From Maricaulis maris MCS10 (GTDB lineage Bacteria; Pseudomonadota; Alphaproteobacteria; Caulobacterales; Maricaulaceae): 64,000 nt of DNA. Below are positions 1 to 64,000 of this stretch, in pieces. The notes beneath the pieces are model-generated. The model searched no databases, was not told where the DNA came from, and worked only from the letters and a program-made list of their open reading frames with translations. Numbering within the stretch: the first letter of the stretch is position 1; every line of letters starts with the position of its first letter. The position numbers and the translations under genes were made by a program. The DNA lies in assembly GCF_000014745.1 (NCBI RefSeq), contig NC_008347.1, positions 1,187,501 to 1,251,500 of the forward strand. Reading direction: 5' to 3'.

Positions 1-780
<780 letters not shown>

Positions 781-871
781 TGAAGATGCTCATGTCCGGC
801 GAACGCTTCGTCGAACAAAGCAACACCTCAATAAATCAGAATGTCTCTTCTTTCCTCGGATCTGTCGCGCT

Positions 872-989
872 GACCGGGTGGTTATTGCAGGGGGACCGCA
901 CACGTTCCCATCCCGAACACGACCGTTAAGACCCCGAGCGCCGATGGTACTGCATCTTAAGGTGTGGGAGAGTAGGTCGCTGCCCGGTC
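872..989 (+). rRNA. rrf: 5S ribosomal RNA
   Basis: About 118 nt with complementary ends (GACCGGGTGG... and ...CTGCCCGGTC) and the conserved segments CCCATCCCGAACACG and GGGAGAGTAGGTCGCTGCC. It lies about 90 bp after the 23S end, the usual order of a bacterial rRNA operon. Many alphaproteobacteria have an initiator tRNA right after 5S. Here a terminator follows, and the initiator-type tRNA is 3.5 kb further on. Confidence 0.96.
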
Positions 990-1036
990 TGCACGATAGA
1001 TCCAACAGGAAATCCTCCACAAATCTCAAATACAAA

Positions 1037-1070
1037 ACGCCCCCGAGCCAACCAGGCCGGGGGCGTCTTG
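1037..1070 (+). terminator. Rho-independent terminator of the rRNA operon
   Basis: A hairpin with arms ACGCCCCCG (1037-1045) and CGGGGGCGT (1058-1066) is followed by the weak T-tract CTTGCTGT. It sits about 50 bp after 5S and probably ends rRNA transcription. Confidence 0.75.
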
Positions 1071-1187
1071 CTGTCGGGGGATGGGGCAACTGGTGAGAGG
1101 CGGCCACCGTCCTCGATCACGAAAGCCAGGCACTCAAGGCGTCACCCGAGACTTGCCTGGCGAGCCGCGCCAGCAGCGCAAAGCAAA

Positions 1188-1315
1188 CCATAAATCGCTT
1201 GCCGAGATTTCGCCGTTTCCGGTTCGTCACGCCAGGGGCCCGAAGGGCCGCAAACCGGGCAGGCCCCCTGACCCCAAGAGCCCGAGACGGCCCCCTGCTC
1301 AAAAGCGATGTATGG
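1188..1315. repeat. Diverged copy (D) of a ~130-bp palindromic repeat element
   Basis: The outer arms CCATAAATCGCTTGCC (from 1188) and the reverse complement of GCGATGTATGG (ending 1315) match the outer arms of the three better copies at 11966-12095, 45633-45762 and 61071-61200. The centre is diverged and lacks the perfect 19-bp inner arms, but is still GC-rich and self-complementary. The rest of the 1067-1484 gap shows no credible gene. Confidence 0.6.
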
Positions 1316-1484
1316 GGGCTTCCGCGCTTGGCGCCGGGTTGCACTCCGAACAACCTCGCATGGGGGGGCGTGGGACACCTGGCGTGGTCCGGGTTTTCCA
1401 CCGTGCTACCCTGTCCGGCTCTGGCCGGCGCGAACTCTGCGGGGCAGTCTCCACCTTCACACGATAGGGTCATGAGGGGGTAGC

Positions 1485-1967
1485 ATGACAGTTTTCAGGT
1501 CGATCCAGTATAATCTTCAAAACCTCCGCCGCTTTGACGGTCAGGACGGCAAGGCGGTGTTCCTGCCTTATCTGATGCCTGTCATTTACCTGGTCAGCAT
1601 TGGCTTCATGCTGTCCATAGTCCCTGTTGCGCTTGGTGTTTTGGGCAATTCTGACAATCCGGGTGGAAGCTGGATCTGGTCCAGCCTGTCTTGCTCGCTG
1701 GTGGTTCTTGTCGGCATCGGCTTGCTGGCGGCCGCGATCACGCGCCGGCTCCGCGACACCGGTCGCAGCATCATCTGGGCAATTCCGCCGTTTGTGTTGC
1801 TGTTGATTGCGGCCGGTCTGATGTCCTATGCGTTGGCCGGCATGCTCTCTGCCGGCGCACCGACAGACCTCTTCTACGCGATGTTCACCGTCAATCTGGT
1901 CTATCTTGTCTCGCTCGCGCCGCTGGCCTTCCATCTCAATCGCGACGGAAGCAGCGAGGCGGGGTGA
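1485..1967 (+). CDS. DUF805 family inner-membrane protein
   Basis: 160 aa with about four hydrophobic segments. The family signature is visible as RRLRDTGRS near residue 86, followed by the tryptophan-containing third helix. DUF805 proteins are small integral inner-membrane proteins of unknown biochemical role, usually 110-160 aa, so the length is normal. The ATG follows a GAGGGGGTAG ribosome-binding region at about 8 bp. It stands alone between a repeat-filled gap and the flavodoxin-family gene, with no operon partner visible. Family assignment is good; function is unknown. Confidence 0.75.
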   Translation: MTVFRSIQYNLQNLRRFDGQDGKAVFLPYLMPVIYLVSIGFMLSIVPVALGVLGNSDNPGGSWIWSSLSCSLVVLVGIGLLAAAITRRLRDTGRSIIWAIPPFVLLLIAAGLMSYALAGMLSAGAPTDLFYAMFTVNLVYLVSLAPLAFHLNRDGSSEAG

Positions 1968-2179
1968 AGAGCAGGCCTCTAGGCATGTTAGCAGTGTATG
2001 GATGACTCTGCGGGATCGCGCCCGCGGTCTGTGCGCCAACCACGCCTTTCCCATTTGATGTCAGCAGGCGAGTTGACCTCTGCGTTGTTTCGTCCTGGTG
2101 AATGGTGAGCTTCCTGATAGCCCGATTATCCCGGTGTGCTGGACCGGTAAGAGACAGGGCTAGACACAGGAGGCACAGC

Positions 2180-2821
2180 ATGGCTGTTCAAATCGCAATT
2201 GCCTATCATTCCGGCTACGGCCACACCGAGGCGCTCGCCAGAGCTGTTCATGACGGCGCTGGGCGCGAACCGGGTGCTATTGCCCGCATGATCGATGTCA
2301 GCGAAATGAGTGAGGCCGATTGGGCGCTCCTGAACGCTGCGGACGCTATCATTTTCGGGTCGCCGACCTATATGGGTGCCGTCTCAGGGCCGTTCAAAAC
2401 CTTCATGGACGCAACCTCCCGGATCTGGCTCGACCGCGGTTGGCAGGACAAGGTGGCGGCCGGGTTCACCGTGTCGAGTTCGCAGGCTGGCGACAAGTTC
2501 GCCACGCTCAGTCAACTTTCCACCCTGGCGGCCCAGCACGGCATGATCTGGGTCAGCCTTGGTCTGCTTCCGGGCAATAACTCATCGACCGGGTCGGTCG
2601 AGGACATCAACCGGATTGGCGCCTCGATCGGGGTGATGGCGCAGGCCAATGGCGATCAGGGCGGCGATGTCGCGCCGCCGCAATCGGATCGTCGGACCGC
2701 GGCCTTACTGGGTGCCCGGGTTGCCGAGATCGCGGGGCGATTGAAGGTCGGCGGGCAGGTGGCCTTGATTGATGATGCGCCGGAGGGCCAGGCTGACCTG
2801 TCGACAAGCGTTCCGGCCTGA
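2180..2821 (+). CDS. Flavodoxin-family NAD(P)H-dependent FMN reductase (WrbA-like)
   Basis: 213 aa. The N-terminal strand and phosphate-binding loop AYHSGYGHTEALA (from about residue 6) and the later GSPTYMGAVSGPFKTFMD (near residue 63) are the FMN-contacting loops of the flavodoxin/WrbA fold. Such enzymes reduce quinones or flavins in the cytoplasm using NAD(P)H. The ATG at 2180 is preferred because AGGAGGC lies just upstream; the reading frame is open further upstream to 2102 but without a ribosome-binding site. The gene is monocistronic. Whether it is a true quinone reductase or another flavodoxin-fold reductase cannot be settled here. Confidence 0.82.
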   Translation: MAVQIAIAYHSGYGHTEALARAVHDGAGREPGAIARMIDVSEMSEADWALLNAADAIIFGSPTYMGAVSGPFKTFMDATSRIWLDRGWQDKVAAGFTVSSSQAGDKFATLSQLSTLAAQHGMIWVSLGLLPGNNSSTGSVEDINRIGASIGVMAQANGDQGGDVAPPQSDRRTAALLGARVAEIAGRLKVGGQVALIDDAPEGQADLSTSVPA

Positions 2822-3105
2822 GGTCCGGAAGCCGGGGCGGTCGGCGCAAGGGCAGGTCTGTCCCGGGCCCTGCAGCGCCCGGTGGCCCTGCCGTGATCTT
2901 GCACGCGCGATCTTGCTTCTCCTGCAGGCTGGATGCCCAGTAATGTGAGGCATTTCTCCTCACCGAAGGTTGGGACAGGCGTACGCCGCGAAATCTTCGC
3001 GCGGCCGGGTGAGGCCGGGGCTGTCCAACTTTCCCGGTTCACGCGCGCAGTCGCCGCTGTCTGCGCCAGGCTGACGCGTTCAATGGGCCTGCCTGCCTGA
3101 CTTCG

Positions 3106-4356
3106 TCAGACGCGCTCGCGCAGCCACAGGCTGGCGATCACCTTGACGCCGTCAGTGACCTTTTCGCCGGCGTGCAGGCTGGCCTTGTCGCAGCTGCCGT
3201 CGCTGGCGACATTGTCGAAGCTCAGGGCATCGCCGCGCTGGCCGGTCCAGCGCACATCGAGGCGCGGGAAGACCGTGTCGCCGCCCTTGAACTCCTCATT
3301 CAGGCGGACCAGCGTCGTGGCGACCCGCTGGCCGCGCTGCGCGATGTCGCGCGCGGCCTGGCCGTCGGAATCGAGGATGAAATCGAAATGGGCCCGGTAT
3401 TCCTCGCCAGGCCGGTAGACGATCACCGCCAGCGCCTCGCCATGGCGGGGCGGTTGGCCGGCCAGGGCGGCCATGCGGCATTTGAAGGCCCAGGAGACCA
3501 GATCCATGGCCTGTTCGGGCAGGGGCGCCGTCAGCGAGCTGCGATAGGGATCATTCTCCAGATTACCGGTCTGCGGATTGATGATCTGGGCCGGTTTCAA
3601 CAGCGGCGCGGCGCCGACGGTCAGATAGTCGCAGGCACTCGCCGACAGGGCACCCGGCCAGCGATCAATCCGTGGACTGTCCTGCAGACGGTCAGGGGCG
3701 GGTGCCGGGGCCTCGAGCGCCATGGCGATGCGGGCCAGGACCTCGCCCGGATTGTCCGGCAGTATCGCCGCGCTGCCTTGCGAGGCGGCCGGCAATTGGG
3801 CGCAGCGGTGCATCAATCCACCGGCCATGGGGTGACCGGAATTGGCCAGGCCCGGGCCGAGCGTGTCGAGACAGGCAAAGCGTTGGCCTGCCTCCAGGGA
3901 TTCGCGCATCAGTGCGGCGATCGCCAGACCCGAGCCGGCCTTGCCGGCGCGCTCCAGCCAGGCGTGTCCGGCTTGCGTTTCACCGGCCATGACTGCCAGC
4001 AGGCCGAGTTCGGTCAGGGCGACCCAGTCGCCGGCATCGGCCTCGGCCATCCGGTCCGTCAGGGCGCCGGCCCAGTCGGCCGGGCCTTCACCGATCCCGG
4101 CGGCGCGGAAATAGGCCCGGTGCCGGTTGCGCATGACGCCGGCGGGTGCCTTGTCCAGTGCCGCGCGTGTACGGGCGGCATAATCATTCCCGGCCTCGGG
4201 CAGGCCGCTGAACTGGACAAGCAGGCCCATGGCCGCTTCATCGCCCGCGCGGGTGGCCGCTTCGGCAGCGTCGAAGGCCGCATCATGCCGGCCGGCATGC
4301 CAGTCGTTCAGCGCCGTCTGCGCGGTCTGGCTGGCTGTAGGATTTGTCTTGCTCAT
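3106..4356 (-). CDS. Prolyl 4-hydroxylase-type 2OG-Fe(II) oxygenase with N-terminal repeat region
   Basis: 416 aa. The last ~190 residues form a double-stranded beta-helix oxygenase: HFD gives the HxD iron ligands, SLHAGEKV the distal histidine, and the lysine of VKVIASLW the likely 2-oxoglutarate-binding residue. The preceding ~200 residues are alanine-rich helical pairs resembling Sel1/TPR repeats and may recruit a protein substrate. The frame stays open upstream through the tRNA gene on the other strand, but MSKTNPTASQ at 4356 is the sensible start. The substrate is unknown; bacterial members hydroxylate prolyl or other protein residues. Confidence 0.85.
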   Translation of the reverse strand: MSKTNPTASQTAQTALNDWHAGRHDAAFDAAEAATRAGDEAAMGLLVQFSGLPEAGNDYAARTRAALDKAPAGVMRNRHRAYFRAAGIGEGPADWAGALTDRMAEADAGDWVALTELGLLAVMAGETQAGHAWLERAGKAGSGLAIAALMRESLEAGQRFACLDTLGPGLANSGHPMAGGLMHRCAQLPAASQGSAAILPDNPGEVLARIAMALEAPAPAPDRLQDSPRIDRWPGALSASACDYLTVGAAPLLKPAQIINPQTGNLENDPYRSSLTAPLPEQAMDLVSWAFKCRMAALAGQPPRHGEALAVIVYRPGEEYRAHFDFILDSDGQAARDIAQRGQRVATTLVRLNEEFKGGDTVFPRLDVRWTGQRGDALSFDNVASDGSCDKASLHAGEKVTDGVKVIASLWLRERV

Positions 4357-4489
4357 GACGGTCAGTTTAAGCCATGCTTTTGAAAGCAGGCCAAGCGCAG
4401 CTATGCGGTTGACCGTACACGGATCGCAGCTTACACACGCGCTCCCGGCACACACCGCCCACCAGTGGCGCTGACCCGGAACACCCTGA

Positions 4490-4566
<77 letters not shown>

Positions 4567-4572
4567 AATTAG

Positions 4573-4600
4573 CCCCGTGCCTCTGGCGCGGGGTTTTTCT
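4573..4600 (+). terminator. Rho-independent terminator after tRNA-fMet
   Basis: The stem CCCCGTGCC (4573-4581) pairs with GGCGCGGGG (4585-4593) around loop TCT, followed by TTTTTCTTTTT. It is a textbook intrinsic terminator on the plus strand. Confidence 0.88.
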
Positions 4601-4961
4601 TTTTGGGGTTTTGCGGGGCCTGCGGATTTGGGAGCATATTGGAAGCAGGTGAGGGTGTTTCGGGGGGCTTTGTACTGTGAATACTCGCGAAGCTGACATG
4701 TCGACTTTGCCGCAAGAGCGGACATAATTTTTCGGCAGAGTGCTGAATTCAGCGTGTATCCGTAGTTTCGGGTTTCGCCGTACAAGGCGCCCATGATTTG
4801 CAGACTGTCAAACAGGTGCTTTTCTTGATCGCTGATCAGAGCATAGAAGCCGGGTTGGCGAGCTGGGACTTGATGCTGCGCGGAAAGGTGTCAGACACCG
4901 CGAGTGCTTCGTAAATGCAGGAAGCCCGGGGCTCTATCAGTCGAACTGACGAGCGTGCGGG
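4601..4961. other. Non-coding stretch at the left end of the tRNA-fMet-linked insert
   Basis: No convincing gene. Open frames here lack ribosome-binding sites and known motifs. The composition is AT-richer than the flanks. A perfect short palindrome GGTGTCAGACACC lies at 4887-4899, related in sequence to the GGTGACAGGCACC motifs in the other accessory regions of this window. Probably decayed mobile DNA. Confidence 0.4.
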
Positions 4962-5183
4962 TCACCCCGCTGCACAGCACGCATCGCCCTCCTGAATAGG
5001 CGGGCACGGTACGGTTCCAAAGGAGCAGAAGACGCAGCAATCGCCCGGCTTCGGTTTCAGCAGCGTGCTGCATGACGGACAGTCCCAGAAGTACTGGCAG
5101 GCGTTCGTCGGCATCTCCAAATTGGCGTGTATGCTGCCACAATGGGGACAGGTGAGTGTTGATTTGAGTTGGATATCAGCCAT
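4962..5183 (-). CDS. GDCCVxC-domain small cysteine-rich protein of a mer-like operon
   Basis: 73 aa with 11 cysteines. CPHCGS near residue 12 and CPSC near residue 35 form two CxxC pairs, and GDCCVFCSFG...CPP is the hallmark of the family named for the GDCCVxC motif. These small proteins recur in mercury and related metal loci; metal binding or thiol chemistry is likely but not established. It starts inside the end of the upstream membrane-protein gene (8-bp overlap), so translation is probably coupled. It is the last gene of a three-gene operon read from the MerR-type promoter at 6089-6119. Confidence 0.8.
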   Translation of the reverse strand: MADIQLKSTLTCPHCGSIHANLEMPTNACQYFWDCPSCSTLLKPKPGDCCVFCSFGTVPCPPIQEGDACCAAG

Positions 5184-5715
5184 CGGACTTTAGGGAACGC
5201 TCCCATTGATCAATTGCACCAATCGGCCCGGGACATTCGTGATCGCGGGTTTCACGCCCTGCTATCCGGCCAATTAATATCGGTATTGCGCGCATTTCGC
5301 AGCCGGGCGTTCCGAAGAGAGCAGCCAGGAAAAATGAACCACCAAGGTGGAGATAGACATAGATATTGAGCCAATAGGCGGTCGACCATAGATGTGAATT
5401 GATCCACTCGCCGGAAGATTGCCATCCGATAGCCGCGGCGCCGAGCAACAAGCCCGTAGCCAGCAGTCGAGGCCAAAGCCCTAGCCGAAAACCCAGTCCA
5501 ATGTTCAGCGTGTATGGGGCCAAGTGGACAGCAAACGCCGTGAACCCGATCACCCATGCATTGGTCAAGGCATCCATCTCGCCGAAGCGAAACAATTGGG
5601 CCGCCCAATAGATTGCGCTTGCGCCGAAAAACAGGCGTGAGAGACGACCGATAGGCCCGGGCGGCGGTATCGTTCCTCCGTCGCGAAACTGATAGGTCGG
5701 CGAAGGTTTGGCCAT
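5176..5715 (-). CDS. Integral membrane protein of the mer-like operon, function unknown
   Basis: 179 aa with about five hydrophobic segments and a C-terminal cytoplasmic-looking tail containing PGCEMRAIP and CPGPIGAIDQWE. The start MAKPSPTYQF at 5715 lies one base after the merT stop codon and gives a compact operon; an upstream extension to 5808 would overlap merT heavily and is rejected. Position between a MerT-type transporter and a cysteine-rich protein suggests a role in handling a thiol-reactive metal. I do not recognise a named family. Confidence 0.75.
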   Translation of the reverse strand: MAKPSPTYQFRDGGTIPPPGPIGRLSRLFFGASAIYWAAQLFRFGEMDALTNAWVIGFTAFAVHLAPYTLNIGLGFRLGLWPRLLATGLLLGAAAIGWQSSGEWINSHLWSTAYWLNIYVYLHLGGSFFLAALFGTPGCEMRAIPILIGRIAGRETRDHECPGPIGAIDQWERSLKSDG

Positions 5716-5716
5716 A

Positions 5717-6079
5717 TCAAGCTCGGAGCCAGTCCAATAACCAGCTTTGCAATCGCATCTCGTAGTTCGGCAGGGTGAGCGACACGGCGAGAAATACCGC
5801 GCCAACAATCCACCATATCCAGAATATCCGGCCCGGGCTTCCGCACCACAACGCCAGCGTCAGCGAGAACGCGAGCATGCCGGTCGCCCCCCAAGCGAAC
5901 CAATCCTGCCAACGTGCAAAGAAACCGAGCTTTGCAACCAAGCCGGAGGCGACACCAAGTTGAACAAGTAGGATCGGAACCACGCAGCAGGACGCGCCGA
6001 CAAAAGCGAGAAAGCCGCTGACTGCCCCGCTGCCAGATACGAAGGATGAAGGGATAAGGTTTTTCTGGGTCGATCTCAT
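5717..6079 (-). CDS. merT: MerT-like mercuric ion transport membrane protein
   Basis: 120 aa with three hydrophobic helices. The first contains GASCCVVPILL, matching the paired cysteines of MerT helix 1 that pass Hg(II) across the inner membrane. The second cytoplasmic cysteine pair of classical MerT is not seen; only WCG occurs later. It is the first gene after the divergent MerR-controlled promoter. The predicted transcription start falls only a few bases before the ATG, so the mRNA may be leaderless. No merP or merA is present in the insert. Confidence 0.78.
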   Translation of the reverse strand: MRSTQKNLIPSSFVSGSGAVSGFLAFVGASCCVVPILLVQLGVASGLVAKLGFFARWQDWFAWGATGMLAFSLTLALWCGSPGRIFWIWWIVGAVFLAVSLTLPNYEMRLQSWLLDWLRA

Positions 6080-6088
6080 AACTGCAGA

Positions 6089-6119
6089 ATGGTAATCCCT
6101 GTAGTAACTACAGGATCAA
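6089..6119 (-). promoter_or_regulatory. MerR-type operator/promoter with 19-bp spacer driving the merT operon
   Basis: On the minus strand, -35 TTGATC (6119-6114) and -10 TACCAT (6094-6089) are separated by 19 bp. The spacer contains the dyad CCTGTAGTTACTACAGG (6098-6114). An over-long 19-bp spacer filled by a dyad is the hallmark of MerR-family activated promoters, where the regulator untwists the DNA. Confidence 0.82.
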
Positions 6120-6149
6120 GAGAAATTTGCATGGGGACAGGTTGACCCG

Positions 6150-6566
6150 ATGAAGGGACCGCTTAAACGAGGCGCCGTCGCGAAGCTGTTGGACTGCAAC
6201 ATCGAGACGATCCGATACTATGAGAGCATCGATCTGGTCGCCGCATCGGCGCGCTCCGACGCTGGCCACAGGCTGTTTTCGCAGGCGGACGTCGAGCGCC
6301 TGCGGTTTGCACTTCGGCTAAGACAGTTGGGATTTGCTCTCGCGGAAGTCAGGGAACTTCTTACCATGACGGAGAAGCAGACCTTTTCCTGCAAACAGGT
6401 TGCAGGGATTGCCGAGATGCATCTGTCCCAAATCCATCGCAAGGTCGCCGATCTCAGGCAGCTCGCAGCGTCTCTGGAAGAGATCACGAGCCAGTGCCAG
6501 CGCACAGACACGCCGGACTGTGCGCTCGTCCTGTCGTTGAAGGCGCCGAATAAACCGCTAAACTAG
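6150..6566 (+). CDS. merR: MerR-family metal-responsive transcriptional regulator
   Basis: 138 aa. The N-terminal winged helix contains the MerR signature ETIRYYESIDLV (near residue 20) and the following wing, then a dimerisation helix. Three cysteines (in FSCKQV, SQCQR and PDCALV) sit where mercury-binding MerR proteins have Cys82, Cys117 and Cys126, although the last two are 8 rather than 9 residues apart. It diverges from merT across the dyad promoter and probably both represses and activates it. Mercury specificity is likely from cysteine placement and from MerT, but untested. Confidence 0.85.
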   Translation: MKGPLKRGAVAKLLDCNIETIRYYESIDLVAASARSDAGHRLFSQADVERLRFALRLRQLGFALAEVRELLTMTEKQTFSCKQVAGIAEMHLSQIHRKVADLRQLAASLEEITSQCQRTDTPDCALVLSLKAPNKPLN

Positions 6567-6680
6567 CGCCTGGAAGTGATCCAGACTGTACGGAAGACCG
6601 TCAGGATGGTTTCGGTGCCGACAAGTTGCGATAGCGGGAGCAGCGAGAGCGCTGCCCGATCATTCCAAAATTCATGACTT

Positions 6681-6715
6681 AAGGGTTTGAGTTCAAATTC
6701 AACCCACCGCACCCT
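6681..6715 (+). repeat. tRNA 3'-end-like fragment, candidate attachment site bounding the mer-like insert
   Basis: The stretch contains GAGTTCAAATTCAACCC followed by ACCGCACCC, resembling the T-arm, acceptor strand and CCA region of the tRNA at 4490-4566 (GGTTCAAATCCTACCC then CCGCACCC). About 26 of 34 positions agree by eye with one gap. The 5' two thirds of a tRNA is absent. It lies just past merR and before the thrC stop codon, as expected for the far attachment site of an element integrated at the tRNA 3' end. Confidence 0.55.
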
Positions 6716-6743
6716 AAAAGAACTCCGCCAGACAACGCGAACC

Positions 6744-8042
6744 TCACCGCGCCAAAACCCCAGCCAGCTCCGGCAATGCCACCCCCATCTCCCGACATCG
6801 CGCCTCGCGTTCCAGCACCGCTTCCAGCGCAGGTGGCAGGGCGACCGTCTGGCCGATCACCGGCTCGACCGTGTCGGCGAATTTTGACGGGTGAGCTGTC
6901 GCGCCGATGATCCAGCGGCGGGCCTGGCGCTGGTCGGTGTCGAGGGTGTGGAAGGTTTCCAGGGCGGTGGCGGTGTGGGGGCAGGCGATGTAGGCGGACT
7001 GGTCGAAGGTGGCGCGCAGGCGGGCCTTGATGGCGTCGTCGTTGACGCGGATCACGGTCTCGATCTGGCCGGGCGGGAGGTCGGCGAGGCGTTCAAAATT
7101 GCTGGGGGTGCCGACATCCATGGCATTGGCGAGGGTGGCGATGGAGGGGCGGCCTTCATACTGGCCCGAGGCATGCCAGTCCGACAGGGTCGCATTGGCA
7201 TTGGTGGCCAGCACGATCGGGCCGATCGGGACGCCGCAGGCGCGGGCCAGCACGGCGGCGAAAGCATTGCCCAGATTGCCGGTCGGGATGATCAGGCCGG
7301 GCGGCGTGCCGGTCTCGGCGGTGACGTCCAGCGCGGCGCGGGCCCAATAGGTCATCTGCGGCAGGAAGCGGCCGATACTGATCGAATTGGCCGAGGTGAG
7401 ATTGTGCCGGCGAGCGAGATCGGGGTCGGCGAACGCCGCCTTGACCAGGGCCTGGCAGGCGTCGAAATCGCCGCTGACCCGCACGGCCTCGACCGGCGGT
7501 TCCCAGCAGCACAGCTGGTGCTCCTGGAAGGGCGAGATCCGGCCGGCCGGGAAGAGGATGACGGCGCGGGTGCCGGCGACGCCTTCCGCCGCGCAGCCGA
7601 CGGCCCCGCCGGTATCACCCGATGTGGCGACCAGTACGGTAACCAGCCTGTCGGTCGTTTGTCCCAGGGCGGCAAAGGCGCGGAACAGGAAGCGGGCCCC
7701 GAAATCCTTGAAGGCGCCGGTCGGCCCGTGGAAGAGCTCGAGTATGTCCGGGCCGGGACTGGCGTTGTTATCGGTATGGGCGAGCGGTATGCGCGGGCAG
7801 GGGAAGTCGAAAGCGTCGGCGCAGATCGAGGGCAGGGCGGTTTCGATGGCGCTGTCGGCGAAGAAGGGCGCGAGCAGTCGGGCGGCGAGGCCGGGCAGGT
7901 CGGGCGTATCGCTGAAATCGCCCGCCGTGAAGCGCGGCAATTCCTGCGGCATGTAGAGACCGCCATCGGGCGCGACACCGGCGCGCAGCGCGGCTCCGGC
8001 ATCGACCAGGGGAGCCTGGCCTCGGGTCGAGCGATACATCAT
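6744..8042 (-). CDS. thrC: Threonine synthase
   Basis: 432 aa, pyridoxal-phosphate enzyme converting O-phosphohomoserine to threonine. GPTGAFKDFGARF (about residue 107) carries the Schiff-base lysine, the N-terminal MYRSTRGQAP and DGGLYMPQ are typical of the threonine synthase N-terminal domain, and a glycine-rich PLP-phosphate loop (PTGNLGNAFA) is visible. Its ATG overlaps the thrB stop by four bases (ATGA), so it is the last gene of a translationally coupled thrA-thrB-thrC operon. No strong terminator was seen downstream; the next sequence is the tRNA-like fragment. Confidence 0.96.
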   Translation of the reverse strand: MMYRSTRGQAPLVDAGAALRAGVAPDGGLYMPQELPRFTAGDFSDTPDLPGLAARLLAPFFADSAIETALPSICADAFDFPCPRIPLAHTDNNASPGPDILELFHGPTGAFKDFGARFLFRAFAALGQTTDRLVTVLVATSGDTGGAVGCAAEGVAGTRAVILFPAGRISPFQEHQLCCWEPPVEAVRVSGDFDACQALVKAAFADPDLARRHNLTSANSISIGRFLPQMTYWARAALDVTAETGTPPGLIIPTGNLGNAFAAVLARACGVPIGPIVLATNANATLSDWHASGQYEGRPSIATLANAMDVGTPSNFERLADLPPGQIETVIRVNDDAIKARLRATFDQSAYIACPHTATALETFHTLDTDQRQARRWIIGATAHPSKFADTVEPVIGQTVALPPALEAVLEREARCREMGVALPELAGVLAR

Positions 8043-8983
8043 TCCACCGACTCCACACGCAGGCCGGCCGAGTCGATAGGCGCGTCATAGGCGTTGGCGT
8101 CGCAATTGGCGGCGCGGAAGGCGGCGGCCATGGCGCGCTCGACGGCGGTGAGCTCGGTCTCGGCGGCCCAGGCAAAAACCGAGGGGCCGGAGCCGGAGAA
8201 GGAACATCCCAGCGCGCCCGCCTCGAGCGCGGCGGTCTGGACCGCAGCTAGCTCGGGCAGGAGGGGCAGGCGTTGGGGTTCGATGAAGATGTCGCTCAGC
8301 CCGGCGCGGACCAGGTCGAGATCATTGATGGCGCAGCCGGCGACGAAGCTTGCCATGTTGCGGGCATGCTCGACCGCGATGTCCTTGGCGATGGTCGGGG
8401 CGAGCAGTTCGCGGGCGCGCTGGGTCTCGACCTTGCGGTCGGGATGGAAGAGGACGCAGGCAACACCGGCGGGCAGCGGCAGGCGGCGGATCAGCGGCGG
8501 GTCAAGGCGGCCGGCGACCACCAGACCGCCCATCAGGGCCGCCATGACATTGTCCCAGGGCGGCGGGTCGGCGGAGACTTTCTCGCCCTCCATGGCCAGC
8601 GGCAGGAGTTCACTCAGGCTGAAGGGCGATCCGAGCAGGGCATTGACGGCACCGGCAGCGGCGACGGCCGAGGCGGCGGATCCGCCCATGCCGGCACTCA
8701 GCGGCACACCCTTGTGGATGTCGACGACAAGGCCGCAAGGCGAGCCGGCGGCTTTGAGGACGGCATCGGCGGCGGCGAGGGCGCAATTGTCGGCGACGGC
8801 TTCGGGCAGTTGTTCGACCAGTCCGGAGACATGGCCGAGCCTTGTTCCCGGCGCCGTATCACGATGGACCGTGACCGTATCGCGCACGGCATCGAAGGCG
8901 AGGCCGAGCACATCAAAGCCGACCCCGACATTGCCGATACTGGCTGGTGCACTTGCGCGCGCCAGCGATGGTTTTTTGCTCAT
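8039..8983 (-). CDS. thrB: Homoserine kinase (GHMP family)
   Basis: 314 aa. PASIGNVGVGFDVLG near the N-terminus and SAGMGGSAASAVAAAGA near residue 90 are motifs 1 and 2 (ATP loop) of GHMP kinases, and the C-terminal FSGSGPSVFA is motif 3. It phosphorylates homoserine for threonine synthase. The length matches thrB of the E. coli type rather than the unrelated ThrB2 (aminoglycoside kinase-like) common in alphaproteobacteria. Four-base overlaps at both ends couple it to thrA and thrC. Confidence 0.96.
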   Translation of the reverse strand: MSKKPSLARASAPASIGNVGVGFDVLGLAFDAVRDTVTVHRDTAPGTRLGHVSGLVEQLPEAVADNCALAAADAVLKAAGSPCGLVVDIHKGVPLSAGMGGSAASAVAAAGAVNALLGSPFSLSELLPLAMEGEKVSADPPPWDNVMAALMGGLVVAGRLDPPLIRRLPLPAGVACVLFHPDRKVETQRARELLAPTIAKDIAVEHARNMASFVAGCAINDLDLVRAGLSDIFIEPQRLPLLPELAAVQTAALEAGALGCSFSGSGPSVFAWAAETELTAVERAMAAAFRAANCDANAYDAPIDSAGLRVESVE

Positions 8984-10782
8984 GCCACCGTCCTCGAGGA
9001 CATCTGGCGACCATGGCTAAGTGGATTCTCCGGCTGGTGCGACGCGCTTTGCGCCGGCAGCAGGGTTTCGCGCTGGATATCCATGATGTCGGCGAAGACG
9101 GCCTCCGCGGTCGGCCAGCGGCCCGCCCCCTTGCCGAACACGCCGACCTGTCCACTCGGCAGGTCGAGCAGGGCGCCATTGCCCTCATTGACCAGTCCGG
9201 CCAGCGGATGATCCGGCGCCAGGGCGCGGATCTCGACCCGGGCCTCGACCCCGCCATCCGCGGTCGTGCTGCAACAGGCGATCTGTTTGAAGACCAGCCC
9301 TTCTTCATTGACCGCGGCGATGCGCTCGGCCGACAGGTCGCTCAGGCTCTCGCAGGCGATTTGGTCGGGATGGAGGGCGACGCCGAAGGCGTGGCGGACC
9401 AGGATGGCCAGCTTGTCGGCAGCGTCGAGACCGTCAATATCGGCGCTCGGATCGGCCTCGGCAAAGCCCAGGCGCTGGGCTTCGGCGACGGCTGCGGCGA
9501 GCGGCACGCCCTGGCCCAGCTGGCCGAGCACGAAATTGCAGGTGCCGTTCAGCACGCCTTCGACCGACAGCAGCGTGTCATGGCGGGCGAGCAGGTCGAC
9601 GAGTTCAAGAATGGGGACGCCGCCGCCAATGGTGGCCGAATAGCGCAGGGAGCGGCCATTCTCCTCGGCCAGCTCGTGCAGGCGGTCAAAGTCGAGGGCG
9701 ACCACGGCCTTGTTGGCGGTGACGAGGTGTGCGCCTTCGCGCAGCACGCTTTGTGACAGGGCGCGGGCCAGGCCGGTACCGCCAATGGTTTCCACCACGA
9801 TATCCGGTTCACCGCCCAGCGCCCTGGCCGGATCGTCGGTGAAACTCAGTTCGGCGGCTGCCCCGGCGCTGTGCTGGGCCGGGTCGCGGACCAGGACCGG
9901 GTTCAGCGTGAAACGGCCGGGATGGGCGAGCAGGTGCGCGCAGACACCGGCACCGACCGCGCCATGGCCGAGCACCGCAACCCGCATCGGCTTCATCTCC
10001 AGACCATCGCCGGCGCGTTGCTCAACGGCGGCGATCCGCGTTGCATAGGGGCGGCCAAGGGCGGCGACCTCGATGACGACATCCTGTTCCTTGGCGCGGG
10101 TGATGGCCTTGTCCTGCACCAGACCCCGGCTGACCCTGGCGGCTTCGTCATAGTCCAGCTGGTCGAACCGTTTGGCATTGGCGACCTTGGCCGGATCATC
10201 GGTATAGACCCCGTCGACATCCTTGATCAGGCGCACCCGGTCGGCGCCCAGCCAATGGGCGAATTCGACCGCCGTCAGATCCGTGCCGCCCCGACCCAGG
10301 GTGACAGGACCATCAGCGCCTTCGCCAAAGAAACCCGGTGCCACGATCACATCGACCGATGCGAAGCGCTTGAGCACGCGGCTGGCGTCGAGACCGGTGA
10401 GGTTGGCATCCAGGGCCTCGCCTTCAGCCCGCAGCCCCATTTCGTGGGGGTCAAGGACGGCCGAGGGGATGCCGGAACGTTCCAGGGCGAGGCCCATCAG
10501 GGCCGCCGACTTCAACTCACCGCAGCGCACCAGGCGCGCCAGCAGGGCATCGCTGCAGCCCTGGCCGACATCATTGCCGACCCCGAACAGCGCATCGGTC
10601 TCGCCATCGAGCGCCGAGACCACCGCCACGACTTTCTCGCCGGCGCGGACATGGCGATAGATCTCGTGGGCGGCGCGGGCATAGTCATCCGGCTTGAACA
10701 GGACTGAGCTGCCGAATTTCAGCACGCAAAGTTTGAGAGGGCGGTCGGCTTGGTCTGGCTGGGGTTGGTCTGGCAAGGCCAT
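8980..10782 (-). CDS. thrA: Bifunctional aspartokinase-homoserine dehydrogenase lacking the internal ACT region
   Basis: 600 aa. Residues about 17-255 are an aspartokinase catalytic domain (KFGSS at 22, TLGRGGTDLTA at 161, KDVDGVYTDDP at 187). Residues about 266-580 are homoserine dehydrogenase (LGHGAVGAGV nucleotide loop, TANKAVVA, GGGVPILELV, GVLNGTCNF, AEADPSADIDGLDAADK). E. coli ThrA is about 820 aa because two ACT-type regulatory domains lie between the catalytic halves. Here only about 10 residues separate them, so allosteric threonine inhibition of the usual kind is probably absent. First gene of the thr operon; control is probably by the upstream attenuator. Confidence 0.93.
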   Translation of the reverse strand: MALPDQPQPDQADRPLKLCVLKFGSSVLFKPDDYARAAHEIYRHVRAGEKVVAVVSALDGETDALFGVGNDVGQGCSDALLARLVRCGELKSAALMGLALERSGIPSAVLDPHEMGLRAEGEALDANLTGLDASRVLKRFASVDVIVAPGFFGEGADGPVTLGRGGTDLTAVEFAHWLGADRVRLIKDVDGVYTDDPAKVANAKRFDQLDYDEAARVSRGLVQDKAITRAKEQDVVIEVAALGRPYATRIAAVEQRAGDGLEMKPMRVAVLGHGAVGAGVCAHLLAHPGRFTLNPVLVRDPAQHSAGAAAELSFTDDPARALGGEPDIVVETIGGTGLARALSQSVLREGAHLVTANKAVVALDFDRLHELAEENGRSLRYSATIGGGVPILELVDLLARHDTLLSVEGVLNGTCNFVLGQLGQGVPLAAAVAEAQRLGFAEADPSADIDGLDAADKLAILVRHAFGVALHPDQIACESLSDLSAERIAAVNEEGLVFKQIACCSTTADGGVEARVEIRALAPDHPLAGLVNEGNGALLDLPSGQVGVFGKGAGRWPTAEAVFADIMDIQRETLLPAQSASHQPENPLSHGRQMSSRTVA

Positions 10783-10856
10783 GGGTCGGGTCCTTCGGGT
10801 CGGGTCGTGTGATGGGTCGGGTTGAGGTGTGGTGGGGGTGGTGAAAAATCGGCATG

Positions 10857-10887
10857 AAAAAACCCGCTGCCGGTGAGGGAGCGGGTT
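10857..10887 (-). terminator. Attenuator (intrinsic terminator) of the thr operon leader
   Basis: On the minus strand AACCCGCT (10887-10880) pairs with AGCGGGTT (10868-10861) and is followed by TTTTTT (10862-10857). It sits 27 bp after the leader-peptide stop and 75 bp before thrA, the classical position for transcription attenuation. Confidence 0.88.
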
Positions 10888-10914
10888 CGGTGTGTTGCGG
10901 TTTGTCTGGTTCCG

Positions 10915-11064
10915 CTACGCCACGCCGGCCGCCCCCCTGGTCCAGGAGGTCGTCGTGATAATCATGGTGGTGGTACCGAGGCCGCCGTCGATGCCGCAGC
11001 CGGTCACGCCCGAACCCGAAAGGGTCGGACGGAGGCTGCTGGTCAGGGTCATGGCGAAGGCCAT
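10915..11064 (-). CDS. thrL: thr operon leader peptide with Thr/Ile control codons
   Basis: 49 aa from the ATG at 11064, which has AGAGGA 9 bp upstream; a second in-frame ATG is at 11052. The C-terminal part reads GLGTTTMIITTTSWTRGAAGVA*, with three Thr, Met, two Ile and three Thr codons in a row. This is analogous to the E. coli ThrL control run of Thr and Ile codons. Ribosome stalling here when charged tRNA-Thr or tRNA-Ile is scarce would disfavour the terminator at 10857-10887 and allow thrABC expression. The peptide itself probably has no other function. Confidence 0.85.
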   Translation of the reverse strand: MAFAMTLTSSLRPTLSGSGVTGCGIDGGLGTTTMIITTTSWTRGAAGVA

Positions 11065-11137
11065 ATCGACAAATCCTCTGCCGCGAGGGCGGCGTGCCGG
11101 TCCAGCATGATTGCTGCACCTGCAAAACGTGATGACA

Positions 11138-11166
11138 AGATGTGCGCAAAAATTTCGCGCGGTCAA
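11138..11166 (-). promoter_or_regulatory. Candidate promoter of the thr operon
   Basis: On the minus strand TTGACC (11166-11161) and ACATCT (11143-11138) are spaced 17 bp apart, about 70 bp before the leader peptide. The -35 is good and the -10 weak. It is the best sigma70-like match in the leader upstream region, which otherwise (11065-11368) shows no gene. Confidence 0.4.
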
Positions 11167-11368
11167 ACCCTTTTTGGCAGAATTCCTGTAATCAGGTGTT
11201 AAAGGGCGCATTCACGAGCATGATTTTCTCCGGTCAGGCGAGTGCGCGCGTTTGGAGAGGGGCTCGCCGGCGGAGCGCGTGCTGGCGCCGGCGGGTCGGG
11301 TCGGGCACTCTTCTGCCCGTCAGCGGGTCTCGCCATGAGGGTGCCCGGGCATATTCGAGGGAGGCGGC

Positions 11369-11779
11369 ATGGTCCGGATGATATTGGCGGTCCTGGCAGG
11401 CGTGATCGCGGGCGGCATCGTGACCGGTGTGCTGGAGGCCCTGGGACATATGGCAATGCCTTTGCCGGAGGGTTTGATCCCTGAAGACCTGAATGACCGC
11501 GAGGCCCTCAACGCGGCTCTCGCGCAGGTTCCGGACGCCAATCGCGTCGCGGTGATCGCGGCCTGGGCCGGCGGGGCCCTGATGGCCGGATGGGTGACCA
11601 CCACGCTGGCGCGGCGGCATCATCTGGCGCTGGCCCTGGTCGCCGGCGGCGGCTTGTTGTTCGCCGGGCTGAGCAATCTCATCCTGATCCCCAGCCCGCT
11701 ATGGATGTGGGCCTTCGGTCTGGCAGTCTTCCTGCCGATGGCCTGGCTGGGTTATCGGCTGGCGGGCAAGCGGGGGTGA
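11369..11779 (+). CDS. Small integral membrane protein, function unknown
   Basis: 136 aa with four hydrophobic segments at about residues 3-25, 60-80, 86-105 and 108-128. A short polar loop of about 30 residues rich in acidic residues follows helix 1. The ATG has GGGAGGCGGC directly upstream. No conserved motif that I recognise. It stands alone between the divergent thr leader and a repeat-filled gap. Confidence 0.6.
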   Translation: MVRMILAVLAGVIAGGIVTGVLEALGHMAMPLPEGLIPEDLNDREALNAALAQVPDANRVAVIAAWAGGALMAGWVTTTLARRHHLALALVAGGGLLFAGLSNLILIPSPLWMWAFGLAVFLPMAWLGYRLAGKRG

Positions 11780-11818
11780 GCTCGGGTCGCGCGGAGCGGT
11801 TCTGACTTGTCGTGCCCC

Positions 11819-11922
11819 CCTGGTTCCATGTCTTGAACTCTTCCCTCGACACAAACATTACGCCCCAATCCACAGTCATCCCCCGGATGTCCGCTTCGCG
11901 CGCCCCGTGAGATGACGGTTTT
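11819..11922. repeat. Direct repeat unit 1 with degenerate GTCATCC palindrome
   Basis: CTTGAACTCTTCCCTCGACA followed by ACGCCCCAATCCACAGTCATC is repeated with small changes at 12119-12173. The unit ends in a shortened palindrome running from GTCATCCCCCGG (about 11875) to GAGATGACGG (ending about 11918). Non-coding. Confidence 0.6.
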
Positions 11923-11965
11923 TGAGGATTGAAGGAGAAGAGGCGCGCCTCGCGCGCACCTTGAT

Positions 11966-12095
11966 CCATAGATACCTTGTCAGCCAGCGGGCCGTATCCG
12001 GTTCTTGAGGTCAAGGGCGGCGCAGCCGCCGCTTCGCGGTTTCACCCTTGAGCTCAAGAACCGGATACGGCTAACTCCCGGCAAGGGATTTATGG
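11966..12095. repeat. 130-bp palindromic repeat element, copy A
   Basis: Exactly 130 bp, the same length as copies B (45633) and C (61071). The inner arms GCCGTATCCGGTTCTTGAG and its exact reverse complement flank a conserved centre that includes GCTTCGCGGTTTCACCCTTG. The outer arms begin CCATAGATACCTTG and end AGGGATTTATGG. Non-coding; the whole element would fold into one long hairpin with bulges. Confidence 0.88.
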
Positions 12096-12107
12096 TGGGG
12101 TGAGCGC

Positions 12108-12270
12108 CTGTGGCTCCACGCCTTGAACGCTTCCCTCGACACAAAGAAAAAGCCCCCAATCCACCGTCATCCTGACGAAAGTCAGGACCCAGGCTGCGAC
12201 GCACGCTGTTGCCTGGCTTGGCCAAGCCGGGACTGCGAGCCTGGGTCCCGGCCTTCGCCGGGATGACGGT
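12108..12270. repeat. Direct repeat unit 2 ending in a 108-bp GTCATCC palindrome
   Basis: The unit repeats the sequence at 11819 and then carries a palindrome at 12163-12270. Arms ACCGTCATCCTGACGAAAG and CTTCGCCGGGATGACGGT are the outer ends of 33-nt arms that differ only by transitions, so the RNA pairing is kept. Each arm also holds its own small hairpin (CCTGACGAAAGTCAGG; CCCGGCCTTCGCCGGG). GTCATCCCGGCGAAGGCCGGG-type repeats are widespread in alphaproteobacterial genomes. The rest of 11780-12339 has no gene. Confidence 0.75.
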
Positions 12271-12339
12271 AACTAGCGGCGCGAACAAGGATGATCAGGA
12301 GCCTCGGGCGGTTGGGCAGCGGCGCGCCTAGCCCAAAGC

Positions 12340-12369
12340 AAAAAAAGCCCCGACCAACCGGCCGGGGCT
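12340..12369 (-). terminator. Rho-independent terminator of pckA
   Basis: On the minus strand AGCCCCG (12369-12363) pairs with CGGGGCT (12352-12346), followed by TTTTTTT. It lies 30 bp past the pckA stop codon. Confidence 0.88.
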
Positions 12370-12397
12370 TTTGTGTCTGTAGTCGCGCTCGGTGGCG

Positions 12398-14011
12398 TTA
12401 CTCAGCCGCAGTCAGCTCGCGCACTTTCGGAGCGGCAGCGCGGACATAGGGCGCCACATGCGCTTCGAAGGTCTTGAAGTTTTCGATGAACATGGTGGCG
12501 AGCTTGGCGGCTCGGTCATCATAAGCGGCCTTGTCCGACCAGGTCGAACGCGGATCGAGGATGCTGGCATCGACGCCATCAACCGCGATCGGCACCATGA
12601 AGCCGAAATTCGGGTCTTCGCGGAAGGCAGCGCTGTTGAGCGAACCGTCCATGGCAGCGTTGAGCAGGGCGCGGGTAGCTTTGATCGGCATGCGGTTGCC
12701 GGTACCGTAGGCGCCGCCGGTCCAGCCGGTATTGACCAGCCAGCAATCGACCTGGTGCTCGGCGATCAGCTCGCGCAGCAGGGCGCCGTATTCGGCCGGA
12801 TGACGCGGCATGAAGGGGGCGCCGAAACAGGTCGAGAAGGTGGCTGACGGCTCGGTGACACCCTTTTCGGTGCCGGCGACCTTGGCGGTATAGCCGGAGA
12901 GGAAGTGGTACATCGCCTGGGCCGGGGTCAGCTTGGCGATCGGTGGCATGATGCCGAAGGCGTCGCAGGTCAGCATGATGACGTTTTTCGGATGGCCACA
13001 GCGACCGGTTTCCGAGGCGTTGGGAATGGCCGACAGCGGATAGGCGCCGCGGCTGTTCTCGGCCAGGCTGTCATCATCGAGATCAAGGACGCGGGTCTGC
13101 GGATCCATGACCACGTTTTCCAGCACCGTGCCCCACATCTTGGTGGTGGCATGGATTTCCGGTTCGGCTTCGGCCGACAGGCGGATCATCTTGGCGTAGC
13201 AACCGCCCTCGAAATTGAACAAGCCGTTGGGCGACCAGCCATGCTCGTCATCACCGACCAGCGTGCGGCTGGCATCGGCGGAGAGGGTGGTCTTGCCGGT
13301 GCCCGACAGTCCGAAAAAGATCGTCGCGTCCTCGCCGTTCGGGTTGGAATTGACCGAACAATGCATCGGCATGACGCCCTTGGCGGGCAGCAGGTAGTTG
13401 AGGATGGTAAAGACCGACTTCTTGGTCTCGCCGGCATAGGACGTCCCGCCGATCAACACGATACGGCGCGCAAAATCGACACCGATCACGGTCTCGGAGC
13501 GGCAGCCGTGACGGGCCGGGTCAGCCTTGAAGCTGGGCAGGTTGATGATGGTGAACTCGGCTGCGAAACCGGCATATTCCTCGGCCGCGGGAACGCGCAG
13601 GAGATGGCGGATGAAGAGCGAGTGCCAGGCCAGCTCGTTGACGACCCGCACCGGCAGGCGGTGATCGAGGTCAGCGCCACCGAATAATTGCTGAACGAAG
13701 AGTTCCTTGCCGGCCATGTGGGCCTGGAAATCCGTCCACAGCGCGTCGAAATGCTCCGGCGAGATGGCGGCATTATTGTCCCACCACACCTGGTCTTCGG
13801 TTTCGCTGTCGCGGACGGTGAACTTGTCCTTGGCCGAGCGGCCGGTATGGGCGCCTGTCTTGACGACGAGGGCGCCACCTTCGGCGACTTCGGCTTCGCC
13901 GCGCTGTACCGCTTCCTGGTAGAGCCGCGGCTCGTTCCAGTTGAGATTGACCGTCCCGGCCTGGATTCCCAGTGCTTCGAGACCGCCATCAAGACGTTCT
14001 GACTTGGACAT
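12398..14011 (-). CDS. pckA: Phosphoenolpyruvate carboxykinase (ATP)
   Basis: 537 aa, the normal length for the ATP-dependent enzyme, which converts oxaloacetate to phosphoenolpyruvate as the entry step of gluconeogenesis. [13 protein letters not shown] (near residue 230) is the kinase-1a P-loop; FEGGCYAK and the metal/oxaloacetate-site residues around IGGTSYAGE and [14 protein letters not shown] precede or follow as in the family. GGAAGG lies upstream of the ATG. Monocistronic with its own terminator. Together with pyruvate carboxylase at the window end it completes the pyruvate-oxaloacetate-PEP branch. Confidence 0.97.
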
Positions 14012-14242
14012 GTTTTTCCTTCCCCCGGTGATCCCGCGACGCTTTTTTGCGCCGTCAGACTGGCACCTTCCTGCCCGACACTCGCTTCAAAACGAGGCAT
14101 GTGCGGGCCTTGTACGTTGGCACAGGCAAGTCACTTGCCAGCGCCGCCAAACACTCATGGTATGGGGCCGGTAGCAGATCGAAAGTGTCCAGAAAAGCCA
14201 AAAAGGCACGGTTCCGTAGCGCAATTTCGGTGAGGGAAGTCC

Positions 14243-15355
14243 ATGTTATCGCGAACATTTTTTGTAACAATCGCAAATTTTGCTTTTCTTTGCAGCAACA
14301 TCGCCGAGGCCCAGGCCGAGACAGCTCCGCCGGTGCAGGAATCGCATTTTCTCGAGCTGGCCCTGGACTGTGTTGACCGCGAATACCCGAACAAGATCTC
14401 CCATGTCCTGCAGGACGACTCGGACGCCCGCACGCCGCGCGACATGCACCCCGCCTTTTACGGTTGTTATGACTGGCATTCCGCCGTGCATGGGCACTGG
14501 TTGATTGTCCGCTTGCTGCGCGGTGGTCTGGATGCCGATGCCGAGCTGGCCGCGACCGCCGCGCTGGACCGGCACCTGACGCCGGAAGCCATGGTCGGCG
14601 AAGTGGCCTATTTCGCCCGCGAAGGGACGGCTTCGTTCGAACGCCCCTACGGGCTGGCCTGGCTGCTGCAGCTGGGAACCGAATTGCGGGAGTGGGAAGA
14701 TCCGCGGGCGCGGCGCTGGGCGGCGGCACTGGAACCGCTGGAAAGCGTGGTTGCCGACCGCTATCGCAGCTGGTTGCCCAATCTTGCCTATCCGATCCGT
14801 ATCGGCACCCACAACCAGTCCGCTTTCGGCTTTGCCCTGGCGCTGGATTGGACCCGTACCGTGGGCGACGAGGCGCTGGAGGCGCAGCTGGTCGAAGCGA
14901 GCCTGACCTTCCACCGCGATGACCGGGCCTGCCCCATCAGCTATGAGCCGTCCGGCGAGGACTTCCTGTCTCCCTGTTTGATGGAGGCGGACCTGATGCG
15001 GCGCGTGCTGGACGAGGGCGCCTATTCGCAGTGGCTGACGGACTTCCTGCCCGGCATTCCGACCGACGGCTCGGCTGGCTGGCTGGAACCGGGCGTCGTG
15101 CTCGATCCCAGCGATGGCAAGCTGGTCCATCTTGACGGGGTCAACCTGTCGCGGGCCTGGAATCTCGAAGCCATCGCCGACGCCCTGCCGCAGGGGGATC
15201 CGCGTCGTGCCAGCCTGATGGCGGCCTCGGCGCGCCATGCCGAGAGCGGCATCGCGTCGGTCACCGGCGATGATTATGCCGGCGGTCACTGGCTGGCCAG
15301 TTTCGCGACTTATCTGACCACCCAGCGCGCCCTTGAGGCGCCGATCGGCCGATAA
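14243..15355 (+). CDS. DUF2891 family exported protein
   Basis: 370 aa with an N-terminal signal-like stretch ending near EAQAE (residue 27). HPAFYGCYDWHSAVHGHW near residue 75 is the hallmark DUF2891 motif. The remainder is all-helical with many aromatic residues, suggesting an alpha/alpha toroid-like fold; this is inference. GAGGGA precedes the ATG. Function is unknown; location is probably periplasmic. Convergent with the pirin gene. Confidence 0.82.
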   Translation: MLSRTFFVTIANFAFLCSNIAEAQAETAPPVQESHFLELALDCVDREYPNKISHVLQDDSDARTPRDMHPAFYGCYDWHSAVHGHWLIVRLLRGGLDADAELAATAALDRHLTPEAMVGEVAYFAREGTASFERPYGLAWLLQLGTELREWEDPRARRWAAALEPLESVVADRYRSWLPNLAYPIRIGTHNQSAFGFALALDWTRTVGDEALEAQLVEASLTFHRDDRACPISYEPSGEDFLSPCLMEADLMRRVLDEGAYSQWLTDFLPGIPTDGSAGWLEPGVVLDPSDGKLVHLDGVNLSRAWNLEAIADALPQGDPRRASLMAASARHAESGIASVTGDDYAGGHWLASFATYLTTQRALEAPIGR

Positions 15356-15375
15356 GTCGGTAGGCCGAGTCAGGA

Positions 15376-16269
15376 TCAGTCGGGCAGGGGAATGTGCTCG
15401 GTCTCACCGGGCGGCAGGGCGAACCGCCCGCCCGTCGGGAAGCCGGCGCGGGCAGCGTCCGACCAGTCCTGTCGGGCTTCGCTGATCGCTGCACGGTCGG
15501 CGGCGACGAAATTCCAGTTGATATGGCGCGGACCCAGATTGTCGCCGCCGCACAGCATGACGCGGCTGTCCGTGCTGGCCATGAGATGTCCGACGGATCC
15601 CGCCTCCAGCACCGCCATCTCTCCGGCAGCGACCGGCTCGCCATCCAGCGTCACCTCACCCTCCACCACATAGACCGCCCGCTCGGCATGGTCGATATCG
15701 AGGTCGGTGCCGCTGCCGGCCGGCATCAGGCCATGCAGGTAGAAGATTGGCGAGAACACCTCGACCGGTGCTGTCCGGTCCCAGGCGTTACCGAGAATGA
15801 GGTCGAAACGACTATCGCCCCGTTCGATCACGGGCAGGGTGGCGGCCTTGTGATGGTGGAAGGCCGGCGCGATGTTCTCCTTGTCCTCCGGCAGGGCGAC
15901 CCAGGTCTGGATGCCGAACATGCGATGGCCCGCCGCGCGCTCGGGCGCCGGCGTTCGCTCGGAATGGACCACACCCCGCCCGGCGGTCATCCAGTTCACA
16001 TCACCGGGACGGATCACCAGGTCTTCGCCGAGGCTGTCGCGATGGCCCAGCGCGCCTTCGAACAGATAGGTGACCGTTGCCAGGCCGATATGGGGATGGG
16101 GCCGGACATCGATTCCCTGGCCGGGCGCGAATTCGGCCGGGCCCATCTGGTCGAAAAAGATGAAGGGCCCGACCATGCGCTGGCGGGCAAAGGGCAGCAC
16201 GCGGCGAACGCCGAACCCGCCAAGATCCTTGGGCTTTCCTGCGAACTTCTGGGTGATCATGCCGCTCAT
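15376..16269 (-). CDS. Pirin family protein
   Basis: 297 aa, bicupin. VGPFIFFDQMGP and RPHPHIGLATVTYLFEG (the latter near residue 55) carry the metal-binding histidines of the N-terminal cupin, and VHSERTP follows. Pirins are iron-binding; some bacterial members act as quercetin dioxygenases, others bind metabolic enzymes. The start at 16269 (MSGMITQKF) has GGAGG about 7 bp upstream; the open frame to 16341 lacks this. A divergent peptidase gene follows about 100 bp away. Confidence 0.9.
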   Translation of the reverse strand: MSGMITQKFAGKPKDLGGFGVRRVLPFARQRMVGPFIFFDQMGPAEFAPGQGIDVRPHPHIGLATVTYLFEGALGHRDSLGEDLVIRPGDVNWMTAGRGVVHSERTPAPERAAGHRMFGIQTWVALPEDKENIAPAFHHHKAATLPVIERGDSRFDLILGNAWDRTAPVEVFSPIFYLHGLMPAGSGTDLDIDHAERAVYVVEGEVTLDGEPVAAGEMAVLEAGSVGHLMASTDSRVMLCGGDNLGPRHINWNFVAADRAAISEARQDWSDAARAGFPTGGRFALPPGETEHIPLPD

Positions 16270-16371
16270 CGTGCACCTCCGGCTGAAATTGCATTGCGAG
16301 CCCACAGCGGCGTGACTTGCGCCTTTCGCTGCGGCCTCCATAGTGTGGTCCGAATGTGTCGGGAGGACTTC

Positions 16372-17787
16372 ATGAAATCAATTATCGCGCTTGGAATGAC
16401 AGTCTTTCTGTCTGCGGAAATACTGGCCCAGGACGGCTTTGTCCTGCCGGCCGGGGACGCCGATACGGCGCAGGCCCTGGTCGAGACGGCGCTGGACAGT
16501 GATCTGGCCTGGGACATTGTCGAATCGCTGACCACCAGCGTCGGTCCCCGTCTTGCCGGCTCCGAGGCCGAGGCCCGGGCCCGTGCCTGGGGTGAGGAAC
16601 TGGGTCGCGAGCTCGGTTTTGACCGGGTCAGTGTCGAGCCGTTCACGATGGAATTCTGGGAGCGCGGCGAGATGGAAATCGTCATGACCGCGCCCTATGA
16701 GCAGGCCCTGTATGGCTCGGCTCTTGGTGGTTCCGGCCGGTCGCCTTTCCTGGGGGCGGTGAATGCGGAGATCGTCTATTTCCGCAATATCGATGCACTG
16801 ACCGCCATTGAGGATGGGGCGCTGGACGGCAAGATCGCGTTTGTTGACGGTGATGCCATGGTGCCCAGCCAGACCGGTGCCGGCTATGGCCCGTCAAACC
16901 AGCGCCGCCGTATCGGCTGGCAGCACGCCGAGCGTGGCGGTGCCGAGGCCCTCGTGGTGCGCTCGGTCGGCTCGGACAGCCATCGCATGCCCCATACCGG
17001 CATGATGAGCTCCATGGATGGCGAGTGGGCCGATATTCCGGTCATCGCGGTCTCCAATCCGGACGCAGACCATCTGCGCCGGCTGCACAATTCGGGTGAA
17101 GCGATCGAGATGCGGATCCGCTCGACCGCCGGTTGGCGGGGCGAGGTGACCAGCGGCAATGTCGTGCTGGATCTGATCGGCCGCGAGAACCCTGACGAGA
17201 TCGTCCTGATCGGCGGTCATCTCGACAGTTGGGACCAGGGTACAGGCGCGGTCGATGACGGTGCCGGTGTCGCCATCACGACGGCTGCCGCAGCGCTGAT
17301 CGCGCAATTGCCGCAGCGCCCGCGCCGGACCATTCGTGTCGTGATGTTCGGGGCCGAGGAAGTCGGCCTTCTCGGTGCCCGCGCCTATGCCGAACAGCAT
17401 GCCGACGAGATCGGCAATCATGTGCTGGCAACTGAATCCGATTTCGGTGCCCGGACCGTCTGGCAGCTTGTTTCGAATGTCTCGGATGAAGGCACGCCGG
17501 CGATCGATGCGGTGGGCGACATTATCGGCCCGCTCGGGATTGTCCGCGGGGGATCAAACGTGCCCGGTGGTGGACCGGACATCATCCCGCTGGCCATGCA
17601 GGGCGTGCCGACGGTGCGTTTGAGTCAGAATGGCAGCGATTATTTCGACCTGCATCACACGCCGGATGACACGCTCGACAAGATCGATCCGGATGAGCTG
17701 GCCCAGAACGTCGCGGCCTATGTGGCGCTGGTTTATCTCGCCGCCGAACTGGATGTGGATTTCCGGTCGGCGACCGAAGACGAATAG
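16372..17787 (+). CDS. M28 family zinc metallopeptidase (exported)
   Basis: 471 aa with a signal peptide (MKSIIALGMTVFLSAEILAQ). The zinc ligands are visible in order: GGHLDSWDQG (His, with Asp), DDGAGVAI (bridging Asp), GAEEVGLLGARAY (Glu-Glu), ATESDFGA (Asp) and DLHHTPDDTLD (His). A PA insert lies between residues about 120 and 230. It resembles carboxypeptidase Q/aminopeptidase types. The start at 16372 is fixed by GGGAGGACTTC before the ATG; the frame is open for nearly 1 kb upstream only because it mirrors the pirin gene. A terminator at 17833 follows. Confidence 0.92.
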   Translation: MKSIIALGMTVFLSAEILAQDGFVLPAGDADTAQALVETALDSDLAWDIVESLTTSVGPRLAGSEAEARARAWGEELGRELGFDRVSVEPFTMEFWERGEMEIVMTAPYEQALYGSALGGSGRSPFLGAVNAEIVYFRNIDALTAIEDGALDGKIAFVDGDAMVPSQTGAGYGPSNQRRRIGWQHAERGGAEALVVRSVGSDSHRMPHTGMMSSMDGEWADIPVIAVSNPDADHLRRLHNSGEAIEMRIRSTAGWRGEVTSGNVVLDLIGRENPDEIVLIGGHLDSWDQGTGAVDDGAGVAITTAAAALIAQLPQRPRRTIRVVMFGAEEVGLLGARAYAEQHADEIGNHVLATESDFGARTVWQLVSNVSDEGTPAIDAVGDIIGPLGIVRGGSNVPGGGPDIIPLAMQGVPTVRLSQNGSDYFDLHHTPDDTLDKIDPDELAQNVAAYVALVYLAAELDVDFRSATEDE

Positions 17788-17832
17788 TCGCCGGGAAGCT
17801 GGCGGGCTCTCAAGCCTGCAAGGTAGATCGAG

Positions 17833-17866
17833 ACGAGCGGGCCATGCCGATGGTCCGCTCGTTTTC
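17833..17866 (+). terminator. Rho-independent terminator after the M28 peptidase
   Basis: ACGAGCGGGCCAT (17833-17845) pairs with ATGGTCCGCTCGT (17850-17862) with one wobble pair, followed by TTTT. The nearby gap 17867-18037 shows no gene. Confidence 0.85.
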
Positions 17867-18037
17867 TGTCGTGCCGCAGTTTTGCCCTGATTGATCCAGA
17901 ATTCATCGCAAATGGTCGCGGTTTGAACGCATTGCCGAAATACCTGTTAATCATTCGGTCGCTGGGGGGCGTCGGATTTGAGGGAAACAATCAGCCCGAC
18001 CAAGGATCCGGAAGCGGATCGGTCAACGGGGGATCCG

Positions 18038-19960
18038 ATGCGTACGAATACCGACAGGAACAAGCGGAAACCGTGGTTTTCCTACATCTTGATCATCATC
18101 GCGCTCGGCAGTGTGATCACCCTGTTCAATTCCGGCGCACTCAATGCCGGCCGCGGCAGTTTCGGCCTGTTCGTCACGGACGTGTTCGACACCGTCATTA
18201 CGGGCCGTGCCGATGCCGAGCCTGAGCAACCTTCAACCGTAACGCTGGCCGATATCGGCGAAAGCGACGGCCTGTTCATCGCCGGCTACCCCTCCTATGC
18301 GACCTTCGACCTGCCGGTCGTGCGTGATACGCCTGTCGACCAGGTCCGCCTGGTGCTGCAGGGCACGCAGGACCTGTCCGAGTCGGCCATCGCTGCCATG
18401 CGCGTTGTGGTCAATGGCGAACGGGTTCTGGAACGGGTTCTGGTGCCGGGCTCGCGCGAGTTTCGCTGGGTGATCGCCCTGCCGGAAAGCGCGATGCACG
18501 GCCAGGAACTCAATGTCGGCATCCAGTTGCATGGCGATCTGCCGGACGCGCTCTGCCACAATGACCGCTCGATCGGGGCCGTGGTGACCCTGGATTCCCG
18601 CTCGGGTATCGAAATGGAATTGCGTAGCGCGGTTTCATCCCTGCGCGACGTGGTCAATCTGCTGCCCGCCGAAGTGACGATCGCCGTGCCCTCTACGGGT
18701 GATGCCGACTTCGTTCCGCTGGCCCTGCGCCTGGGCGCCCGCATGACCCAGCGCGGCTATGCGGTGAAGTTCATGGATCTGGAAGCGCTGGAGCGCTACC
18801 GGCTGGCCTCGCGCGGCCTGATCCTGCTGGGATCGGCCGATCAACTGGCCGCCAGCGGCTTCGATCACCTGTCCGCTGATGCCGGACATGGCGGTGCGGC
18901 GACGCTGTGGCGCCAGGGCGATTTCGTCCATCTGGGCCTGACCGAGGCCGGCCGTATGGACGTCGCCGATTTCATCACTTCCGACATGTTGCCGCTGGCC
19001 CGGACGGCCTTTGTGTCGCCCACCGAATTTGTCGAGTCGCACGACGACACGCTGATGACCCGCTTTGGCGATATCGGTGTCGACACCTCGATCCAGCGCA
19101 TTGCGGAATCGCGCAGCTGGGATGTTGGCTACGGTCTGGCCAGCCTGCCGGATGGTCGTGTGCCGGACCGGCTGCGTCTGGCGGTTCGCCTGCCGGAAGG
19201 TCCGGGCGATTTCACCAATCTGATCCATACCGAGCTGAATGGCGTGCTGATCGACAGCCGCCATATGGAAACGGGTCGTCTCAACACGTTCACGCTGAAC
19301 CTGCCGCACGAGGTCCAGAACCTGCGCAATGATCTGCGGGTCTCTGTCCAGCGTCACCGCGAGGCCGGTGGTTGTACCATCACGGCGCGCCGCTATCCGG
19401 TCCAGCTGCTGCCGGAATCCGGTTTCCTGTATGACGAAGGCACGGCGCCGATGGCGGGCCTGGCTGGCCTGCCGCACCTGTTCCGCGACCGCGTTGCCCT
19501 GCGCTTCCCGTCCGGGCTGGACGGGGCGGATCGCCTGGCCGCGCTGGAGCTGGGCTCCGAGGTGGTGGCGAGCTTTGTGCCGCTGTCGGCCCAGATCGAT
19601 TTTGGCTATGTCGATCCGTCAGCGGGTCCGGCCTCCCAGGCCATCGAACCCTTCATCACCATCAATCATGCGCCGTCCAATGTTGTCCTGCCGATTGGCG
19701 TTGAAGGCGACCGGATCGAGATGAGCCAGACCCGTCGGGTCGACACGGCCGATATCCGCTCGGTTTCCAATGTTGCCATCCTGCAGGCGGTTGCCGCGCT
19801 GCTGCCGCGCCCGGGACCGGGCCAGCCTGATCGGGTCGTTGCTGTCCCGGGTCTGGTCGCCCATGCACTGGGAACGCCGCCGACGCTGATGCGCTCGCAG
19901 ATCGGGCAGGAGCATGTGGCGGTTGTCCACGACGAAGGCGCGGTCCTGACCCTCGATTGA
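18038..19960 (+). CDS. BcsB-like exopolysaccharide synthase regulatory protein
   Basis: 640 aa. One N-terminal membrane helix (about residues 15-33) leads into a large periplasmic region. DLPVVRDTPVDQVRLVLQG...VVVNGERVLERVLVPG followed by CHNDRSIGAVVTLDSRSG resembles the carbohydrate-binding module repeats of cellulose synthase subunit BcsB. The typical C-terminal membrane anchor of BcsB is missing; the protein ends in a soluble stretch. The ATG at 18038 has GGGGGA upstream; a TTG at 17978 is an alternative start. The convergent glycosyltransferase next to it suggests a shared exopolysaccharide pathway. Assignment is by motif resemblance. Confidence 0.65.
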   Translation: MRTNTDRNKRKPWFSYILIIIALGSVITLFNSGALNAGRGSFGLFVTDVFDTVITGRADAEPEQPSTVTLADIGESDGLFIAGYPSYATFDLPVVRDTPVDQVRLVLQGTQDLSESAIAAMRVVVNGERVLERVLVPGSREFRWVIALPESAMHGQELNVGIQLHGDLPDALCHNDRSIGAVVTLDSRSGIEMELRSAVSSLRDVVNLLPAEVTIAVPSTGDADFVPLALRLGARMTQRGYAVKFMDLEALERYRLASRGLILLGSADQLAASGFDHLSADAGHGGAATLWRQGDFVHLGLTEAGRMDVADFITSDMLPLARTAFVSPTEFVESHDDTLMTRFGDIGVDTSIQRIAESRSWDVGYGLASLPDGRVPDRLRLAVRLPEGPGDFTNLIHTELNGVLIDSRHMETGRLNTFTLNLPHEVQNLRNDLRVSVQRHREAGGCTITARRYPVQLLPESGFLYDEGTAPMAGLAGLPHLFRDRVALRFPSGLDGADRLAALELGSEVVASFVPLSAQIDFGYVDPSAGPASQAIEPFITINHAPSNVVLPIGVEGDRIEMSQTRRVDTADIRSVSNVAILQAVAALLPRPGPGQPDRVVAVPGLVAHALGTPPTLMRSQIGQEHVAVVHDEGAVLTLD

Positions 19961-20003
19961 TCAGCCCGGATGTCGGCGGGCCGCGTGCCCGCCGGCGGTT
20001 CGG

Positions 20004-21902
20004 CTACTCGGCGATGATCGGTGGCTTCTCGACCAGCCCGACCCGCTCTTCCGCCGGCACGGCCAGCGGCTTGGGCGGATCGAAACGACGATCCTTTGAC
20101 GAGCCCGGATAGACCAGCGTCAGCGTTGCGCCCAGCGTGTAGTAGGAGCGCAGCAGCCGGAAGGCCATATAGGCCGGCATGTAGAGGATCAGGTCCGGGC
20201 GGCGCCAGAAGGCGACCACCGCGCAGGCCATGATGAAGGGCATGCCGAACATGACCGCCAGCACCGTGGTCAGATGCGGGTGGTCGTAAATCCCTCCGAA
20301 CATGAAGAACAGCACGACACCATAGATCGCCAGCGGCGCCATCATCGCCCGGCGCGCGCCATTCATCAGCGTGAAGGGCAGCACCACCGCCCCGGTGATC
20401 AGATTGCCCTGGAACAGCATTTCGCGATTGTGCGCGGTGACATGATAGAGGCTGCGGAACCAGCGGGTCCGCTGCTCGCGCAGGAATTCCATGCTGTCGG
20501 GCACTTCGGTACGGAATTTGACCCGCGGATCGGAAACGGCGCGATAGCCCAGATTGGTCATGCGCAGGACAATGTCGGTGTCCTCGCCATTCATTTCCTC
20601 GACAATGCCGCCGGCCTCCATCAGCACGTCACGCCGATAGATGCAGAACATGCCCGGAATGCCCAGAATGCCGTTGAAGGCACCCAGCGCGACCTGGAAA
20701 TAGCCGTGGCGGTTGAGCACTTCGATGGTGCGGAACTTGTCCAGCAGCCCCGTGCGCTTGAGTGGCAGTGGCAGGCCGCCGACCGTGCCGACGGTCTCGT
20801 TGGCAAAATGGCGCATCGCCAGCCGCAGGGATTGCGGGTCGATCTGGGTATCGGCATCGATGCGGACCACATAGTCCTCGCTGATCAGCTCAAGACCGTG
20901 ATTGAGCGCCTTGGCCTTGCCGGGAATGATGCTCTCGATCACCTCGCCCCGGGCACAACGGCATTTGGCGATTGCCTGACGGGCCACGTCGGCCGTGTCG
21001 TCGCTGGAGCAGTTCTCCATCAGCAGGATGCGCACCGGCCCGTCATAATGGGCGGCGGCCTCGTCAATGGCGTCAATCGTCTGGCCGATGAGATGGGATT
21101 CATTGTGGGCGGGGATCAGGACGGCCACTGGCGGCGAGAAGGACCGGCGCCGTGACAGCGTGTTGCGCATCCAGCCGAGCGAGGCCAGTTGCACGGTGAA
21201 GAATTGCTGGGCGAGGAAAACGCCCGGCCCCATGCCGCCCAACAGCGCCAGATTGCGCAATTGCTCCACTTCGCCGCCATACAGTGTCAGGGCCACGACC
21301 GCGCCGATCGCCGACGTCAGCGCAGCCACGCTGATCAACCAGTATTCGTGATAGCGACCGCGGCGGCGCACCGGTGACCCGCACGGGCCCGGCAGTCGCG
21401 CCTGGTTGAGCACGGTGTGCGGGAAGATCGCCAGTCCGGACAGTCCGACCAGGATTTGCTGGACGTGGACCGGCCAGACTGCGTCGGCCTGCTGCCAGGA
21501 CAGCATGGCCGCACCGTCGACTATGGCCGCTATGCCCGCCAGCTTGATCAGGAAGCTGAAGCCGAGCCGCAGCCGCGCCAGCACCGGGCCGTGCGCATAG
21601 GCGGCATAGCTGATGTAGAAGATCACCAGGAAGATGCGGATTGGCAGGACGGCGTTGAAGCGGTCGGCGGTGAAGAAAATGAGGTCGGTCGGAACGCTGC
21701 CCGGCCAGCGGGCATTGGCCCAGGCCGCGGCCGACAGGGCGAGAATGGTCAGCGCCAGGAAGGTGATCAGGAATCCGTCGGTGACCGACCGGTCGCGCTT
21801 GACGCTGATACCCTTCGGCGCGCTGTCGACGGACCGGAAGAAATCAGCGGGCCGGGCGGATTTGCCCGGTCCGGATCTGTCCTGACGATCCTTGCCTGCC
21901 AT
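20004..21902 (-). CDS. Membrane-bound processive family 2 glycosyltransferase
   Basis: 632 aa. N-terminal helices are followed by a GT-A domain with VLIPAHNES, MENCSSDDT, RIDADTQID (DxD-type), NGEDTDIVLRM and REQRTRWFRS, i.e. the D,D,D,Q(Q/R)xxRW pattern of cellulose/PNAG-type synthases. C-terminal helices complete the channel. There is no C-terminal PilZ domain, so direct c-di-GMP activation as in BcsA is not expected. The start at 21902 is preferred for AGGAGC upstream. It lies between a BcsB-like gene and an outer-membrane barrel gene, suggesting polymer synthesis and export; the polymer is unknown. Confidence 0.85.
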   Translation of the reverse strand: MAGKDRQDRSGPGKSARPADFFRSVDSAPKGISVKRDRSVTDGFLITFLALTILALSAAAWANARWPGSVPTDLIFFTADRFNAVLPIRIFLVIFYISYAAYAHGPVLARLRLGFSFLIKLAGIAAIVDGAAMLSWQQADAVWPVHVQQILVGLSGLAIFPHTVLNQARLPGPCGSPVRRRGRYHEYWLISVAALTSAIGAVVALTLYGGEVEQLRNLALLGGMGPGVFLAQQFFTVQLASLGWMRNTLSRRRSFSPPVAVLIPAHNESHLIGQTIDAIDEAAAHYDGPVRILLMENCSSDDTADVARQAIAKCRCARGEVIESIIPGKAKALNHGLELISEDYVVRIDADTQIDPQSLRLAMRHFANETVGTVGGLPLPLKRTGLLDKFRTIEVLNRHGYFQVALGAFNGILGIPGMFCIYRRDVLMEAGGIVEEMNGEDTDIVLRMTNLGYRAVSDPRVKFRTEVPDSMEFLREQRTRWFRSLYHVTAHNREMLFQGNLITGAVVLPFTLMNGARRAMMAPLAIYGVVLFFMFGGIYDHPHLTTVLAVMFGMPFIMACAVVAFWRRPDLILYMPAYMAFRLLRSYYTLGATLTLVYPGSSKDRRFDPPKPLAVPAEERVGLVEKPPIIAE

Positions 21903-22075
21903 GGGTGCTCCTGCATGTTCGGGACCTGTCGGAAGACTGAACGATGGCGTCCAATTTCGGCCCCGATGCGACACTAAGGCTTGAAATTATCAAGATTAAG
22001 GCGCCAAGGCGATGGCGAAAGCCGAACCGCGGCGATAAGCTTCACGCAACAACATGAAATTCAGGGGGTTCCGAC

Positions 22076-22999
22076 ATGACATTCCGCCTCAATACGCTGC
22101 TGGGCAGCGCCATCGGCCTGGCCCTGCTGCCCGCCCTGGCGGAGGCTCAGGACGCGCGGTTCGAATTCCGGTCGGACAACGCCGTCGAGCGGTCGGACCC
22201 CTTTATCGATCAGGATGTCCTGGAACCGCAGGGCGCTTCAGACCTGGAAACCGGCTTCGACAGCAATAACTGGCTGCGCATCGTCAAGCCGGTCGGTGAG
22301 GGGCGTGTCTGGCGCTTCGAGCAGCAGGCCCGCCTGCGCCGCTATGAGGATCGCGATGACCTCAACTCCTTCCTGCTGACGCCGCGGGTCCAGTACTGGG
22401 CGCCGGTCGGCGAGAACTGGCAGATGCGGGTCGCCGCCGAAGGCTCGGTCCTCAATCGCGATGGTGACCGCCACTATACGCGCCTGCAGGCCGAGGGGCA
22501 GTTGCGCTATCGTGGTCAGGCTGACCGCGAGACGGTGCTGCGATTGCGGGCCAACCAGTATGATTTCGGTGATCAGGTCGTGGCCGGTCTTGATCAGTCA
22601 CAATGGCGTTTGGGCGTCGAGCAATATGGCTATGGCGACGAGCGCCGCTCGGGCTGGTATCTGGCCGGTTTCCTGACCGACTCCAGTGCCGATGCCGACC
22701 GTTTCAGCTTCACTGAAGCGCAGGTGCGGGCCCGGACCTGGCGCCCGCTGGGCGAGAAGACGCGCGGTGAACTGCGGTTTGAAGCCTCACAGCGCGCCTA
22801 TGATGGACCGTTTTCGGTCGCCCAGGCCTTTGAGCGCGAGGACACGCGCTGGCGGGCGACCGGCCGGGTTGAGCACATGATCAGCGATCAGGTGACCCTG
22901 TTCGGTGAGGCAGGCTATGTCGACAATGACTCGAATATCGACCTGCGCAGCTATTCCGGCGCCGTGTTCCAGGTCGGCCTCCGGATCCAGAATCGCTGA
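22076..22999 (+). CDS. Outer-membrane beta-barrel protein, probable exopolysaccharide export porin
   Basis: 307 aa with a clear signal peptide (MTFRLNTLLGSAIGLALLPALAEA). The mature part alternates polar and aromatic residues in 10-12 residue strands (for example WRFEQQARLRRYED, QMRVAAEGSVLN, TVLRLRANQYDFG) consistent with a barrel of about 14-16 strands. No TPR region is present, unlike BcsC. It diverges from the glycosyltransferase gene with about 170 bp between starts. The export role is inferred from neighbours. Confidence 0.65.
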   Translation: MTFRLNTLLGSAIGLALLPALAEAQDARFEFRSDNAVERSDPFIDQDVLEPQGASDLETGFDSNNWLRIVKPVGEGRVWRFEQQARLRRYEDRDDLNSFLLTPRVQYWAPVGENWQMRVAAEGSVLNRDGDRHYTRLQAEGQLRYRGQADRETVLRLRANQYDFGDQVVAGLDQSQWRLGVEQYGYGDERRSGWYLAGFLTDSSADADRFSFTEAQVRARTWRPLGEKTRGELRFEASQRAYDGPFSVAQAFEREDTRWRATGRVEHMISDQVTLFGEAGYVDNDSNIDLRSYSGAVFQVGLRIQNR

Positions 23000-23023
23000 C
23001 CTCGCAGACGGGCGTGTTGCCTG

Positions 23024-23695
23024 TCAGCTGCCGACGATGCCGTAGGCGCCACCGCGCTCGATCGCGGCCTTGTAGGCCGGGCGGGCCTGCATGCGGGCGA
23101 CATAGGCTTTCAGATTGGGGTAGCGCTCGTCGAGCCCGCCCCGGGCAGCGGCGGCCTCCAGCGGGAAAGTCAGCTGGATGTCGGCGCCGCTGAAGGCGTC
23201 ACCGGCAATCCATTCCCGTCCCTCAAGGTACGACTCGATAAAGCCGAACAGAGAGGCCAGTTCCGGATCGACAAAGCTGGACCGGAGCCGGGCCGCTACC
23301 TGGCGGATGACCGGCTTGACGAAGAAGGGCGCCTTGGATTTGGGCATCTGGTCGCTGATCAGCTTGAGCAGCAGGGGCGTCATCAAGGAGCCCTCGGCGA
23401 AATGCATCCAGTAGACATAGTCGCGATAGGCGGGCGTCCCGGCTTCCGGCTTGAGGGCGGGGGCATAGGTGTCGACCAGGTATTCCACGATCGCGCCGGA
23501 TTCGGCGATGACAGTCTCGCCGTCCGAAATGACCGGAGACTTGCCGAGCGGGTGGACGTCACGCAGAGCCTGCGGCGCGCGCATGGTGGTCGCGTCGCGC
23601 ATGTATTTCTTGATCTCGTAATCCAGGTCGGCTTCTTCAAGCAGCCAGAGAATGCGCTGCGAGCGGGAATTGTTGAGGTGGTGGACGGTGATCAT
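23024..23695 (-). CDS. Glutathione S-transferase family protein
   Basis: 223 aa. The N-terminal thioredoxin fold reads MITVHHLNNSRSQRILWLLE, with a serine/asparagine near the catalytic position, followed by LGKSPVISDGETVIAESGAI (cis-Pro and the GSH-binding ES pair). The helical C-terminal domain contains the SGADIQLTFPLE capping motif. Cytoplasmic; the substrate is unknown. Monocistronic. Confidence 0.9.
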   Translation of the reverse strand: MITVHHLNNSRSQRILWLLEEADLDYEIKKYMRDATTMRAPQALRDVHPLGKSPVISDGETVIAESGAIVEYLVDTYAPALKPEAGTPAYRDYVYWMHFAEGSLMTPLLLKLISDQMPKSKAPFFVKPVIRQVAARLRSSFVDPELASLFGFIESYLEGREWIAGDAFSGADIQLTFPLEAAAARGGLDERYPNLKAYVARMQARPAYKAAIERGGAYGIVGS

Positions 23696-23774
23696 GGACT
23701 TCTACCCGGCTGACTGTCGACGCGTCATGAAATAGGCGCCTGCGATCAAAAGGCAACGCGTCTGCGCTGCATGA

Positions 23775-24119
23775 TCAGTCGAGCAGGACGTCGATCGCAT
23801 CGGCCGGCGGTGCAATCCAGCCGGTCACCGGTGTGCCCAGCGCCAGGCCGAGATGCCCCAGAACCAGTTCGAGGCTGTCGACCAGGGCCGCGTCGCCATC
23901 TGCGAGATCAACCAGCGTGTAGCGCGACAGGCCGATCAGGTCGCCGACATGGGTGTGGCCATTGTCCGCGAGCCGAAAGGCCAGCTCGGTGAGGTGGGTC
24001 TGACGGGCACAGAGGGTGATCACATCGCGGTTCAGCACGCTGTCGCGGGGCGGCGGTGCGGTCGATCGCGGGCTCGGCAGTGCGGGCGCCTCGTCCAGCT
24101 GTTTGGCGATGATCGCCAT
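23775..24119 (-). CDS. Small protein resembling a free-standing RNA polymerase alpha C-terminal domain
   Basis: 114 aa. Residues from about 45 on (LTELAFRLADNGHTHVGDLIGLSRYTLVDLADGDAALVDSLELVLGHLGLALG, given here in outline) follow the helix-hairpin-helix pattern of the RpoA CTD, ending in the typical GLxLG. The preceding 40 residues are low-complexity. Two starts are possible (24131 and 24119). An imperfect palindrome CACAACATATTGTG lies about 35 bp upstream and could be an operator. A role in transcription is inference from resemblance. Confidence 0.5.
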   Translation of the reverse strand: MAIIAKQLDEAPALPSPRSTAPPPRDSVLNRDVITLCARQTHLTELAFRLADNGHTHVGDLIGLSRYTLVDLADGDAALVDSLELVLGHLGLALGTPVTGWIAPPADAIDVLLD

Positions 24120-24261
24120 GTAAAACCCCATCAGTTGCGTCGTTGCCTGAATTCAACACAACATATTGTGGGGTGGGTCGGGCCGCGGGCAAATGCATAT
24201 TCTATGCATCCACAGGGTTTGCCTGTGGATAAGCGGGCTCGAAAGCAAAGGCTTGAAAAAC

Positions 24262-25050
24262 TCAGATGTCGGCCCAGCGGGCGTTGACGCCCAGGCGATA
24301 GAACACATCGTCCCAATAGTCCCGGAGCGGACCGCGTTGTTCCGCTTCCCAGCTGTCGCGCGGGATCAGGTGAATCTCGAGGCCGACGCCGCGCAGCGTG
24401 TCGCCATAGGTATCGCGAATGGCGGTGGCGACGGTGTCGGCGGGCGGGATGCGGGCATCCAGCGCCCCGCGCCGTCGGCCATAGACCGAGAAGATCTCGG
24501 AATTCTGCAACATGTCCGAAACCAGCACGATGCGGCGTCCCGGCACGGTATTGTCGAAGCTGGGATCCTGGGCGAGGCGGGCCAGCGCCTCGATGATCGG
24601 GCTCGACGGCGCATCCTTGGGCAGGACGAGATCGGCCAGGGCCCGGTCCAGCGGATCGGCAAACAAAGCCTCGTAGCGTGCCTGGATGCGGTCGGGATTG
24701 CGGTAGAGCGGATTGACCTGTTCGCCAGCACCGGGATTGCACAGCGAAAAACTGTTGGTGTTTCGCAGCTGACCGCTCTCATTGAGCTCGTAGAGGGAGA
24801 AGCGTTCGCCAACCGCGAGGCCATCACGTTCCGACAGGATCAGGCTTTCAATGCCGCCCGCCTGTTCCGGGGAGTAGAGGTCGGTCTTGTCGATGACCAC
24901 CACCCGGTGCGGTGGCAGGGCGTCAGCCAGGCACAGGGTCTGGCTGTCATACTCGTCCGGCGTGAGCTTGAATGCGGCATAGCTGATACCGCCGATGACA
25001 GCTGCTACGACAGCAAGATTGAACAGGCCTATGGCGTCGCGTCCGGACAT
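24262..25050 (-). CDS. Single-pass membrane protein with VWA-like soluble domain, function unknown
   Basis: 262 aa. One helix at residues 9-27, then a soluble domain beginning RVVVIDKTDLYS and including RIVLVSDMLQNSEIFSVYG, a beta-strand-Asp-x-x arrangement resembling von Willebrand A folds. Two cysteines (SLCNPG and TLCLAD) may pair outside the membrane. It follows the four-helix membrane protein gene by 60 bp in the same direction and probably forms an operon with it. Not recognised as a named family. Confidence 0.6.
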   Translation of the reverse strand: MSGRDAIGLFNLAVVAAVIGGISYAAFKLTPDEYDSQTLCLADALPPHRVVVIDKTDLYSPEQAGGIESLILSERDGLAVGERFSLYELNESGQLRNTNSFSLCNPGAGEQVNPLYRNPDRIQARYEALFADPLDRALADLVLPKDAPSSPIIEALARLAQDPSFDNTVPGRRIVLVSDMLQNSEIFSVYGRRRGALDARIPPADTVATAIRDTYGDTLRGVGLEIHLIPRDSWEAEQRGPLRDYWDDVFYRLGVNARWADI

Positions 25051-25110
25051 TCCCCACCCCCTGGGTCGTTACCCGTGAATCGGCCGATCGCGGTGACCCA
25101 CGGGTAGAGC

Positions 25111-26016
25111 TTAGCTGCGCTCGCGTGGCCCGGCCAAGTCCTGACAGATATCATCGAGCAGATTTTTTGCCTCGACGAGTTCTTCCAGCTCTGGCTGCGA
25201 CAGTTTGCGGGCGTCTTTCCAGCCGGCCTCGAGGGCCTTCTCCAGATCGCGCGAAGCCGCTTCAAGGCGACGGGAAACCCCGCCATAGCCCGGAATGGCG
25301 TCGTCGAAAGTGCGGCCCTTGAAGGCTGCGATGGCGGCAAAGGTGGTGCCCAGGATGAACAGCAGCAGGGCTTCCAGCGTCTGCAGGCCGAACGGGTTGG
25401 CACGCGCCTCGACCACCGGCGCCAGCACCGCGCCGGTCATTTCGGACCCGCCGAGGGCCAGCGTTGCGGCGTTCAGCTCCAGCAGGTCGCGATAATGGGC
25501 CGCGGTCAGGTTGAGCATCACCAGGATCGCGGCGCCGATGATCACGCCCACAGCCGCGAGACCGGAAATGATCGGTCGGTTACGGTTGGACATGTGACGC
25601 AGACCGATGAAACCGATCAGGAAGAAGCCGGCGATGACATTGGTGAAGGAGACGGTGATCGCCTGCAGCCAGCCACCCAGCAGTCCGAGATCGGAACCGG
25701 TGGAGAAGAAGTAGGCATTGGCCAGACCCTCAAAGAGCACCAGCGTTGCCAGGATGGAAAAGTGCAGGATGTGCGAGGTCGGATAGATGGCCGCGCGGTC
25801 AATCGGTTTGACGGCCGGCTTGTCCGTTCCTTCGGTGTCCTCGACGGCACCGCCCCAGGTGCGACGGAATTTCAGGAGATCAGCCCGGCGGGCCCGGGCG
25901 ATGGCGCGGGCACGACCCAGCTGGATCAGCGCGGCAGGCGCGCGGGTCTCGCGGAATTCAGCAAGATCCGGACGCAATTCCAGATCGGCTTCGACAATGT
26001 TCTGATCTAAGGGCAT
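25111..26016 (-). CDS. Four-helix membrane protein, function unknown
   Basis: 301 aa. A charged, arginine-rich cytoplasmic N-terminus of about 90 residues precedes helices near 100-120, 128-150, 158-182 and 220-245. The C-terminal 60 residues form an amphipathic, probably coiled helix (KALEAGWKDARKLSQPELEE). The start at 26016 has GGGGGAGG upstream. First gene of a pair with the VWA-like protein. The pairing of a membrane scaffold with a VWA-like partner suggests a complex; nothing more can be said. Confidence 0.65.
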   Translation of the reverse strand: MPLDQNIVEADLELRPDLAEFRETRAPAALIQLGRARAIARARRADLLKFRRTWGGAVEDTEGTDKPAVKPIDRAAIYPTSHILHFSILATLVLFEGLANAYFFSTGSDLGLLGGWLQAITVSFTNVIAGFFLIGFIGLRHMSNRNRPIISGLAAVGVIIGAAILVMLNLTAAHYRDLLELNAATLALGGSEMTGAVLAPVVEARANPFGLQTLEALLLFILGTTFAAIAAFKGRTFDDAIPGYGGVSRRLEAASRDLEKALEAGWKDARKLSQPELEELVEAKNLLDDICQDLAGPRERS

Positions 26017-26196
26017 GGCCTCCCCCTCATTCGACCAAGCCGGATTGGCTCTGACATCATGGTTAATTTGCAATTGTGAAGCGAAATGGCTCGGATTGAG
26101 GCGATTTTGAGGGGAAATCGGTCGCGATCTGGGGCAAGCTATTGAAATCCGGTGGGCAGCACCGCAGATTCGCGAGCGAAGATAGGGGAGATGATC

Positions 26197-27948
26197 ATGA
26201 CAGGACGCAAAACGTCACGGCGGGACTTGCTCAAGGGCGGCGCACTGGCTGTCGTCTCGGTCGGGGCAACGGGCGCTGCCACCGCGCGGCAGGTCAGCAC
26301 CACCGGCGCAGTCGTGGAGGAGGCCGTCACACCGCAAACGCTGCAATGCGCTGAAGCGCTGTTTGACGTTCGCTACACCGATGCCGAGCGTGAAATGGTC
26401 GTCGCCGAGATCGATGGCTGGATTGACCGGATGAGCCGGCAGCGGGCCCATGCCAAACCCAACACGCTTTCGCCTGCCACCGTTTTCGACCCGCGCCTGC
26501 GTTCCCGTCGCTATCGTGACCAGGCGGATCAGGTCGCCCCGTCCGGTGCGGATGCCGGCGCGCTGCCATCAAGCCCCGCCGACATCGCTTTCGCGCCTGT
26601 CTGGAAGCTGGGCCAGTGGATGCGGCGCGGCGTCCTGACCTCGCGCCGCCTGACCGATATCTATCTCGACCGTATCGCTGTCCATGGCGACACGCTGGAG
26701 TGTTTTGTCACGGTGACGCCGGACCTCGCCCGGGCCCAGGCGGATGCCGCCGACCGGGAGCTCGCCGCCGGTCAGGACCGTGGTCCGCTGCACGGTATTC
26801 CCTATGGCATGAAGGACATTGTCGATGTGGCCGGCGTGCGCGCGACCTGGGGGGCGACGCCCTATCAGGACCGTGTCGCTGAAGCCGATGCCACGGTGAC
26901 GACCAGGCTGCGCGAGGCAGGTGCTGTCCTGCTCGGCAAGACCACCAATGGGGCTTTGGCCTATGGTGATCGCTGGTTTGGCGGCATCACCCGCAATCCG
27001 TGGAATACGCAAGAGGGCTCGTCCGGCTCAAGCGCCGGTTCGGCCTCAGCGACGGCGGCCGGACTGGTTGCTTTCGGCATCGGTACCGAGACGCTGGGGT
27101 CGATCGTGTCGCCGTCCAATCGCTGTGGCACCACCGGTTTGCGCCCGACTTTCGGGCGGGTCTCGCGGCACGGGGCGATGGCGCTTTGCTGGTCGCTCGA
27201 CAAGATCGGGCCGATCTGCCGCTCGGTCGAGGATACCGGCCTGGTACTGGCGGCGCTGAACGGATTTGACGCCGCTGATGCCGGCTCACTGGATGTCGGG
27301 CTGGAGATTGATGCCGCCCGGCCGGTTCGGGGCATGCGGGTCGGCTACAGCCCGGCCTGGTTCGAGGCCGGCAGTGATGCCGACCGGGCGGCCCTGCAGG
27401 CGGCCCGGGATGCCGGTGTCGAACTGGTCGAGGTCGAACTGCCCGATCTGCCCTATGACGGCCTGTTCGCGGTCGTCGAAGCGGAATCGGCAGCTGCCTT
27501 TGAGCACCTGACCCTGTCCGGCGAGGATGACAGCCTGGTCTGGCAGGCGCCGGCGGCCTGGCCGAATACCTGGCGCCGGGCCCGCTTCATTTCCGCCGTC
27601 GATCTGATCAATGTCGACCGCTTCCGGCGCGAGGTGATGGAGATGATGGACGGTGTGATGGAGGGGCTGGATGCGATGATCGGCCCGAACTTCGCCAATG
27701 CATTGCTGGTCATCACCAATTATACCGGTCACCCGCAGCTGGCGATCAAGTCCGGCTATAACCAGCTTGCCACCCGGACCATTTTCGGCGATCCGGCGAG
27801 CGATGAGGGCACTACCCACCGCGTGCCGCAAACCACCAGCCTGTGGGCGCCCCTTTTTGAAGAAGGCACGCTGATCGCGCTGGGGCGCGAAATCGAACGC
27901 CGGCTCAATGTCGCGGATGACCATCCGCCCGCTTTCCACCAGGAGTGA
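26197..27948 (+). CDS. Amidase signature family hydrolase with Tat signal
   Basis: 583 aa. The N-terminus SRRDLLKGGALAVVSVGATG is a twin-arginine-like signal. The amidase triad is visible: Lys in GIPYGMKDIVDVAG, cis-Ser in GSSGSSAGSASA, and nucleophile Ser in TETLGSIVSPS. These enzymes hydrolyse carboxylic amides, often periplasmic when Tat-exported. Of the close ATGs, 26197 leaves the best spacing to AGGGGAG. The stop codon overlaps the ribosome-binding region of the following GST gene, so the two form an operon. The substrate is unknown; GatA function is excluded by the signal and the lack of gatB/C nearby. Confidence 0.9.
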   Translation: MTGRKTSRRDLLKGGALAVVSVGATGAATARQVSTTGAVVEEAVTPQTLQCAEALFDVRYTDAEREMVVAEIDGWIDRMSRQRAHAKPNTLSPATVFDPRLRSRRYRDQADQVAPSGADAGALPSSPADIAFAPVWKLGQWMRRGVLTSRRLTDIYLDRIAVHGDTLECFVTVTPDLARAQADAADRELAAGQDRGPLHGIPYGMKDIVDVAGVRATWGATPYQDRVAEADATVTTRLREAGAVLLGKTTNGALAYGDRWFGGITRNPWNTQEGSSGSSAGSASATAAGLVAFGIGTETLGSIVSPSNRCGTTGLRPTFGRVSRHGAMALCWSLDKIGPICRSVEDTGLVLAALNGFDAADAGSLDVGLEIDAARPVRGMRVGYSPAWFEAGSDADRAALQAARDAGVELVEVELPDLPYDGLFAVVEAESAAAFEHLTLSGEDDSLVWQAPAAWPNTWRRARFISAVDLINVDRFRREVMEMMDGVMEGLDAMIGPNFANALLVITNYTGHPQLAIKSGYNQLATRTIFGDPASDEGTTHRVPQTTSLWAPLFEEGTLIALGREIERRLNVADDHPPAFHQE

Positions 27949-27950
27949 TC

Positions 27951-28580
27951 ATGAAATTCTTTGACTACAAGGCTGCACCCAGCCCGCGCCGGGCCCGTAT
28001 CCTGATGGCCGAGAAGGGCATTGATATCGAGATCGAGCAAATCGATCTGGGTGCCCGCGCCCAGTTTGACCCCGCCTTCAAGGCGATCAATCCGCGCTGT
28101 ACCGTGCCGGCCCTCCAGCTCGATGACGGGACCGTCCTTTGCGACAACGCATCGATCGCCCGCTATTTCGAGGAAATCTATCCGGACCCGCCGATGTTGG
28201 GCCGGACACCGGTTGAAAAGGCTCTGGTCGCCGAGTGGCTGGCGCGGGTCGAGGGGGAAGGGCTGATGGGCGTCGCCGAAGCGCTGCGCAACCGGTCCGA
28301 ATTCTTCAAGGATTCCTCGGTTACCGGCCCCAATCGCTATGCCCAGGTGCCCGAGCTGATCGAGCGGGGGCGGGCGCGGGCGACGGCCTGCCTGCACGAT
28401 CTCGACACCCGTCTGGGTGAGGCGGCCTATCTGGCCGGCGACGCGTTCAGCGCGGCCGATATCGCCGCCTTCGTCTTTGTCGACTTCACCGCCTGGATCA
28501 AGCTGCCCATGCCGGAAGGCCTGGACAATCTGGCCCGCTGGCGCGAAGCGGTGGCGGCGCGGCCGAGCATCGAGGCCTGA
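27951..28580 (+). CDS. Glutathione S-transferase family protein
   Basis: 209 aa. The N-terminal thioredoxin fold (MKFFDYKAAPSPRRARILMAEKG, shown in part) has the GSH-site segment TVPALQLDDGTVLCDNASIA; the C-terminal domain has the FSAADIAAFVF capping motif. AGGAG at 27941 inside the end of the amidase gene gives 5-bp spacing to this ATG. Translationally linked to the amidase. The substrate is unknown. Confidence 0.9.
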   Translation: MKFFDYKAAPSPRRARILMAEKGIDIEIEQIDLGARAQFDPAFKAINPRCTVPALQLDDGTVLCDNASIARYFEEIYPDPPMLGRTPVEKALVAEWLARVEGEGLMGVAEALRNRSEFFKDSSVTGPNRYAQVPELIERGRARATACLHDLDTRLGEAAYLAGDAFSAADIAAFVFVDFTAWIKLPMPEGLDNLARWREAVAARPSIEA

Positions 28581-28609
28581 CGTCTGGAGCTGGTTAGGGC
28601 CGGCCGGGC

Positions 28610-29542
28610 TCAGCTCTGACGGGTCGGGAACAGCGTCTTGCCTTTCAGGCGAAGCTCGAACAGGTCCGGCCGCGAATAATGGCCGGCCGGATCGCAGGCG
28701 GCTTTCGCCTTGCGGACTTCGTCCAGATTGGCGTCGGCATAGAGGATGGTTTCTCCATCCGCCGGCCCGGCAATGATCTCGCCGCGTGGATCGATGATCA
28801 CGCTCTGCCCTGTGTGTTCAAAGGCGTTCAGCGGTTTGAACCGCTCCGGCACATGCTGATCGAGACGCAAGCCGGCAGCCGCGATGACATAGGCGCCGGC
28901 CTGGCTGGCAAAGGCCCGGGACAACAGATGCTGCCGGGCCCAGACCGGATCGCTGGGCGCGTTTTCCGGCTCATGACCCGGCCAGGCGGCGACATGGACC
29001 TGCGTGCCCTGCGCAATGAGTGAGAAGCCGGGCAGGACGATATTGTGCTCCCAGCAATTGAGGCCGGACAGGCGCCCATAGGGTCGTTCATGGACCACCA
29101 GCCCGTCGGCATCGCCATCCGCCCAGACCGACCGTTCATGATGGGTGGGTTTCAGCTTGCGGTGACGCCCCATGACCTCGCCTTCGCGGGAGATGAAGAC
29201 GAGGCTGGCGTAGATCGAGCTTTGCGTCGCCGGATCGAGTTCGGCGATGCCGATCACCACATCGGTTCCGGCGGCGCGGGCTGCCTTGCAGATCTGCGCG
29301 ATCTCCGGCCCGTCCAGACGCACGGCCTGTTCGAGATAAAGCGCCGCCGCCTCCCACCACAGATCCCCGAGCGGCGCCTCGATGAAGAAGGGGTAGCCGG
29401 GTAGCCAGGTCTCGCCGAAGGCCGCGATATCGGCGCCATTGCGACCCGCCTCAGCGATCAGCTCGCAGGCCTTGTCGGTGCAGGCCTGCCGGTCGAAGAC
29501 AATCGGAGCCGCCTGGATGGCCGCCAGTATGAAACCGGTCAT
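28610..29542 (-). CDS. Carbon-nitrogen hydrolase, nitrilase type
   Basis: 310 aa. The Glu-Lys-Cys triad is seen in FGETWLPGYPFF (near residue 43), RKLKPTHHE (near 130) and LNCWEHN (near 163). CWEH together with GYPxF is typical of aliphatic/aryl nitrilases rather than amidases, so cleavage of nitriles to acids is likely. Cytoplasmic. The ATG overlaps the stop of the S9 peptidase gene (ATGA), making it the second gene of an operon. The substrate is unknown. Confidence 0.9.
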   Translation of the reverse strand: MTGFILAAIQAAPIVFDRQACTDKACELIAEAGRNGADIAAFGETWLPGYPFFIEAPLGDLWWEAAALYLEQAVRLDGPEIAQICKAARAAGTDVVIGIAELDPATQSSIYASLVFISREGEVMGRHRKLKPTHHERSVWADGDADGLVVHERPYGRLSGLNCWEHNIVLPGFSLIAQGTQVHVAAWPGHEPENAPSDPVWARQHLLSRAFASQAGAYVIAAAGLRLDQHVPERFKPLNAFEHTGQSVIIDPRGEIIAGPADGETILYADANLDEVRKAKAACDPAGHYSRPDLFELRLKGKTLFPTRQS

Positions 29543-31599
29543 GGCGCGCCCGGCTGTGGGAGGGGCGCAGCGCCGGGATCATGCTCATCGAACCAGCGCA
29601 GGATCTCGGCGACCTTGGTCAACAGCCGGCTCGGGCGCGAATTGGATATGCCGTGGAAACTGTCCGGTATGATGACCAGGCGCGTCGGTACGTTGTTGAG
29701 ATGAAGCGCTGAGTAATACTGCTCGGTCTCGGCCCGCGGCGTGCGAACATCGGCTCCGCCGACCATCATCAGGGTCGGTGTGGTGACATTGCCGACGAGC
29801 GATAGCGGCGAGCGGCGCCAGTATTCGTCCGGATCCTCCCAGGGCGGGCTGGCGAACCAGTAGCGATAGAAGAATTGCGGCAGGTCGGAATAGAGCACGA
29901 AACTGGCCCAGTTGATCACCGGCTTGACCGAGGCGGCCGCGGCGAAGCGGTCGGTATTGCCGATGATCCACGCGGTCAGCAGTCCACCGCCGGACCCCCC
30001 GGTGACAAACAGCCGCTCCTCGTCGATGAAGCCGCGGCCCAGCATGTGATCGACCCCGCCCATCAGGTCGTCGTAGTCGTCGCCGGGATAGGCATGGTGG
30101 ATGAGGTTGGCGAAGTCATACCCATAGCTCGTCGATCCGCGCGGGTTTGTGTAGAGCACGACATATCCGGCGGCGGCCATCAGCTGCAGCTCGGCGGAAA
30201 AGGTCGGACCATAGGCGGTGAACGGACCGCCATGGATTTCCAGGATCATCGGCCAGGCGCGCGACGGATCGAAATCGGGCGGATAGAGCACCCAGCCATG
30301 GATGTCGCGGCCGTCGGCCGGAGAAGCCCAGCTCACGGCCTCGGCCGGTGACAGGGCGGTGCCAGCCAGGGCGTCACTGTTCAGATCGGTCAGCAAGCTC
30401 TGCACGCCGTCGGCGGTGACCAGGGCCAGCTCGGCAGGGTGTTGCGGCGAGCCTGTGGTGAAGACCACATCGCCAGTTGCGGAAACGGCATAATCGCCGC
30501 CGGTATAAGGACGTCCGAATGTCGAGCCGATCAGTCCTTCGGCCACGACGCTCAGACTGCCATCCAGGGCGACAAATCCGACCCGGGTTGTGCCGCGATC
30601 ATCGAACTGGACATAGAGACCTGAACTGTCGCCAGCCCATTGCGGATTGCCGACCGAGCGGTCGAGCGAAGCCGTCAGTGAGCGTGCCGTCCCGCCCCCG
30701 CTTGGGACGATGTAGAGTTCGGTATTGTGATAGCCCATCCGGTGGTCATCATATCCGAGATAAGCGATCCATTGTCCGTCCGGGGAAGCTCGCGGAGAGG
30801 CGTCCGGCCCGGCCCGGTCTGTCAGCTGGGTGACGTCACCGGTGGCGATGTCGAGCCGGTGCAATTCGCTGTCGGGTGGCAGCTGCCCCAGTTGCGGGCG
30901 TCGATCGGCGGAAAAGATCAGCGACGCGCCGTCATTGGCCCAGACGAAATCACCCGAACCGCCCAACCCGTCTTCGCTGAGCAGGGTGGTCGTCCCGGTC
31001 CGCAGGTCGATCATGTAGAATTGCTGGATGCCGGGCGGGATGTTGCCGGCACCGTCGAGGCGGAAGGTGAGGCGGTTTTCGACAACGGCCGGCGCCGCTC
31101 GTTCGGCGTCCTCCGCTGCAGCGGGCAGGGCCGCTGCAACCGGTCCGGGAAGGGCCTTGAACATTGACCAGGCGAGGCGGTTGCCATCGGGCGACCAGGC
31201 CAGCCCACCGGGAGCGCCGGGCAGCTCCGTCACCAATGAGTCGCTTCCATCGCGGCTGCGTGTCCGCAGGCTGACGCCGGCTTCACCGGCATAGGTGTAG
31301 GCGAGGGTCTGGCCGTCTGGCGACCAGCGCGGCGATCCGGACGCTGCTCCGTCGGCGGACAGGGGTTCGTGATGGGATCCATCCGCTCGGACAAGCCAAA
31401 TAGAAGATCGGGTTTGGTCGCTTTTGACGTCATTTGTGCGGCGCACATAAGCAACCCGCTCACCGTCGGGCGAGATGCTGGGCGCTGATGCGGCCTCGAG
31501 CTGAAAGATAATTTCGGGCGTCAACGGTGTTGCTGATTGTCCGCATGCTGCGCCTGCGAAGGCGATCGCGGCCAACATTCCCGCTATCGGTTTGATCAC
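29539..31599 (-). CDS. Exported S9 family peptidase (prolyl oligopeptidase/dipeptidyl peptidase type)
   Basis: 686 aa from the GTG at 31599 (VIKPIAGMLAAIAFAGAACG signal region; GGAGA about 6 bp upstream). An N-terminal beta-propeller of WD40-like PD40 repeats (SPDGERVAYVR, SPDGQTLAYTY, SPDGQWIAYLG) precedes the alpha/beta-hydrolase domain with Ser in VTGGSGGGLL, Asp in GADVRTP and His in SFHGIS. Upstream in-frame ATGs exist to 31689 but would bury the signal peptide. It probably degrades peptides in the periplasm; it diverges from the TonB receptor gene, which may import the substrates. Confidence 0.9.
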   Translation of the reverse strand: MIKPIAGMLAAIAFAGAACGQSATPLTPEIIFQLEAASAPSISPDGERVAYVRRTNDVKSDQTRSSIWLVRADGSHHEPLSADGAASGSPRWSPDGQTLAYTYAGEAGVSLRTRSRDGSDSLVTELPGAPGGLAWSPDGNRLAWSMFKALPGPVAAALPAAAEDAERAAPAVVENRLTFRLDGAGNIPPGIQQFYMIDLRTGTTTLLSEDGLGGSGDFVWANDGASLIFSADRRPQLGQLPPDSELHRLDIATGDVTQLTDRAGPDASPRASPDGQWIAYLGYDDHRMGYHNTELYIVPSGGGTARSLTASLDRSVGNPQWAGDSSGLYVQFDDRGTTRVGFVALDGSLSVVAEGLIGSTFGRPYTGGDYAVSATGDVVFTTGSPQHPAELALVTADGVQSLLTDLNSDALAGTALSPAEAVSWASPADGRDIHGWVLYPPDFDPSRAWPMILEIHGGPFTAYGPTFSAELQLMAAAGYVVLYTNPRGSTSYGYDFANLIHHAYPGDDYDDLMGGVDHMLGRGFIDEERLFVTGGSGGGLLTAWIIGNTDRFAAAASVKPVINWASFVLYSDLPQFFYRYWFASPPWEDPDEYWRRSPLSLVGNVTTPTLMMVGGADVRTPRAETEQYYSALHLNNVPTRLVIIPDSFHGISNSRPSRLLTKVAEILRWFDEHDPGAAPLPQPGAP

Positions 31600-31875
31600 A
31601 AACAGTCTCCGTCCAATTTCTCGCGGTCTGAAAATGCCGCTCATCCATCCATCCCACACAGACGCTGCAATTCTGTGCCCTGATTGCAACAGCTGTCCGA
31701 AAAGTGTCGCTTTTCGAGCCTTCGGTGCGGAATTCCGTGTGGGCGACGCAGCAATTGTGCTTCACCCAATATCGCAATTCGGTCAGATTGATTTGAATGA
31801 TGGGGCATTCCCCCATCGGGCGCATCAAAAAAGAACGACGGCACGACCGTCGACCCAACGGGAGGAAGTTAGAGT

Positions 31876-34395
31876 ATGTCATCCACCAAACGCACACTTT
31901 TGTTCGCCGCAGCCTCGGTGATCGCACTGACCGGCGCTCAGGCTGCCGCCCAGGACAGCCGCTCTGTCGACGTCATCACCGTGACGGCTCAGAAGCGCGA
32001 ACAAGGTATCCAGGACGTCCCGGTTGCCGTGACGGCCTATAATGCCGAGCTGCTCCAGAACGCCGGCGTCCGTGACCTGAAGGACCTCGCCGTCATCGCG
32101 CCGGGCATCAACGTCACCTCGACCTCGAACGAGTTCGTCACCACCGCCCGTATCCGCGGCATCGGTACGGTTGGCGACAATCCGGGTCTGGAATCATCGG
32201 TTGGTATCGTCATCGACGGCGTGCCGCGCGCCCGTAACGGCGTTGGCTTCAACGACCTCGGCGAGCTCGAGCGTATCGAAGTGCTGCGCGGCCCGCAGGG
32301 TACGCTGTTCGGCGCCAACACCTCGGCCGGCATCATCAATGTCGTGACCAAGCGCCCCGAGTACGAGTTCAGCTCGCATGCCGAACTGGAATACGTCGCC
32401 GGATCTGAAGAGGGCTATGGCGTTGCTGGTGGCTTCACCGGTGGTGTGTCCGACAATCTGGCGATGCGCGTCTTCGGCGCCTACCGCGAACGTGACGGTT
32501 TCCAGACTGTCGAGACCTTCGGCGGCCCGCGCACGGAAGACCGTGACGGCGACCAGGACTACTTCACCCTGCGCACGCAATTCCTGCTCGATTTCAGCGA
32601 GAATGTCAGCCTGCTCCTGTCGGCAGACTACACCAAGCGCGAAGAGTTCTGTTGTGGTGCGCCGAGCCTCGTCTCGGGTCCGACCGCTGCGGCGATCAAC
32701 GCCTTGGTTCCCGGTGCCCGCCCGCTGGCCGGTTCCGAGGACCCGTTCAGCCGCGTGATCCAGGCCAACCGTGACACCGGTCAGAACATCATCGACCACG
32801 GTTACAGCGGCGAGCTGAACTGGGAGTTCGACAATTTCGACATGACGGCGATCGTCTCGGACCGCAGCTACAGCCTGCGCTCGGGTCAGGACACCGACTT
32901 CACCGGTGCCGACATCGTCTTCCGTGATGCGTCGAACAACACCTTTGATTTCGACAACACCACGCTCGAGCTTCGCTTCTCTGGCGAAGGTGAAAGCGTC
33001 GACTGGATGTTCGGCATGTATTACTCGGACGAAAATCTCGTCCGCGGCGATGCCATCCAGATGGGCAATGTGTTCGAACCCTATCTCGGTCTGCTCGGTG
33101 GCAGCCCGACCCTGGTCACCGATCTGGCCAATGGTCTCGGCTTCACCTTCATTCCGGGCTTCGGCGGCCTTGCACCGGGTTCCGGCGCTCCGCTCGGTGG
33201 CGGCAATCCGCTGGGGGACACCTTCACCCAGCAGGGTGAAAGCCTGAGCTTCTTCACGCACAACACCTGGCATGTGCTGGAAAACACCGACATCACCTTC
33301 GGTCTGCGTCACACCAGCACCGACAAGGAAGCGACGTTTGACTTTGCAGACAGCTCCGTGCCGGCCTGTGACGTCTGGGAAGCCGTGTTCGGTGACGCGC
33401 TGGACTTCTCGACCCCGCTCAGCCAGGCAATCCTGAACGGCTTCTCGGCCGGTTCCGGCGTGGCTGTGGCCGACCTGGTGACCTTCGGTACCTTCACCTG
33501 TCTGCCGTTCTCGCGTGATGTCTACGCCCAGATCGACAACACCCAGTCGCTGGAAGAAAACCAGCTGTCCGGCCTGCTCTCCGTCTCGCACCGCATCAAT
33601 GACGACTTCCTCGTCTATGGTACGTTCTCGCGCGGCTACAAGGCCGGTGGCTTCAACCTCGACCGCTTCACCCAGGCGGGTTCTTCGGCGGTTGATTTCC
33701 AGTCCGTCCTGGCTGACCCGTCCTCCTATCCGGCTCGTTTCGATCCGGAAGTCGTCGACAGTGTCGAGATCGGTTTCAAGACCGAATGGTTCAACGACAC
33801 GCTGCTGGCCAACCTGTACCTGTTCAGCTCGGACTTCGAGACCTACCAGCTGAACACGTTCAACGGCATCGGCTACTTCGTCACCTCGATCGACGGTGCG
33901 TCGACCCAGGGTGCCGAAGCCGAGATCCTCTGGTTGCCGGAAAGCATGCCGGGCCTGACTGTTCAGGGTGGTGTCACCTACGCCGACGCGCGTTACGACA
34001 ACTTCGCCCCGACCGGTACGGCTGACGTTGACCGCCTGTCCGGCCAGAACTTCTCGCTGGCTCCGGAATGGTACACCTCGGCTTCGGTGTCCTACACCGG
34101 TGAGCTTGAGGGCGGCATGAACTGGCTGGCCCACCTTGATGGTCGCTGGATGTCCGAGCAGAACACCGGTTCCGACCTTGACCCGGAAAAGGTCCAGGAC
34201 GGTTACATGGTGTTCAACGGCCGCGTCGGTCTCAGTGCCGAGGACGAAGCCTGGTCGCTTGAACTCTGGGGTCGCAACCTGCTGGATGAAGAGTATGTCC
34301 AGGTTGGCTTTGACGGTCCGTTCCAGCCGGGTTCCTTTAACGCCTTCCTTGGTCAGCCGCGTACCTATGGTTTGACCCTGCGCGTGCGCAACTAG
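31876..34395 (+). CDS. TonB-dependent outer-membrane receptor
   Basis: 839 aa with a signal peptide ending near AQAAAQ. The plug domain begins VDVITVTAQKREQGIQDVPVAV and includes RGIGTVGDNPGLE and VEVLRGPQGTLFGANTS-type motifs (here IEVLRGPQGTLFG). The barrel ends GLTLRVRN. The type is common in Caulobacterales for uptake of sugars, peptides or aromatic compounds rather than only siderophores. AGGAAG precedes the ATG. A terminator follows at 34419. The ligand is unknown; the adjacent divergent peptidase makes peptides plausible. Confidence 0.95.
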   Translation: MSSTKRTLLFAAASVIALTGAQAAAQDSRSVDVITVTAQKREQGIQDVPVAVTAYNAELLQNAGVRDLKDLAVIAPGINVTSTSNEFVTTARIRGIGTVGDNPGLESSVGIVIDGVPRARNGVGFNDLGELERIEVLRGPQGTLFGANTSAGIINVVTKRPEYEFSSHAELEYVAGSEEGYGVAGGFTGGVSDNLAMRVFGAYRERDGFQTVETFGGPRTEDRDGDQDYFTLRTQFLLDFSENVSLLLSADYTKREEFCCGAPSLVSGPTAAAINALVPGARPLAGSEDPFSRVIQANRDTGQNIIDHGYSGELNWEFDNFDMTAIVSDRSYSLRSGQDTDFTGADIVFRDASNNTFDFDNTTLELRFSGEGESVDWMFGMYYSDENLVRGDAIQMGNVFEPYLGLLGGSPTLVTDLANGLGFTFIPGFGGLAPGSGAPLGGGNPLGDTFTQQGESLSFFTHNTWHVLENTDITFGLRHTSTDKEATFDFADSSVPACDVWEAVFGDALDFSTPLSQAILNGFSAGSGVAVADLVTFGTFTCLPFSRDVYAQIDNTQSLEENQLSGLLSVSHRINDDFLVYGTFSRGYKAGGFNLDRFTQAGSSAVDFQSVLADPSSYPARFDPEVVDSVEIGFKTEWFNDTLLANLYLFSSDFETYQLNTFNGIGYFVTSIDGASTQGAEAEILWLPESMPGLTVQGGVTYADARYDNFAPTGTADVDRLSGQNFSLAPEWYTSASVSYTGELEGGMNWLAHLDGRWMSEQNTGSDLDPEKVQDGYMVFNGRVGLSAEDEAWSLELWGRNLLDEEYVQVGFDGPFQPGSFNAFLGQPRTYGLTLRVRN

Positions 34396-34418
34396 GCACA
34401 CGGTCAATCGTGACAAGA

Positions 34419-34448
34419 AGGGCCGGGGCGCAAGCTCCGGCCCTTTTT
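34419..34448 (+). terminator. Rho-independent terminator after the TonB receptor
   Basis: AGGGCCGG (34419-34426) pairs with CCGGCCCT (34437-34444), extended by GGC/GCT around a short loop, and is followed by TTTTT. Confidence 0.9.
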
Positions 34449-34570
34449 GCATGCGCGGATGCGGTTTGCCCTATGGAGGTCACTGACCTTTAATGCTATT
34501 TCGGTGGAGGACGCGGGCCTTCAATTCGCCTTTTTCCGGTGATTTCTGGCCGCATTCGATGGAAGATTTC

Positions 34571-35620
34571 ATGCTTGACCTCGCTTTGACCCCTCGCACC
34601 CGAAAAACGCTGCTGATGGCGGCCGGACTGGTCGTCCTGGCCGCTGTGGTGCTGTTTTCATTCGGCCCGTTTTCCGTCGGATCGATCGAGGCCCGGCTGG
34701 CGGTCGGCGCTCGCGAAGCGCTTGATTCGCGCGGGCATGACTGGGCCAGCGTGCGCATGGACGGGCAGCGGGCCATCCTGACCGGTGCCGCGCCGGACGT
34801 GGAGGCGCGCGACGATGCCATCGCCACCGTCCTGACATCGAGCTGGAGTGGCGGAGTGGTCGCCGGCGGCGTCACCCGCGTCATCGACGAGACAATCGAG
34901 GCACGCTTGCAGTCGGGATTTGTGTTCCGCGCGGATGTCGCCACCAATGGCCGGGTGTTGATCCGGGGCGATGCCACCGATGCCGGGGCCCGCGACGCGG
35001 TGGCCCGCTATGCCAGCGCCAATTTTCCCGGTGGTGCCGATACCGACCTGACCCTCGTTCCTGGCGGGTCTGCCTCGCCGGACTGGGAGGAGGCCGCCAA
35101 GCGCTTGCTGGGTCAGCTGGCACGGTTGGATCGCGGTGCCTTGGTGCTGCGCGGCGAGCAAGGGGCCCTGGTCGGTGAAGCGTCAAACCCGCAGATTGCG
35201 CGTTCGGTGACCCAGACGCTTCAGGCCATGCCGACACCATTCCGGGCGGCGACGGTCATCACGCCCGCCGGTGCGCCAGCCGAAGTTCGGGTCGAGGACG
35301 TTGCCGCCTGCTCAGCGGTGATCCTGGCCGCTCAAGGCACTGAAATGCCGCGCTTCGAGCGCGCAGGTGCGACGCCCAGCCCCTTCACATCCGTCGCCCT
35401 GCGGCGGGTCGGTCGCATGTTCGCCGCCTGCCCGGACGACGCCGCTTTGACGGTCTCGGTCCGCCGCAGTGCCGATGATGCCGAGCTGGACGAGGCCCGG
35501 ATCGCTGCCGTGACCGGGCTGGTCACCAATGTCACCGCGGAAAACCCGCGTGTATTCGTTGTCCTGACCGATCGACAGGATGACGCCATATCATTCGCAA
35601 TCGCGACGCTTGAGGGCTGA
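34571..35620 (+). CDS. BON-domain envelope protein with degenerate OmpA-like C-terminus
   Basis: 350 aa. A single helix (residues 14-32) anchors the protein. Two stretches resemble BON domains (RLAVGAREALDSRGHDWASVRMDGQ and the following repeat with GRVLIRGDATDAGARDAV, both partial quotations). The last ~110 residues have the spacing of an OmpA peptidoglycan-binding fold (LRRVGRMFAACPDDAALTVSV) but lack the usual NxxLSxxRA motif. The start at 34571 is chosen for GGAAG upstream. The next gene begins 3 bp after the stop, so they are cotranscribed. Confidence 0.6.
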   Translation: MLDLALTPRTRKTLLMAAGLVVLAAVVLFSFGPFSVGSIEARLAVGAREALDSRGHDWASVRMDGQRAILTGAAPDVEARDDAIATVLTSSWSGGVVAGGVTRVIDETIEARLQSGFVFRADVATNGRVLIRGDATDAGARDAVARYASANFPGGADTDLTLVPGGSASPDWEEAAKRLLGQLARLDRGALVLRGEQGALVGEASNPQIARSVTQTLQAMPTPFRAATVITPAGAPAEVRVEDVAACSAVILAAQGTEMPRFERAGATPSPFTSVALRRVGRMFAACPDDAALTVSVRRSADDAELDEARIAAVTGLVTNVTAENPRVFVVLTDRQDDAISFAIATLEG

Positions 35621-35623
35621 GGC

Positions 35624-36259
35624 ATGTTTTACCTGATCTGGGAAATGGGGATTTTGTTGTTGCTGGCGGTCGGGTTCGGCGTTTTCGTCGGCTATCAACT
35701 CTGGTCCGGCGATGCCCGCAGCGCCGAGGCAGATGCCGCCGTGGCCGAGAATGCCCGCCTGCGCCAGGAAAACGAGAATCTCGCGCGCCGCCTTGGCGAG
35801 GCCGAGGCCCAGTCCCGCGTGGCCGCAGCGGATCCGTCGCCGGCTCGCGTCGAAGCGCCGGAGATCGCCATGCCGGAGACGGTCGTGCGCGACGCTGCCA
35901 CGGCCCCGTCGGCAACACCGAAGCCGAAACCTGCCGCGAAACCCGCGCCAGCGAAGCCCTCAGCCGAGAAACCCTCAGCCGCGAAGCCCAAAGCCGCCGC
36001 CAAGCCCAAAGCCAGCCCGAAGGCGAAATCGGCGCCGAAGCCTGGCAAGCCAGCCGTCGAAGCCGGCGGTGATCTTGGCGCGATCAAAGGGCTCGGTCCC
36101 AAGGCTGCTGCCGCGCTGAAAACCGGTGGCGTGACCTCGGTGGCCCAGATTGCCGCCTGGACGGACGCGGACATCGAGCGTTGGGACGCGGCCATCAATG
36201 GTCGCGGCCGGATTGTGCGGGATGACTGGGTCGGTCAGGCCAAAAAGCTCACCGGCTGA
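35624..36259 (+). CDS. Membrane-anchored protein with lysine/proline/alanine linker and C-terminal helix-hairpin-helix domain
   Basis: 211 aa. An N-terminal helix (residues 4-27) is followed by a short coiled coil (RLRQENENLARRLGEAEAQ) and a ~60-residue KPA-rich linker. The C-terminal ~60 residues (LGAIKGLGPKAAAALKTGG through GRIVRDDWVGQAKKL) match the helix-hairpin-helix module found in flap-endonuclease-like and NADH-dehydrogenase-associated proteins. The domain may bind DNA or protein. It is cotranscribed with the BON-domain gene. Confidence 0.7.
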   Translation: MFYLIWEMGILLLLAVGFGVFVGYQLWSGDARSAEADAAVAENARLRQENENLARRLGEAEAQSRVAAADPSPARVEAPEIAMPETVVRDAATAPSATPKPKPAAKPAPAKPSAEKPSAAKPKAAAKPKASPKAKSAPKPGKPAVEAGGDLGAIKGLGPKAAAALKTGGVTSVAQIAAWTDADIERWDAAINGRGRIVRDDWVGQAKKLTG

Positions 36260-36289
36260 ACCGCGGCCGTTTTGAGACGGCGGCAGGTC

Positions 36290-36769
36290 TCAGGGCCGGG
36301 TCAGATTGGCCAGCACGTTGCGCGCGTCATAGGCGTTCGGATCCTGCGGCAATGGCCCCGATCGTATCAGGATCATCAGCGAGACCGATTTTTCACCGGC
36401 ATCGCCGTCAAAGCGCAGGCCGAGACCGACGCCGCGGGAGGAACGCCCGCGTGAGCCGGACGAAATGCTGACGCCGGTCGAAACTCCGACCGGGTTGCGG
36501 TCATTGCCTTCACGCTGCCGGTTCGTGACCAGAAACCAGTCGCCACCATTGTCCAGCGTGATCTCGGCGGCCCGGCGCAGCGCCATGTTCTCGGCCTCGT
36601 CAAACTCCGTATCCGAGCCGGCTGCAAAGCGGACTCGAAAGCGGTCCTGCTCGATCCGGCTCTGCGACCAGCCCCGATCACCCCCATTGGACGGTCCGTA
36701 GGTCGTCGGCGTCGTCGCGCAGGCCGTCAGCGAAGTGGCAAGAACAAGCGAAGCAAAGACCCGGCGCAT
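36290..36769 (-). CDS. CC0125/CC1285-type lipoprotein
   Basis: 159 aa. MRRVFASLVLATSLTACATTP is a lipoprotein signal with lipobox LTAC. The mature protein contains YGPSNGGDRGWSQSRIEQDRFRV and RRAAEITLDNGGDWFLV, typical of this alphaproteobacterial lipoprotein family of unknown function. GGAG precedes the ATG at 36769; the longer frame to 36808 would add an unlikely extension before the signal. Confidence 0.82.
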   Translation of the reverse strand: MRRVFASLVLATSLTACATTPTTYGPSNGGDRGWSQSRIEQDRFRVRFAAGSDTEFDEAENMALRRAAEITLDNGGDWFLVTNRQREGNDRNPVGVSTGVSISSGSRGRSSRGVGLGLRFDGDAGEKSVSLMILIRSGPLPQDPNAYDARNVLANLTRP

Positions 36770-36838
36770 GGCGCACTCCTGGATGATGGCGATGGCGCAG
36801 CGTGACACAGGCTGGCTGTCAGGTCGATGAATGCTGGC

Positions 36839-38989
36839 CTACTCCACTTCCATCCCCATCCGCTCCAGCAGGACCAGGGCGCTGTCGGCAATCACGGTGC
36901 CGGGCGGGAAGACCGCGGCGGCGCCCATCTGGCGCAGGACCGGCTCGTCATCGGGCGGGATGACGCCGCCGACGACGACGAGAATGTCGTCGCGGCCGCG
37001 CTGGCCGAGTGCGGACCTCAATTCAGGGACCAGGGTCAGATGTCCGGCAGCGAGGGAGGAAGCCGCGGCGGCGTGGACCTTCTCGGCGACCGCGAGATCC
37101 GCGGCTTCGTCCGGGGTCTGGAACAGCGGTCCGACGACGACCTCCCAGCCAAGATCGGCATAGGCTGAGGCGACGACTTTCTGGCCGCGGTCATGCCCGT
37201 CCTGGCCCAGCTTGGCGATCAGGATTTTCGGCTTTTCGCCAAAACGCGCTTCAAAGGCCTCGGCGAGGGAGCGGGCTTTCTTCACCCGGTCATCATCACC
37301 GGCGACCTCGCCATAGACGCCCTTGACCGTCTTGATCTTCGCGACATGCCGGTTGAACGCGGTTTCCATCGCGTCGGAAATCTCGCCGACCGTGGCCTTG
37401 GCGCGTGCGGCGTCGACCGAGAGGGCAAGCAGATTGCCCTCGCCGGTGCGGGCCGCCTCGGAGAGGGCGTCCAGCGCGGCCTTGAGGGCGTTGGGATCAC
37501 GCTCGGCACGCAAGCGTTCCAGCTTCTCGATCTGCTGCTTGCGGACCAGATAATTGTCGACCTTGAGGACGGGAACATCCTCTTCCTCGTCGAGGCGGAA
37601 TTTGTTGACGCCGGTAATGGTCTGGCGACCGCTGTCGATCTGGGCCTGGGTGCGGGCGGCGGCTTCCTCGATGCGCAGTTTGGGAATGCCGGCCTCGATG
37701 GCCTTGGCCATGCCGCCCAGTTCGTCGACCTCGGCGATATGATCGAGGGCGCGGGCGGCCAGGTCATGGGTCAGGCGTTCGATGTAGTGGCTGCCGCCCC
37801 AGGGGTCGATGGCATCGCAAAGATGCGCCTCGCCGGCCAGCAATAGCTGGGTATTGCGCGCGATGCGGGCGGAAAAATCGGTCGGCAGGGCCAGCGCCTC
37901 GTCCAGCGAATTGGTGTGCAGCGACTGGGTGTGACCGTCGACCGCGGCGATGGCCTCCAGCGCCGTCCGTCCGACATTGTTGAACACGTCCTGGGCGGCC
38001 AGCGACCAGCCGGACGTCTGGCAGTGGGTACGCAGGCAGATCGACTTGTCGGATTTGGGGTTGAAGCGCTCCTTGACCAACTTGGCCCACAGCAGGCGCG
38101 CCGCGCGCAGCTTGGCGATCTCCATGAAGACATTCATGCCGATGCCGAAGAAGAAGGAGAGACGCGGCGCGAAAGTGTCGACGTCGAGCCCGGCATCAAT
38201 CCCGGTCTGGATGTATTCCAGCCCGTCGGCGATCGTGTAGGCGAGCTCGAGGTCGGCCGGGGCACCCGCCTCCTGCATGTGATAGCCGGAGATCGAGATC
38301 GAGTTGAAACGCGGCATGTGCTTGGAGGTGAATTCGAAAATGTCCGAAATGATCCGCATCGAAGGCGTGGGCGGGTAGATATAGGTGTTGCGAACCATGA
38401 ACTCCTTGAGGATGTCGTTCTGGATCGTCCCGGAGAGTTGTTCCGGTTTCACACCCTGTTCTTCCGCGGCGACGATATAGAGCGCCATGATCGGCAGGAC
38501 GGCACCATTCATCGTCATCGAGACCGACATCTGGTCGAGCGGAATGCCGTCGAACAGGGTGCGGGTGTCGTAAATACTGTCGATGGCCACACCGGCCATG
38601 CCGACATCGCCGGCGACGCGCGGATGGTCTGAGTCATAGCCGCGATGGGTGGCCAGATCGAAAGCGACCGAGAGGCCTTTTTGCCCGGCGGCCAGATTGC
38701 GGCGGTAAAAGGCATTGGAGTCTTCTGCTGTGGAGAAGCCGGCATATTGGCGGATCGTCCAGGGTCGCTGTCCGAACATGGTCGGATAGGGGCCGCGCAC
38801 GAAGGGGGCGGCACCCGGGACGGAGCCCAGGAAGTCGATACCGGCGCTGTCCTCGGCGCGGTATTGCGAGCGGACCGGAATGCCTTCCGCCGGCGTCCAG
38901 GGCTCACGGGAGCCGGTTCCGGGGCTGCGCGCCTCGCCCAGCTCTATCGTGGTGAAGTCAGGGGCGGTGGATTTGGATGTGATGGTCAT
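36839..38989 (-). CDS. mcm: Methylmalonyl-CoA mutase, large (B12-binding) subunit
   Basis: 716 aa. The N-terminal TIM barrel contains [18 protein letters not shown] and the substrate-binding CRTHCQTSG-like segment; the C-terminal Rossmann domain has [11 protein letters not shown], whose DxHxxG motif binds cobalamin base-off, plus later GGVIPPDD. It interconverts methylmalonyl-CoA and succinyl-CoA for propionate, odd-chain and branched amino acid breakdown. Four-base overlap with the small-subunit gene, which precedes it in the operon. Confidence 0.97.
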
Positions 38990-40428
38990 TGGGCCGCCTC
39001 CATCTCTGTTTCAAATCGCGCGGCGAAACGGGTCGCCAGCAGCGCATCCTCCGGCGCGTCAGGGTCCGGCCAGATGCCATCTGTTTCGACCGCGCGCGGA
39101 TCGGGGTCCTTGTATTGCGTAACACCGAGGATCTGCGCCTGACCGCCCGCAATGCGGGCCAAAGAGGCCTCGCGCGATTTGGCGATCTCGCCCTGCAACC
39201 AGCCACTGGCAAAGGCGTCGACCAGCCCGCCGCGGCGCTCGATCTCCTGGAACAGGGACCAGGCGGATTGCGCAAGGCTGTCAGCCAGGGTCTCGTGCAG
39301 GTAGGAGCCGGCAGCCGGGTCGGTGACCTTGCCCAGATGGCTTTCCTCGGCCAGCAGGATGTGGAGATTGCGGGCCACGCGGCGGGCAAAGCCGGTCGGG
39401 CGGCCAATGGCTTCGGTCATCGGCCGCACCGTGATCGTATCGGCGCCGCCAGCGGCGGCGGCAAAGCCGGCACAGGCATTGCGGATCAGATTGGTCCAGG
39501 CGTCGCGGGCTGACAGCATGCGGGCGGCCGTGGTCACATGCAGGGTGAGGCGCCGTGCCTCGCCAGTGGCGCCGAAACTCTCGGCGATGCGGGCGAAGAT
39601 GCGGCGCGCGGCGCGCAGCTTGGCGATGGTCAGGTGGATGTCGGCATCAGCGGCCAGCCGGGCCTCGATGGCCTTGGCCGCGGCATTGGCGTCGAGCCCG
39701 GTTTCCATCATCAGGCGCATATAGGTCGCGACCGAAGCGGCCAAGATGGCCAGTTCCTGGCTCTCACTGGCGCCGGCCTCGAACATGTGCGCGGCATCGC
39801 AGCGGAAGACCTTGAGATTGGGGAAGGCGGCCTGGGCCAGCTCGGTCAGGGCGGCGGCTTTGGGGAAGCACTCCTCATCCAGCGCTATGCCCTGCCGGGC
39901 GGCGCGCTCGACCGGGTGTAGTCCGAGGCCGCCGCTGACCAATTCGCCGTCGATGCGGCGACGGGCAAACAGGGTCAGGAGGAGATGGGCGTGGTGACCC
40001 TGTCCGCCCAGACTGTCCAGATGGATCGGGGCGAGGGTGAGGTCGACACCCTTCAGGGCCGCGTCCAGCAATTCAATCTCATTGGCCTTGAGGCCGAACT
40101 GTCCCGTCGGATCGAGGCGCAGTTCCAGTTCGGAGACGCCGCCCATCAGATCATCCAGCGCCGCAGTATTGGCGGCCTCGGGCGAGGCTTCGACCAGGGT
40201 CTGGCGGATGCCCCAGGGCAGGTGGATGTCGCGCGGCGCCGCGTCGACAGCGTTGCTGCCTTCCGGACGGGCGAAAAAGGCCGGGCCGCGCTTGATACCG
40301 TCGATCGTGGTGCGGCCGAGCGTGTCGTCGAAATCGGCGCCGCGCAGGGCTTTCTCGGCCAGCGCCGTCCAGCTGGCCGGCGTCTGGGCCGGGAAATCCC
40401 CGGCGAGGGCGCGGATAGTGTCAGTCAT
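38986..40428 (-). CDS. mutA: Methylmalonyl-CoA mutase, small subunit
   Basis: 480 aa from [17 protein letters not shown] (40428). It has the mutase barrel ([32 protein letters not shown]) but no DxHxxG cobalamin motif and is shorter than the large subunit, as expected for the non-catalytic partner. The open frame extends to 40704, which is rejected because GAAGGAT-poor sequence and a GC-skewed extension lack family similarity. It is cotranscribed with and coupled to the large subunit. Confidence 0.92.
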
Positions 40429-40584
40429 GCCCGGAATCCTCGATCTTCGTGGTGTCTTTGTGCGGCGGAGAGAAAGCGCGCACGGCGCGTGCGTCAAGTG
40501 GGTCACTGAAGCGAGGACAGTGTGGCTGCTTATCCCCGCTTCCCCATCTTGCCACAGACTGGCGGGCCAGCGAGGAGAAACCCC

Positions 40585-41316
40585 ATGTCCCAGACCAGTC
40601 CGACACTCGATCTGCCGCTTGTGATGCCCGCCCAGGCGCAAAAGCATGTCACCGTGAACGAGGCATTGATGCGGCTCGACGCCCTGGTCCAGGCCGTGGT
40701 GCAAAGTCGCAGCGTGACGGTTGAGCCGGCCACACCGGCCGAGGGCGCCGCCTGGATCATCCCGGGCGGAGCCAGCGGTACGGCCTGGTCGAGCCTCAAT
40801 GCCGGCGATATTGCCGTCTGGCGGGACGGCTACTGGACGGCATTTACTCCGGCCGATGGCTGGCGGGTGTCTGTCATCGATGAACGGGCCGGCCTGTTCT
40901 GGGATGAGGACAATGCACGCTGGCGGGACGCGCCGACCGATACGGTCCTGGCGCAGGGGATTGGTGGTGCCGCAAGCCGGGCCCTGATCGCCGAGGAGAC
41001 CCTGACCGGGCTGAGCGGATCGGTGGTAGCCAGTTCGGTCGTCATTCCCGCCCGGGCGGTGGTCTTCTGCGTATCGGTGAGAACCGTCTCAGCCATCACC
41101 GGCGCAAGCTCGTTTGATTGCGGTCTGTCCGGGGAGCGCACCAAATTCGGCGGGTCGCTCGGCATCGCCGAGGGCGCGAGCAATCTGGGCGTGATCGGCC
41201 CGACCGCCTTTTATTCGGATACGCCAATCGAACTGGCGGCCAATGGCGGTGATTTCACCGGTGGGGAAGTCGCCATCGCAATCCATGCCTGGATGCCGGT
41301 CGCCCCGGAGGGCTGA
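40585..41316 (+). CDS. DUF2793 domain-containing protein (gene transfer agent/phage-tail related)
   Basis: 243 aa. The N-terminal ~120 residues (LDLPLVMPAQAQKHVTVNEAL, with GxAWIIPxGAxGxW-like features) are the DUF2793 fold seen in proteins linked to alphaproteobacterial gene transfer agents and prophage tails. The C-terminal ~90 residues form a beta-rich domain. GAGGAG lies before the ATG. No other phage or GTA gene is nearby, so it is an isolated copy. Confidence 0.8.
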   Translation: MSQTSPTLDLPLVMPAQAQKHVTVNEALMRLDALVQAVVQSRSVTVEPATPAEGAAWIIPGGASGTAWSSLNAGDIAVWRDGYWTAFTPADGWRVSVIDERAGLFWDEDNARWRDAPTDTVLAQGIGGAASRALIAEETLTGLSGSVVASSVVIPARAVVFCVSVRTVSAITGASSFDCGLSGERTKFGGSLGIAEGASNLGVIGPTAFYSDTPIELAANGGDFTGGEVAIAIHAWMPVAPEG

Positions 41317-41331
41317 CCCGCTCACCTGCAC

Positions 41332-42351
41332 TCAGGTGATACGGGAGACCACGTCGTCGACAAGGACATTCAGCTCAGCCTGGCTGGCATCGGTCATGCC
41401 ATGACCGCCCACGGCGACCAGCCGGAAATCGGCATGCGGGCAGGCTGCGGCGAGATCGAAGGCGGTGCGGGCGGGGCACACCATGTCATAGCGGGCGTGC
41501 AGGATCCCCATCGGAATGTCTGCCAGGCGGTCGGCCTTGGCCAGCAATTCACCCTCCTCGAGGAAGCATCCCTGGCTGAAATAATGGACCTCGATCAGCG
41601 AATGCGCGGCAATAAAGCCGGCACCGCGAGCCGCCAGTCCCGCGCGCACAGCTTCTGGCGGATTGTCGAGATAGGAGAGGCGGTCCTCATACTCAGTCCA
41701 CCGATAGACCGCAGAGCGGCGCAGCGTATCGAGCGGGGTCGAGATGTCGGCCAGCTCAGTCAGATCCGGAAGCCCGCGCGCGATCTCGTCCTGCATCTCC
41801 GCAAGATACCAGCGCATGATCGTTTCGGGTGAGGTCCGCTCTGCCTGCGGTACCGGAGCGATGAAGGTTGCGAAGGCGTCCGGAAAGATGGTCGGCGCGC
41901 CGTCGGGGCTGTGCCACCAGTCCAGCTCGAAAGCGCGGGCCGTGAAGATGGCGCCGACGATGAGGCCACTGACGACGTGTGGATGCGTCTGGGCATAGGC
42001 CAGGGCCAGCGTCGAGCCCCAGGACGGGCCGAACACCATCCAGCGCTTGATGGCCAGATGCCCGCGGAGGGCTTCCAGGTCAGCGACCAGATGGGCGGTC
42101 GTATTAGCCTGCAGCGACAGGTGCGGCGTCGAGCGGCCGGCGCCGCGCTGGTCGAGCAGGATGATGCGGAATCGCTGCGGATCGAACAACTTCCGGAACT
42201 TGTCGGATATCCCCGAACCCGGGCCGCCATGCAGCACCAGCAGCGGGATGCCGTCCGGGTTCCCGGCGCTTTCCCAATAGATCGCATGCCCGTCACCAAC
42301 GTCCAGATGGCCGCTCTGGTGCGGCGCGCAGGCCGGGTGAAAGGCGCTCAT
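41332..42351 (-). CDS. pip: Proline iminopeptidase (S33 family)
   Basis: 339 aa, alpha/beta hydrolase. LHGGPGSGI gives the oxyanion region, DQRGAGRSTPH the typical PIP motif, and FGPSWGSTLALAYAQ the nucleophile Ser. The Asp is in HARYDMVCP and the His in GGHGMTD. It releases N-terminal proline from peptides in the cytoplasm. The start at 42351 (MSAFHPA) overlaps the stop of the upstream exported-protein gene by four bases. It fits the peptide-use theme of the region. Confidence 0.94.
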   Translation of the reverse strand: MSAFHPACAPHQSGHLDVGDGHAIYWESAGNPDGIPLLVLHGGPGSGISDKFRKLFDPQRFRIILLDQRGAGRSTPHLSLQANTTAHLVADLEALRGHLAIKRWMVFGPSWGSTLALAYAQTHPHVVSGLIVGAIFTARAFELDWWHSPDGAPTIFPDAFATFIAPVPQAERTSPETIMRWYLAEMQDEIARGLPDLTELADISTPLDTLRRSAVYRWTEYEDRLSYLDNPPEAVRAGLAARGAGFIAAHSLIEVHYFSQGCFLEEGELLAKADRLADIPMGILHARYDMVCPARTAFDLAAACPHADFRLVAVGGHGMTDASQAELNVLVDDVVSRIT

Positions 42352-42815
42352 CGGGTGTCGGTCGCGGGTGAGGCTGCGGGAAGCGGCGTCAGATTGACAC
42401 GTTCGAGCGGCGTCGAGGACGGGGCGACCGTGGATTGATAGGTCGCGGTTGCGCCCTGGAAGCTGACAATGACCGTCCACGCACAGGCGGCCGTGCTCGC
42501 GTCCGGTTCCGGCGAGACCGTCGCGGCGAATTCATGCAGGAGCACATCTGGCCCGTCGGCCAGGGGGCTGAATTCCAACCGGTACCCGGTCGCCGCATAG
42601 CGTGTCTCGATCAGCTCGCGCGCATGCACCAGGTCCAGAGGGCAAGCGTGCCGGTCCGCCATCCGTTCGGTCATGTTCAGGATGGAATAGATGACCGGAA
42701 CGGGTTCCGGCTCGGCATGCGTCTCGCCACTGGCAGACAGAATCGCTGCCGCGCCCAGAATGGTCACGGTCAGCACTCCCAGAGCGCGCACCCAGTCTGA
42801 TTGAAAAACCTGCAA
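42348..42815 (-). CDS. Exported or membrane-anchored hypothetical protein upstream of pip
   Basis: 155 aa. A hydrophobic N-terminus (VRALGVLTVTILGAAAILSAS) could be a signal peptide or anchor, followed by a soluble domain with two cysteines (RHACPLD and TAACAWT). No family recognised. Its stop overlaps the proline iminopeptidase start (ATGA), so the two are translationally coupled. Confidence 0.6.
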   Translation of the reverse strand: MQVFQSDWVRALGVLTVTILGAAAILSASGETHAEPEPVPVIYSILNMTERMADRHACPLDLVHARELIETRYAATGYRLEFSPLADGPDVLLHEFAATVSPEPDASTAACAWTVIVSFQGATATYQSTVAPSSTPLERVNLTPLPAASPATDTR

Positions 42816-42940
42816 TCCCCGCCCCGTTTACCGCCGGGGCGCCTTTGCGCCGGACACCGCCCCGATCTCACCCATGCCAATACCAGACACCGCCATCGCG
42901 GCAAGACCCCGTGGCAATTCAAATTGTGTCTGCGGGAAGT

Positions 42941-42978
42941 AATGGTGCCGCTTGAGGGAGATGGATTGAACTCTCTCC
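42941..42978 (-). repeat. tRNA-Thr 3'-end-like fragment, candidate far attachment site
   Basis: On the plus strand AATGGTGCCGCT is identical to the 3' end of the tRNA-Thr gene at 46009 including the encoded CCA (12 of 12). A second block, GATTGAACTCTC, matches the T-loop region of that tRNA (AATTGAACACTC) after a short insertion. The surrounding 42816-43398 gap holds no strong gene. The arrangement suggests a remnant attachment site. Confidence 0.4.
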
Positions 42979-43023
42979 TTGATGCACAGGAAGACCGGGA
43001 ACACCAACTAAAGAAGGAAGGAA

Positions 43024-43191
43024 TTGACTTTGATCGGCTCGAACCATGAGCCGCCCAGGCTCAAAAATTCCCTTCGTGACAATGAGCTCCAAGCTGTCAC
43101 GCTTGGCCCCGATTTCCGCAAATCGTCAAAGTCTTCTCACAAAGAGATCGCGCAGCAATACTGCATTCGCCTCAAAGGAAATATAAGATAA
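43024..43191 (+). CDS. Possible small ORF (TTG start), doubtful
   Basis: 55 codons from a TTG with AAGGAAGG directly upstream; the product would be basic and hydrophilic and end in QQYCIRLKGNIR. It overlaps the end of another short frame (to 43049) that runs out of the tRNA-like fragment. Neither has recognisable similarity. It is listed because codon composition here is not obviously random, but it may be decayed mobile DNA. Confidence 0.18.
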   Translation: MTLIGSNHEPPRLKNSLRDNELQAVTLGPDFRKSSKSSHKEIAQQYCIRLKGNIR

Positions 43192-43398
43192 AACGGGCCG
43201 TTATCGGTTCGCCAGCAAAAATGCTTGGATGAAAAACCCATTTCGTTACTTCAAATTTCGTTACTTCAAAATGTCGCCTGAGGTGATCCGCAATGCGGCG
43301 GTGGTGTAGGTCCGCCTTCGTTTGAAACCAACACGTTGACATTATTGGGGGGCACTGCGAGTCCTATATAATTCAGGGGATGGTAGGGGAAGCGCAAT

Positions 43399-44607
43399 AT
43401 GAAAAATCGTGAGCGGCGTGCCGAGATCAATAACGTCCGTCGATTTTTCGGAGCGGCATGCGTTCTTGCATTGCTGTCGCTAGCCGGAACAGCGCACGCG
43501 AGGGATTATTATTGTTATCGGCACATCACCAATAACAGAGATGTCCCCGTCACATTGGTCTTGTTCAATACGGGAGGTGGCTGCGCGACCTACCCGGTCG
43601 CGCCTCACACATCGGTATCCTATGCTATTCCAGAAGACAATTCCCATGCGACTTTAACAATATCGGGCGATCATTTTCGAACGGTTTCGGGCCACCAAAG
43701 CCGATCCATAACGATCTTCCACCATAAAAATACCGGCAGGGACTGGATGGAACGCCTCGCCGATACAGAGGACAAATGCCACATCTCCAGGTTGGGCGCC
43801 TATGACACCAGGGCCGATATCTACGCAAATGCGCAAGAGCTCGGAAGTGCAGATTTTCGTCAAGCACTCACCGTCAATTCACCGGCAGATGGTGACATTA
43901 TCGTCAATGCGGCCGCGGCGGTCCCCCGGGCACCCCAGCAGGTCGCGCGCTCTGGTCCTGGAAATGCTGACCCCGCTTATTGGGCGGAGTTTGATTTGGA
44001 ACAAAACCGTGTCGGGGGGATACCCCGGGGTATCCAAAGGTTGGATCCGTACGGTTTTGATGCCGTTTTTCGGGAGGGCACGACAGCGGCGGTCAATGAC
44101 GGCCGTGGTTTTGTCTATTTCTTTCGCGATGGCTGGTATTCGCGCTACCAGCTCAGCATACGAGAGGTCTCTTCCGGATTTCCGGTCAGGATCACCGAGC
44201 AACGCTGGCCCGGCCTGTTGGCTCTGGGCCCGATTGATGCTGCGGTGAATGCGGGTAATGGCAAGATCTATTTCTTCGGCGGCGGCAATTATCTGCGCTT
44301 TGACATTGCCAGCCACCGTACCGATCCCGGCTACCCCAGGCCCGTGACTGAAGGCACGTGGCCGGGGCTGCCGGCACTGGGCCGCCGGATTGAAGCCGCG
44401 ACCAATATGGGGAATGGCAAAATCATGTTCTTCTCGGGCAATCGCATGCTGAGCTTTGATATTGCTGCCGACCGCGCCGATCCGGGCTACCCTCAGATGG
44501 TCACCGATCGGAATTTTACCGGGGCCGTTCCGCCTGTCGGCTTTTATCTGTCGGTCGCCACCACATGGGATTCCGACCGGCTGATCTTGTTCTACTCGGA
44601 CTACTGA
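43399..44607 (+). CDS. Secreted hemopexin-repeat protein (photopexin-like)
   Basis: 402 aa. A signal peptide ends near TAHA (residue 34). Residues 36-170 form a beta-rich domain with several cysteines and no match I recognise. Residues about 228-272, 279-322 and 331-373 are three hemopexin repeats, each with the pattern (D/E)AAxNxGNGKIxFFxGNxxLxFDIAxxRxDPGYP followed by a WPGLPAL-type turn. Bacterial hemopexin-like proteins (photopexins) are rare; haem binding is possible but not demonstrated, and the repeats may simply be binding scaffolds. The gene is less GC-rich than its neighbours and lies in a tRNA-Thr-linked island. Confidence 0.82.
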   Translation: MKNRERRAEINNVRRFFGAACVLALLSLAGTAHARDYYCYRHITNNRDVPVTLVLFNTGGGCATYPVAPHTSVSYAIPEDNSHATLTISGDHFRTVSGHQSRSITIFHHKNTGRDWMERLADTEDKCHISRLGAYDTRADIYANAQELGSADFRQALTVNSPADGDIIVNAAAAVPRAPQQVARSGPGNADPAYWAEFDLEQNRVGGIPRGIQRLDPYGFDAVFREGTTAAVNDGRGFVYFFRDGWYSRYQLSIREVSSGFPVRITEQRWPGLLALGPIDAAVNAGNGKIYFFGGGNYLRFDIASHRTDPGYPRPVTEGTWPGLPALGRRIEAATNMGNGKIMFFSGNRMLSFDIAADRADPGYPQMVTDRNFTGAVPPVGFYLSVATTWDSDRLILFYSDY

Positions 44608-44756
44608 TTGGGGCGATGCGGGTGCTGTCAGAGGGGGCCTGTCAGAGGAACTTCGCCAGGAGTGCCGGGCGAAGTTTCCCAGCCTGCCCGGATGCGTAAT
44701 CCGTTCAAATGCTTCGGCAAAAAATGGTGACAGGCACCTATTAATCCAATCATGTC

Positions 44757-44975
44757 CACCTGGTTCCGGAGCCGGCCGACTATCCGGACCGGATCCTCGA
44801 CTGGCCGACCTGCCTGGCAGACGGGCTCAGCGAGGAAGTGGAAGCGCGGCTGGGCTATTTCACTAAAACCGGTTTCCCCATGGGGGCGGAGGCATGGCTC
44901 TCTGGACTGGAAACCAAATCCGGCCGACGATTGCGCCCCAGACCGCGCGGGCGACCTAAACTGGATGCGGGATAA
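44757..44975 (+). pseudogene. C-terminal remnant of a REP-associated (IS200-like) tyrosine transposase
   Basis: The frame reads HLVPEPADYPDRILDWP...RLGYFTKTGFPMGAEAWLSGLE...RRLRPRPRGRPKLDAG*. TGxPxGxxAWxxxLE followed by GRRLRPRPRGRPK is the usual C-terminus of REP-associated transposases. The N-terminal catalytic domain with HUH motif is absent; the frame begins directly after a GGTGACAGGCACCTATTAAT motif. So it is a truncated relic, not a functional gene. Confidence 0.75.
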
Positions 44976-45090
44976 ATGGTGTGTGTCCCTGTTTTTTCCT
45001 GTTTTTTCTTACGACTGCCAGTACCAGACAACGCCATCGCGGCAAGGGGTGGAAGCGAGTCATTTCTCGGGAAAACTGGGGACAGAGTTA

Positions 45091-45450
45091 ATGTGGAAAT
45101 CTTTGAAGAAGTTATTCTCGGCCAGTGATTTGAGAAAGTTTTCTGTGTCTGTTGGAGAGCCCTGGGATTTTTCGGGGCCTGATGGTGACAATCTGATTGT
45201 TGGGAACGAGATAATCGACGTAAGCAGGCCTGATAACCATTTTTTGATCATCGGTATCAAGCCAACGAATTTTGATAGGCACACCTATGATGCCCTTGGG
45301 CTGAGCGCTAGGGATGGAAAAGAGATTTCGGACGATGCGTTGAAGCTTGGGAATGAAATCGCCGTGAATGGTGAGTTCGGATCAATCAATGATGGTGAAT
45401 TCGAAGGTTCTGGGCAGTTGCAAATCGTAGGTTTATGTAAACGGGCCTGA
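45091..45450 (+). CDS. Small hypothetical protein in the tRNA-Thr island
   Basis: 119 aa, mixed alpha/beta, acidic, AT-richer than the surrounding genome. It opens MWKSLKKLFSASDLRKFSVS and contains VGEPWDFSGPDGDNLIVG. A longer frame is open upstream to 44752 but that part overlaps the transposase remnant in another frame, so 45091 is the likely start. The ribosome-binding site is weak (GACAGAG). Size and composition resemble immunity-type proteins, but this is only an impression. No family recognised. Confidence 0.5.
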   Translation: MWKSLKKLFSASDLRKFSVSVGEPWDFSGPDGDNLIVGNEIIDVSRPDNHFLIIGIKPTNFDRHTYDALGLSARDGKEISDDALKLGNEIAVNGEFGSINDGEFEGSGQLQIVGLCKRA

Positions 45451-45480
45451 ACCCATTCCGCTACTTCAAAACGTCGCCCG

Positions 45481-45600
45481 ATAATAAATGGTGACAGTGA
45501 GAAAAACGGGAAGAATGGGGACAGGCACCATTTTCGGGCAGATTTGGCGGTTCTGATCCAACGGAAACTGCAGAACAACCGGGACAGACACAGTTAATCT
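45481..45600 (+). repeat. GGTGACAG...GGGACAGACACA repeat unit joined to palindrome copy B
   Basis: The unit starts ATAAATGGTGACAG (45484) and ends ACAACCGGGACAGACACA then GTTAATC. The same order occurs at 60876-61040 (ATAAATGGTGACAG... ACAACCGGGACAGACACAATTAATC). An internal GGGGACAGGCACCATT lies at 45517. In both cases the 130-bp palindrome begins about 32 bp further on. Non-coding. Confidence 0.65.
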
Positions 45601-45632
45601 CCCTTATCCCCCGCGCCCAGGAGCAAACCCCG

Positions 45633-45762
45633 CCATAAACCGCTTGCCGAGAGACCGCCGTATCCGGTTCTTCAGGTCAAGGGCCGCGACGCGGCCGCTT
45701 CGCGGTTTCACCCTTGAGCTGAAGAACCGGATACGGCCCGCTGGCTGACAAGCGGTGTATGG
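45633..45762. repeat. 130-bp palindromic repeat element, copy B
   Basis: Inner arms GCCGTATCCGGTTCTTCAG (45657-45675) and CTGAAGAACCGGATACGGC (45719-45737) are perfect 19-bp complements. The outer arms are CCATAAACCGCTTG at the left and CAAGCGGTGTATGG at the right. The centre shares GCTTCGCGGTTTCACCCTTG with copies A and C. The rest of 45763-46008 shows no gene. Confidence 0.9.
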
Positions 45763-46008
45763 ATGGCCGTGCGCCGCGGCGCTCATATAACAGCCGCGGT
45801 TTCGGCACGTCTCCTTTTCGCGCTAGGCTGTGCGTGGTCGTGCGCGAGGCATCTCGAGAGCAAGGCCCAGGAGGCGATCAGGTCAGATTGGTTGCAGCAA
45901 AACCAAACACGGACAGGCCTGCCGCGGCACAATCCTATAAAGCCTGCGTTCGGTGCGTGTTCCGATGTTGTGTAGTGATTTGTCCAAGCAATTTCAAGGG
46001 CTTGAAAA

Positions 46009-46083
46009 TGGTGCCGCTAGAGTGAATTGAACACTCGACCTCTCCCTTACCAAGGGAACGCTCTACCCCTGAGCTATAGCGGC
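46009..46083 (-). tRNA. tRNA-Thr (GGT)
   Basis: 75 nt on the minus strand beginning GCCGCTATAGCTCAGGGG. Anticodon GGT sits in loop TTGGTAA between stems TTCCC and GGGAG; acceptor arms GCCGCTA/TAGCGGC pair perfectly and CCA is encoded. Its 3' end faces the accessory island at 42.9-46.0 kb, and a partial copy of that end is at 42941. Confidence 0.96.
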
Positions 46084-46187
46084 GCCGGGTTGCCTTTCGG
46101 CGAACGAGAGCCGGGCATATAACGCAAGCCTGAGCCTGCGCCAAGTGTGTCTTGACGTGATGTGCAGCGTTCGCCATGACCAATTGC

Positions 46188-46397
46188 ATGAGCAAGCCCA
46201 GCGATCCACCCGCCACACCGCCGCGCGCCAAGCGCGACAAACCGGACCCCAATTCCCGGGAGGCCCGTCTGGCCGAGGCTTTGCGCGCCAATCTGCGTCG
46301 TCGCAAGGCGGCGGTGCGTACCCCGGTCGAGGAGGCACCGGAAAATGACAGCGACGCTGCACAAACTGCCTCAGAAAAACCCGCCACCCCGTCATAA
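46188..46397 (+). CDS. Small conserved basic protein upstream of murA
   Basis: 69 aa from MSKPSDPPATPP (46188); an ATG 12 bp upstream is the alternative. The core NSREARLAEALRANLRRRKAAVR is typical of a short, basic hypothetical protein that commonly precedes murA in related alphaproteobacteria; the remainder is disordered and charged. Function is unknown. Same direction as murA, 84 bp before it. Confidence 0.6.
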   Translation: MSKPSDPPATPPRAKRDKPDPNSREARLAEALRANLRRRKAAVRTPVEEAPENDSDAAQTASEKPATPS

Positions 46398-46481
46398 TGC
46401 CGCCCGGATCGGGCACCGGGATGGGGCGCACACGCAATCACGCGCGTCTCGCGTTTCCGTCTTGGCGTTGAAGGAGTACTC

Positions 46482-47753
46482 ATGGACCGGATTGTCATCC
46501 AGGGCGGCGCCCGCCTTGAAGGCCGTATTGAAATCAGCGGAGCCAAGAACTCCGCGCTGAAGCTGATGGCCGCGGCGCTGTTGACCGATGAGCCGGTGAT
46601 CCTCACCCGCATGCCGCGCCTGGCTGACAGCCGCTTTCTCGGTCATCTGCTGGAAAAGCTCGGTGTCGAGGTCTCCGATGGCCAAGACGCGCAACTGCGC
46701 CTGCATGCGGCGACCATTGCCGACACGTTCGCGCCCTACGACCTGGTCCGCAAGATGCGGGCGAGCTTCAATGTGCTCGGCCCGCTGCTGGCGCGAGAGG
46801 GGCATGCCCGTGTGTCGCTGCCGGGTGGCTGCGCCATTGGTGCGCGCCCGGTCGACCTGCACCTCAAAGCACTGAAGGCGCTGGGCGCACAGATCGAGAT
46901 TTCCGAGGGCTATGTCTCGGCCAAGGCGCCGGCAGGCGGTCTGGTCGGCGGCGAGATCGATCTGCCCTTTGCCTCGGTCGGCGCCACCGAGCACGCCATG
47001 CTGGCCGCCTCGCTGGCCCGCGGTGAGACCGTGATCGAAAATGCTGCCCGCGAGCCGGAGATCGGGGATCTCGCCGATTGCCTGACGGCGATGGGCGCGA
47101 CGATCGAGGGAGCCGGCAGCTCGACCATCCGTATCCAGGGCCAGTCGCGACTGTCCGGTGTCACCCACAAGGTGGTTGCCGACCGGATCGAGACCGCGAC
47201 CTATGCTCTGGCCGTTGCCGCGGCAGGCGGCGATGCGGTGCTGGAAGGGGCTGTGCTGGCCCATAACAAGGCGCTGTGGTCGTCGATGGGTGAGGCGGGT
47301 GTGACGGTTGAAGCCGTGGCGGACGGCGTGCGTGTGGCCCGCAATGGCTCCCGCCTGGACAGTGTCGATATCGAGACCCAGCCCTTCCCGGGCTTCCCGA
47401 CCGATGCCCAGGCGCAATTCATGGCACTGATGTCGTTGGCGAACGGGTCTTCGGTGATCCGCGAAACCATTTTCGAAAACCGGTTCATGCACGCGCCGGA
47501 ACTCGCCCGTCTGGGCGCTGACATCACCGTGCATGGCAATGAGGCGGTGGTGCGCGGCGTCGAGCGCCTGCGCGGGGCGCCGGTCATGGCCACCGACCTG
47601 CGCGCTTCGGTCAGCCTGGTCATCGCCGGTCTTGCGGCGGAAGGCGAAACCGTGGTCAATCGGGTCTACCATCTTGATCGCGGGTTTGAACGGCTGGAAG
47701 CCAAGCTCACCGGCTGCGGTGCCCGCATCGAACGGCTCCCCGACGGAGCCTGA
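46482..47753 (+). CDS. murA: UDP-N-acetylglucosamine 1-carboxyvinyltransferase
   Basis: 423 aa. It performs the first committed step of peptidoglycan synthesis, adding enolpyruvate from PEP to UDP-GlcNAc in the cytoplasm. [15 protein letters not shown] near residue 20 and [15 protein letters not shown] with the catalytic Cys117 (target of fosfomycin) are visible; the later [19 protein letters not shown] is the usual C-terminal motif. AAGGAG precedes the ATG. It heads the conserved block that continues with DUF2948 and UPF0262 genes. Confidence 0.98.
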
Positions 47754-47770
47754 ACCACAGGACATGACGG

Positions 47771-48232
47771 ATGACAGCTCCCTTGCGGCTGACGGCACTG
47801 GACGAGCACGATCTCGCGGCCATTTCGGCGGCCCTCCAGGACGCCGTGGCGCTGCTGGGTGATTTCGAGCACTCCAAACGGCTGCGATCCTTCACCATGG
47901 CGTTCAACCGCTTCTGCTGGGAGGCGGGGAGGCGCGACCGGCGCGTGCGCTCCGGCGTCCAGATCGGCCATGTGACCGCGGCCCGCTCGCGCAATATCCG
48001 ACAGGGTGCCGAGGATGCGGTGGTCAATCTGCTGGCGATCCGCTTCGAGCCGGGCGAAATGCCGTCGGGGCAGGTGGTTTGCACATTTTCCGGTGGCGGC
48101 GAGCTGCGGCTTGATGTCGAATGCCTGGACGTGGTTCTGGTCGATCTGTCCCGTCCCTGGCGGGCCACAGCGCGACCGCAGCATGAAACCGCCGATATCG
48201 GTGAACCGGACGAAGAGACCCAAGCGCCATGA
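47771..48232 (+). CDS. DUF2948 family protein
   Basis: 153 aa. LTALDEHDLAAISAALQDAV and MAFNRFCWE followed by RVRSGVQIGHV are the DUF2948 signature; the family regularly follows murA in alphaproteobacteria. Function is unknown; probably cytoplasmic. Its stop overlaps the next start by four bases. Confidence 0.88.
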   Translation: MTAPLRLTALDEHDLAAISAALQDAVALLGDFEHSKRLRSFTMAFNRFCWEAGRRDRRVRSGVQIGHVTAARSRNIRQGAEDAVVNLLAIRFEPGEMPSGQVVCTFSGGGELRLDVECLDVVLVDLSRPWRATARPQHETADIGEPDEETQAP

Positions 48233-48711
48233 GCCAGTCCGACGACAGGATTGTCCGTATCGACCTCGACGGCGCCAGTATGGGACCAGGCGATGTCAAT
48301 GCCGACCATGAGCGCCGCGTCGCCATTGCCGACCTCTTGGAAGGCAATCGCTTCCGTCCGGACGGCGAGGTCGATGGTCCCTATGCGCTGCGCCTCGCCA
48401 TCGAACATGACCGGCTGGTCTTCGATGTGCGTCTGGAAGACGACACGCCGGTGCATGGCTTCATGTTCGCACTGGGGCCGCTGCGCCGCATCGTGAAAGA
48501 CTATTTCCTGATCTGTGAGAGTTATTACGAGGCTGTGCGCGATGCGCCGCTGGAGCGGATCGAGGCGATCGACATGGCCCGGCGCGGTGTTCACAATGAG
48601 GGCTCGACGCTGCTGCGCGAGCGGCTGGTCGGCAAGATCGATGTTGATTTCGACACCGCCCGGCGCCTCTTCACCCTGATCTGCGCCCTGCACAGGCGGG
48701 CGGCGTCATGA
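48229..48711 (+). CDS. UPF0262 family protein
   Basis: 160 aa. HERRVAIADLLEGNRF, LRRIVKDYFLICESYYEA and IDMARRGVHNEGS are the conserved blocks of UPF0262. Function is unknown. Four-base overlaps with both neighbours indicate tight translational coupling with the DUF2948 and phosphatase genes. Confidence 0.92.
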   Translation: MSQSDDRIVRIDLDGASMGPGDVNADHERRVAIADLLEGNRFRPDGEVDGPYALRLAIEHDRLVFDVRLEDDTPVHGFMFALGPLRRIVKDYFLICESYYEAVRDAPLERIEAIDMARRGVHNEGSTLLRERLVGKIDVDFDTARRLFTLICALHRRAAS

Positions 48712-49142
48712 GCGCGCCTTCGGTGCTGTTTGTCTGCGGCCGCAACGCCATCCGCTCGCCCATGGGTGAGGGGTTGTGGCGCCTTCGATTCGGTCCCGAC
48801 GCCATCGCCCGCTCCTGCGGTGTCATCCCGGCGGCCTTCGTGGACCCTTTCATGGTCTCGGTCATGCTGGAGAAAAAGGTCGATCTGGAAGACTTCTCGC
48901 CGATTGCCCTCAATGGCGTTGGCGACCCTCCGGCCGAGCTGATCGTGTCGCTGTCGACGGCGGCCGACCGGATGGCACGGGAGTATGCCGCCCGCACCGG
49001 TGCCGAGTTCCAGGCCTGGCCGATTCCCGATCCCAGCGAGACCGGCGGTAATCGTGACATGAAGATCGCCGCCTATCGCGAAACGCGTGATGCCATCGCC
49101 GCCCGTGTCGCGCAGTGGGAACCGACGCCAAAAAGCGCTTGA
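48708..49142 (+). CDS. Low-molecular-weight protein tyrosine phosphatase family protein
   Basis: 144 aa. The P-loop CGRNAIRS (Cys10, Arg16) fits C-x5-R-S, and IPDPSE supplies the general-acid Asp-Pro. The family includes tyrosine phosphatases and arsenate reductases. The housekeeping context argues for a phosphatase, but no substrate can be named. Coupled to the UPF0262 gene (ATGA). Confidence 0.88.
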
Positions 49143-49275
49143 TGTCTCGACTTTTGCCCGCAAGGGGGAGTATACAGCGCGCTCCGGTGCGCGGGCTGCT
49201 TGGCGAGTCTGCGGTAACACCCAGAATTCTAAGCCCCCACAGGGTCAGACCGCAGGGTCAGAAACGAGGAGCCGC

Positions 49276-49494
49276 ATGGCGAAAGAAGAACTGTTGGAGT
49301 TTCCGGGCGAAGTCACGGAACTGCTTCCGAACGCGACCTTCCGGGTCAAGCTCGAGAATGAACACGAAATCATTGCCCACACTGCGGGCAAGATGCGCAA
49401 GAACCGTATCCGCGTTCTGGCCGGCGACAAGGTCCTGGTCGAGATGACGCCCTATGATCTGACCAAGGGCCGGATCACCTATCGCTTCAAGTAA
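49276..49494 (+). CDS. infA: Translation initiation factor IF-1
   Basis: 72 aa, the standard length. [20 protein letters not shown] and [22 protein letters not shown] are the S1/OB-fold signature (each quoted in part). It binds the 30S A site during initiation. GAGGAG lies 6 bp before the ATG. The preceding 130 bp contain a small direct repeat (GGGTCAGA twice) but no clear promoter. Confidence 0.98.
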
Positions 49495-49518
49495 GCTCCA
49501 TTCAGGCGTGGTGACGCG

Positions 49519-50145
49519 ATGACGCTGGCCGACCCGGCACTTCCCCGCCCGCGCCTGATCCTGGCCAGTGCCTCGCCCCGACGCTTCGACCTGCTGAGCG
49601 GGGCGGGACTGAGCCCCGACGCGGTCGAACCCACCCATATCGATGAGCACGAGATCCCCGGCGAGCTGCCCGGGCCCCTGGCGTTGCGTCTGGCGCAGGA
49701 AAAGGCCATGGCCCATCCGGGCAGCGATGACGCCTTCATCCTTGCCGCCGATACGGTCGTCGGGGTTGGTCGGCGCATTCTGCCCAAGACCGAGACCGAG
49801 GCCGAAGCGCGGCGCTGTCTCGATCTGCTGTCCGGCCGCAATCACCGCGTCTTCACGGGCATTGCTGCGCGGGGACCGGACAACCGTTTTGCAGCGCGGG
49901 TGGTCGAAACCCGGGTCAAGTTCAAGCGCCTGTCACAGCCGGAAATCGACGCCTACATCGCGTCGGGCGAATGGCGCGGCAAGGCGGGCGGTTATGCCAT
50001 TCAGGGGCGGGCGGGCTGTTTCGTGATCAATCTGATCGGCTCCTTCACCGGCGTGGTCGGCCTGCCGCTCTATGAAACGGCCAATCTGCTGACGGGGCTG
50101 GGCTATCCGGTCACCGCGCGGATGGGCGAGGGAGGTTCGGCATGA
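49519..50145 (+). CDS. maf: Maf-like nucleoside triphosphate pyrophosphatase
   Basis: 208 aa. [18 protein letters not shown] at the N-terminus, [16 protein letters not shown] and [15 protein letters not shown] are the three Maf motifs. These enzymes hydrolyse dTTP/UTP and modified nucleotides. Overlaps the ribonuclease gene start by four bases; in alphaproteobacteria this order (infA, maf, RNase E/G, yacG) is conserved. Confidence 0.95.
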
Positions 50146-51215
50146 ACCGGCAGATCCTGATCGAAGAAAATATCGGCGAGACCCGCGCTGCTGTCGCCGA
50201 GAATGGCCGCATCGTCGAGCTCTTCCTCGACCGCTGGTCGGAAGCCGGCCAGCGGGTGATCGAGGGCGAGATCTATCGCGGTCGGGTGCGCCGGGTCGAG
50301 CCGGCCCTGAATGCCGCCTTTGTCGATCTGGGTGTCGGCGAGGAGGGCTTTTTGCCATTCGGCAAGTCGGGCCGTCCCAAAGGACTGCACGAAGGCGCCG
50401 CCATCGGCGTGCGCATTGCCCGCGAAGCCTATGCCGAGAAAGGCCCGAATCTCGGGCTCGTCGACGTCGAGCCTGGCGAGGCACCCGATTGCCTGGAACC
50501 GGCCGAAATCCTCGCCCAGCGCCTGGTGCGCACGTTCGGCGATGCCGAGGCGCAATGGGCGGACGAGACTGATTTCGACCTTGAGGCCGCCTTCGATGAG
50601 GCGCTGGAGCCACAAGTCGCCATTCCCGGCGGCGGGTCGCTCTATATCGAGACGACGCGGGCGATGACGACGATTGATGTCGATGCCGATGGCCGCAAGG
50701 GCCAGGGCAATGCCGCCCAGCTGGCCGTCCAGCTCAATAATTCCGCCGCCAAGGAAGCCGCCCGTCAGGCCCGCATGCGCGGTATTGGCGGCATCCTGGC
50801 CATCGATTTCGTCCACATGCGCGGGCAGCCGGATCGCAAGGCTGTCGAACAGACCCTGCGCGGCGCCTTTCGCCGTGACCGGGCCAAGGTTGACGTCGCC
50901 CCGCTGTCGCAGTTCTGCATTGGCGAGGTTGCCCGTCAGCGGCGCGGTCGCACCCTGTCGGAAATCATGCTGGAGTCCGACGGACGACCGACTGTTGAAA
51001 CCGCCGCGCTGACCGCCTTGCGCCGGCTCGACGCGGAAGCCCGGTCCGATCGCTCCCGCAAGCAGCGCCTGACGGTTGGGCCCGAGGTCTTCAACTGGCT
51101 CGACAGCGACACCATTGCCTGGCGCGCGGCGCTGACCGATCGTATCGGGGCCCGTTTTGAACTGACCGAAAATCCGGAGCTGGCACGCAATGCCTGCCGT
51201 GTCGGACGCGCCTGA
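50142..51215 (+). CDS. Ribonuclease E/G family protein, compact form
   Basis: 357 aa. An S1-like region ([20 protein letters not shown] with [10 protein letters not shown]) is followed by the catalytic core: [21 protein letters not shown] and [13 protein letters not shown] supply the two metal-binding Asp residues of RNase E/G, and [12 protein letters not shown] matches the family. It is far shorter than RNase E and shorter than RNase G (about 490 aa); the S1 to 5'-sensor portion is reduced and the C-terminal zinc-link CPxC is absent. It may be a monomeric or specialised nuclease; the main RNase E is presumably elsewhere. Confidence 0.85.
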
Positions 51216-51272
51216 CACCCTCCACCCTGACACCCTCCACCCTGTCCGCCTCCCCGCAAAGGAGACATCGCC

Positions 51273-51440
51273 ATGAAATGTCCGATCTGCCGCCAGCCGG
51301 CTGACCCCGATTTCAAACCCTTCTGTTCCAAGCGCTGCGCTGATGTCGATCTGGGCAAATGGGTCAGTGGTTCCTACGCCATTCCCGGTGAGCCCGCCGA
51401 CGTCGCCGAGGACAATCCGCCGACCGAGGAAGACCAGTAG
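51273..51440 (+). CDS. yacG: YacG zinc-finger protein (DNA gyrase inhibitor family)
   Basis: 55 aa. MKCPICRQP gives CxxC and FCSKRCADVDLGKW gives CxxxC, the four zinc ligands, with the invariant DLGxW. The C-terminal tail is acidic. YacG of E. coli binds GyrB and inhibits gyrase. AAAGGAG precedes the ATG. Two tandem 15-bp copies of TGACACCCTCCACCC lie between the ribonuclease stop and this gene. Confidence 0.93.
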   Translation: MKCPICRQPADPDFKPFCSKRCADVDLGKWVSGSYAIPGEPADVAEDNPPTEEDQ

Positions 51441-51575
51441 GGGCACGCGCGGGCCCCTCTGGCGGACCGAGCTGCCACCGGTTGTGATTTCGCTGAAAAG
51501 AGCCATGGACACGCATCCGTGCCCGACCTATAAACCGCGCTCTCGATGGCTGCCGAGGCAGCTTGTCGACACGGT

Positions 51576-51650
51576 GCCCGGGTAGCTCAGGGGTAGAGCA
51601 GCGGATTGAAAATCCGCGTGTCGGTGGTTCAATTCCGCCCCCGGGCACCA
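51576..51650 (+). tRNA. tRNA-Phe (GAA)
   Basis: 75 nt with GCCCGGG/CCCGGGC acceptor arms, anticodon GAA in loop TTGAAAA and encoded CCA. It follows yacG, as in many related genomes. Confidence 0.96.
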
Positions 51651-51724
51651 TTTATTTCCTGAACATGGATGCTTTTTGTATGCGGGCCGGCCTTGGCGGT
51701 TCCGGCGCGATCACAATCCGTGTG

Positions 51725-53110
51725 TCAGGCCGCCTTGGACAGCAGGCTCTGGAGCGTTGCCTCAATCAGCGGGGCCGGGGATTTCATGTCCTTGCCAATG
51801 GCTGCGCCGGTGAAGATCTCGTAGCCGGCATCAATGCCGAACTGGAGTTGTTCGGCGGTATCAACCTGTGTGAGCGCACCGCGTGCGCCGATCCGCCGGA
51901 TCGAGATTGCTTGGTCAACAAGCTTCTTGATGACGCCCTCGCTCAGGCCGGTGCGCGCCCATTTGCGTTCCAGCGACGAGCAGTAGATGGCGATCGAGCA
52001 ATTCTCGAATCGGTTGAGCCGGACTGTGCCAGGTTCGATCTTTGCGAGCAGATTGGACCCGAATATCCGCATGGACCGGAACAATTCTTCCATCTGGCCG
52101 ATCGGCGCGCCGTCCGGAATACTGTCGACCCGGATGTAGAAATATTTTCGTTGGGCCTGGGGAATATTCTGGAGAATGGAGAAATACCGAATCCGGTCCT
52201 GGGTACCGATCACGGTCTCGTAATTGACCGGGATGACGACAGCGCATTTCTTGCCGCCGGTCAGCTGTTTCAGAAAACCGCGTTGGGCCGTGGTGGCCAC
52301 GGCATGATCCATCGCTTGGAGTATGTCGGGATCATCATTGCCCAGGAGGGTCTGGCGCCCGTAGAGCTCCTGGCCGTTGTGATGGCGGTGTGGCAGGCAG
52401 AAATTGGCCGTTATGTAATTGAATTTCGCATCCCATGACGGTTTGAAAATGATCTCGTCCCACTGGGCGGTCGGGACCTTGAACGGCAGGGAGGACAGCT
52501 TGTCGAGATCGGCTGTGGCGTCGATGCTCGGCGGCAGGTCCTTGGCAATTTGCGCCGGAGCCGGGGCGGGGATGTCGGGAGACTTGTGCTTTGACAGGTC
52601 GCGCTGTGCGGAACTTGCCGACCGGCGGTCTATGTCTCGCCAGTTGCCGGCGGCATCCTTCTTGGTGACGGTCTTGATGGCATTCTGGCTGGCCTGGCCG
52701 ATTTCTGCCGCTTGGGAGACGTCGCTGCGTTTGACCAGTTCGGCGAATTCGTTAACCGACAACTCTTTGGATTGAGAACTGATTTCCAGGTTCTTGAGGA
52801 TACGGTCGCCCAGGAAGTAGTGGTTCAGACCATTGGACAGTTCGGCTGTTTTCCGGGCGGCATCTGCACCCGACAGGGTGGCAAAAACCAGGATGAATCC
52901 GCCCCGGCAGCGGACCAGCACGTCTTCCTTGGCGAGCCGCTTTTCAATGTACTGGGCAGAGACGCTGTAGATTTTTTTGCGCACCTCGATCCATTGTTCT
53001 CCGACCTCGTTCTTGATCATTTCCAAGTTGATCCACTGGAAATGACCGATGTCGATCCCGTCGCGCCCTGTCAGGGCCTTCTTGATCCGGTCGAGAACAT
53101 CAGTTGTCAC
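51725..53110 (-). CDS. Degenerate GGDEF/EAL-like protein, probable non-catalytic regulator
   Basis: 461 aa. Residues about 20-100 (IEKRLAKEDVLVRCRGGFILVF then AARKTAEL) follow the strand-helix pattern of a GGDEF domain without the GGDEF motif. A polar linker (about 140-210) leads to residues 215-455 that follow an EAL fold: AVVIPVNYE, FYIRVDSIPDGAP, and a final TAEQLQFGIDAGYEIFTGAAIG matching the EAL C-terminal QGxxxGxP region. The ExLxR motif and metal ligands are not seen. It could bind rather than turn over c-di-GMP. No ribosome-binding site of note. Monocistronic. The fold call is by pattern, not search. Confidence 0.55.
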   Translation of the reverse strand: MTTDVLDRIKKALTGRDGIDIGHFQWINLEMIKNEVGEQWIEVRKKIYSVSAQYIEKRLAKEDVLVRCRGGFILVFATLSGADAARKTAELSNGLNHYFLGDRILKNLEISSQSKELSVNEFAELVKRSDVSQAAEIGQASQNAIKTVTKKDAAGNWRDIDRRSASSAQRDLSKHKSPDIPAPAPAQIAKDLPPSIDATADLDKLSSLPFKVPTAQWDEIIFKPSWDAKFNYITANFCLPHRHHNGQELYGRQTLLGNDDPDILQAMDHAVATTAQRGFLKQLTGGKKCAVVIPVNYETVIGTQDRIRYFSILQNIPQAQRKYFYIRVDSIPDGAPIGQMEELFRSMRIFGSNLLAKIEPGTVRLNRFENCSIAIYCSSLERKWARTGLSEGVIKKLVDQAISIRRIGARGALTQVDTAEQLQFGIDAGYEIFTGAAIGKDMKSPAPLIEATLQSLLSKAA

Positions 53111-53334
53111 AGTATCAATCCATCAAAAACTGCTGTCCGGGCAAGCTAGATGGATAAGTCTTAATGTGTCGTTCAATAGTCGACTGCAACCGTTCGTTAT
53201 TCTGCAGAAAAACGTAGAGTCGCGAAAAATAGACGAAAATTTGTCTCATTTGTTATTCGCGGTCGGGTTTTCGGGGCGAAAGGGTCATGCCGTCAGGCAG
53301 GCGAGCCGAACGGCAGCGCCCGCCCGATCAAGGG

Positions 53335-53366
53335 TAAGGCGCCCCGCCGCGCAGCGGGGCGCCTTA
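53335..53366. terminator. Strong hairpin between convergent/tandem units, probable terminator of the OYE gene
   Basis: TAAGGCGCCCCGC (53335-53347) and GCGGGGCGCCTTA (53354-53366) are perfect 13-bp complements around loop CGCGCA. It lies 18 bp past the stop of the minus-strand oxidoreductase. There is no long T-run on either strand, so termination efficiency is uncertain. Confidence 0.65.
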
Positions 53367-53383
53367 CTGTGATCAGACCGGTA

Positions 53384-54484
53384 TTACACCAGCTCTTTCA
53401 GCTTCTCGGCGCTGAAGTCTTCCAGCTCGTCGAAACGGCCATCACGAACCTTGGCGGCCCATTCCGGGTCGGAGATGAGGGCGCGGCCGACGGCGACGAG
53501 GTCGAACTCATTGCGTTCGAGGCGTTCGATCAGACCGTCAAGCGAGGCCGCAGGCGAGTTCTCGCCCATGAAGGCACCGATGAAGTCGGAGTTGAGGCCG
53601 ACCGAGCCGACCGTGATGGCCGGCTTGCCGGTCAGTTTTTGGGTCCAGCCGGCAAGGTTGAGCTCTGAGCCTTCAAATTCCGGGATCCAGAAGCGGCGGG
53701 TCGAAGCATGGAAAATGTCGACACCCGCATCGGAGAGCGGACCGAGGAATTCGCCAAGCGCGTCAGGCGTTTCGGCCAGGCGGGCATTATAGTCCTGCTG
53801 CTTCCATTGCGAATAGCGCAGGATGAGCGGCAGGTTGGCCGGGATTTCGGCGCGGATGGCCTTGATGATCTCCTGCACGATGGTGGTGCGTTCAGTGAGC
53901 CCCCCGCCATAGCGGTCATCGCGCTGGTTCATGCCGTCCCAGAAGAACTGGTCGAGCAGATAGCCGTGGGCGCCATGCATCTCGATGGCATCAAAACCGA
54001 TATCGGCCGCGGCCCTGGCAGCCTTGGCGAAGGCGGCGATGGTGTCGGCAATGTCCTCGGCGCTCATCGGCTCGCCGACCTGTTTGCCGCCAGGCACAAT
54101 GCCGGAGGGGCTGTCGGATTTGGCGTCCGGGTGCGGACCGGTACCCGGCTTGCGGGCCAGGCCGACATGCCAGAGCTGCGGCGCGATCTTGCCGCCGGCC
54201 TTGTGCACCGCATCGACAACGGTTTTCCACCCCGCCAGCGAGTCGGGCCGATGAAAATTCGGTATGGACGGGTCGAAACTGGCGCCGGGCCGGTCAACGG
54301 TCGTGCCCTCGGTGATGATCAGGCCGACGGCGTTCTCGGCGCGGCGCCGGTAATAGTCGACGACAGGTTGGCCCGGCACACCATCAGGGCTTTTGGAGCG
54401 CGTCATTGGCGCCATCACAATGCGGTTGGGCAGTTGCAACGAACCCAGCGAGAAGGGCTTGAAGAGGGCGTCGGTCGGGGTCAT
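53384..54484 (-). CDS. Old yellow enzyme family NADH:flavin oxidoreductase (alkene reductase)
   Basis: 366 aa, FMN-binding TIM barrel. PNRIVMAPMTRSK at the N-terminus, LWHVGL, and IEMHGAHGYLLDQFFWDG with the two active-site histidines are the family marks; DRYGGGLTERT follows. Such enzymes reduce activated C=C bonds (enones, nitroalkenes, N-ethylmaleimide). The start at 54484 (MTPTDALF) has AAGGAC upstream; the frame is open to 54652 without support. Monocistronic. Confidence 0.94.
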   Translation of the reverse strand: MTPTDALFKPFSLGSLQLPNRIVMAPMTRSKSPDGVPGQPVVDYYRRRAENAVGLIITEGTTVDRPGASFDPSIPNFHRPDSLAGWKTVVDAVHKAGGKIAPQLWHVGLARKPGTGPHPDAKSDSPSGIVPGGKQVGEPMSAEDIADTIAAFAKAARAAADIGFDAIEMHGAHGYLLDQFFWDGMNQRDDRYGGGLTERTTIVQEIIKAIRAEIPANLPLILRYSQWKQQDYNARLAETPDALGEFLGPLSDAGVDIFHASTRRFWIPEFEGSELNLAGWTQKLTGKPAITVGSVGLNSDFIGAFMGENSPAASLDGLIERLERNEFDLVAVGRALISDPEWAAKVRDGRFDELEDFSAEKLKELV

Positions 54485-54646
54485 TCGCTTGTCCTTACAG
54501 AAATAGTCAGCGCTATCAAATAGGGAGGTTTTCGCGAAAATCGACCCTTGGGTATGTATCTGACCCATGCGTTTTGCGGCGGTGCGGTATCGAGGGAACG
54601 TCATGCCGCTGTTTCCGCGCCTGCGGCGGGGATGTAGAAGATCGAC

Positions 54647-55651
54647 ATGCAATCAATGGCCGCCCCTGACCGAACCCCGTTCAATACCCGCCTGGTCCGC
54701 ACGGTGTGCCAGCGCCAGGGGTGGCAATTTCTCGATCTGGATGGCGGCGAGGGCTATCTCTTCGCTGTCGAGGCCGGCGGGCGCCGCGTCCATTGCGGAT
54801 CCGGCGCGATCTGTGCCTATCCCGGCAACTCCGCGACTGCCTATACAATCGCGCGCGACAAGGCCTTCACGGCGGCGATGCTCGCTGAGGCCGGACTGCC
54901 GCATCTTCCTACCTCGCTCTACTTTCTGGAAACGACACGCCGGCATTTGCGCGCGCCGGGGCGCGAGCGCGCCGATCTTGAGCAATGGGGGGCGACAGCA
55001 AGCTACCCGGTCTTCGCCAAGCCCAATCGCGGTGCCCATGGTGATTTGGCCGAACAGATCCGAGACCATGACGGCTTGCTCGACTATCTGGACCGCGCGG
55101 CCCGCACATATGACCAGGTCGTCGTGCAGCCCTATGTGGAAGCGGCAGAGTTTCGGGTATTGGTTGTCGCCGGCGAGGCGCGGTTTCAATACCAAAAGGT
55201 CTCGGGCGGGCTGGTTGGTGACGGCCAGTCGAGCTGGCGCGAGCTGCTGGAGAGCCTCAACAGGAATTTGCAGGACAACGCGTTGAGCCCGGTTACTGGC
55301 ACGGATTTCGCCGCCGGCCTGGAAGCGCGGGGGCAGGGCGCTGATGACATCTCTGAGGCAGGGGTGTCTGTGCTGTTGCCTGGTCGCGGCAATCTGGCCA
55401 CCGGTGGACAAGCGGTCGGGTTCACGACCGACGTGGACCCCGACCTGTCCGGGCTGGCCGTCGGGGCGACGAAGGTGCTGGGTCTGGACGTCGCCGGGGT
55501 CGATCTGCTCAGGCCGGCTCCGGGCGCTCCGGTCGTGCTGGAAGTCAATGCCAATCCCAGCTTCGCCTCCCTGGAATCGATTGGCGAGCATGCGGTGGCA
55601 GAGGCGTTGTGGACCGATATCCTGGCTCGCGCCCTGGCGGCTGCGCCATGA
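54647..55651 (+). CDS. ATP-grasp ligase resembling the ATP-grasp domain of cyanophycin synthetase
   Basis: 334 aa. AYTIARDKAFTAAMLAEAGLP opens the ATP-grasp fold; YPVFAKPNRGAHGD carries the ATP-binding Lys and glycine-rich loop; RGNLATGGQAVGFTTDVDP and VLGLDVAGVDLLRP are the arrangement seen in the CphA ATP-grasp domain (RxNLSTGG, GLDxAGxD); VLEVNANPSF supplies the metal-binding Glu and Asn. It should ligate an amino acid or amine to a carboxylate via an acyl phosphate. Its stop overlaps the start of the FolC-like ligase gene by four bases. The N-terminal domain of CphA is absent. Glutathione synthase/RimK relatives are the alternative. Confidence 0.75.
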   Translation: MQSMAAPDRTPFNTRLVRTVCQRQGWQFLDLDGGEGYLFAVEAGGRRVHCGSGAICAYPGNSATAYTIARDKAFTAAMLAEAGLPHLPTSLYFLETTRRHLRAPGRERADLEQWGATASYPVFAKPNRGAHGDLAEQIRDHDGLLDYLDRAARTYDQVVVQPYVEAAEFRVLVVAGEARFQYQKVSGGLVGDGQSSWRELLESLNRNLQDNALSPVTGTDFAAGLEARGQGADDISEAGVSVLLPGRGNLATGGQAVGFTTDVDPDLSGLAVGATKVLGLDVAGVDLLRPAPGAPVVLEVNANPSFASLESIGEHAVAEALWTDILARALAAAP

Positions 55652-56967
55652 GGGCCAGCACGCTCGATCTGCCGCGCTTTGGCGATGGGGTCGGACTGGC
55701 CCGCACAGCTGCGATTGCAGCGCGGCTTGGCCTTGATCTGCCCGCTATCGGGCGCCGGTCGGTCGTGATCGCCGGCAGCAATGGCAAGGGTAGTGTCGCG
55801 CGCATGCTGGGCGGGCTGTTCCAGGCTGCCGGCGAACGGACCGGCCTGTTCACCTCGCCCCATCTGCAGGCCTTCAATGAGCGCTTCGAACTGGCCGGCG
55901 AGATGATTGCCGACAATCGACTGCAGGCGCTGGAAGCCCAGATCGGGGCGGCCGTCAGCGACCATCTCGCCGATCATCCGGGTGATCAGGCCTGTGCCTT
56001 TGAAGCCGGCTTCCTGACAGCGCTGTTGTGGTTTGAGCAAGCGGGCGCCGAGCGGCTGGTCATCGAGGCAGGCATTGGTGGACGTTATGATCCGACCCGG
56101 CTCCTGCAGGCGCCGGTCGTCGCCCTGGTCAGCCTGGACCGCGAGCACATGCCGCTGCTGGGACACACTTTGCGCGAGGTCGCCCTGGACAAGCTCGACG
56201 TGGCCCCGCCCGGCGCGCGCGTTGTCATCGGCCGCAGTTTTGAAGGCGAACGCCCCGTTCTGGCGGTGATGGCGGGCCTCAAGCCGGTGCGGCCCCTCTG
56301 GGTCGCAGACCAGTATGGCCCGTCCGGCAGCGAGGACAGGCTGGCCGGGCATCATATCACCATCCGGCATCGCGAGCGCGGCCCGCTGCGTGTCCTGACG
56401 CCAATGCACGGGCGGTTTCAGGCCGACAATCTGGAAGTCGCACTGGAAGTGCTGGCTGAGGCCCGGCCCGACCTGTTCGCAAACAACTGGCCCGGCAGTG
56501 TGGCGGAGGCGCTGGCGCATTGCACCAATCCGGCCCGGATGGAAGTCCTGCCATTGGGCGCAGATGATGGCGACGGTGAGCCGGGGCTGATTATCGATGC
56601 GGGACACTCTCCGGCCGGTATCGCCGCTGCTGTGTCCGGCGTCGCGACCTTGCTGGACGGACGACCGGCGCGGCTATTGCTGGCCATGTCGGCGGACAAG
56701 TCCGTTGACGCCATGCTCGACCGGCTTGCACCGGCCTTTGACGATGTCGTCGTGTCGGCCCTGCCGGGAGGCGTGCCGGCAGCCTTGCTGGAAGCGGCCT
56801 ACCGTCAGCGCAACCCGCGTGCCCGACTTCAACTCGCCCCGACGGCGGCGCAGGCCATCGCTGCCGCGCAGTTGCCGCAGGACGGCCGGGTGCTGGTGGG
56901 ACTGGGAGGACTGTTCTGGGCGGCGGCGCTTCGCGACGCCTGGTTGATGGCCTGTACCGGCGCTTGA
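55648..56967 (+). CDS. Mur ligase family protein, folylpolyglutamate synthase-like
   Basis: 439 aa. VIAGSNGKGSVARMLGGLF is the P-loop with the FolC-style NGKGS, GLFTSPHLQAFNERF is the typical TSPHL motif, and DREHMPLLGHTLREVALDKLDV and DAGHSPAGIAAAV replace FolC's DHxxxLGxTxxxIAxxK and DGAHNP. It catalyses amide-bond formation from ATP, a carboxylate and probably an amino acid. Two deviations (SNGKGS for TNGKGS, DAGHSP for DGAHNP) and coupling to an ATP-grasp gene argue that it is not the housekeeping folate enzyme. With the ATP-grasp partner it mirrors the two active sites of cyanophycin synthetase. Confidence 0.78.
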   Translation: MRASTLDLPRFGDGVGLARTAAIAARLGLDLPAIGRRSVVIAGSNGKGSVARMLGGLFQAAGERTGLFTSPHLQAFNERFELAGEMIADNRLQALEAQIGAAVSDHLADHPGDQACAFEAGFLTALLWFEQAGAERLVIEAGIGGRYDPTRLLQAPVVALVSLDREHMPLLGHTLREVALDKLDVAPPGARVVIGRSFEGERPVLAVMAGLKPVRPLWVADQYGPSGSEDRLAGHHITIRHRERGPLRVLTPMHGRFQADNLEVALEVLAEARPDLFANNWPGSVAEALAHCTNPARMEVLPLGADDGDGEPGLIIDAGHSPAGIAAAVSGVATLLDGRPARLLLAMSADKSVDAMLDRLAPAFDDVVVSALPGGVPAALLEAAYRQRNPRARLQLAPTAAQAIAAAQLPQDGRVLVGLGGLFWAAALRDAWLMACTGA

Positions 56968-57028
56968 AACGACTGGCAAACAGTGTTCACTTTTCCTACA
57001 GTGCCGAAGACACGGTATGGGAGCTGAC

Positions 57029-58522
57029 ATGTCCGAGAACGAATTTGACGTCCTGATCGTCGGGGCTGGACTGTCCGGCATCGGCGCCGCCTACCACTTG
57101 CAAACCCGCTCTCCCGGACGCAGCTATGCCATCCTGGAATCGCGCGATGCGATCGGCGGAACCTGGGACCTGTTTCGCTATCCCGGTATCCGCTCGGACA
57201 GTGACATGTACACGTTCGGCTATGCCTTCCGGCCCTGGACCGGAGGCAAGGCGTTCGCGGATGGTCCGTCCATTCGCCAATATGTCCGCGACACGGCGAG
57301 CGAAAACGGTATCGACCAACATATCCACTTCGGCCACCGCGTTGTCGCCGTGGACTGGCAGAGCACGTCGGCGCGCTGGCAGGTCACGGCAGTTGATGGC
57401 GCGGGCAAGGAGCAGGTCTTCAGGGCCCGCTTCGTTTTCCTGTGCTCGGGCTATTATCGGTATGAAAAAGGATATCTCCCCGAATTTGCGGGATATGATG
57501 ACTTCAAGGGCGAAATCGCCCACCCGCAATTGTGGGACGGCGCGCTCGATTATGCCGGCAAGCGGGTCGTCATCATCGGTTCCGGTGCGACCGCGGTAAC
57601 CCTGGTCCCGGCAATGGCCGAGACGGCCTCGCACGTCACGATGCTGCAAAGGTCACCGACCTATATCGCGTCGCGTCCATCGATTGACGGGCTCGCCGTG
57701 TCCATGAGCAAGATGCTGCCGGCCAAGCTCGCCTACCTGATCGCACGCATCAAGAATATCGGCGTTTCCATCCTGACCTACCAGCTCTCAAGGCGATGGC
57801 CCGACTTTGTAAAGAAGGGCGTCCTGAAAGCGGTGAAAGCGGAGCTGGGTGAGGGCTTCGATGTCGAGAAGCATTTCACGCCGAGCTATAATCCCTGGGA
57901 TCAGCGCTTCTGCCTCGCGCCGGACGGTGACGTCTTCAAGACCTTGAAATCCGGCAAGGCGGACATCGTCACCGATCATATCGAGCGTTTCACGCCGACC
58001 GGTATCCAGCTCAAGTCCGGCGAAATCCTCGAGGCCGACATCATCGTCCCGGCGACCGGGCTGGAGATGCAGCTGGCAGGCGGGGCCCGGATCTCGCGCG
58101 ACGGTGTGGTGGTCGAGCCGGCTGACCTTTACACCTATCGCGGCATGATGCTGGGGGATGTGCCCAATCTGGCGCTCGCCTTCGGCTATACCAATGCGTC
58201 ATGGACCCTGAAGGTCGATCTCACCTGCGAGCGTGTCTGCCGCATGCTCAATCACATGGAGAAGACCGGAACTGACATCGCGGTACCGCAGGTGCCCGAC
58301 GACATCACGCCCGAGCCGCTGCTCGACTTCTCGTCCGGCTATGTCCAGCGGGCCATTGCGCACCTGCCCAAGCAGGGCGATCGGGCTCCCTGGAAGACCT
58401 ATCAGAACTATGTCCAGGACATGCTGGCGATCCGCTTCGGCAAGCTGGAGGACGGCTATATGACCTTTTCCAAGGCGCCCGGCCCGGTCGGTCAGCTGGC
58501 AGCCCGGGAGGCCGCGGAATGA
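57029..58522 (+). CDS. Flavin-containing Baeyer-Villiger-type monooxygenase
   Basis: 497 aa. GAGLSGIGAAYHL is the FAD Rossmann loop, GGTWDLFRYPG and the fingerprint FKGEIAHPQLW (FxGxxxHxxxW) mark Baeyer-Villiger/CzcO-type monooxygenases, and GSGATAVTLVP is the NADPH loop. They insert oxygen into ketones or hydroxylate long-chain substrates. The start at 57029 uses GGGAG 6 bp upstream; an ATG at 57017 is the alternative. First gene of a four-gene operon with SDR, hydrolase and membrane protein. Confidence 0.92.
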   Translation: MSENEFDVLIVGAGLSGIGAAYHLQTRSPGRSYAILESRDAIGGTWDLFRYPGIRSDSDMYTFGYAFRPWTGGKAFADGPSIRQYVRDTASENGIDQHIHFGHRVVAVDWQSTSARWQVTAVDGAGKEQVFRARFVFLCSGYYRYEKGYLPEFAGYDDFKGEIAHPQLWDGALDYAGKRVVIIGSGATAVTLVPAMAETASHVTMLQRSPTYIASRPSIDGLAVSMSKMLPAKLAYLIARIKNIGVSILTYQLSRRWPDFVKKGVLKAVKAELGEGFDVEKHFTPSYNPWDQRFCLAPDGDVFKTLKSGKADIVTDHIERFTPTGIQLKSGEILEADIIVPATGLEMQLAGGARISRDGVVVEPADLYTYRGMMLGDVPNLALAFGYTNASWTLKVDLTCERVCRMLNHMEKTGTDIAVPQVPDDITPEPLLDFSSGYVQRAIAHLPKQGDRAPWKTYQNYVQDMLAIRFGKLEDGYMTFSKAPGPVGQLAAREAAE

Positions 58523-59352
58523 GCCGGCGCTTCGTTTATTCCGGCCGGACGGCGCTGATCACCGGGGCCGCCAGCGGCATTGGTGCAGCGCTGGCGGCGG
58601 GATTGGCTGCGCGCGGTGCCAGTCTCATCCTGGTCGATATCAATGCAGACGGGCTTGATGGCGTCGCGGCACCTTTGCGGGCGGATGGGTGTGCGGTCTC
58701 GACCTTCGTGGTCGACATGGCCGATGCCGCGGCCATTGCCCGGCTGGCAAAGGATGTCGAAGCCAGCGGCGCGCCGGTCCATCTCCTCTTCAATAATGCC
58801 GGTATCGCGCTGGGCGGGATGTTCGAGGACGTTGAAATGGCCGATTTTGAACGCCTGATCGACATCAATCTTTATGGCGTCATCCGCATGAGCCGGGCCT
58901 TCCTGCCCAGGATGCGCGCGGTTGATGAAGCCCATATCGTCAATATTTCCAGCATCTTCGGAATCGTCGCGCCGGCCGGCCAGGCAGCCTACTCAACGGC
59001 CAAGTTTGGCGTGAAAGGCTTTTCCAACGCCTTGCGGCATGAGCTCGCCGGGTCGTCCATCGGGGTGACAACGGTCCATCCGGGCGGGGTCGCAACGCAG
59101 ATTGCGGCCAGCGCAAAATCGCCACCGGGAGCGTCGCCCGAGGAGATGGAAGCGGCCCGCAAGCAGACGCAGCGTCTGCTGGTCATGCCGCCAGCCGAAG
59201 CAGCGCGGATCATCCTTGATGGCGTCGCGCGCAGGAAGCCGCGCATATTTGTCGGCCGGGATGCGCACACCATGATGTGGCTGGAACGGATCTTCCCGAC
59301 CCGCTACTGGTCGATTCTTCAAAAAATGGTCGGCGCCAAGCGCGCCTCCTAG
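58519..59352 (+). CDS. Short-chain dehydrogenase/reductase
   Basis: 277 aa. TGAASGIGAALA is the TGxxxGIG cofactor loop, NNAGIA follows, and YSTAKFGVKGF holds the YxxxK catalytic pair with a Ser (NISSIFG) upstream. It oxidises an alcohol or reduces a ketone with NAD(P). Coupled to the monooxygenase by ATGA overlap, so an alcohol-ketone-ester route is likely. The C-terminal extension (about 45 residues) is basic and may associate with the membrane. Confidence 0.93.
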   Translation: MSRRFVYSGRTALITGAASGIGAALAAGLAARGASLILVDINADGLDGVAAPLRADGCAVSTFVVDMADAAAIARLAKDVEASGAPVHLLFNNAGIALGGMFEDVEMADFERLIDINLYGVIRMSRAFLPRMRAVDEAHIVNISSIFGIVAPAGQAAYSTAKFGVKGFSNALRHELAGSSIGVTTVHPGGVATQIAASAKSPPGASPEEMEAARKQTQRLLVMPPAEAARIILDGVARRKPRIFVGRDAHTMMWLERIFPTRYWSILQKMVGAKRAS

Positions 59353-59361
59353 GGGTCATTC

Positions 59362-60324
59362 ATGCTTACTGTTCTTCTTGCCGTTCTTGGTGGCATCATC
59401 CTGATCTTCATCCTGGCGCTGTTCATCGCCTGGCGCTTCAGCCACATGGTGGCGAAGAAGGCGTCGGCTGCATTGCCGCCAAAGGGTCATTTCACCGAGG
59501 TGTCGGGCGGCCGCCTGCACTGGATCGAAAAGGGCGAGGGGCAGCCGGTCGTGATGATCCATGGCCTCGGCGGGAATCATCATAATTTCACCTATGCCAT
59601 GACCGAGCGCCTCGCCGCTGCCGGCTATCGCGCCATCGCGGTCGATCGTCCCGGCTGCGGCTGGTCCGAGCGCGACAGTGACGAGCAGGCGCGGGTCCCC
59701 GAACAGGCCCGCATGATCGCCGAGATGCTGGAGAAGGAGGGCATCGACAAGCCGCTCCTGGTTGGTCATTCGCTGGGCGGCGCCGTGTCACTGGCCCTGG
59801 CTGTCAATCATCCCGACCGCGTTGGCGGACTGGCCCTGGTCTCGGCCCTGGTCACACCGCCCGACACGCCGGCCGAAGCCTTTGCCGGTATCGATATCGC
59901 CAATCCGGGCATGCGCCGTTTCATCGCCGAGACCATCGCCATCCCGATGTCGATCCGCAATGGCGCCAAAACGCTGGCAATCATCTTCGGCCCGGACCCG
60001 GCGCCGGAGGACTTCCGGACCCGCGGTGGCGGTCTTTTGTCCATGCGTCCGGACGCTTTTTACGCTGCGGCCACTGATCTCACCGCCGTTGGCAAGGACA
60101 TGCACGCCATCACCGCCCGGATCGGCGAGATCCAGGTCCCGGTCGGGATGTTCTACGGCATGGCGGACCGCATCCTCTCGGCCCCGGAACAAATCGCCGC
60201 ACTCAGCGCGGCCCTGCCAGATGCCGATGTCGAGACGATGGAAGCCCGCGGCCACATGCCACCCGTAATCGAGCCGGAGCGGCTGGAGGCATTTATTGTG
60301 CGCATGGCGGGGAAGCTGGGCTAG
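59362..60324 (+). CDS. Membrane-anchored alpha/beta hydrolase
   Basis: 320 aa. A hydrophobic helix (residues 3-24) precedes the hydrolase core with oxyanion HGLGGNHHNF, nucleophile elbow GHSLGGAVSL, and later MADRILSAPEQ (Asp) and RGHMPPVIEPE (His). It probably hydrolyses esters such as those formed by the monooxygenase. Nine bases separate it from the SDR gene. Confidence 0.9.
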   Translation: MLTVLLAVLGGIILIFILALFIAWRFSHMVAKKASAALPPKGHFTEVSGGRLHWIEKGEGQPVVMIHGLGGNHHNFTYAMTERLAAAGYRAIAVDRPGCGWSERDSDEQARVPEQARMIAEMLEKEGIDKPLLVGHSLGGAVSLALAVNHPDRVGGLALVSALVTPPDTPAEAFAGIDIANPGMRRFIAETIAIPMSIRNGAKTLAIIFGPDPAPEDFRTRGGGLLSMRPDAFYAAATDLTAVGKDMHAITARIGEIQVPVGMFYGMADRILSAPEQIAALSAALPDADVETMEARGHMPPVIEPERLEAFIVRMAGKLG

Positions 60325-60390
60325 GGGCTGATCTGGTTGCTTGTCGGGACCTTTCTTGTTTTGATGGGGCCGAAGAAGCAGGATGGAATC

Positions 60391-60852
60391 ATGGGCCGTC
60401 AGGCGGGTTTGAGTTTTCAAAAGGGAACGACCGCAGCGACCATTCTGGGCAGCGTGCTCTGGTTCCGGGCGCTCTGGGCCCTTCAACTCTTCCTGGTGTT
60501 GCTGGCCTACCGGCTGGGCATTTCGGGCACGGAATTCGTGCAAGGCTTTCTCGCCGGCTTCATCGACGGCATGCGGCCTGTCTTTTTCGGTTTCTGGTTC
60601 GCCTATGTCGCAGGATATCTCGCCGCCGCGATGCTGTATCCGTCGCGCCCGATCGCCGCGAGCGTGACCTATTTCCTTGCTTCCCTGCTTGACCTCCTGC
60701 TGTGGCTGTCGGCCTCGATGTTCGTGTCCTATGAATTCATCCTGGAAGGTTGGGCGGCGATGCTTGATGTTGCATTCAACCTGCTTGACCTGGCCCTGAT
60801 CGCCGCGCTGCTGACCGCCGCATTGAGCGGAGCGGCCAACCGCATGAAGTGA
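60391..60852 (+). CDS. Four-helix membrane protein at the end of the monooxygenase operon
   Basis: 153 aa from the ATG at 60391, which has GCAGGATGG upstream; TTG 60337 and ATG 60364 are alternatives. About four hydrophobic helices, with a conserved-looking FGFWFAYVAGYLAAAM segment. No family recognised. Same direction and 66 bp after the hydrolase; probably cotranscribed. Confidence 0.6.
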   Translation: MGRQAGLSFQKGTTAATILGSVLWFRALWALQLFLVLLAYRLGISGTEFVQGFLAGFIDGMRPVFFGFWFAYVAGYLAAAMLYPSRPIAASVTYFLASLLDLLLWLSASMFVSYEFILEGWAAMLDVAFNLLDLALIAALLTAALSGAANRMK

Positions 60853-60875
60853 TTGCGGGCTTAGTGCCCGACCAG

Positions 60876-61040
60876 GAATAAATGGTGACAGGCCCCCTTT
60901 AATCCTCGGTTTCACGCTGCGGTTGGACTTTCGGTTTCGGGCGCAGCTCACGCTGCAGCATTGTTTCCAATCGGGCCAACCAGCCCGACTCTCCCTTCGG
61001 ATATCCCCAAAACAACCGGGACAGACACAATTAATCCCGT
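60876..61040 (+). repeat. GGTGACAG...GGGACAGACACA repeat unit joined to palindrome copy C
   Basis: Begins AATAAATGGTGACAGGC and ends AACAACCGGGACAGACACA followed by ATTAATC, the same two end motifs as at 45481-45600. The interior (about 120 bp) is not conserved between the two copies. Non-coding; no transposase gene remains here. Confidence 0.65.
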
Positions 61041-61070
61041 TCACCCCCGCGCCTCTGGCGCGCACCGCAC

Positions 61071-61200
61071 CATGGATCGCTTGCCGAGACTTCGCCGTAT
61101 CCGCTTCTTCAGGTCAAGGGCGCCGCAGGCGCCGCTTCGCGGTTTCACCCTTGAGCTGAAGAAGCGGATACGGCCTGCTGGCTGACAAGTGATTTATGGA
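61071..61200. repeat. 130-bp palindromic repeat element, copy C
   Basis: Outer arms CCATGGATCGCTTG and CAAGTGATTTATGG; inner arms GCCGTATCCGCTTCTTCAG and CTGAAGAAGCGGATACGGC. The G-to-C change in the left inner arm is matched by a compensating change in the right arm, so pairing is conserved relative to copy B. The centre again contains GCTTCGCGGTTTCACCCTTG. Confidence 0.9.
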
Positions 61201-61274
61201 TGGCTCCGCGCAGAGCGCCGCGTGCAAGGCACGTGTTCCTTCTCCCCGGGGAGTAGGGCGGGCCGTTCAGGCGC

Positions 61275-64000
61275 TCACTCCACCACAGCCAGCAGATCCT
61301 TGGCATCGACCTGGGCCCCGGCACTGATCGGCAGGCGTTTGACCGTGCCGGACTGGGGCGCGGTGATCGAGGTTTCCATTTTCATTGCTTCCAACGTCAT
61401 CAACAGGGTGCCGGCTTTCACGGTGTCGCCCTCCTTGGCGGCGACGGTGGCGATCAGGCCGGGCATCGGGGCGGGGATGTGGCCCGGATTGGCCATGTCG
61501 GCCTTTTCATTGACGACCACGGTGGAGGCGACCGATTTGTCATCGACGCGAACAACGCGCGGCTGGCCGTTGAGCTCGAAGAAGACCTCGCGCAGACCGG
61601 CATCATTGGGCTCGCCGATCGCCATGAAGCGGATATTGAGCGACTTGCCGCGGTCGATCTCGACGGAGATCTCCTCGCCCGGTTCCATGCCATAGAAGAA
61701 GACCGGCGTGGGCAGGCGGTCGACGCGTCCGAACTCGCTGCGATGGGTTTCGTAATCGGCGAAGACTTTTGGGTACATGATGGCCGAGCAGACATCATTG
61801 TCATTGATTTCGCGCCCGCCATGGCCCTTGATCGTCGCGCGCACCGCGTCGAAATCGACCGGGTCGAGATGTTGGCCGGGGCGGTCGGTGCGCGGCTTTT
61901 CACCCTTCAATGCCTTGGCCTGCAGGGCCGGCGGCCATCCGCCTGGCGGTTGACCAAGATCGCCGCGCAACAAGCCGATCACGCTTTCCGGGAAATTGAT
62001 CTCGGTATCGGGATCCAGCACGTCGTCCGGTGTGAGGCCGGAGGAGACCATGTAGAGCGCCATGTCGCCAACGACCTTGGAGGAGGGCGTCACCTTGACG
62101 ATGTCGCCGAACATCATGTTCACGGCGGCATACATCTTGGCGACTTCATGCCAGCGCTCGGCCAGCCCCATCGAGCGGGCCTGTTCCTTGAGATTGGTGA
62201 ATTGCCCGCCCGGCATTTCGTGCAGGTAAACCTCCGACGCCCCGGCCCGCAGGTCGGGCTCGAAGGCGGCGTATTGGGTGCGCACATCTTCCCAATAGTC
62301 CGAGAAGCGGCGGATCACCGCCGGGTCGATCCCTGTGGTGCGATCGGTATCGCCAAGCGCCGTGATGATGGAGCCTAGATTGGGCTGGGAGGTCAGGCCG
62401 GAGAAACTGTCCATGGCCGCATCCACGGCATCGGCGCCCGCTTCGCAGGCCGCCAGAACAGTCGCGGCGGCAATGCCGGACGTGTCATGGGTGTGATAAT
62501 GCACCGGCAGGCCGGTCTCGTCCTTGATGGCGCTGACCAGGGTGCGGATCTGGGCCGGACGGCACAGGCCGGCCATGTCCTTGATGCCGATGATATGGGC
62601 GCCGGCGGATTTGAGCTCACGGGCGAGGCCGAGATAATAGTCGAGCTGGTATTTCGGCCGCTCGGCATGACCCAGATCGCCGGTATAACAGATCGCCGCT
62701 TCGCACAGACGGTCGGTCTTGAGCACCGACTCCATGGCGACTTTCATGTTGTCGGCCCAGTTGAGACTGTCGAAGACGCGGAAGACATCAATCCCGGTCT
62801 GGGCCGCCTGTTTGACAAACAGGTCGACGGCATTGTCGGGATAATTGGTGTAGCCGACGGCGTTGGAGGCGCGCAGGAGCATCTGGAGCATGACATTCGG
62901 CATGCGCTGGCGCAGATCGGCCAGGCGGTCCCAGCTGTCTTCCTTCAAAAAGCGCAGGGCGACATCAAAGGTCGCGCCGCCCCAGCATTCGATCGAAAAC
63001 AGCTCGGACAGGTGTTCGGCATAGGCCTCCGACACGGTGACCATGTCGTGCGAGCGCATGCGCGTTGCCAGCAGGGACTGGTGACCATCGCGCATGGTGG
63101 TGTCGGTGATCAGCACGCGCTTTTGCGCCAGCATCCAGTCGCGAAAGCCTTCCGGGCCCAGCTTGTCGAGCAATTGCTTGGTGCCGTCCGGTGCCTTGCC
63201 GGTGCTGGGTGGCGGCACCGGTGTGACGGCATGGGCCGGTGGCAGCGGCCGGCCGGCCACCTCCGGATTGCCATTGACCGAGACGTCGGCGATGAAGCCG
63301 AGCAGACGCGTGGCGCGGTCGCGGCGCTTGGGAAAATCAAACAGGGCCGGCGTGGTGTCGATGAAACGGGTGGTGATATTGCCCGAGACGAAGTCCGGGT
63401 GATTGATGACGTTTTCCAGGAAGGCGATATTGGTCGAGACGCCGCGGATGCGAAACTCGCGCAGGGCCCGATCCATCCGCCGCACAGCTTCTTCCGGCGT
63501 CGCTGCCCAGGCGGTGACCTTTTCCAGCAGGCTGTCGAAATAGCGCGTGATCACGGCGCCGGAATAGGCGGTGCCGCCATCCAGCCGAATGCCGAAACCC
63601 GTCGCGCCGCGATAAGCAGTGATACGGCCATAATCCGGGGTGAAATTATTCTGCGGGTCTTCCGTGGTGACCCGGCATTGCAGGGCGTGACCGTGCAGCA
63701 CGATTTTCGACTGTTCGGGGACGCCGGTCTCGGACTCGATACCGATATGGCCGCCACGGGCGATCTGGATCTGGGCGCGGACGATGTCGATCCCGGTCAC
63801 TTCCTCGGTCACGGTATGTTCGACCTGGACGCGCGGATTGACCTCGATGAAGTAGAATTTGCCGGTTTCGGCATCGAGCAGGAATTCCACCGTGCCGGCG
63901 CCGCAATATCCCGCATGGCGCACCAGGCGCAGGGCGGCCTCGCAGATGGCGGAGCGGGTGTCCTCGCCCATGTCCGGCGCCGGGGCGCGCTCGACGACTT
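61275..64000 (-). CDS. pyc: Pyruvate carboxylase, C-terminal ~900 residues (5' end outside the window)
   Basis: The frame runs off the right edge; the start lies beyond 64000. What is present, N to C: the end of the biotin carboxylase domain (FYFIEVNPRVQVEHTVTEE), a linker, the carboxyltransferase domain starting ITDTTMRDGHQSLLATRMR with AKDMAG-like IKDMAGLCRP, the PYC/OADA allosteric linker domain, and a biotinyl domain with LEAMKMETSI near the C-terminus. The full enzyme is about 1150 aa and makes oxaloacetate from pyruvate. No terminator is evident; a repeat-rich gap follows. Confidence 0.97.
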   Translation of the reverse strand, partial: VVERAPAPDMGEDTRSAICEAALRLVRHAGYCGAGTVEFLLDAETGKFYFIEVNPRVQVEHTVTEEVTGIDIVRAQIQIARGGHIGIESETGVPEQSKIVLHGHALQCRVTTEDPQNNFTPDYGRITAYRGATGFGIRLDGGTAYSGAVITRYFDSLLEKVTAWAATPEEAVRRMDRALREFRIRGVSTNIAFLENVINHPDFVSGNITTRFIDTTPALFDFPKRRDRATRLLGFIADVSVNGNPEVAGRPLPPAHAVTPVPPPSTGKAPDGTKQLLDKLGPEGFRDWMLAQKRVLITDTTMRDGHQSLLATRMRSHDMVTVSEAYAEHLSELFSIECWGGATFDVALRFLKEDSWDRLADLRQRMPNVMLQMLLRASNAVGYTNYPDNAVDLFVKQAAQTGIDVFRVFDSLNWADNMKVAMESVLKTDRLCEAAICYTGDLGHAERPKYQLDYYLGLARELKSAGAHIIGIKDMAGLCRPAQIRTLVSAIKDETGLPVHYHTHDTSGIAAATVLAACEAGADAVDAAMDSFSGLTSQPNLGSIITALGDTDRTTGIDPAVIRRFSDYWEDVRTQYAAFEPDLRAGASEVYLHEMPGGQFTNLKEQARSMGLAERWHEVAKMYAAVNMMFGDIVKVTPSSKVVGDMALYMVSSGLTPDDVLDPDTEINFPESVIGLLRGDLGQPPGGWPPALQAKALKGEKPRTDRPGQHLDPVDFDAVRATIKGHGGREINDNDVCSAIMYPKVFADYETHRSEFGRVDRLPTPVFFYGMEPGEEISVEIDRGKSLNIRFMAIGEPNDAGLREVFFELNGQPRVVRVDDKSVASTVVVNEKADMANPGHIPAPMPGLIATVAAKEGDTVKAGTLLMTLEAMKMETSITAPQSGTVKRLPISAGAQVDAKDLLAVVE

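Follow-up and report, generated by a model that had tools for sequence, protein, structure and literature searches.

An overlapping ATP-grasp and FolC-like gene pair in Maricaulis maris as a candidate two-enzyme amide-ligase module

We analysed a 64,000-nucleotide stretch of the Maricaulis maris MCS10 genome (the window; positions 1187501-1251500 of a single contig of 3,368,780 bases), in which two intact ORFs on the plus strand, at 54647-55651 and 55648-56967, are real genes for two different ligases. We give roughly even odds to the reading that they form a two-enzyme, ATP-dependent amide-ligase module that makes a small isopeptide, a peptide-tailed metabolite or a coenzyme, and not cyanophycin. 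Each protein has the fold of a ligase and retains the catalytic residues, their genes overlap and are tightly co-inherited, and a separate canonical FolC is encoded in the same genome.

Two overlapping ligase genes

The first gene (54647..55651, plus strand) encodes a predicted ATP-grasp amide ligase of 334 amino acids (P0001), so assigned from its translation, profile searches, an AlphaFold model and a tree. The second (55648..56967, plus strand) encodes a 439-residue FolC-like ligase of the Mur superfamily (P0002), a paralogue of canonical FolC judging by its translation, TIGR01499, an AlphaFold model and a tree. An earlier note, made from the DNA alone, had the two genes overlapping by four bases, and indeed the start codon of the FolC-like gene and the stop of the ATP-grasp gene share an ATGA at 55648..55651 on the plus strand. 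The closest named loci to the pair are those of Maricaulis. Upstream lies a minus-strand gene for an NADH:flavin oxidoreductase of the OYE family (53384..54460, PF00724) and downstream a plus-strand gene for an FMO-like monooxygenase (57017..58522, PF00743); both stand outside the system and mark the left and right edges of the cassette. From 57017 to 60324 the window carries a run of FMO-like monooxygenase, short-chain dehydrogenase and alpha/beta hydrolase, a run present in 16 of the 17 FMO-bearing Maricaulis loci whether or not they have the ligase pair. Pfam found no transporter among the flanking genes scanned, and no cyanophycinase was matched in the host genome at E 1e-10, in keeping with the note's observation that neither adjoins the pair.

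The note had further made its reading depend on the window gene not being the only folC of its genome. A second, canonical folC is present at 91499-92704, scoring 347.2 bits against 215.7 for the FolC-like gene. The host also carries its own RimK (270.3 bits) and four Mur-type ligases at about 2.26 Mb. With a canonical folC and a rimK of its own in the genome, neither gene of the pair is the sole candidate for those jobs.

The ATP-grasp protein

The best NCBIfam model for the ATP-grasp protein is TIGR02068, cyanophycin synthetase, which it matches with 99.6 bits at positions 204-448 of 862, far below the cut-off of 850. The RimK family TIGR00768 (83.2 bits, cut-off 143.4), the NAGGN synthetase TIGR03103 (76.7 bits, cut-off 569) and the GshF model (59 bits) also fall below their cut-offs, and no NCBIfam family cut-off is passed. 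Two Pfam domains do pass, the RimK domain PF08443 (42.2 bits, cut-off 21) and PF07478 (26.5 bits, cut-off 24). Pfam and NCBIfam profiles found no GNAT domain in the protein, and profiles found no CphA N domain. The AlphaFold model (pLDDT 90.8) has its best structural matches in CphA1, ArgX/LysX and GshF, with RimK matched as well.

For the tree we used 89 rows, including 40 pair loci, with duplicates of the CphA and NAGGN loci removed. One pair clade took in 44 rows (SH-aLRT 98), made up of 39 of the 40 pair loci and five hits from the class sample; the 12 RimK rows formed their own clade (SH-aLRT 96), and the CphA and NAGGN rows fell on another branch than the pair clade (SH-aLRT 94, not starred). 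The tree was quickly built, is unrooted, has long branches and contains no rows of GshB, GshF, MptN, CofF or Myf. On these sequences the ATP-grasp protein is a member of a clade of its own beside CphA, NAGGN synthetase and RimK, and not inside CphA. Its grouping is thus away from RimK, and also not within CphA, where the reading as a split cyanophycin synthetase would have put it, with GshB and GshF compared by profile and fold scores. All six motifs quoted for the pair were located in the two translations, RGNLATGGQ, GLDVAGVD and VLEVNANP in the ATP-grasp protein, and the description of these three blocks as CphA-specific holds only in part, since the N..GG block occurs in NAGGN synthetases too.

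Residues of TeCphA1 were placed on the protein by counting along a CphA1 segment, a mapping of our own, and the residue table omits L100, L119 and L126. K125, R170, N249 and D286, which correspond to K261, R309, N394 and D431 of TeCphA1, are invariant in the four main ATP-grasp clades, while E299 (E450) and N301 are each kept in all but one row. In its account of residue roles in TeCphA1, PMC9427784 has R323 and R458 binding aspartate, with R458 holding the alpha-carboxylate of the incoming one. The position of R323 (184) is lysine in all four main clades, including all ten Maricaulis rows (seven distinct); at the place of R458 (307) these ten have alanine in eight and serine in two. The P-loop residue 131, equivalent to H267 of TeCphA1, is histidine in 10/10 of these rows. 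In the first Hyphomonadaceae clade residue 131 is asparagine in 16/19 rows and position 307 alanine in 15/19; the other Hyphomonadaceae clade has arginine at both positions (10/11 and 9/11), as do the Nitrobacteraceae-type rows (34/34 and 34/34). The P-loop histidine is found in only two of the eight CphA-type rows of the same alignment and is therefore weak evidence for or against likeness to CphA.

The FolC-like protein

The second protein, which carries SNGKGS, TSPHL and DAGHSP, scores 215.8 bits with the folC model TIGR01499, above its cut-off of 162.65, and 9.8 bits with TIGR02068. Its AlphaFold model (pLDDT 91.0) matches FolC/FPGS structures in the first 17 places, followed by MurE and MurC. 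In a tree of 70 rows, 36 FolC-like rows and 30 canonical rows are sister clades (supports 88 and 93), with two CphA and two Mur rows outside both FolC sides (support 98). The profile score, the folds and the tree position bear out the earlier claim that the protein is closer to FolC. By its sequence it is an ancient paralogue of FolC and not the MurE-like half of CphA.

Across 84 FolC-like rows (80 distinct), NGKGS, E140, D148, H167, K182, R297, D317, H320 and K351 are kept in 82 to 84. NGKGS, E140, H167 and K182, present in 83-84 of them, we take to be the catalytic P-loop, glutamate, histidine and lysine of Mur/FolC ligases. F118 (84/84), E119 (83/84) and D148 (84/84) are held in common with canonical FolC, where they occur in 29/30, 24/30 and 30/30 rows, and R19 is present in 84/84 FolC-like rows against 17/30 canonical ones; R19, F118 and E119 may have a part in a pterin pocket. 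Passages of PMC10812664 and PMC7809127 give no residue roles. Positions that are fixed or nearly so in canonical FolC are mostly switched in the 84 FolC-like rows: T44S in 74, N151R in 77, P162S in 76, D166E in 84, Q299E in 79, N321 to T or S in 83 and S421G in 77. This change, with the catalytic core intact, suggests that the FolC-like protein has taken on new substrates.

Conservation and co-inheritance of the pair

In an order-level search of 249 genomes, the ATP-grasp protein had a match in 69 at E 1e-12. At the top, 33 places with E 1e-34 or better resemble the ATP-grasp family of the pair, and the weaker matches are mostly frames of about 590 residues or longer, as in NAGGN synthetase or CphA. 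We examined 30 of the best 33 loci, the window's own included, leaving out three of the 33 and weaker matches in G133 and G224, and found the FolC-like gene beside the ATP-grasp gene in 30/30. Twenty-four rows went into alignments A1 and A2: L020 is represented by the window protein, and 23 of the other 29 loci supply the rest, after L027, L036 and L046-L049 were omitted because they had stops or odd ends or were of partial length. Scanning a collection of genomes at species level yielded 188 ATP-grasp relatives, and among the best 80 of these the FolC-like gene was found at 75 loci, on the same strand in 74 and with a FolC-like profile score of at least 310 bits at all 75. Co-occurrence, which the earlier note had put forward as a check, thus came out in favour of the pairing, and the presence of both genes at all 30 order-level loci and at 75 of these 80 argues that they are not chance ORFs.

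The five loci of the best 80 without an adjacent FolC-like gene (L086, L107, L123, L125 and L126) are all divergent in the ATP-grasp protein; relatives lacking an adjacent partner belong to Methylococcaceae, Oceanicaulis, a Parcubacteria bin and a deltaproteobacterial bin. In the Oceanicaulis bin (L125) the FolC-like gene lies on a separate 28.6 kb contig, scoring 375 against 169 with the canonical profile, and that contig has no ATP-grasp match. In a Flammeovirgaceae bin (L122) the FolC-like gene is on the opposite strand, and a 378-aa ORF with no Pfam match at 1e-5 lies between the two genes (10942-12075). Hosts of the pair include Maricaulis, Hyphomonadaceae, Bradyrhizobium, Rhodopseudomonas, Tardiphaga, Xanthobacteraceae and that one Flammeovirgaceae bin. 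Eight of 385 genomes in a class sample reached at least 147 bits with the profile of the pair ATP-grasp protein, and four of 398 in a phylum sample matched at E 1e-40, the window's own included and all from the host's class.

Overlaps of 1, 4 or 8 bases were seen in 62 of the 74 same-strand pairs, with start codons chosen by rule, and adjacency spans several families at 44-47% mean identity. For 70 non-redundant loci the protein distances of the two partners show a correlation of r 0.937, a value equalled in 0/999 permutations, and the nearest neighbour is common to both proteins in 44/70 loci; the co-inheritance is in part a matter of shared species history and is no proof of one metabolite. 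A pair-type ATP-grasp gene is present in 48 genome handles (47 distinct, G190 and G641 having identical coordinates), of which 46 have at least two FolC matches; G353 has a single one and G314 is without any. Both FolC matches of G252 are in the canonical range, at 375 and 353 bits, and the match to which both profiles were applied is of canonical type (548 against 168.5), so that G252 and G353 seem to be without any FolC-like gene. The canonical-type FolC match of G190 is partial.

Beyond the pair itself, neighbour genes differ from lineage to lineage, and thus no pathway context backs one single product; the neighbours examined included no transporter, hydrolase or regulator common to different lineages. 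At one locus (L218, G370:C4:44000-60000, about 5885-10550, minus strand) an AccD-like gene, a canonical folC, the ATP-grasp gene and the FolC-like gene follow on one strand, the only case seen of the pair adjoining canonical folC. In 22 loci of Nitrobacteraceae type, an ORF of one cluster lies on the opposite strand no more than 5 kb from the pair; its member in L082 (5980-7644), the one member read, has the glutamate synthase domain PF01645. These two neighbourhoods are weak hints on the module, and neither fixes a substrate. Another genome has tandem ATP-grasp matches (G493:C62:25406-27339), to which the pair profile gives 147.7 and 100 bits; the 16 kb read around them contain no match to the FolC-like profile. 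Titles and abstract openings of the matches listed in the open literature contained no description of this gene pair.

The pair within Maricaulis

Of 19 Maricaulis genomes, 17 carry the FMO gene. Six of these have the FolC-like gene immediately upstream of it; in four, OYE adjoins FMO directly and the pair is absent; the remaining seven have neither OYE nor the FolC-like gene within 1.5 kb of FMO. Among the matches listed, the pair ATP-grasp gene occurs in 5 of 12 Maricaulis genomes. Over the ten comparisons among five Maricaulis genomes, mean identity was 0.645 for the ATP-grasp and 0.584 for the FolC-like protein, against 0.920 for canonical FolC, 0.941 for OYE and 0.860 for FMO. This low identity may reflect either fast change or exchange of divergent copies. 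In the pair genes codon position 3 differs most (0.53-0.55, against 0.23-0.32 elsewhere in the codon), which speaks for selection on the proteins.

Cyanophycinase and CphA

We searched 44 handles for cyanophycinase, three bearing CphA and 41 with a pair-type ATP-grasp gene (39 with the pair, plus G252 and G353). Only one of the 41 was over the cut-off (G177), with G077 under it, and both matches lie on contigs other than the pair's; in two of the three CphA-bearing genomes cyanophycinase is right beside CphA. Two of 14 named control genomes match cyanophycinase, among them Caulobacter vibrioides, which has no CphA match at E 1e-100, so that a cyanophycinase match alone is no sign of cyanophycin. 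One alphaproteobacterial genome (G326; contigs 8, 85 and 108; L189, L193, L196 and L198) has four CphA-type matches, one of which adjoins a cyanophycinase.

Discussion

ATP-grasp and Mur/FolC folds both make acyl-phosphates and amides. Two enzymes in succession build the amino-acid tail of F420 (CofE, then CofF) and that of methylofuran (MyfA, then MyfB, both ATP-grasp), according to passages of PMC8498797 and PMC8141765. This family chemistry, together with these two-enzyme tails, favours two sequential ligations on one small acceptor for the pair. The FolC-like enzyme would convert a carboxylate of the acceptor to an acyl-phosphate and join it to an amino acid, perhaps glutamate; the ATP-grasp enzyme would likewise activate a carboxylate of that product and extend it by a further amino acid or a short tail. 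We infer that both enzymes are active, work on one common product in this order and use glutamate as one substrate.

One alternative, which we consider unlikely, keeps the pair within folate metabolism. The FolC-like protein would be a dedicated folylpolyglutamate synthase, canonical FolC would serve dihydrofolate synthesis, and the ATP-grasp enzyme would cap or extend the tail by another linkage, as CofF does on F420. Such a role would fit F118, E119 and D148 being common to both kinds of FolC, the arginine at position 19 in every FolC-like row, the leading FolC/FPGS fold matches and the pair that directly follows canonical folC in G370. That folC neighbourhood is, however, found in one lineage only, most fixed positions of canonical FolC are switched (D166E in every row, N321 in all but one), and the patchy presence in Maricaulis (5/12 listed), with 58% identity against 92%, is unlike an enzyme of an invariant cofactor.

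About equally improbable is a specialised-metabolite or storage module whose product, a free short peptide or poly-amino acid of lineage-variable composition, has no coenzyme acceptor. The cassette-like presence, with a clean OYE-FMO junction in the four Maricaulis genomes without the pair, the rapid divergence with catalytic residues kept, and the clade-wise variation of the P-loop (131) and acceptor-side (307) residues would all suit it, whereas the neighbours examined hold no common transporter, hydrolase or regulator and cyanophycinase exceeds its cut-off in a single genome of the 41.

That the genes are mere neighbours, one a spare FolC and the other an ATP-grasp enzyme unrelated to it, brought together by chance or by shared transfer, is quite improbable. 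The opposite strands and intervening ORF of L122 and the different contigs of the Oceanicaulis bin speak for it, but both genomes retain both genes, and unless the two had a role in common, adjacency at 44-47% mean identity across families, with frequent overlap, would be difficult to account for.

The earlier note had read the pair as a split cyanophycin synthetase. What stands of this is two overlapping amide-ligase genes and an ATP-grasp fold of CphA/GshF type; the ATP-grasp clade of its own and the FolC-type partner indicate that the pair is not a CphA cut in two, and we rejected a split by descent on the same two grounds, so that the likeness to cyanophycin synthetase holds only as an analogy of logic and not as ancestry. 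Production of cyanophycin or a close relative is very improbable even so, for although CphA1 ranks with the best matches by structure and by profile, the two-ligase logic is the same, Maricaulis has the P-loop histidine of TeCphA1 and two other clades have arginine at the R458 place, the second protein is FolC-derived, the CphA N domain is absent, Maricaulis has alanine or serine for R458, and cyanophycinase exceeds its cut-off in 1/41 pair-type genomes against 2/3 CphA-bearing ones.

Returning to two sequential ligations on a small acceptor, we tentatively suggest an undescribed two-enzyme pathway of alphaproteobacteria in which an ATP-grasp enzyme and a neofunctionalised FolC make a peptide-tailed metabolite or coenzyme, possibly with at least two types of acceptor, following the clades with H131, N131 or R131 and A307 or R307. 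If the two enzymes do have a common product, the pair points to a small molecule, so far uncharacterised, in bacteria of soil and sea, and evolution would have reached the two-ligase logic of cyanophycin synthetase by a second route. A FolC paralogue that passes the FolC cut-off and is perhaps not a folate enzyme may also be annotated as FolC, a risk in Maricaulis, Hyphomonadaceae, Bradyrhizobium, Rhodopseudomonas and Tardiphaga.

Comparison with known systems

Like CphA1 (TIGR02068), the pair combines an ATP-grasp domain with a Mur-superfamily ligase, presumably on one product, and keeps the equivalents of K261, R309, N394, D431 and E450. It differs in having two chains for one and no N domain, in the lysine for R323 in the four main clades and the alanine or serine for R458 in Maricaulis, and in the rarity of cyanophycinase in its genomes. 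The Mur half of CphA is close to MurE and MurF in the portion of PMC11915815 that treats it, whereas that of the pair is of FolC type. With FolC (TIGR01499) the second protein shares the fold, the catalytic residues and a profile score above the cut-off; it differs in a clade separate from all 30 canonical rows used, in SLD.EH and D.GH[TS]P in place of LDH and GHN, and in the canonical copy elsewhere in the host genome.

The NAGGN synthetase (TIGR03103, 76.7 bits) has a similar N-terminal part and an ATP-grasp domain, while the pair protein has no GNAT match, has a FolC partner and sits on a separate branch. RimK, MptN, CofF and MyfA-MyfB are likewise ATP-grasp ligases that join amino acids to a carboxylate. 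The pair protein falls outside the RimK clade (83.2 bits against a cut-off of 143.4) in a host with its own RimK, and, unlike RimK, CofF and Myf, it has a FolC-type ligase for a partner. CofE with CofF and MyfA with MyfB, as described in those passages of PMC8498797 and PMC8141765, are cases of two enzymes building the tail of one coenzyme.
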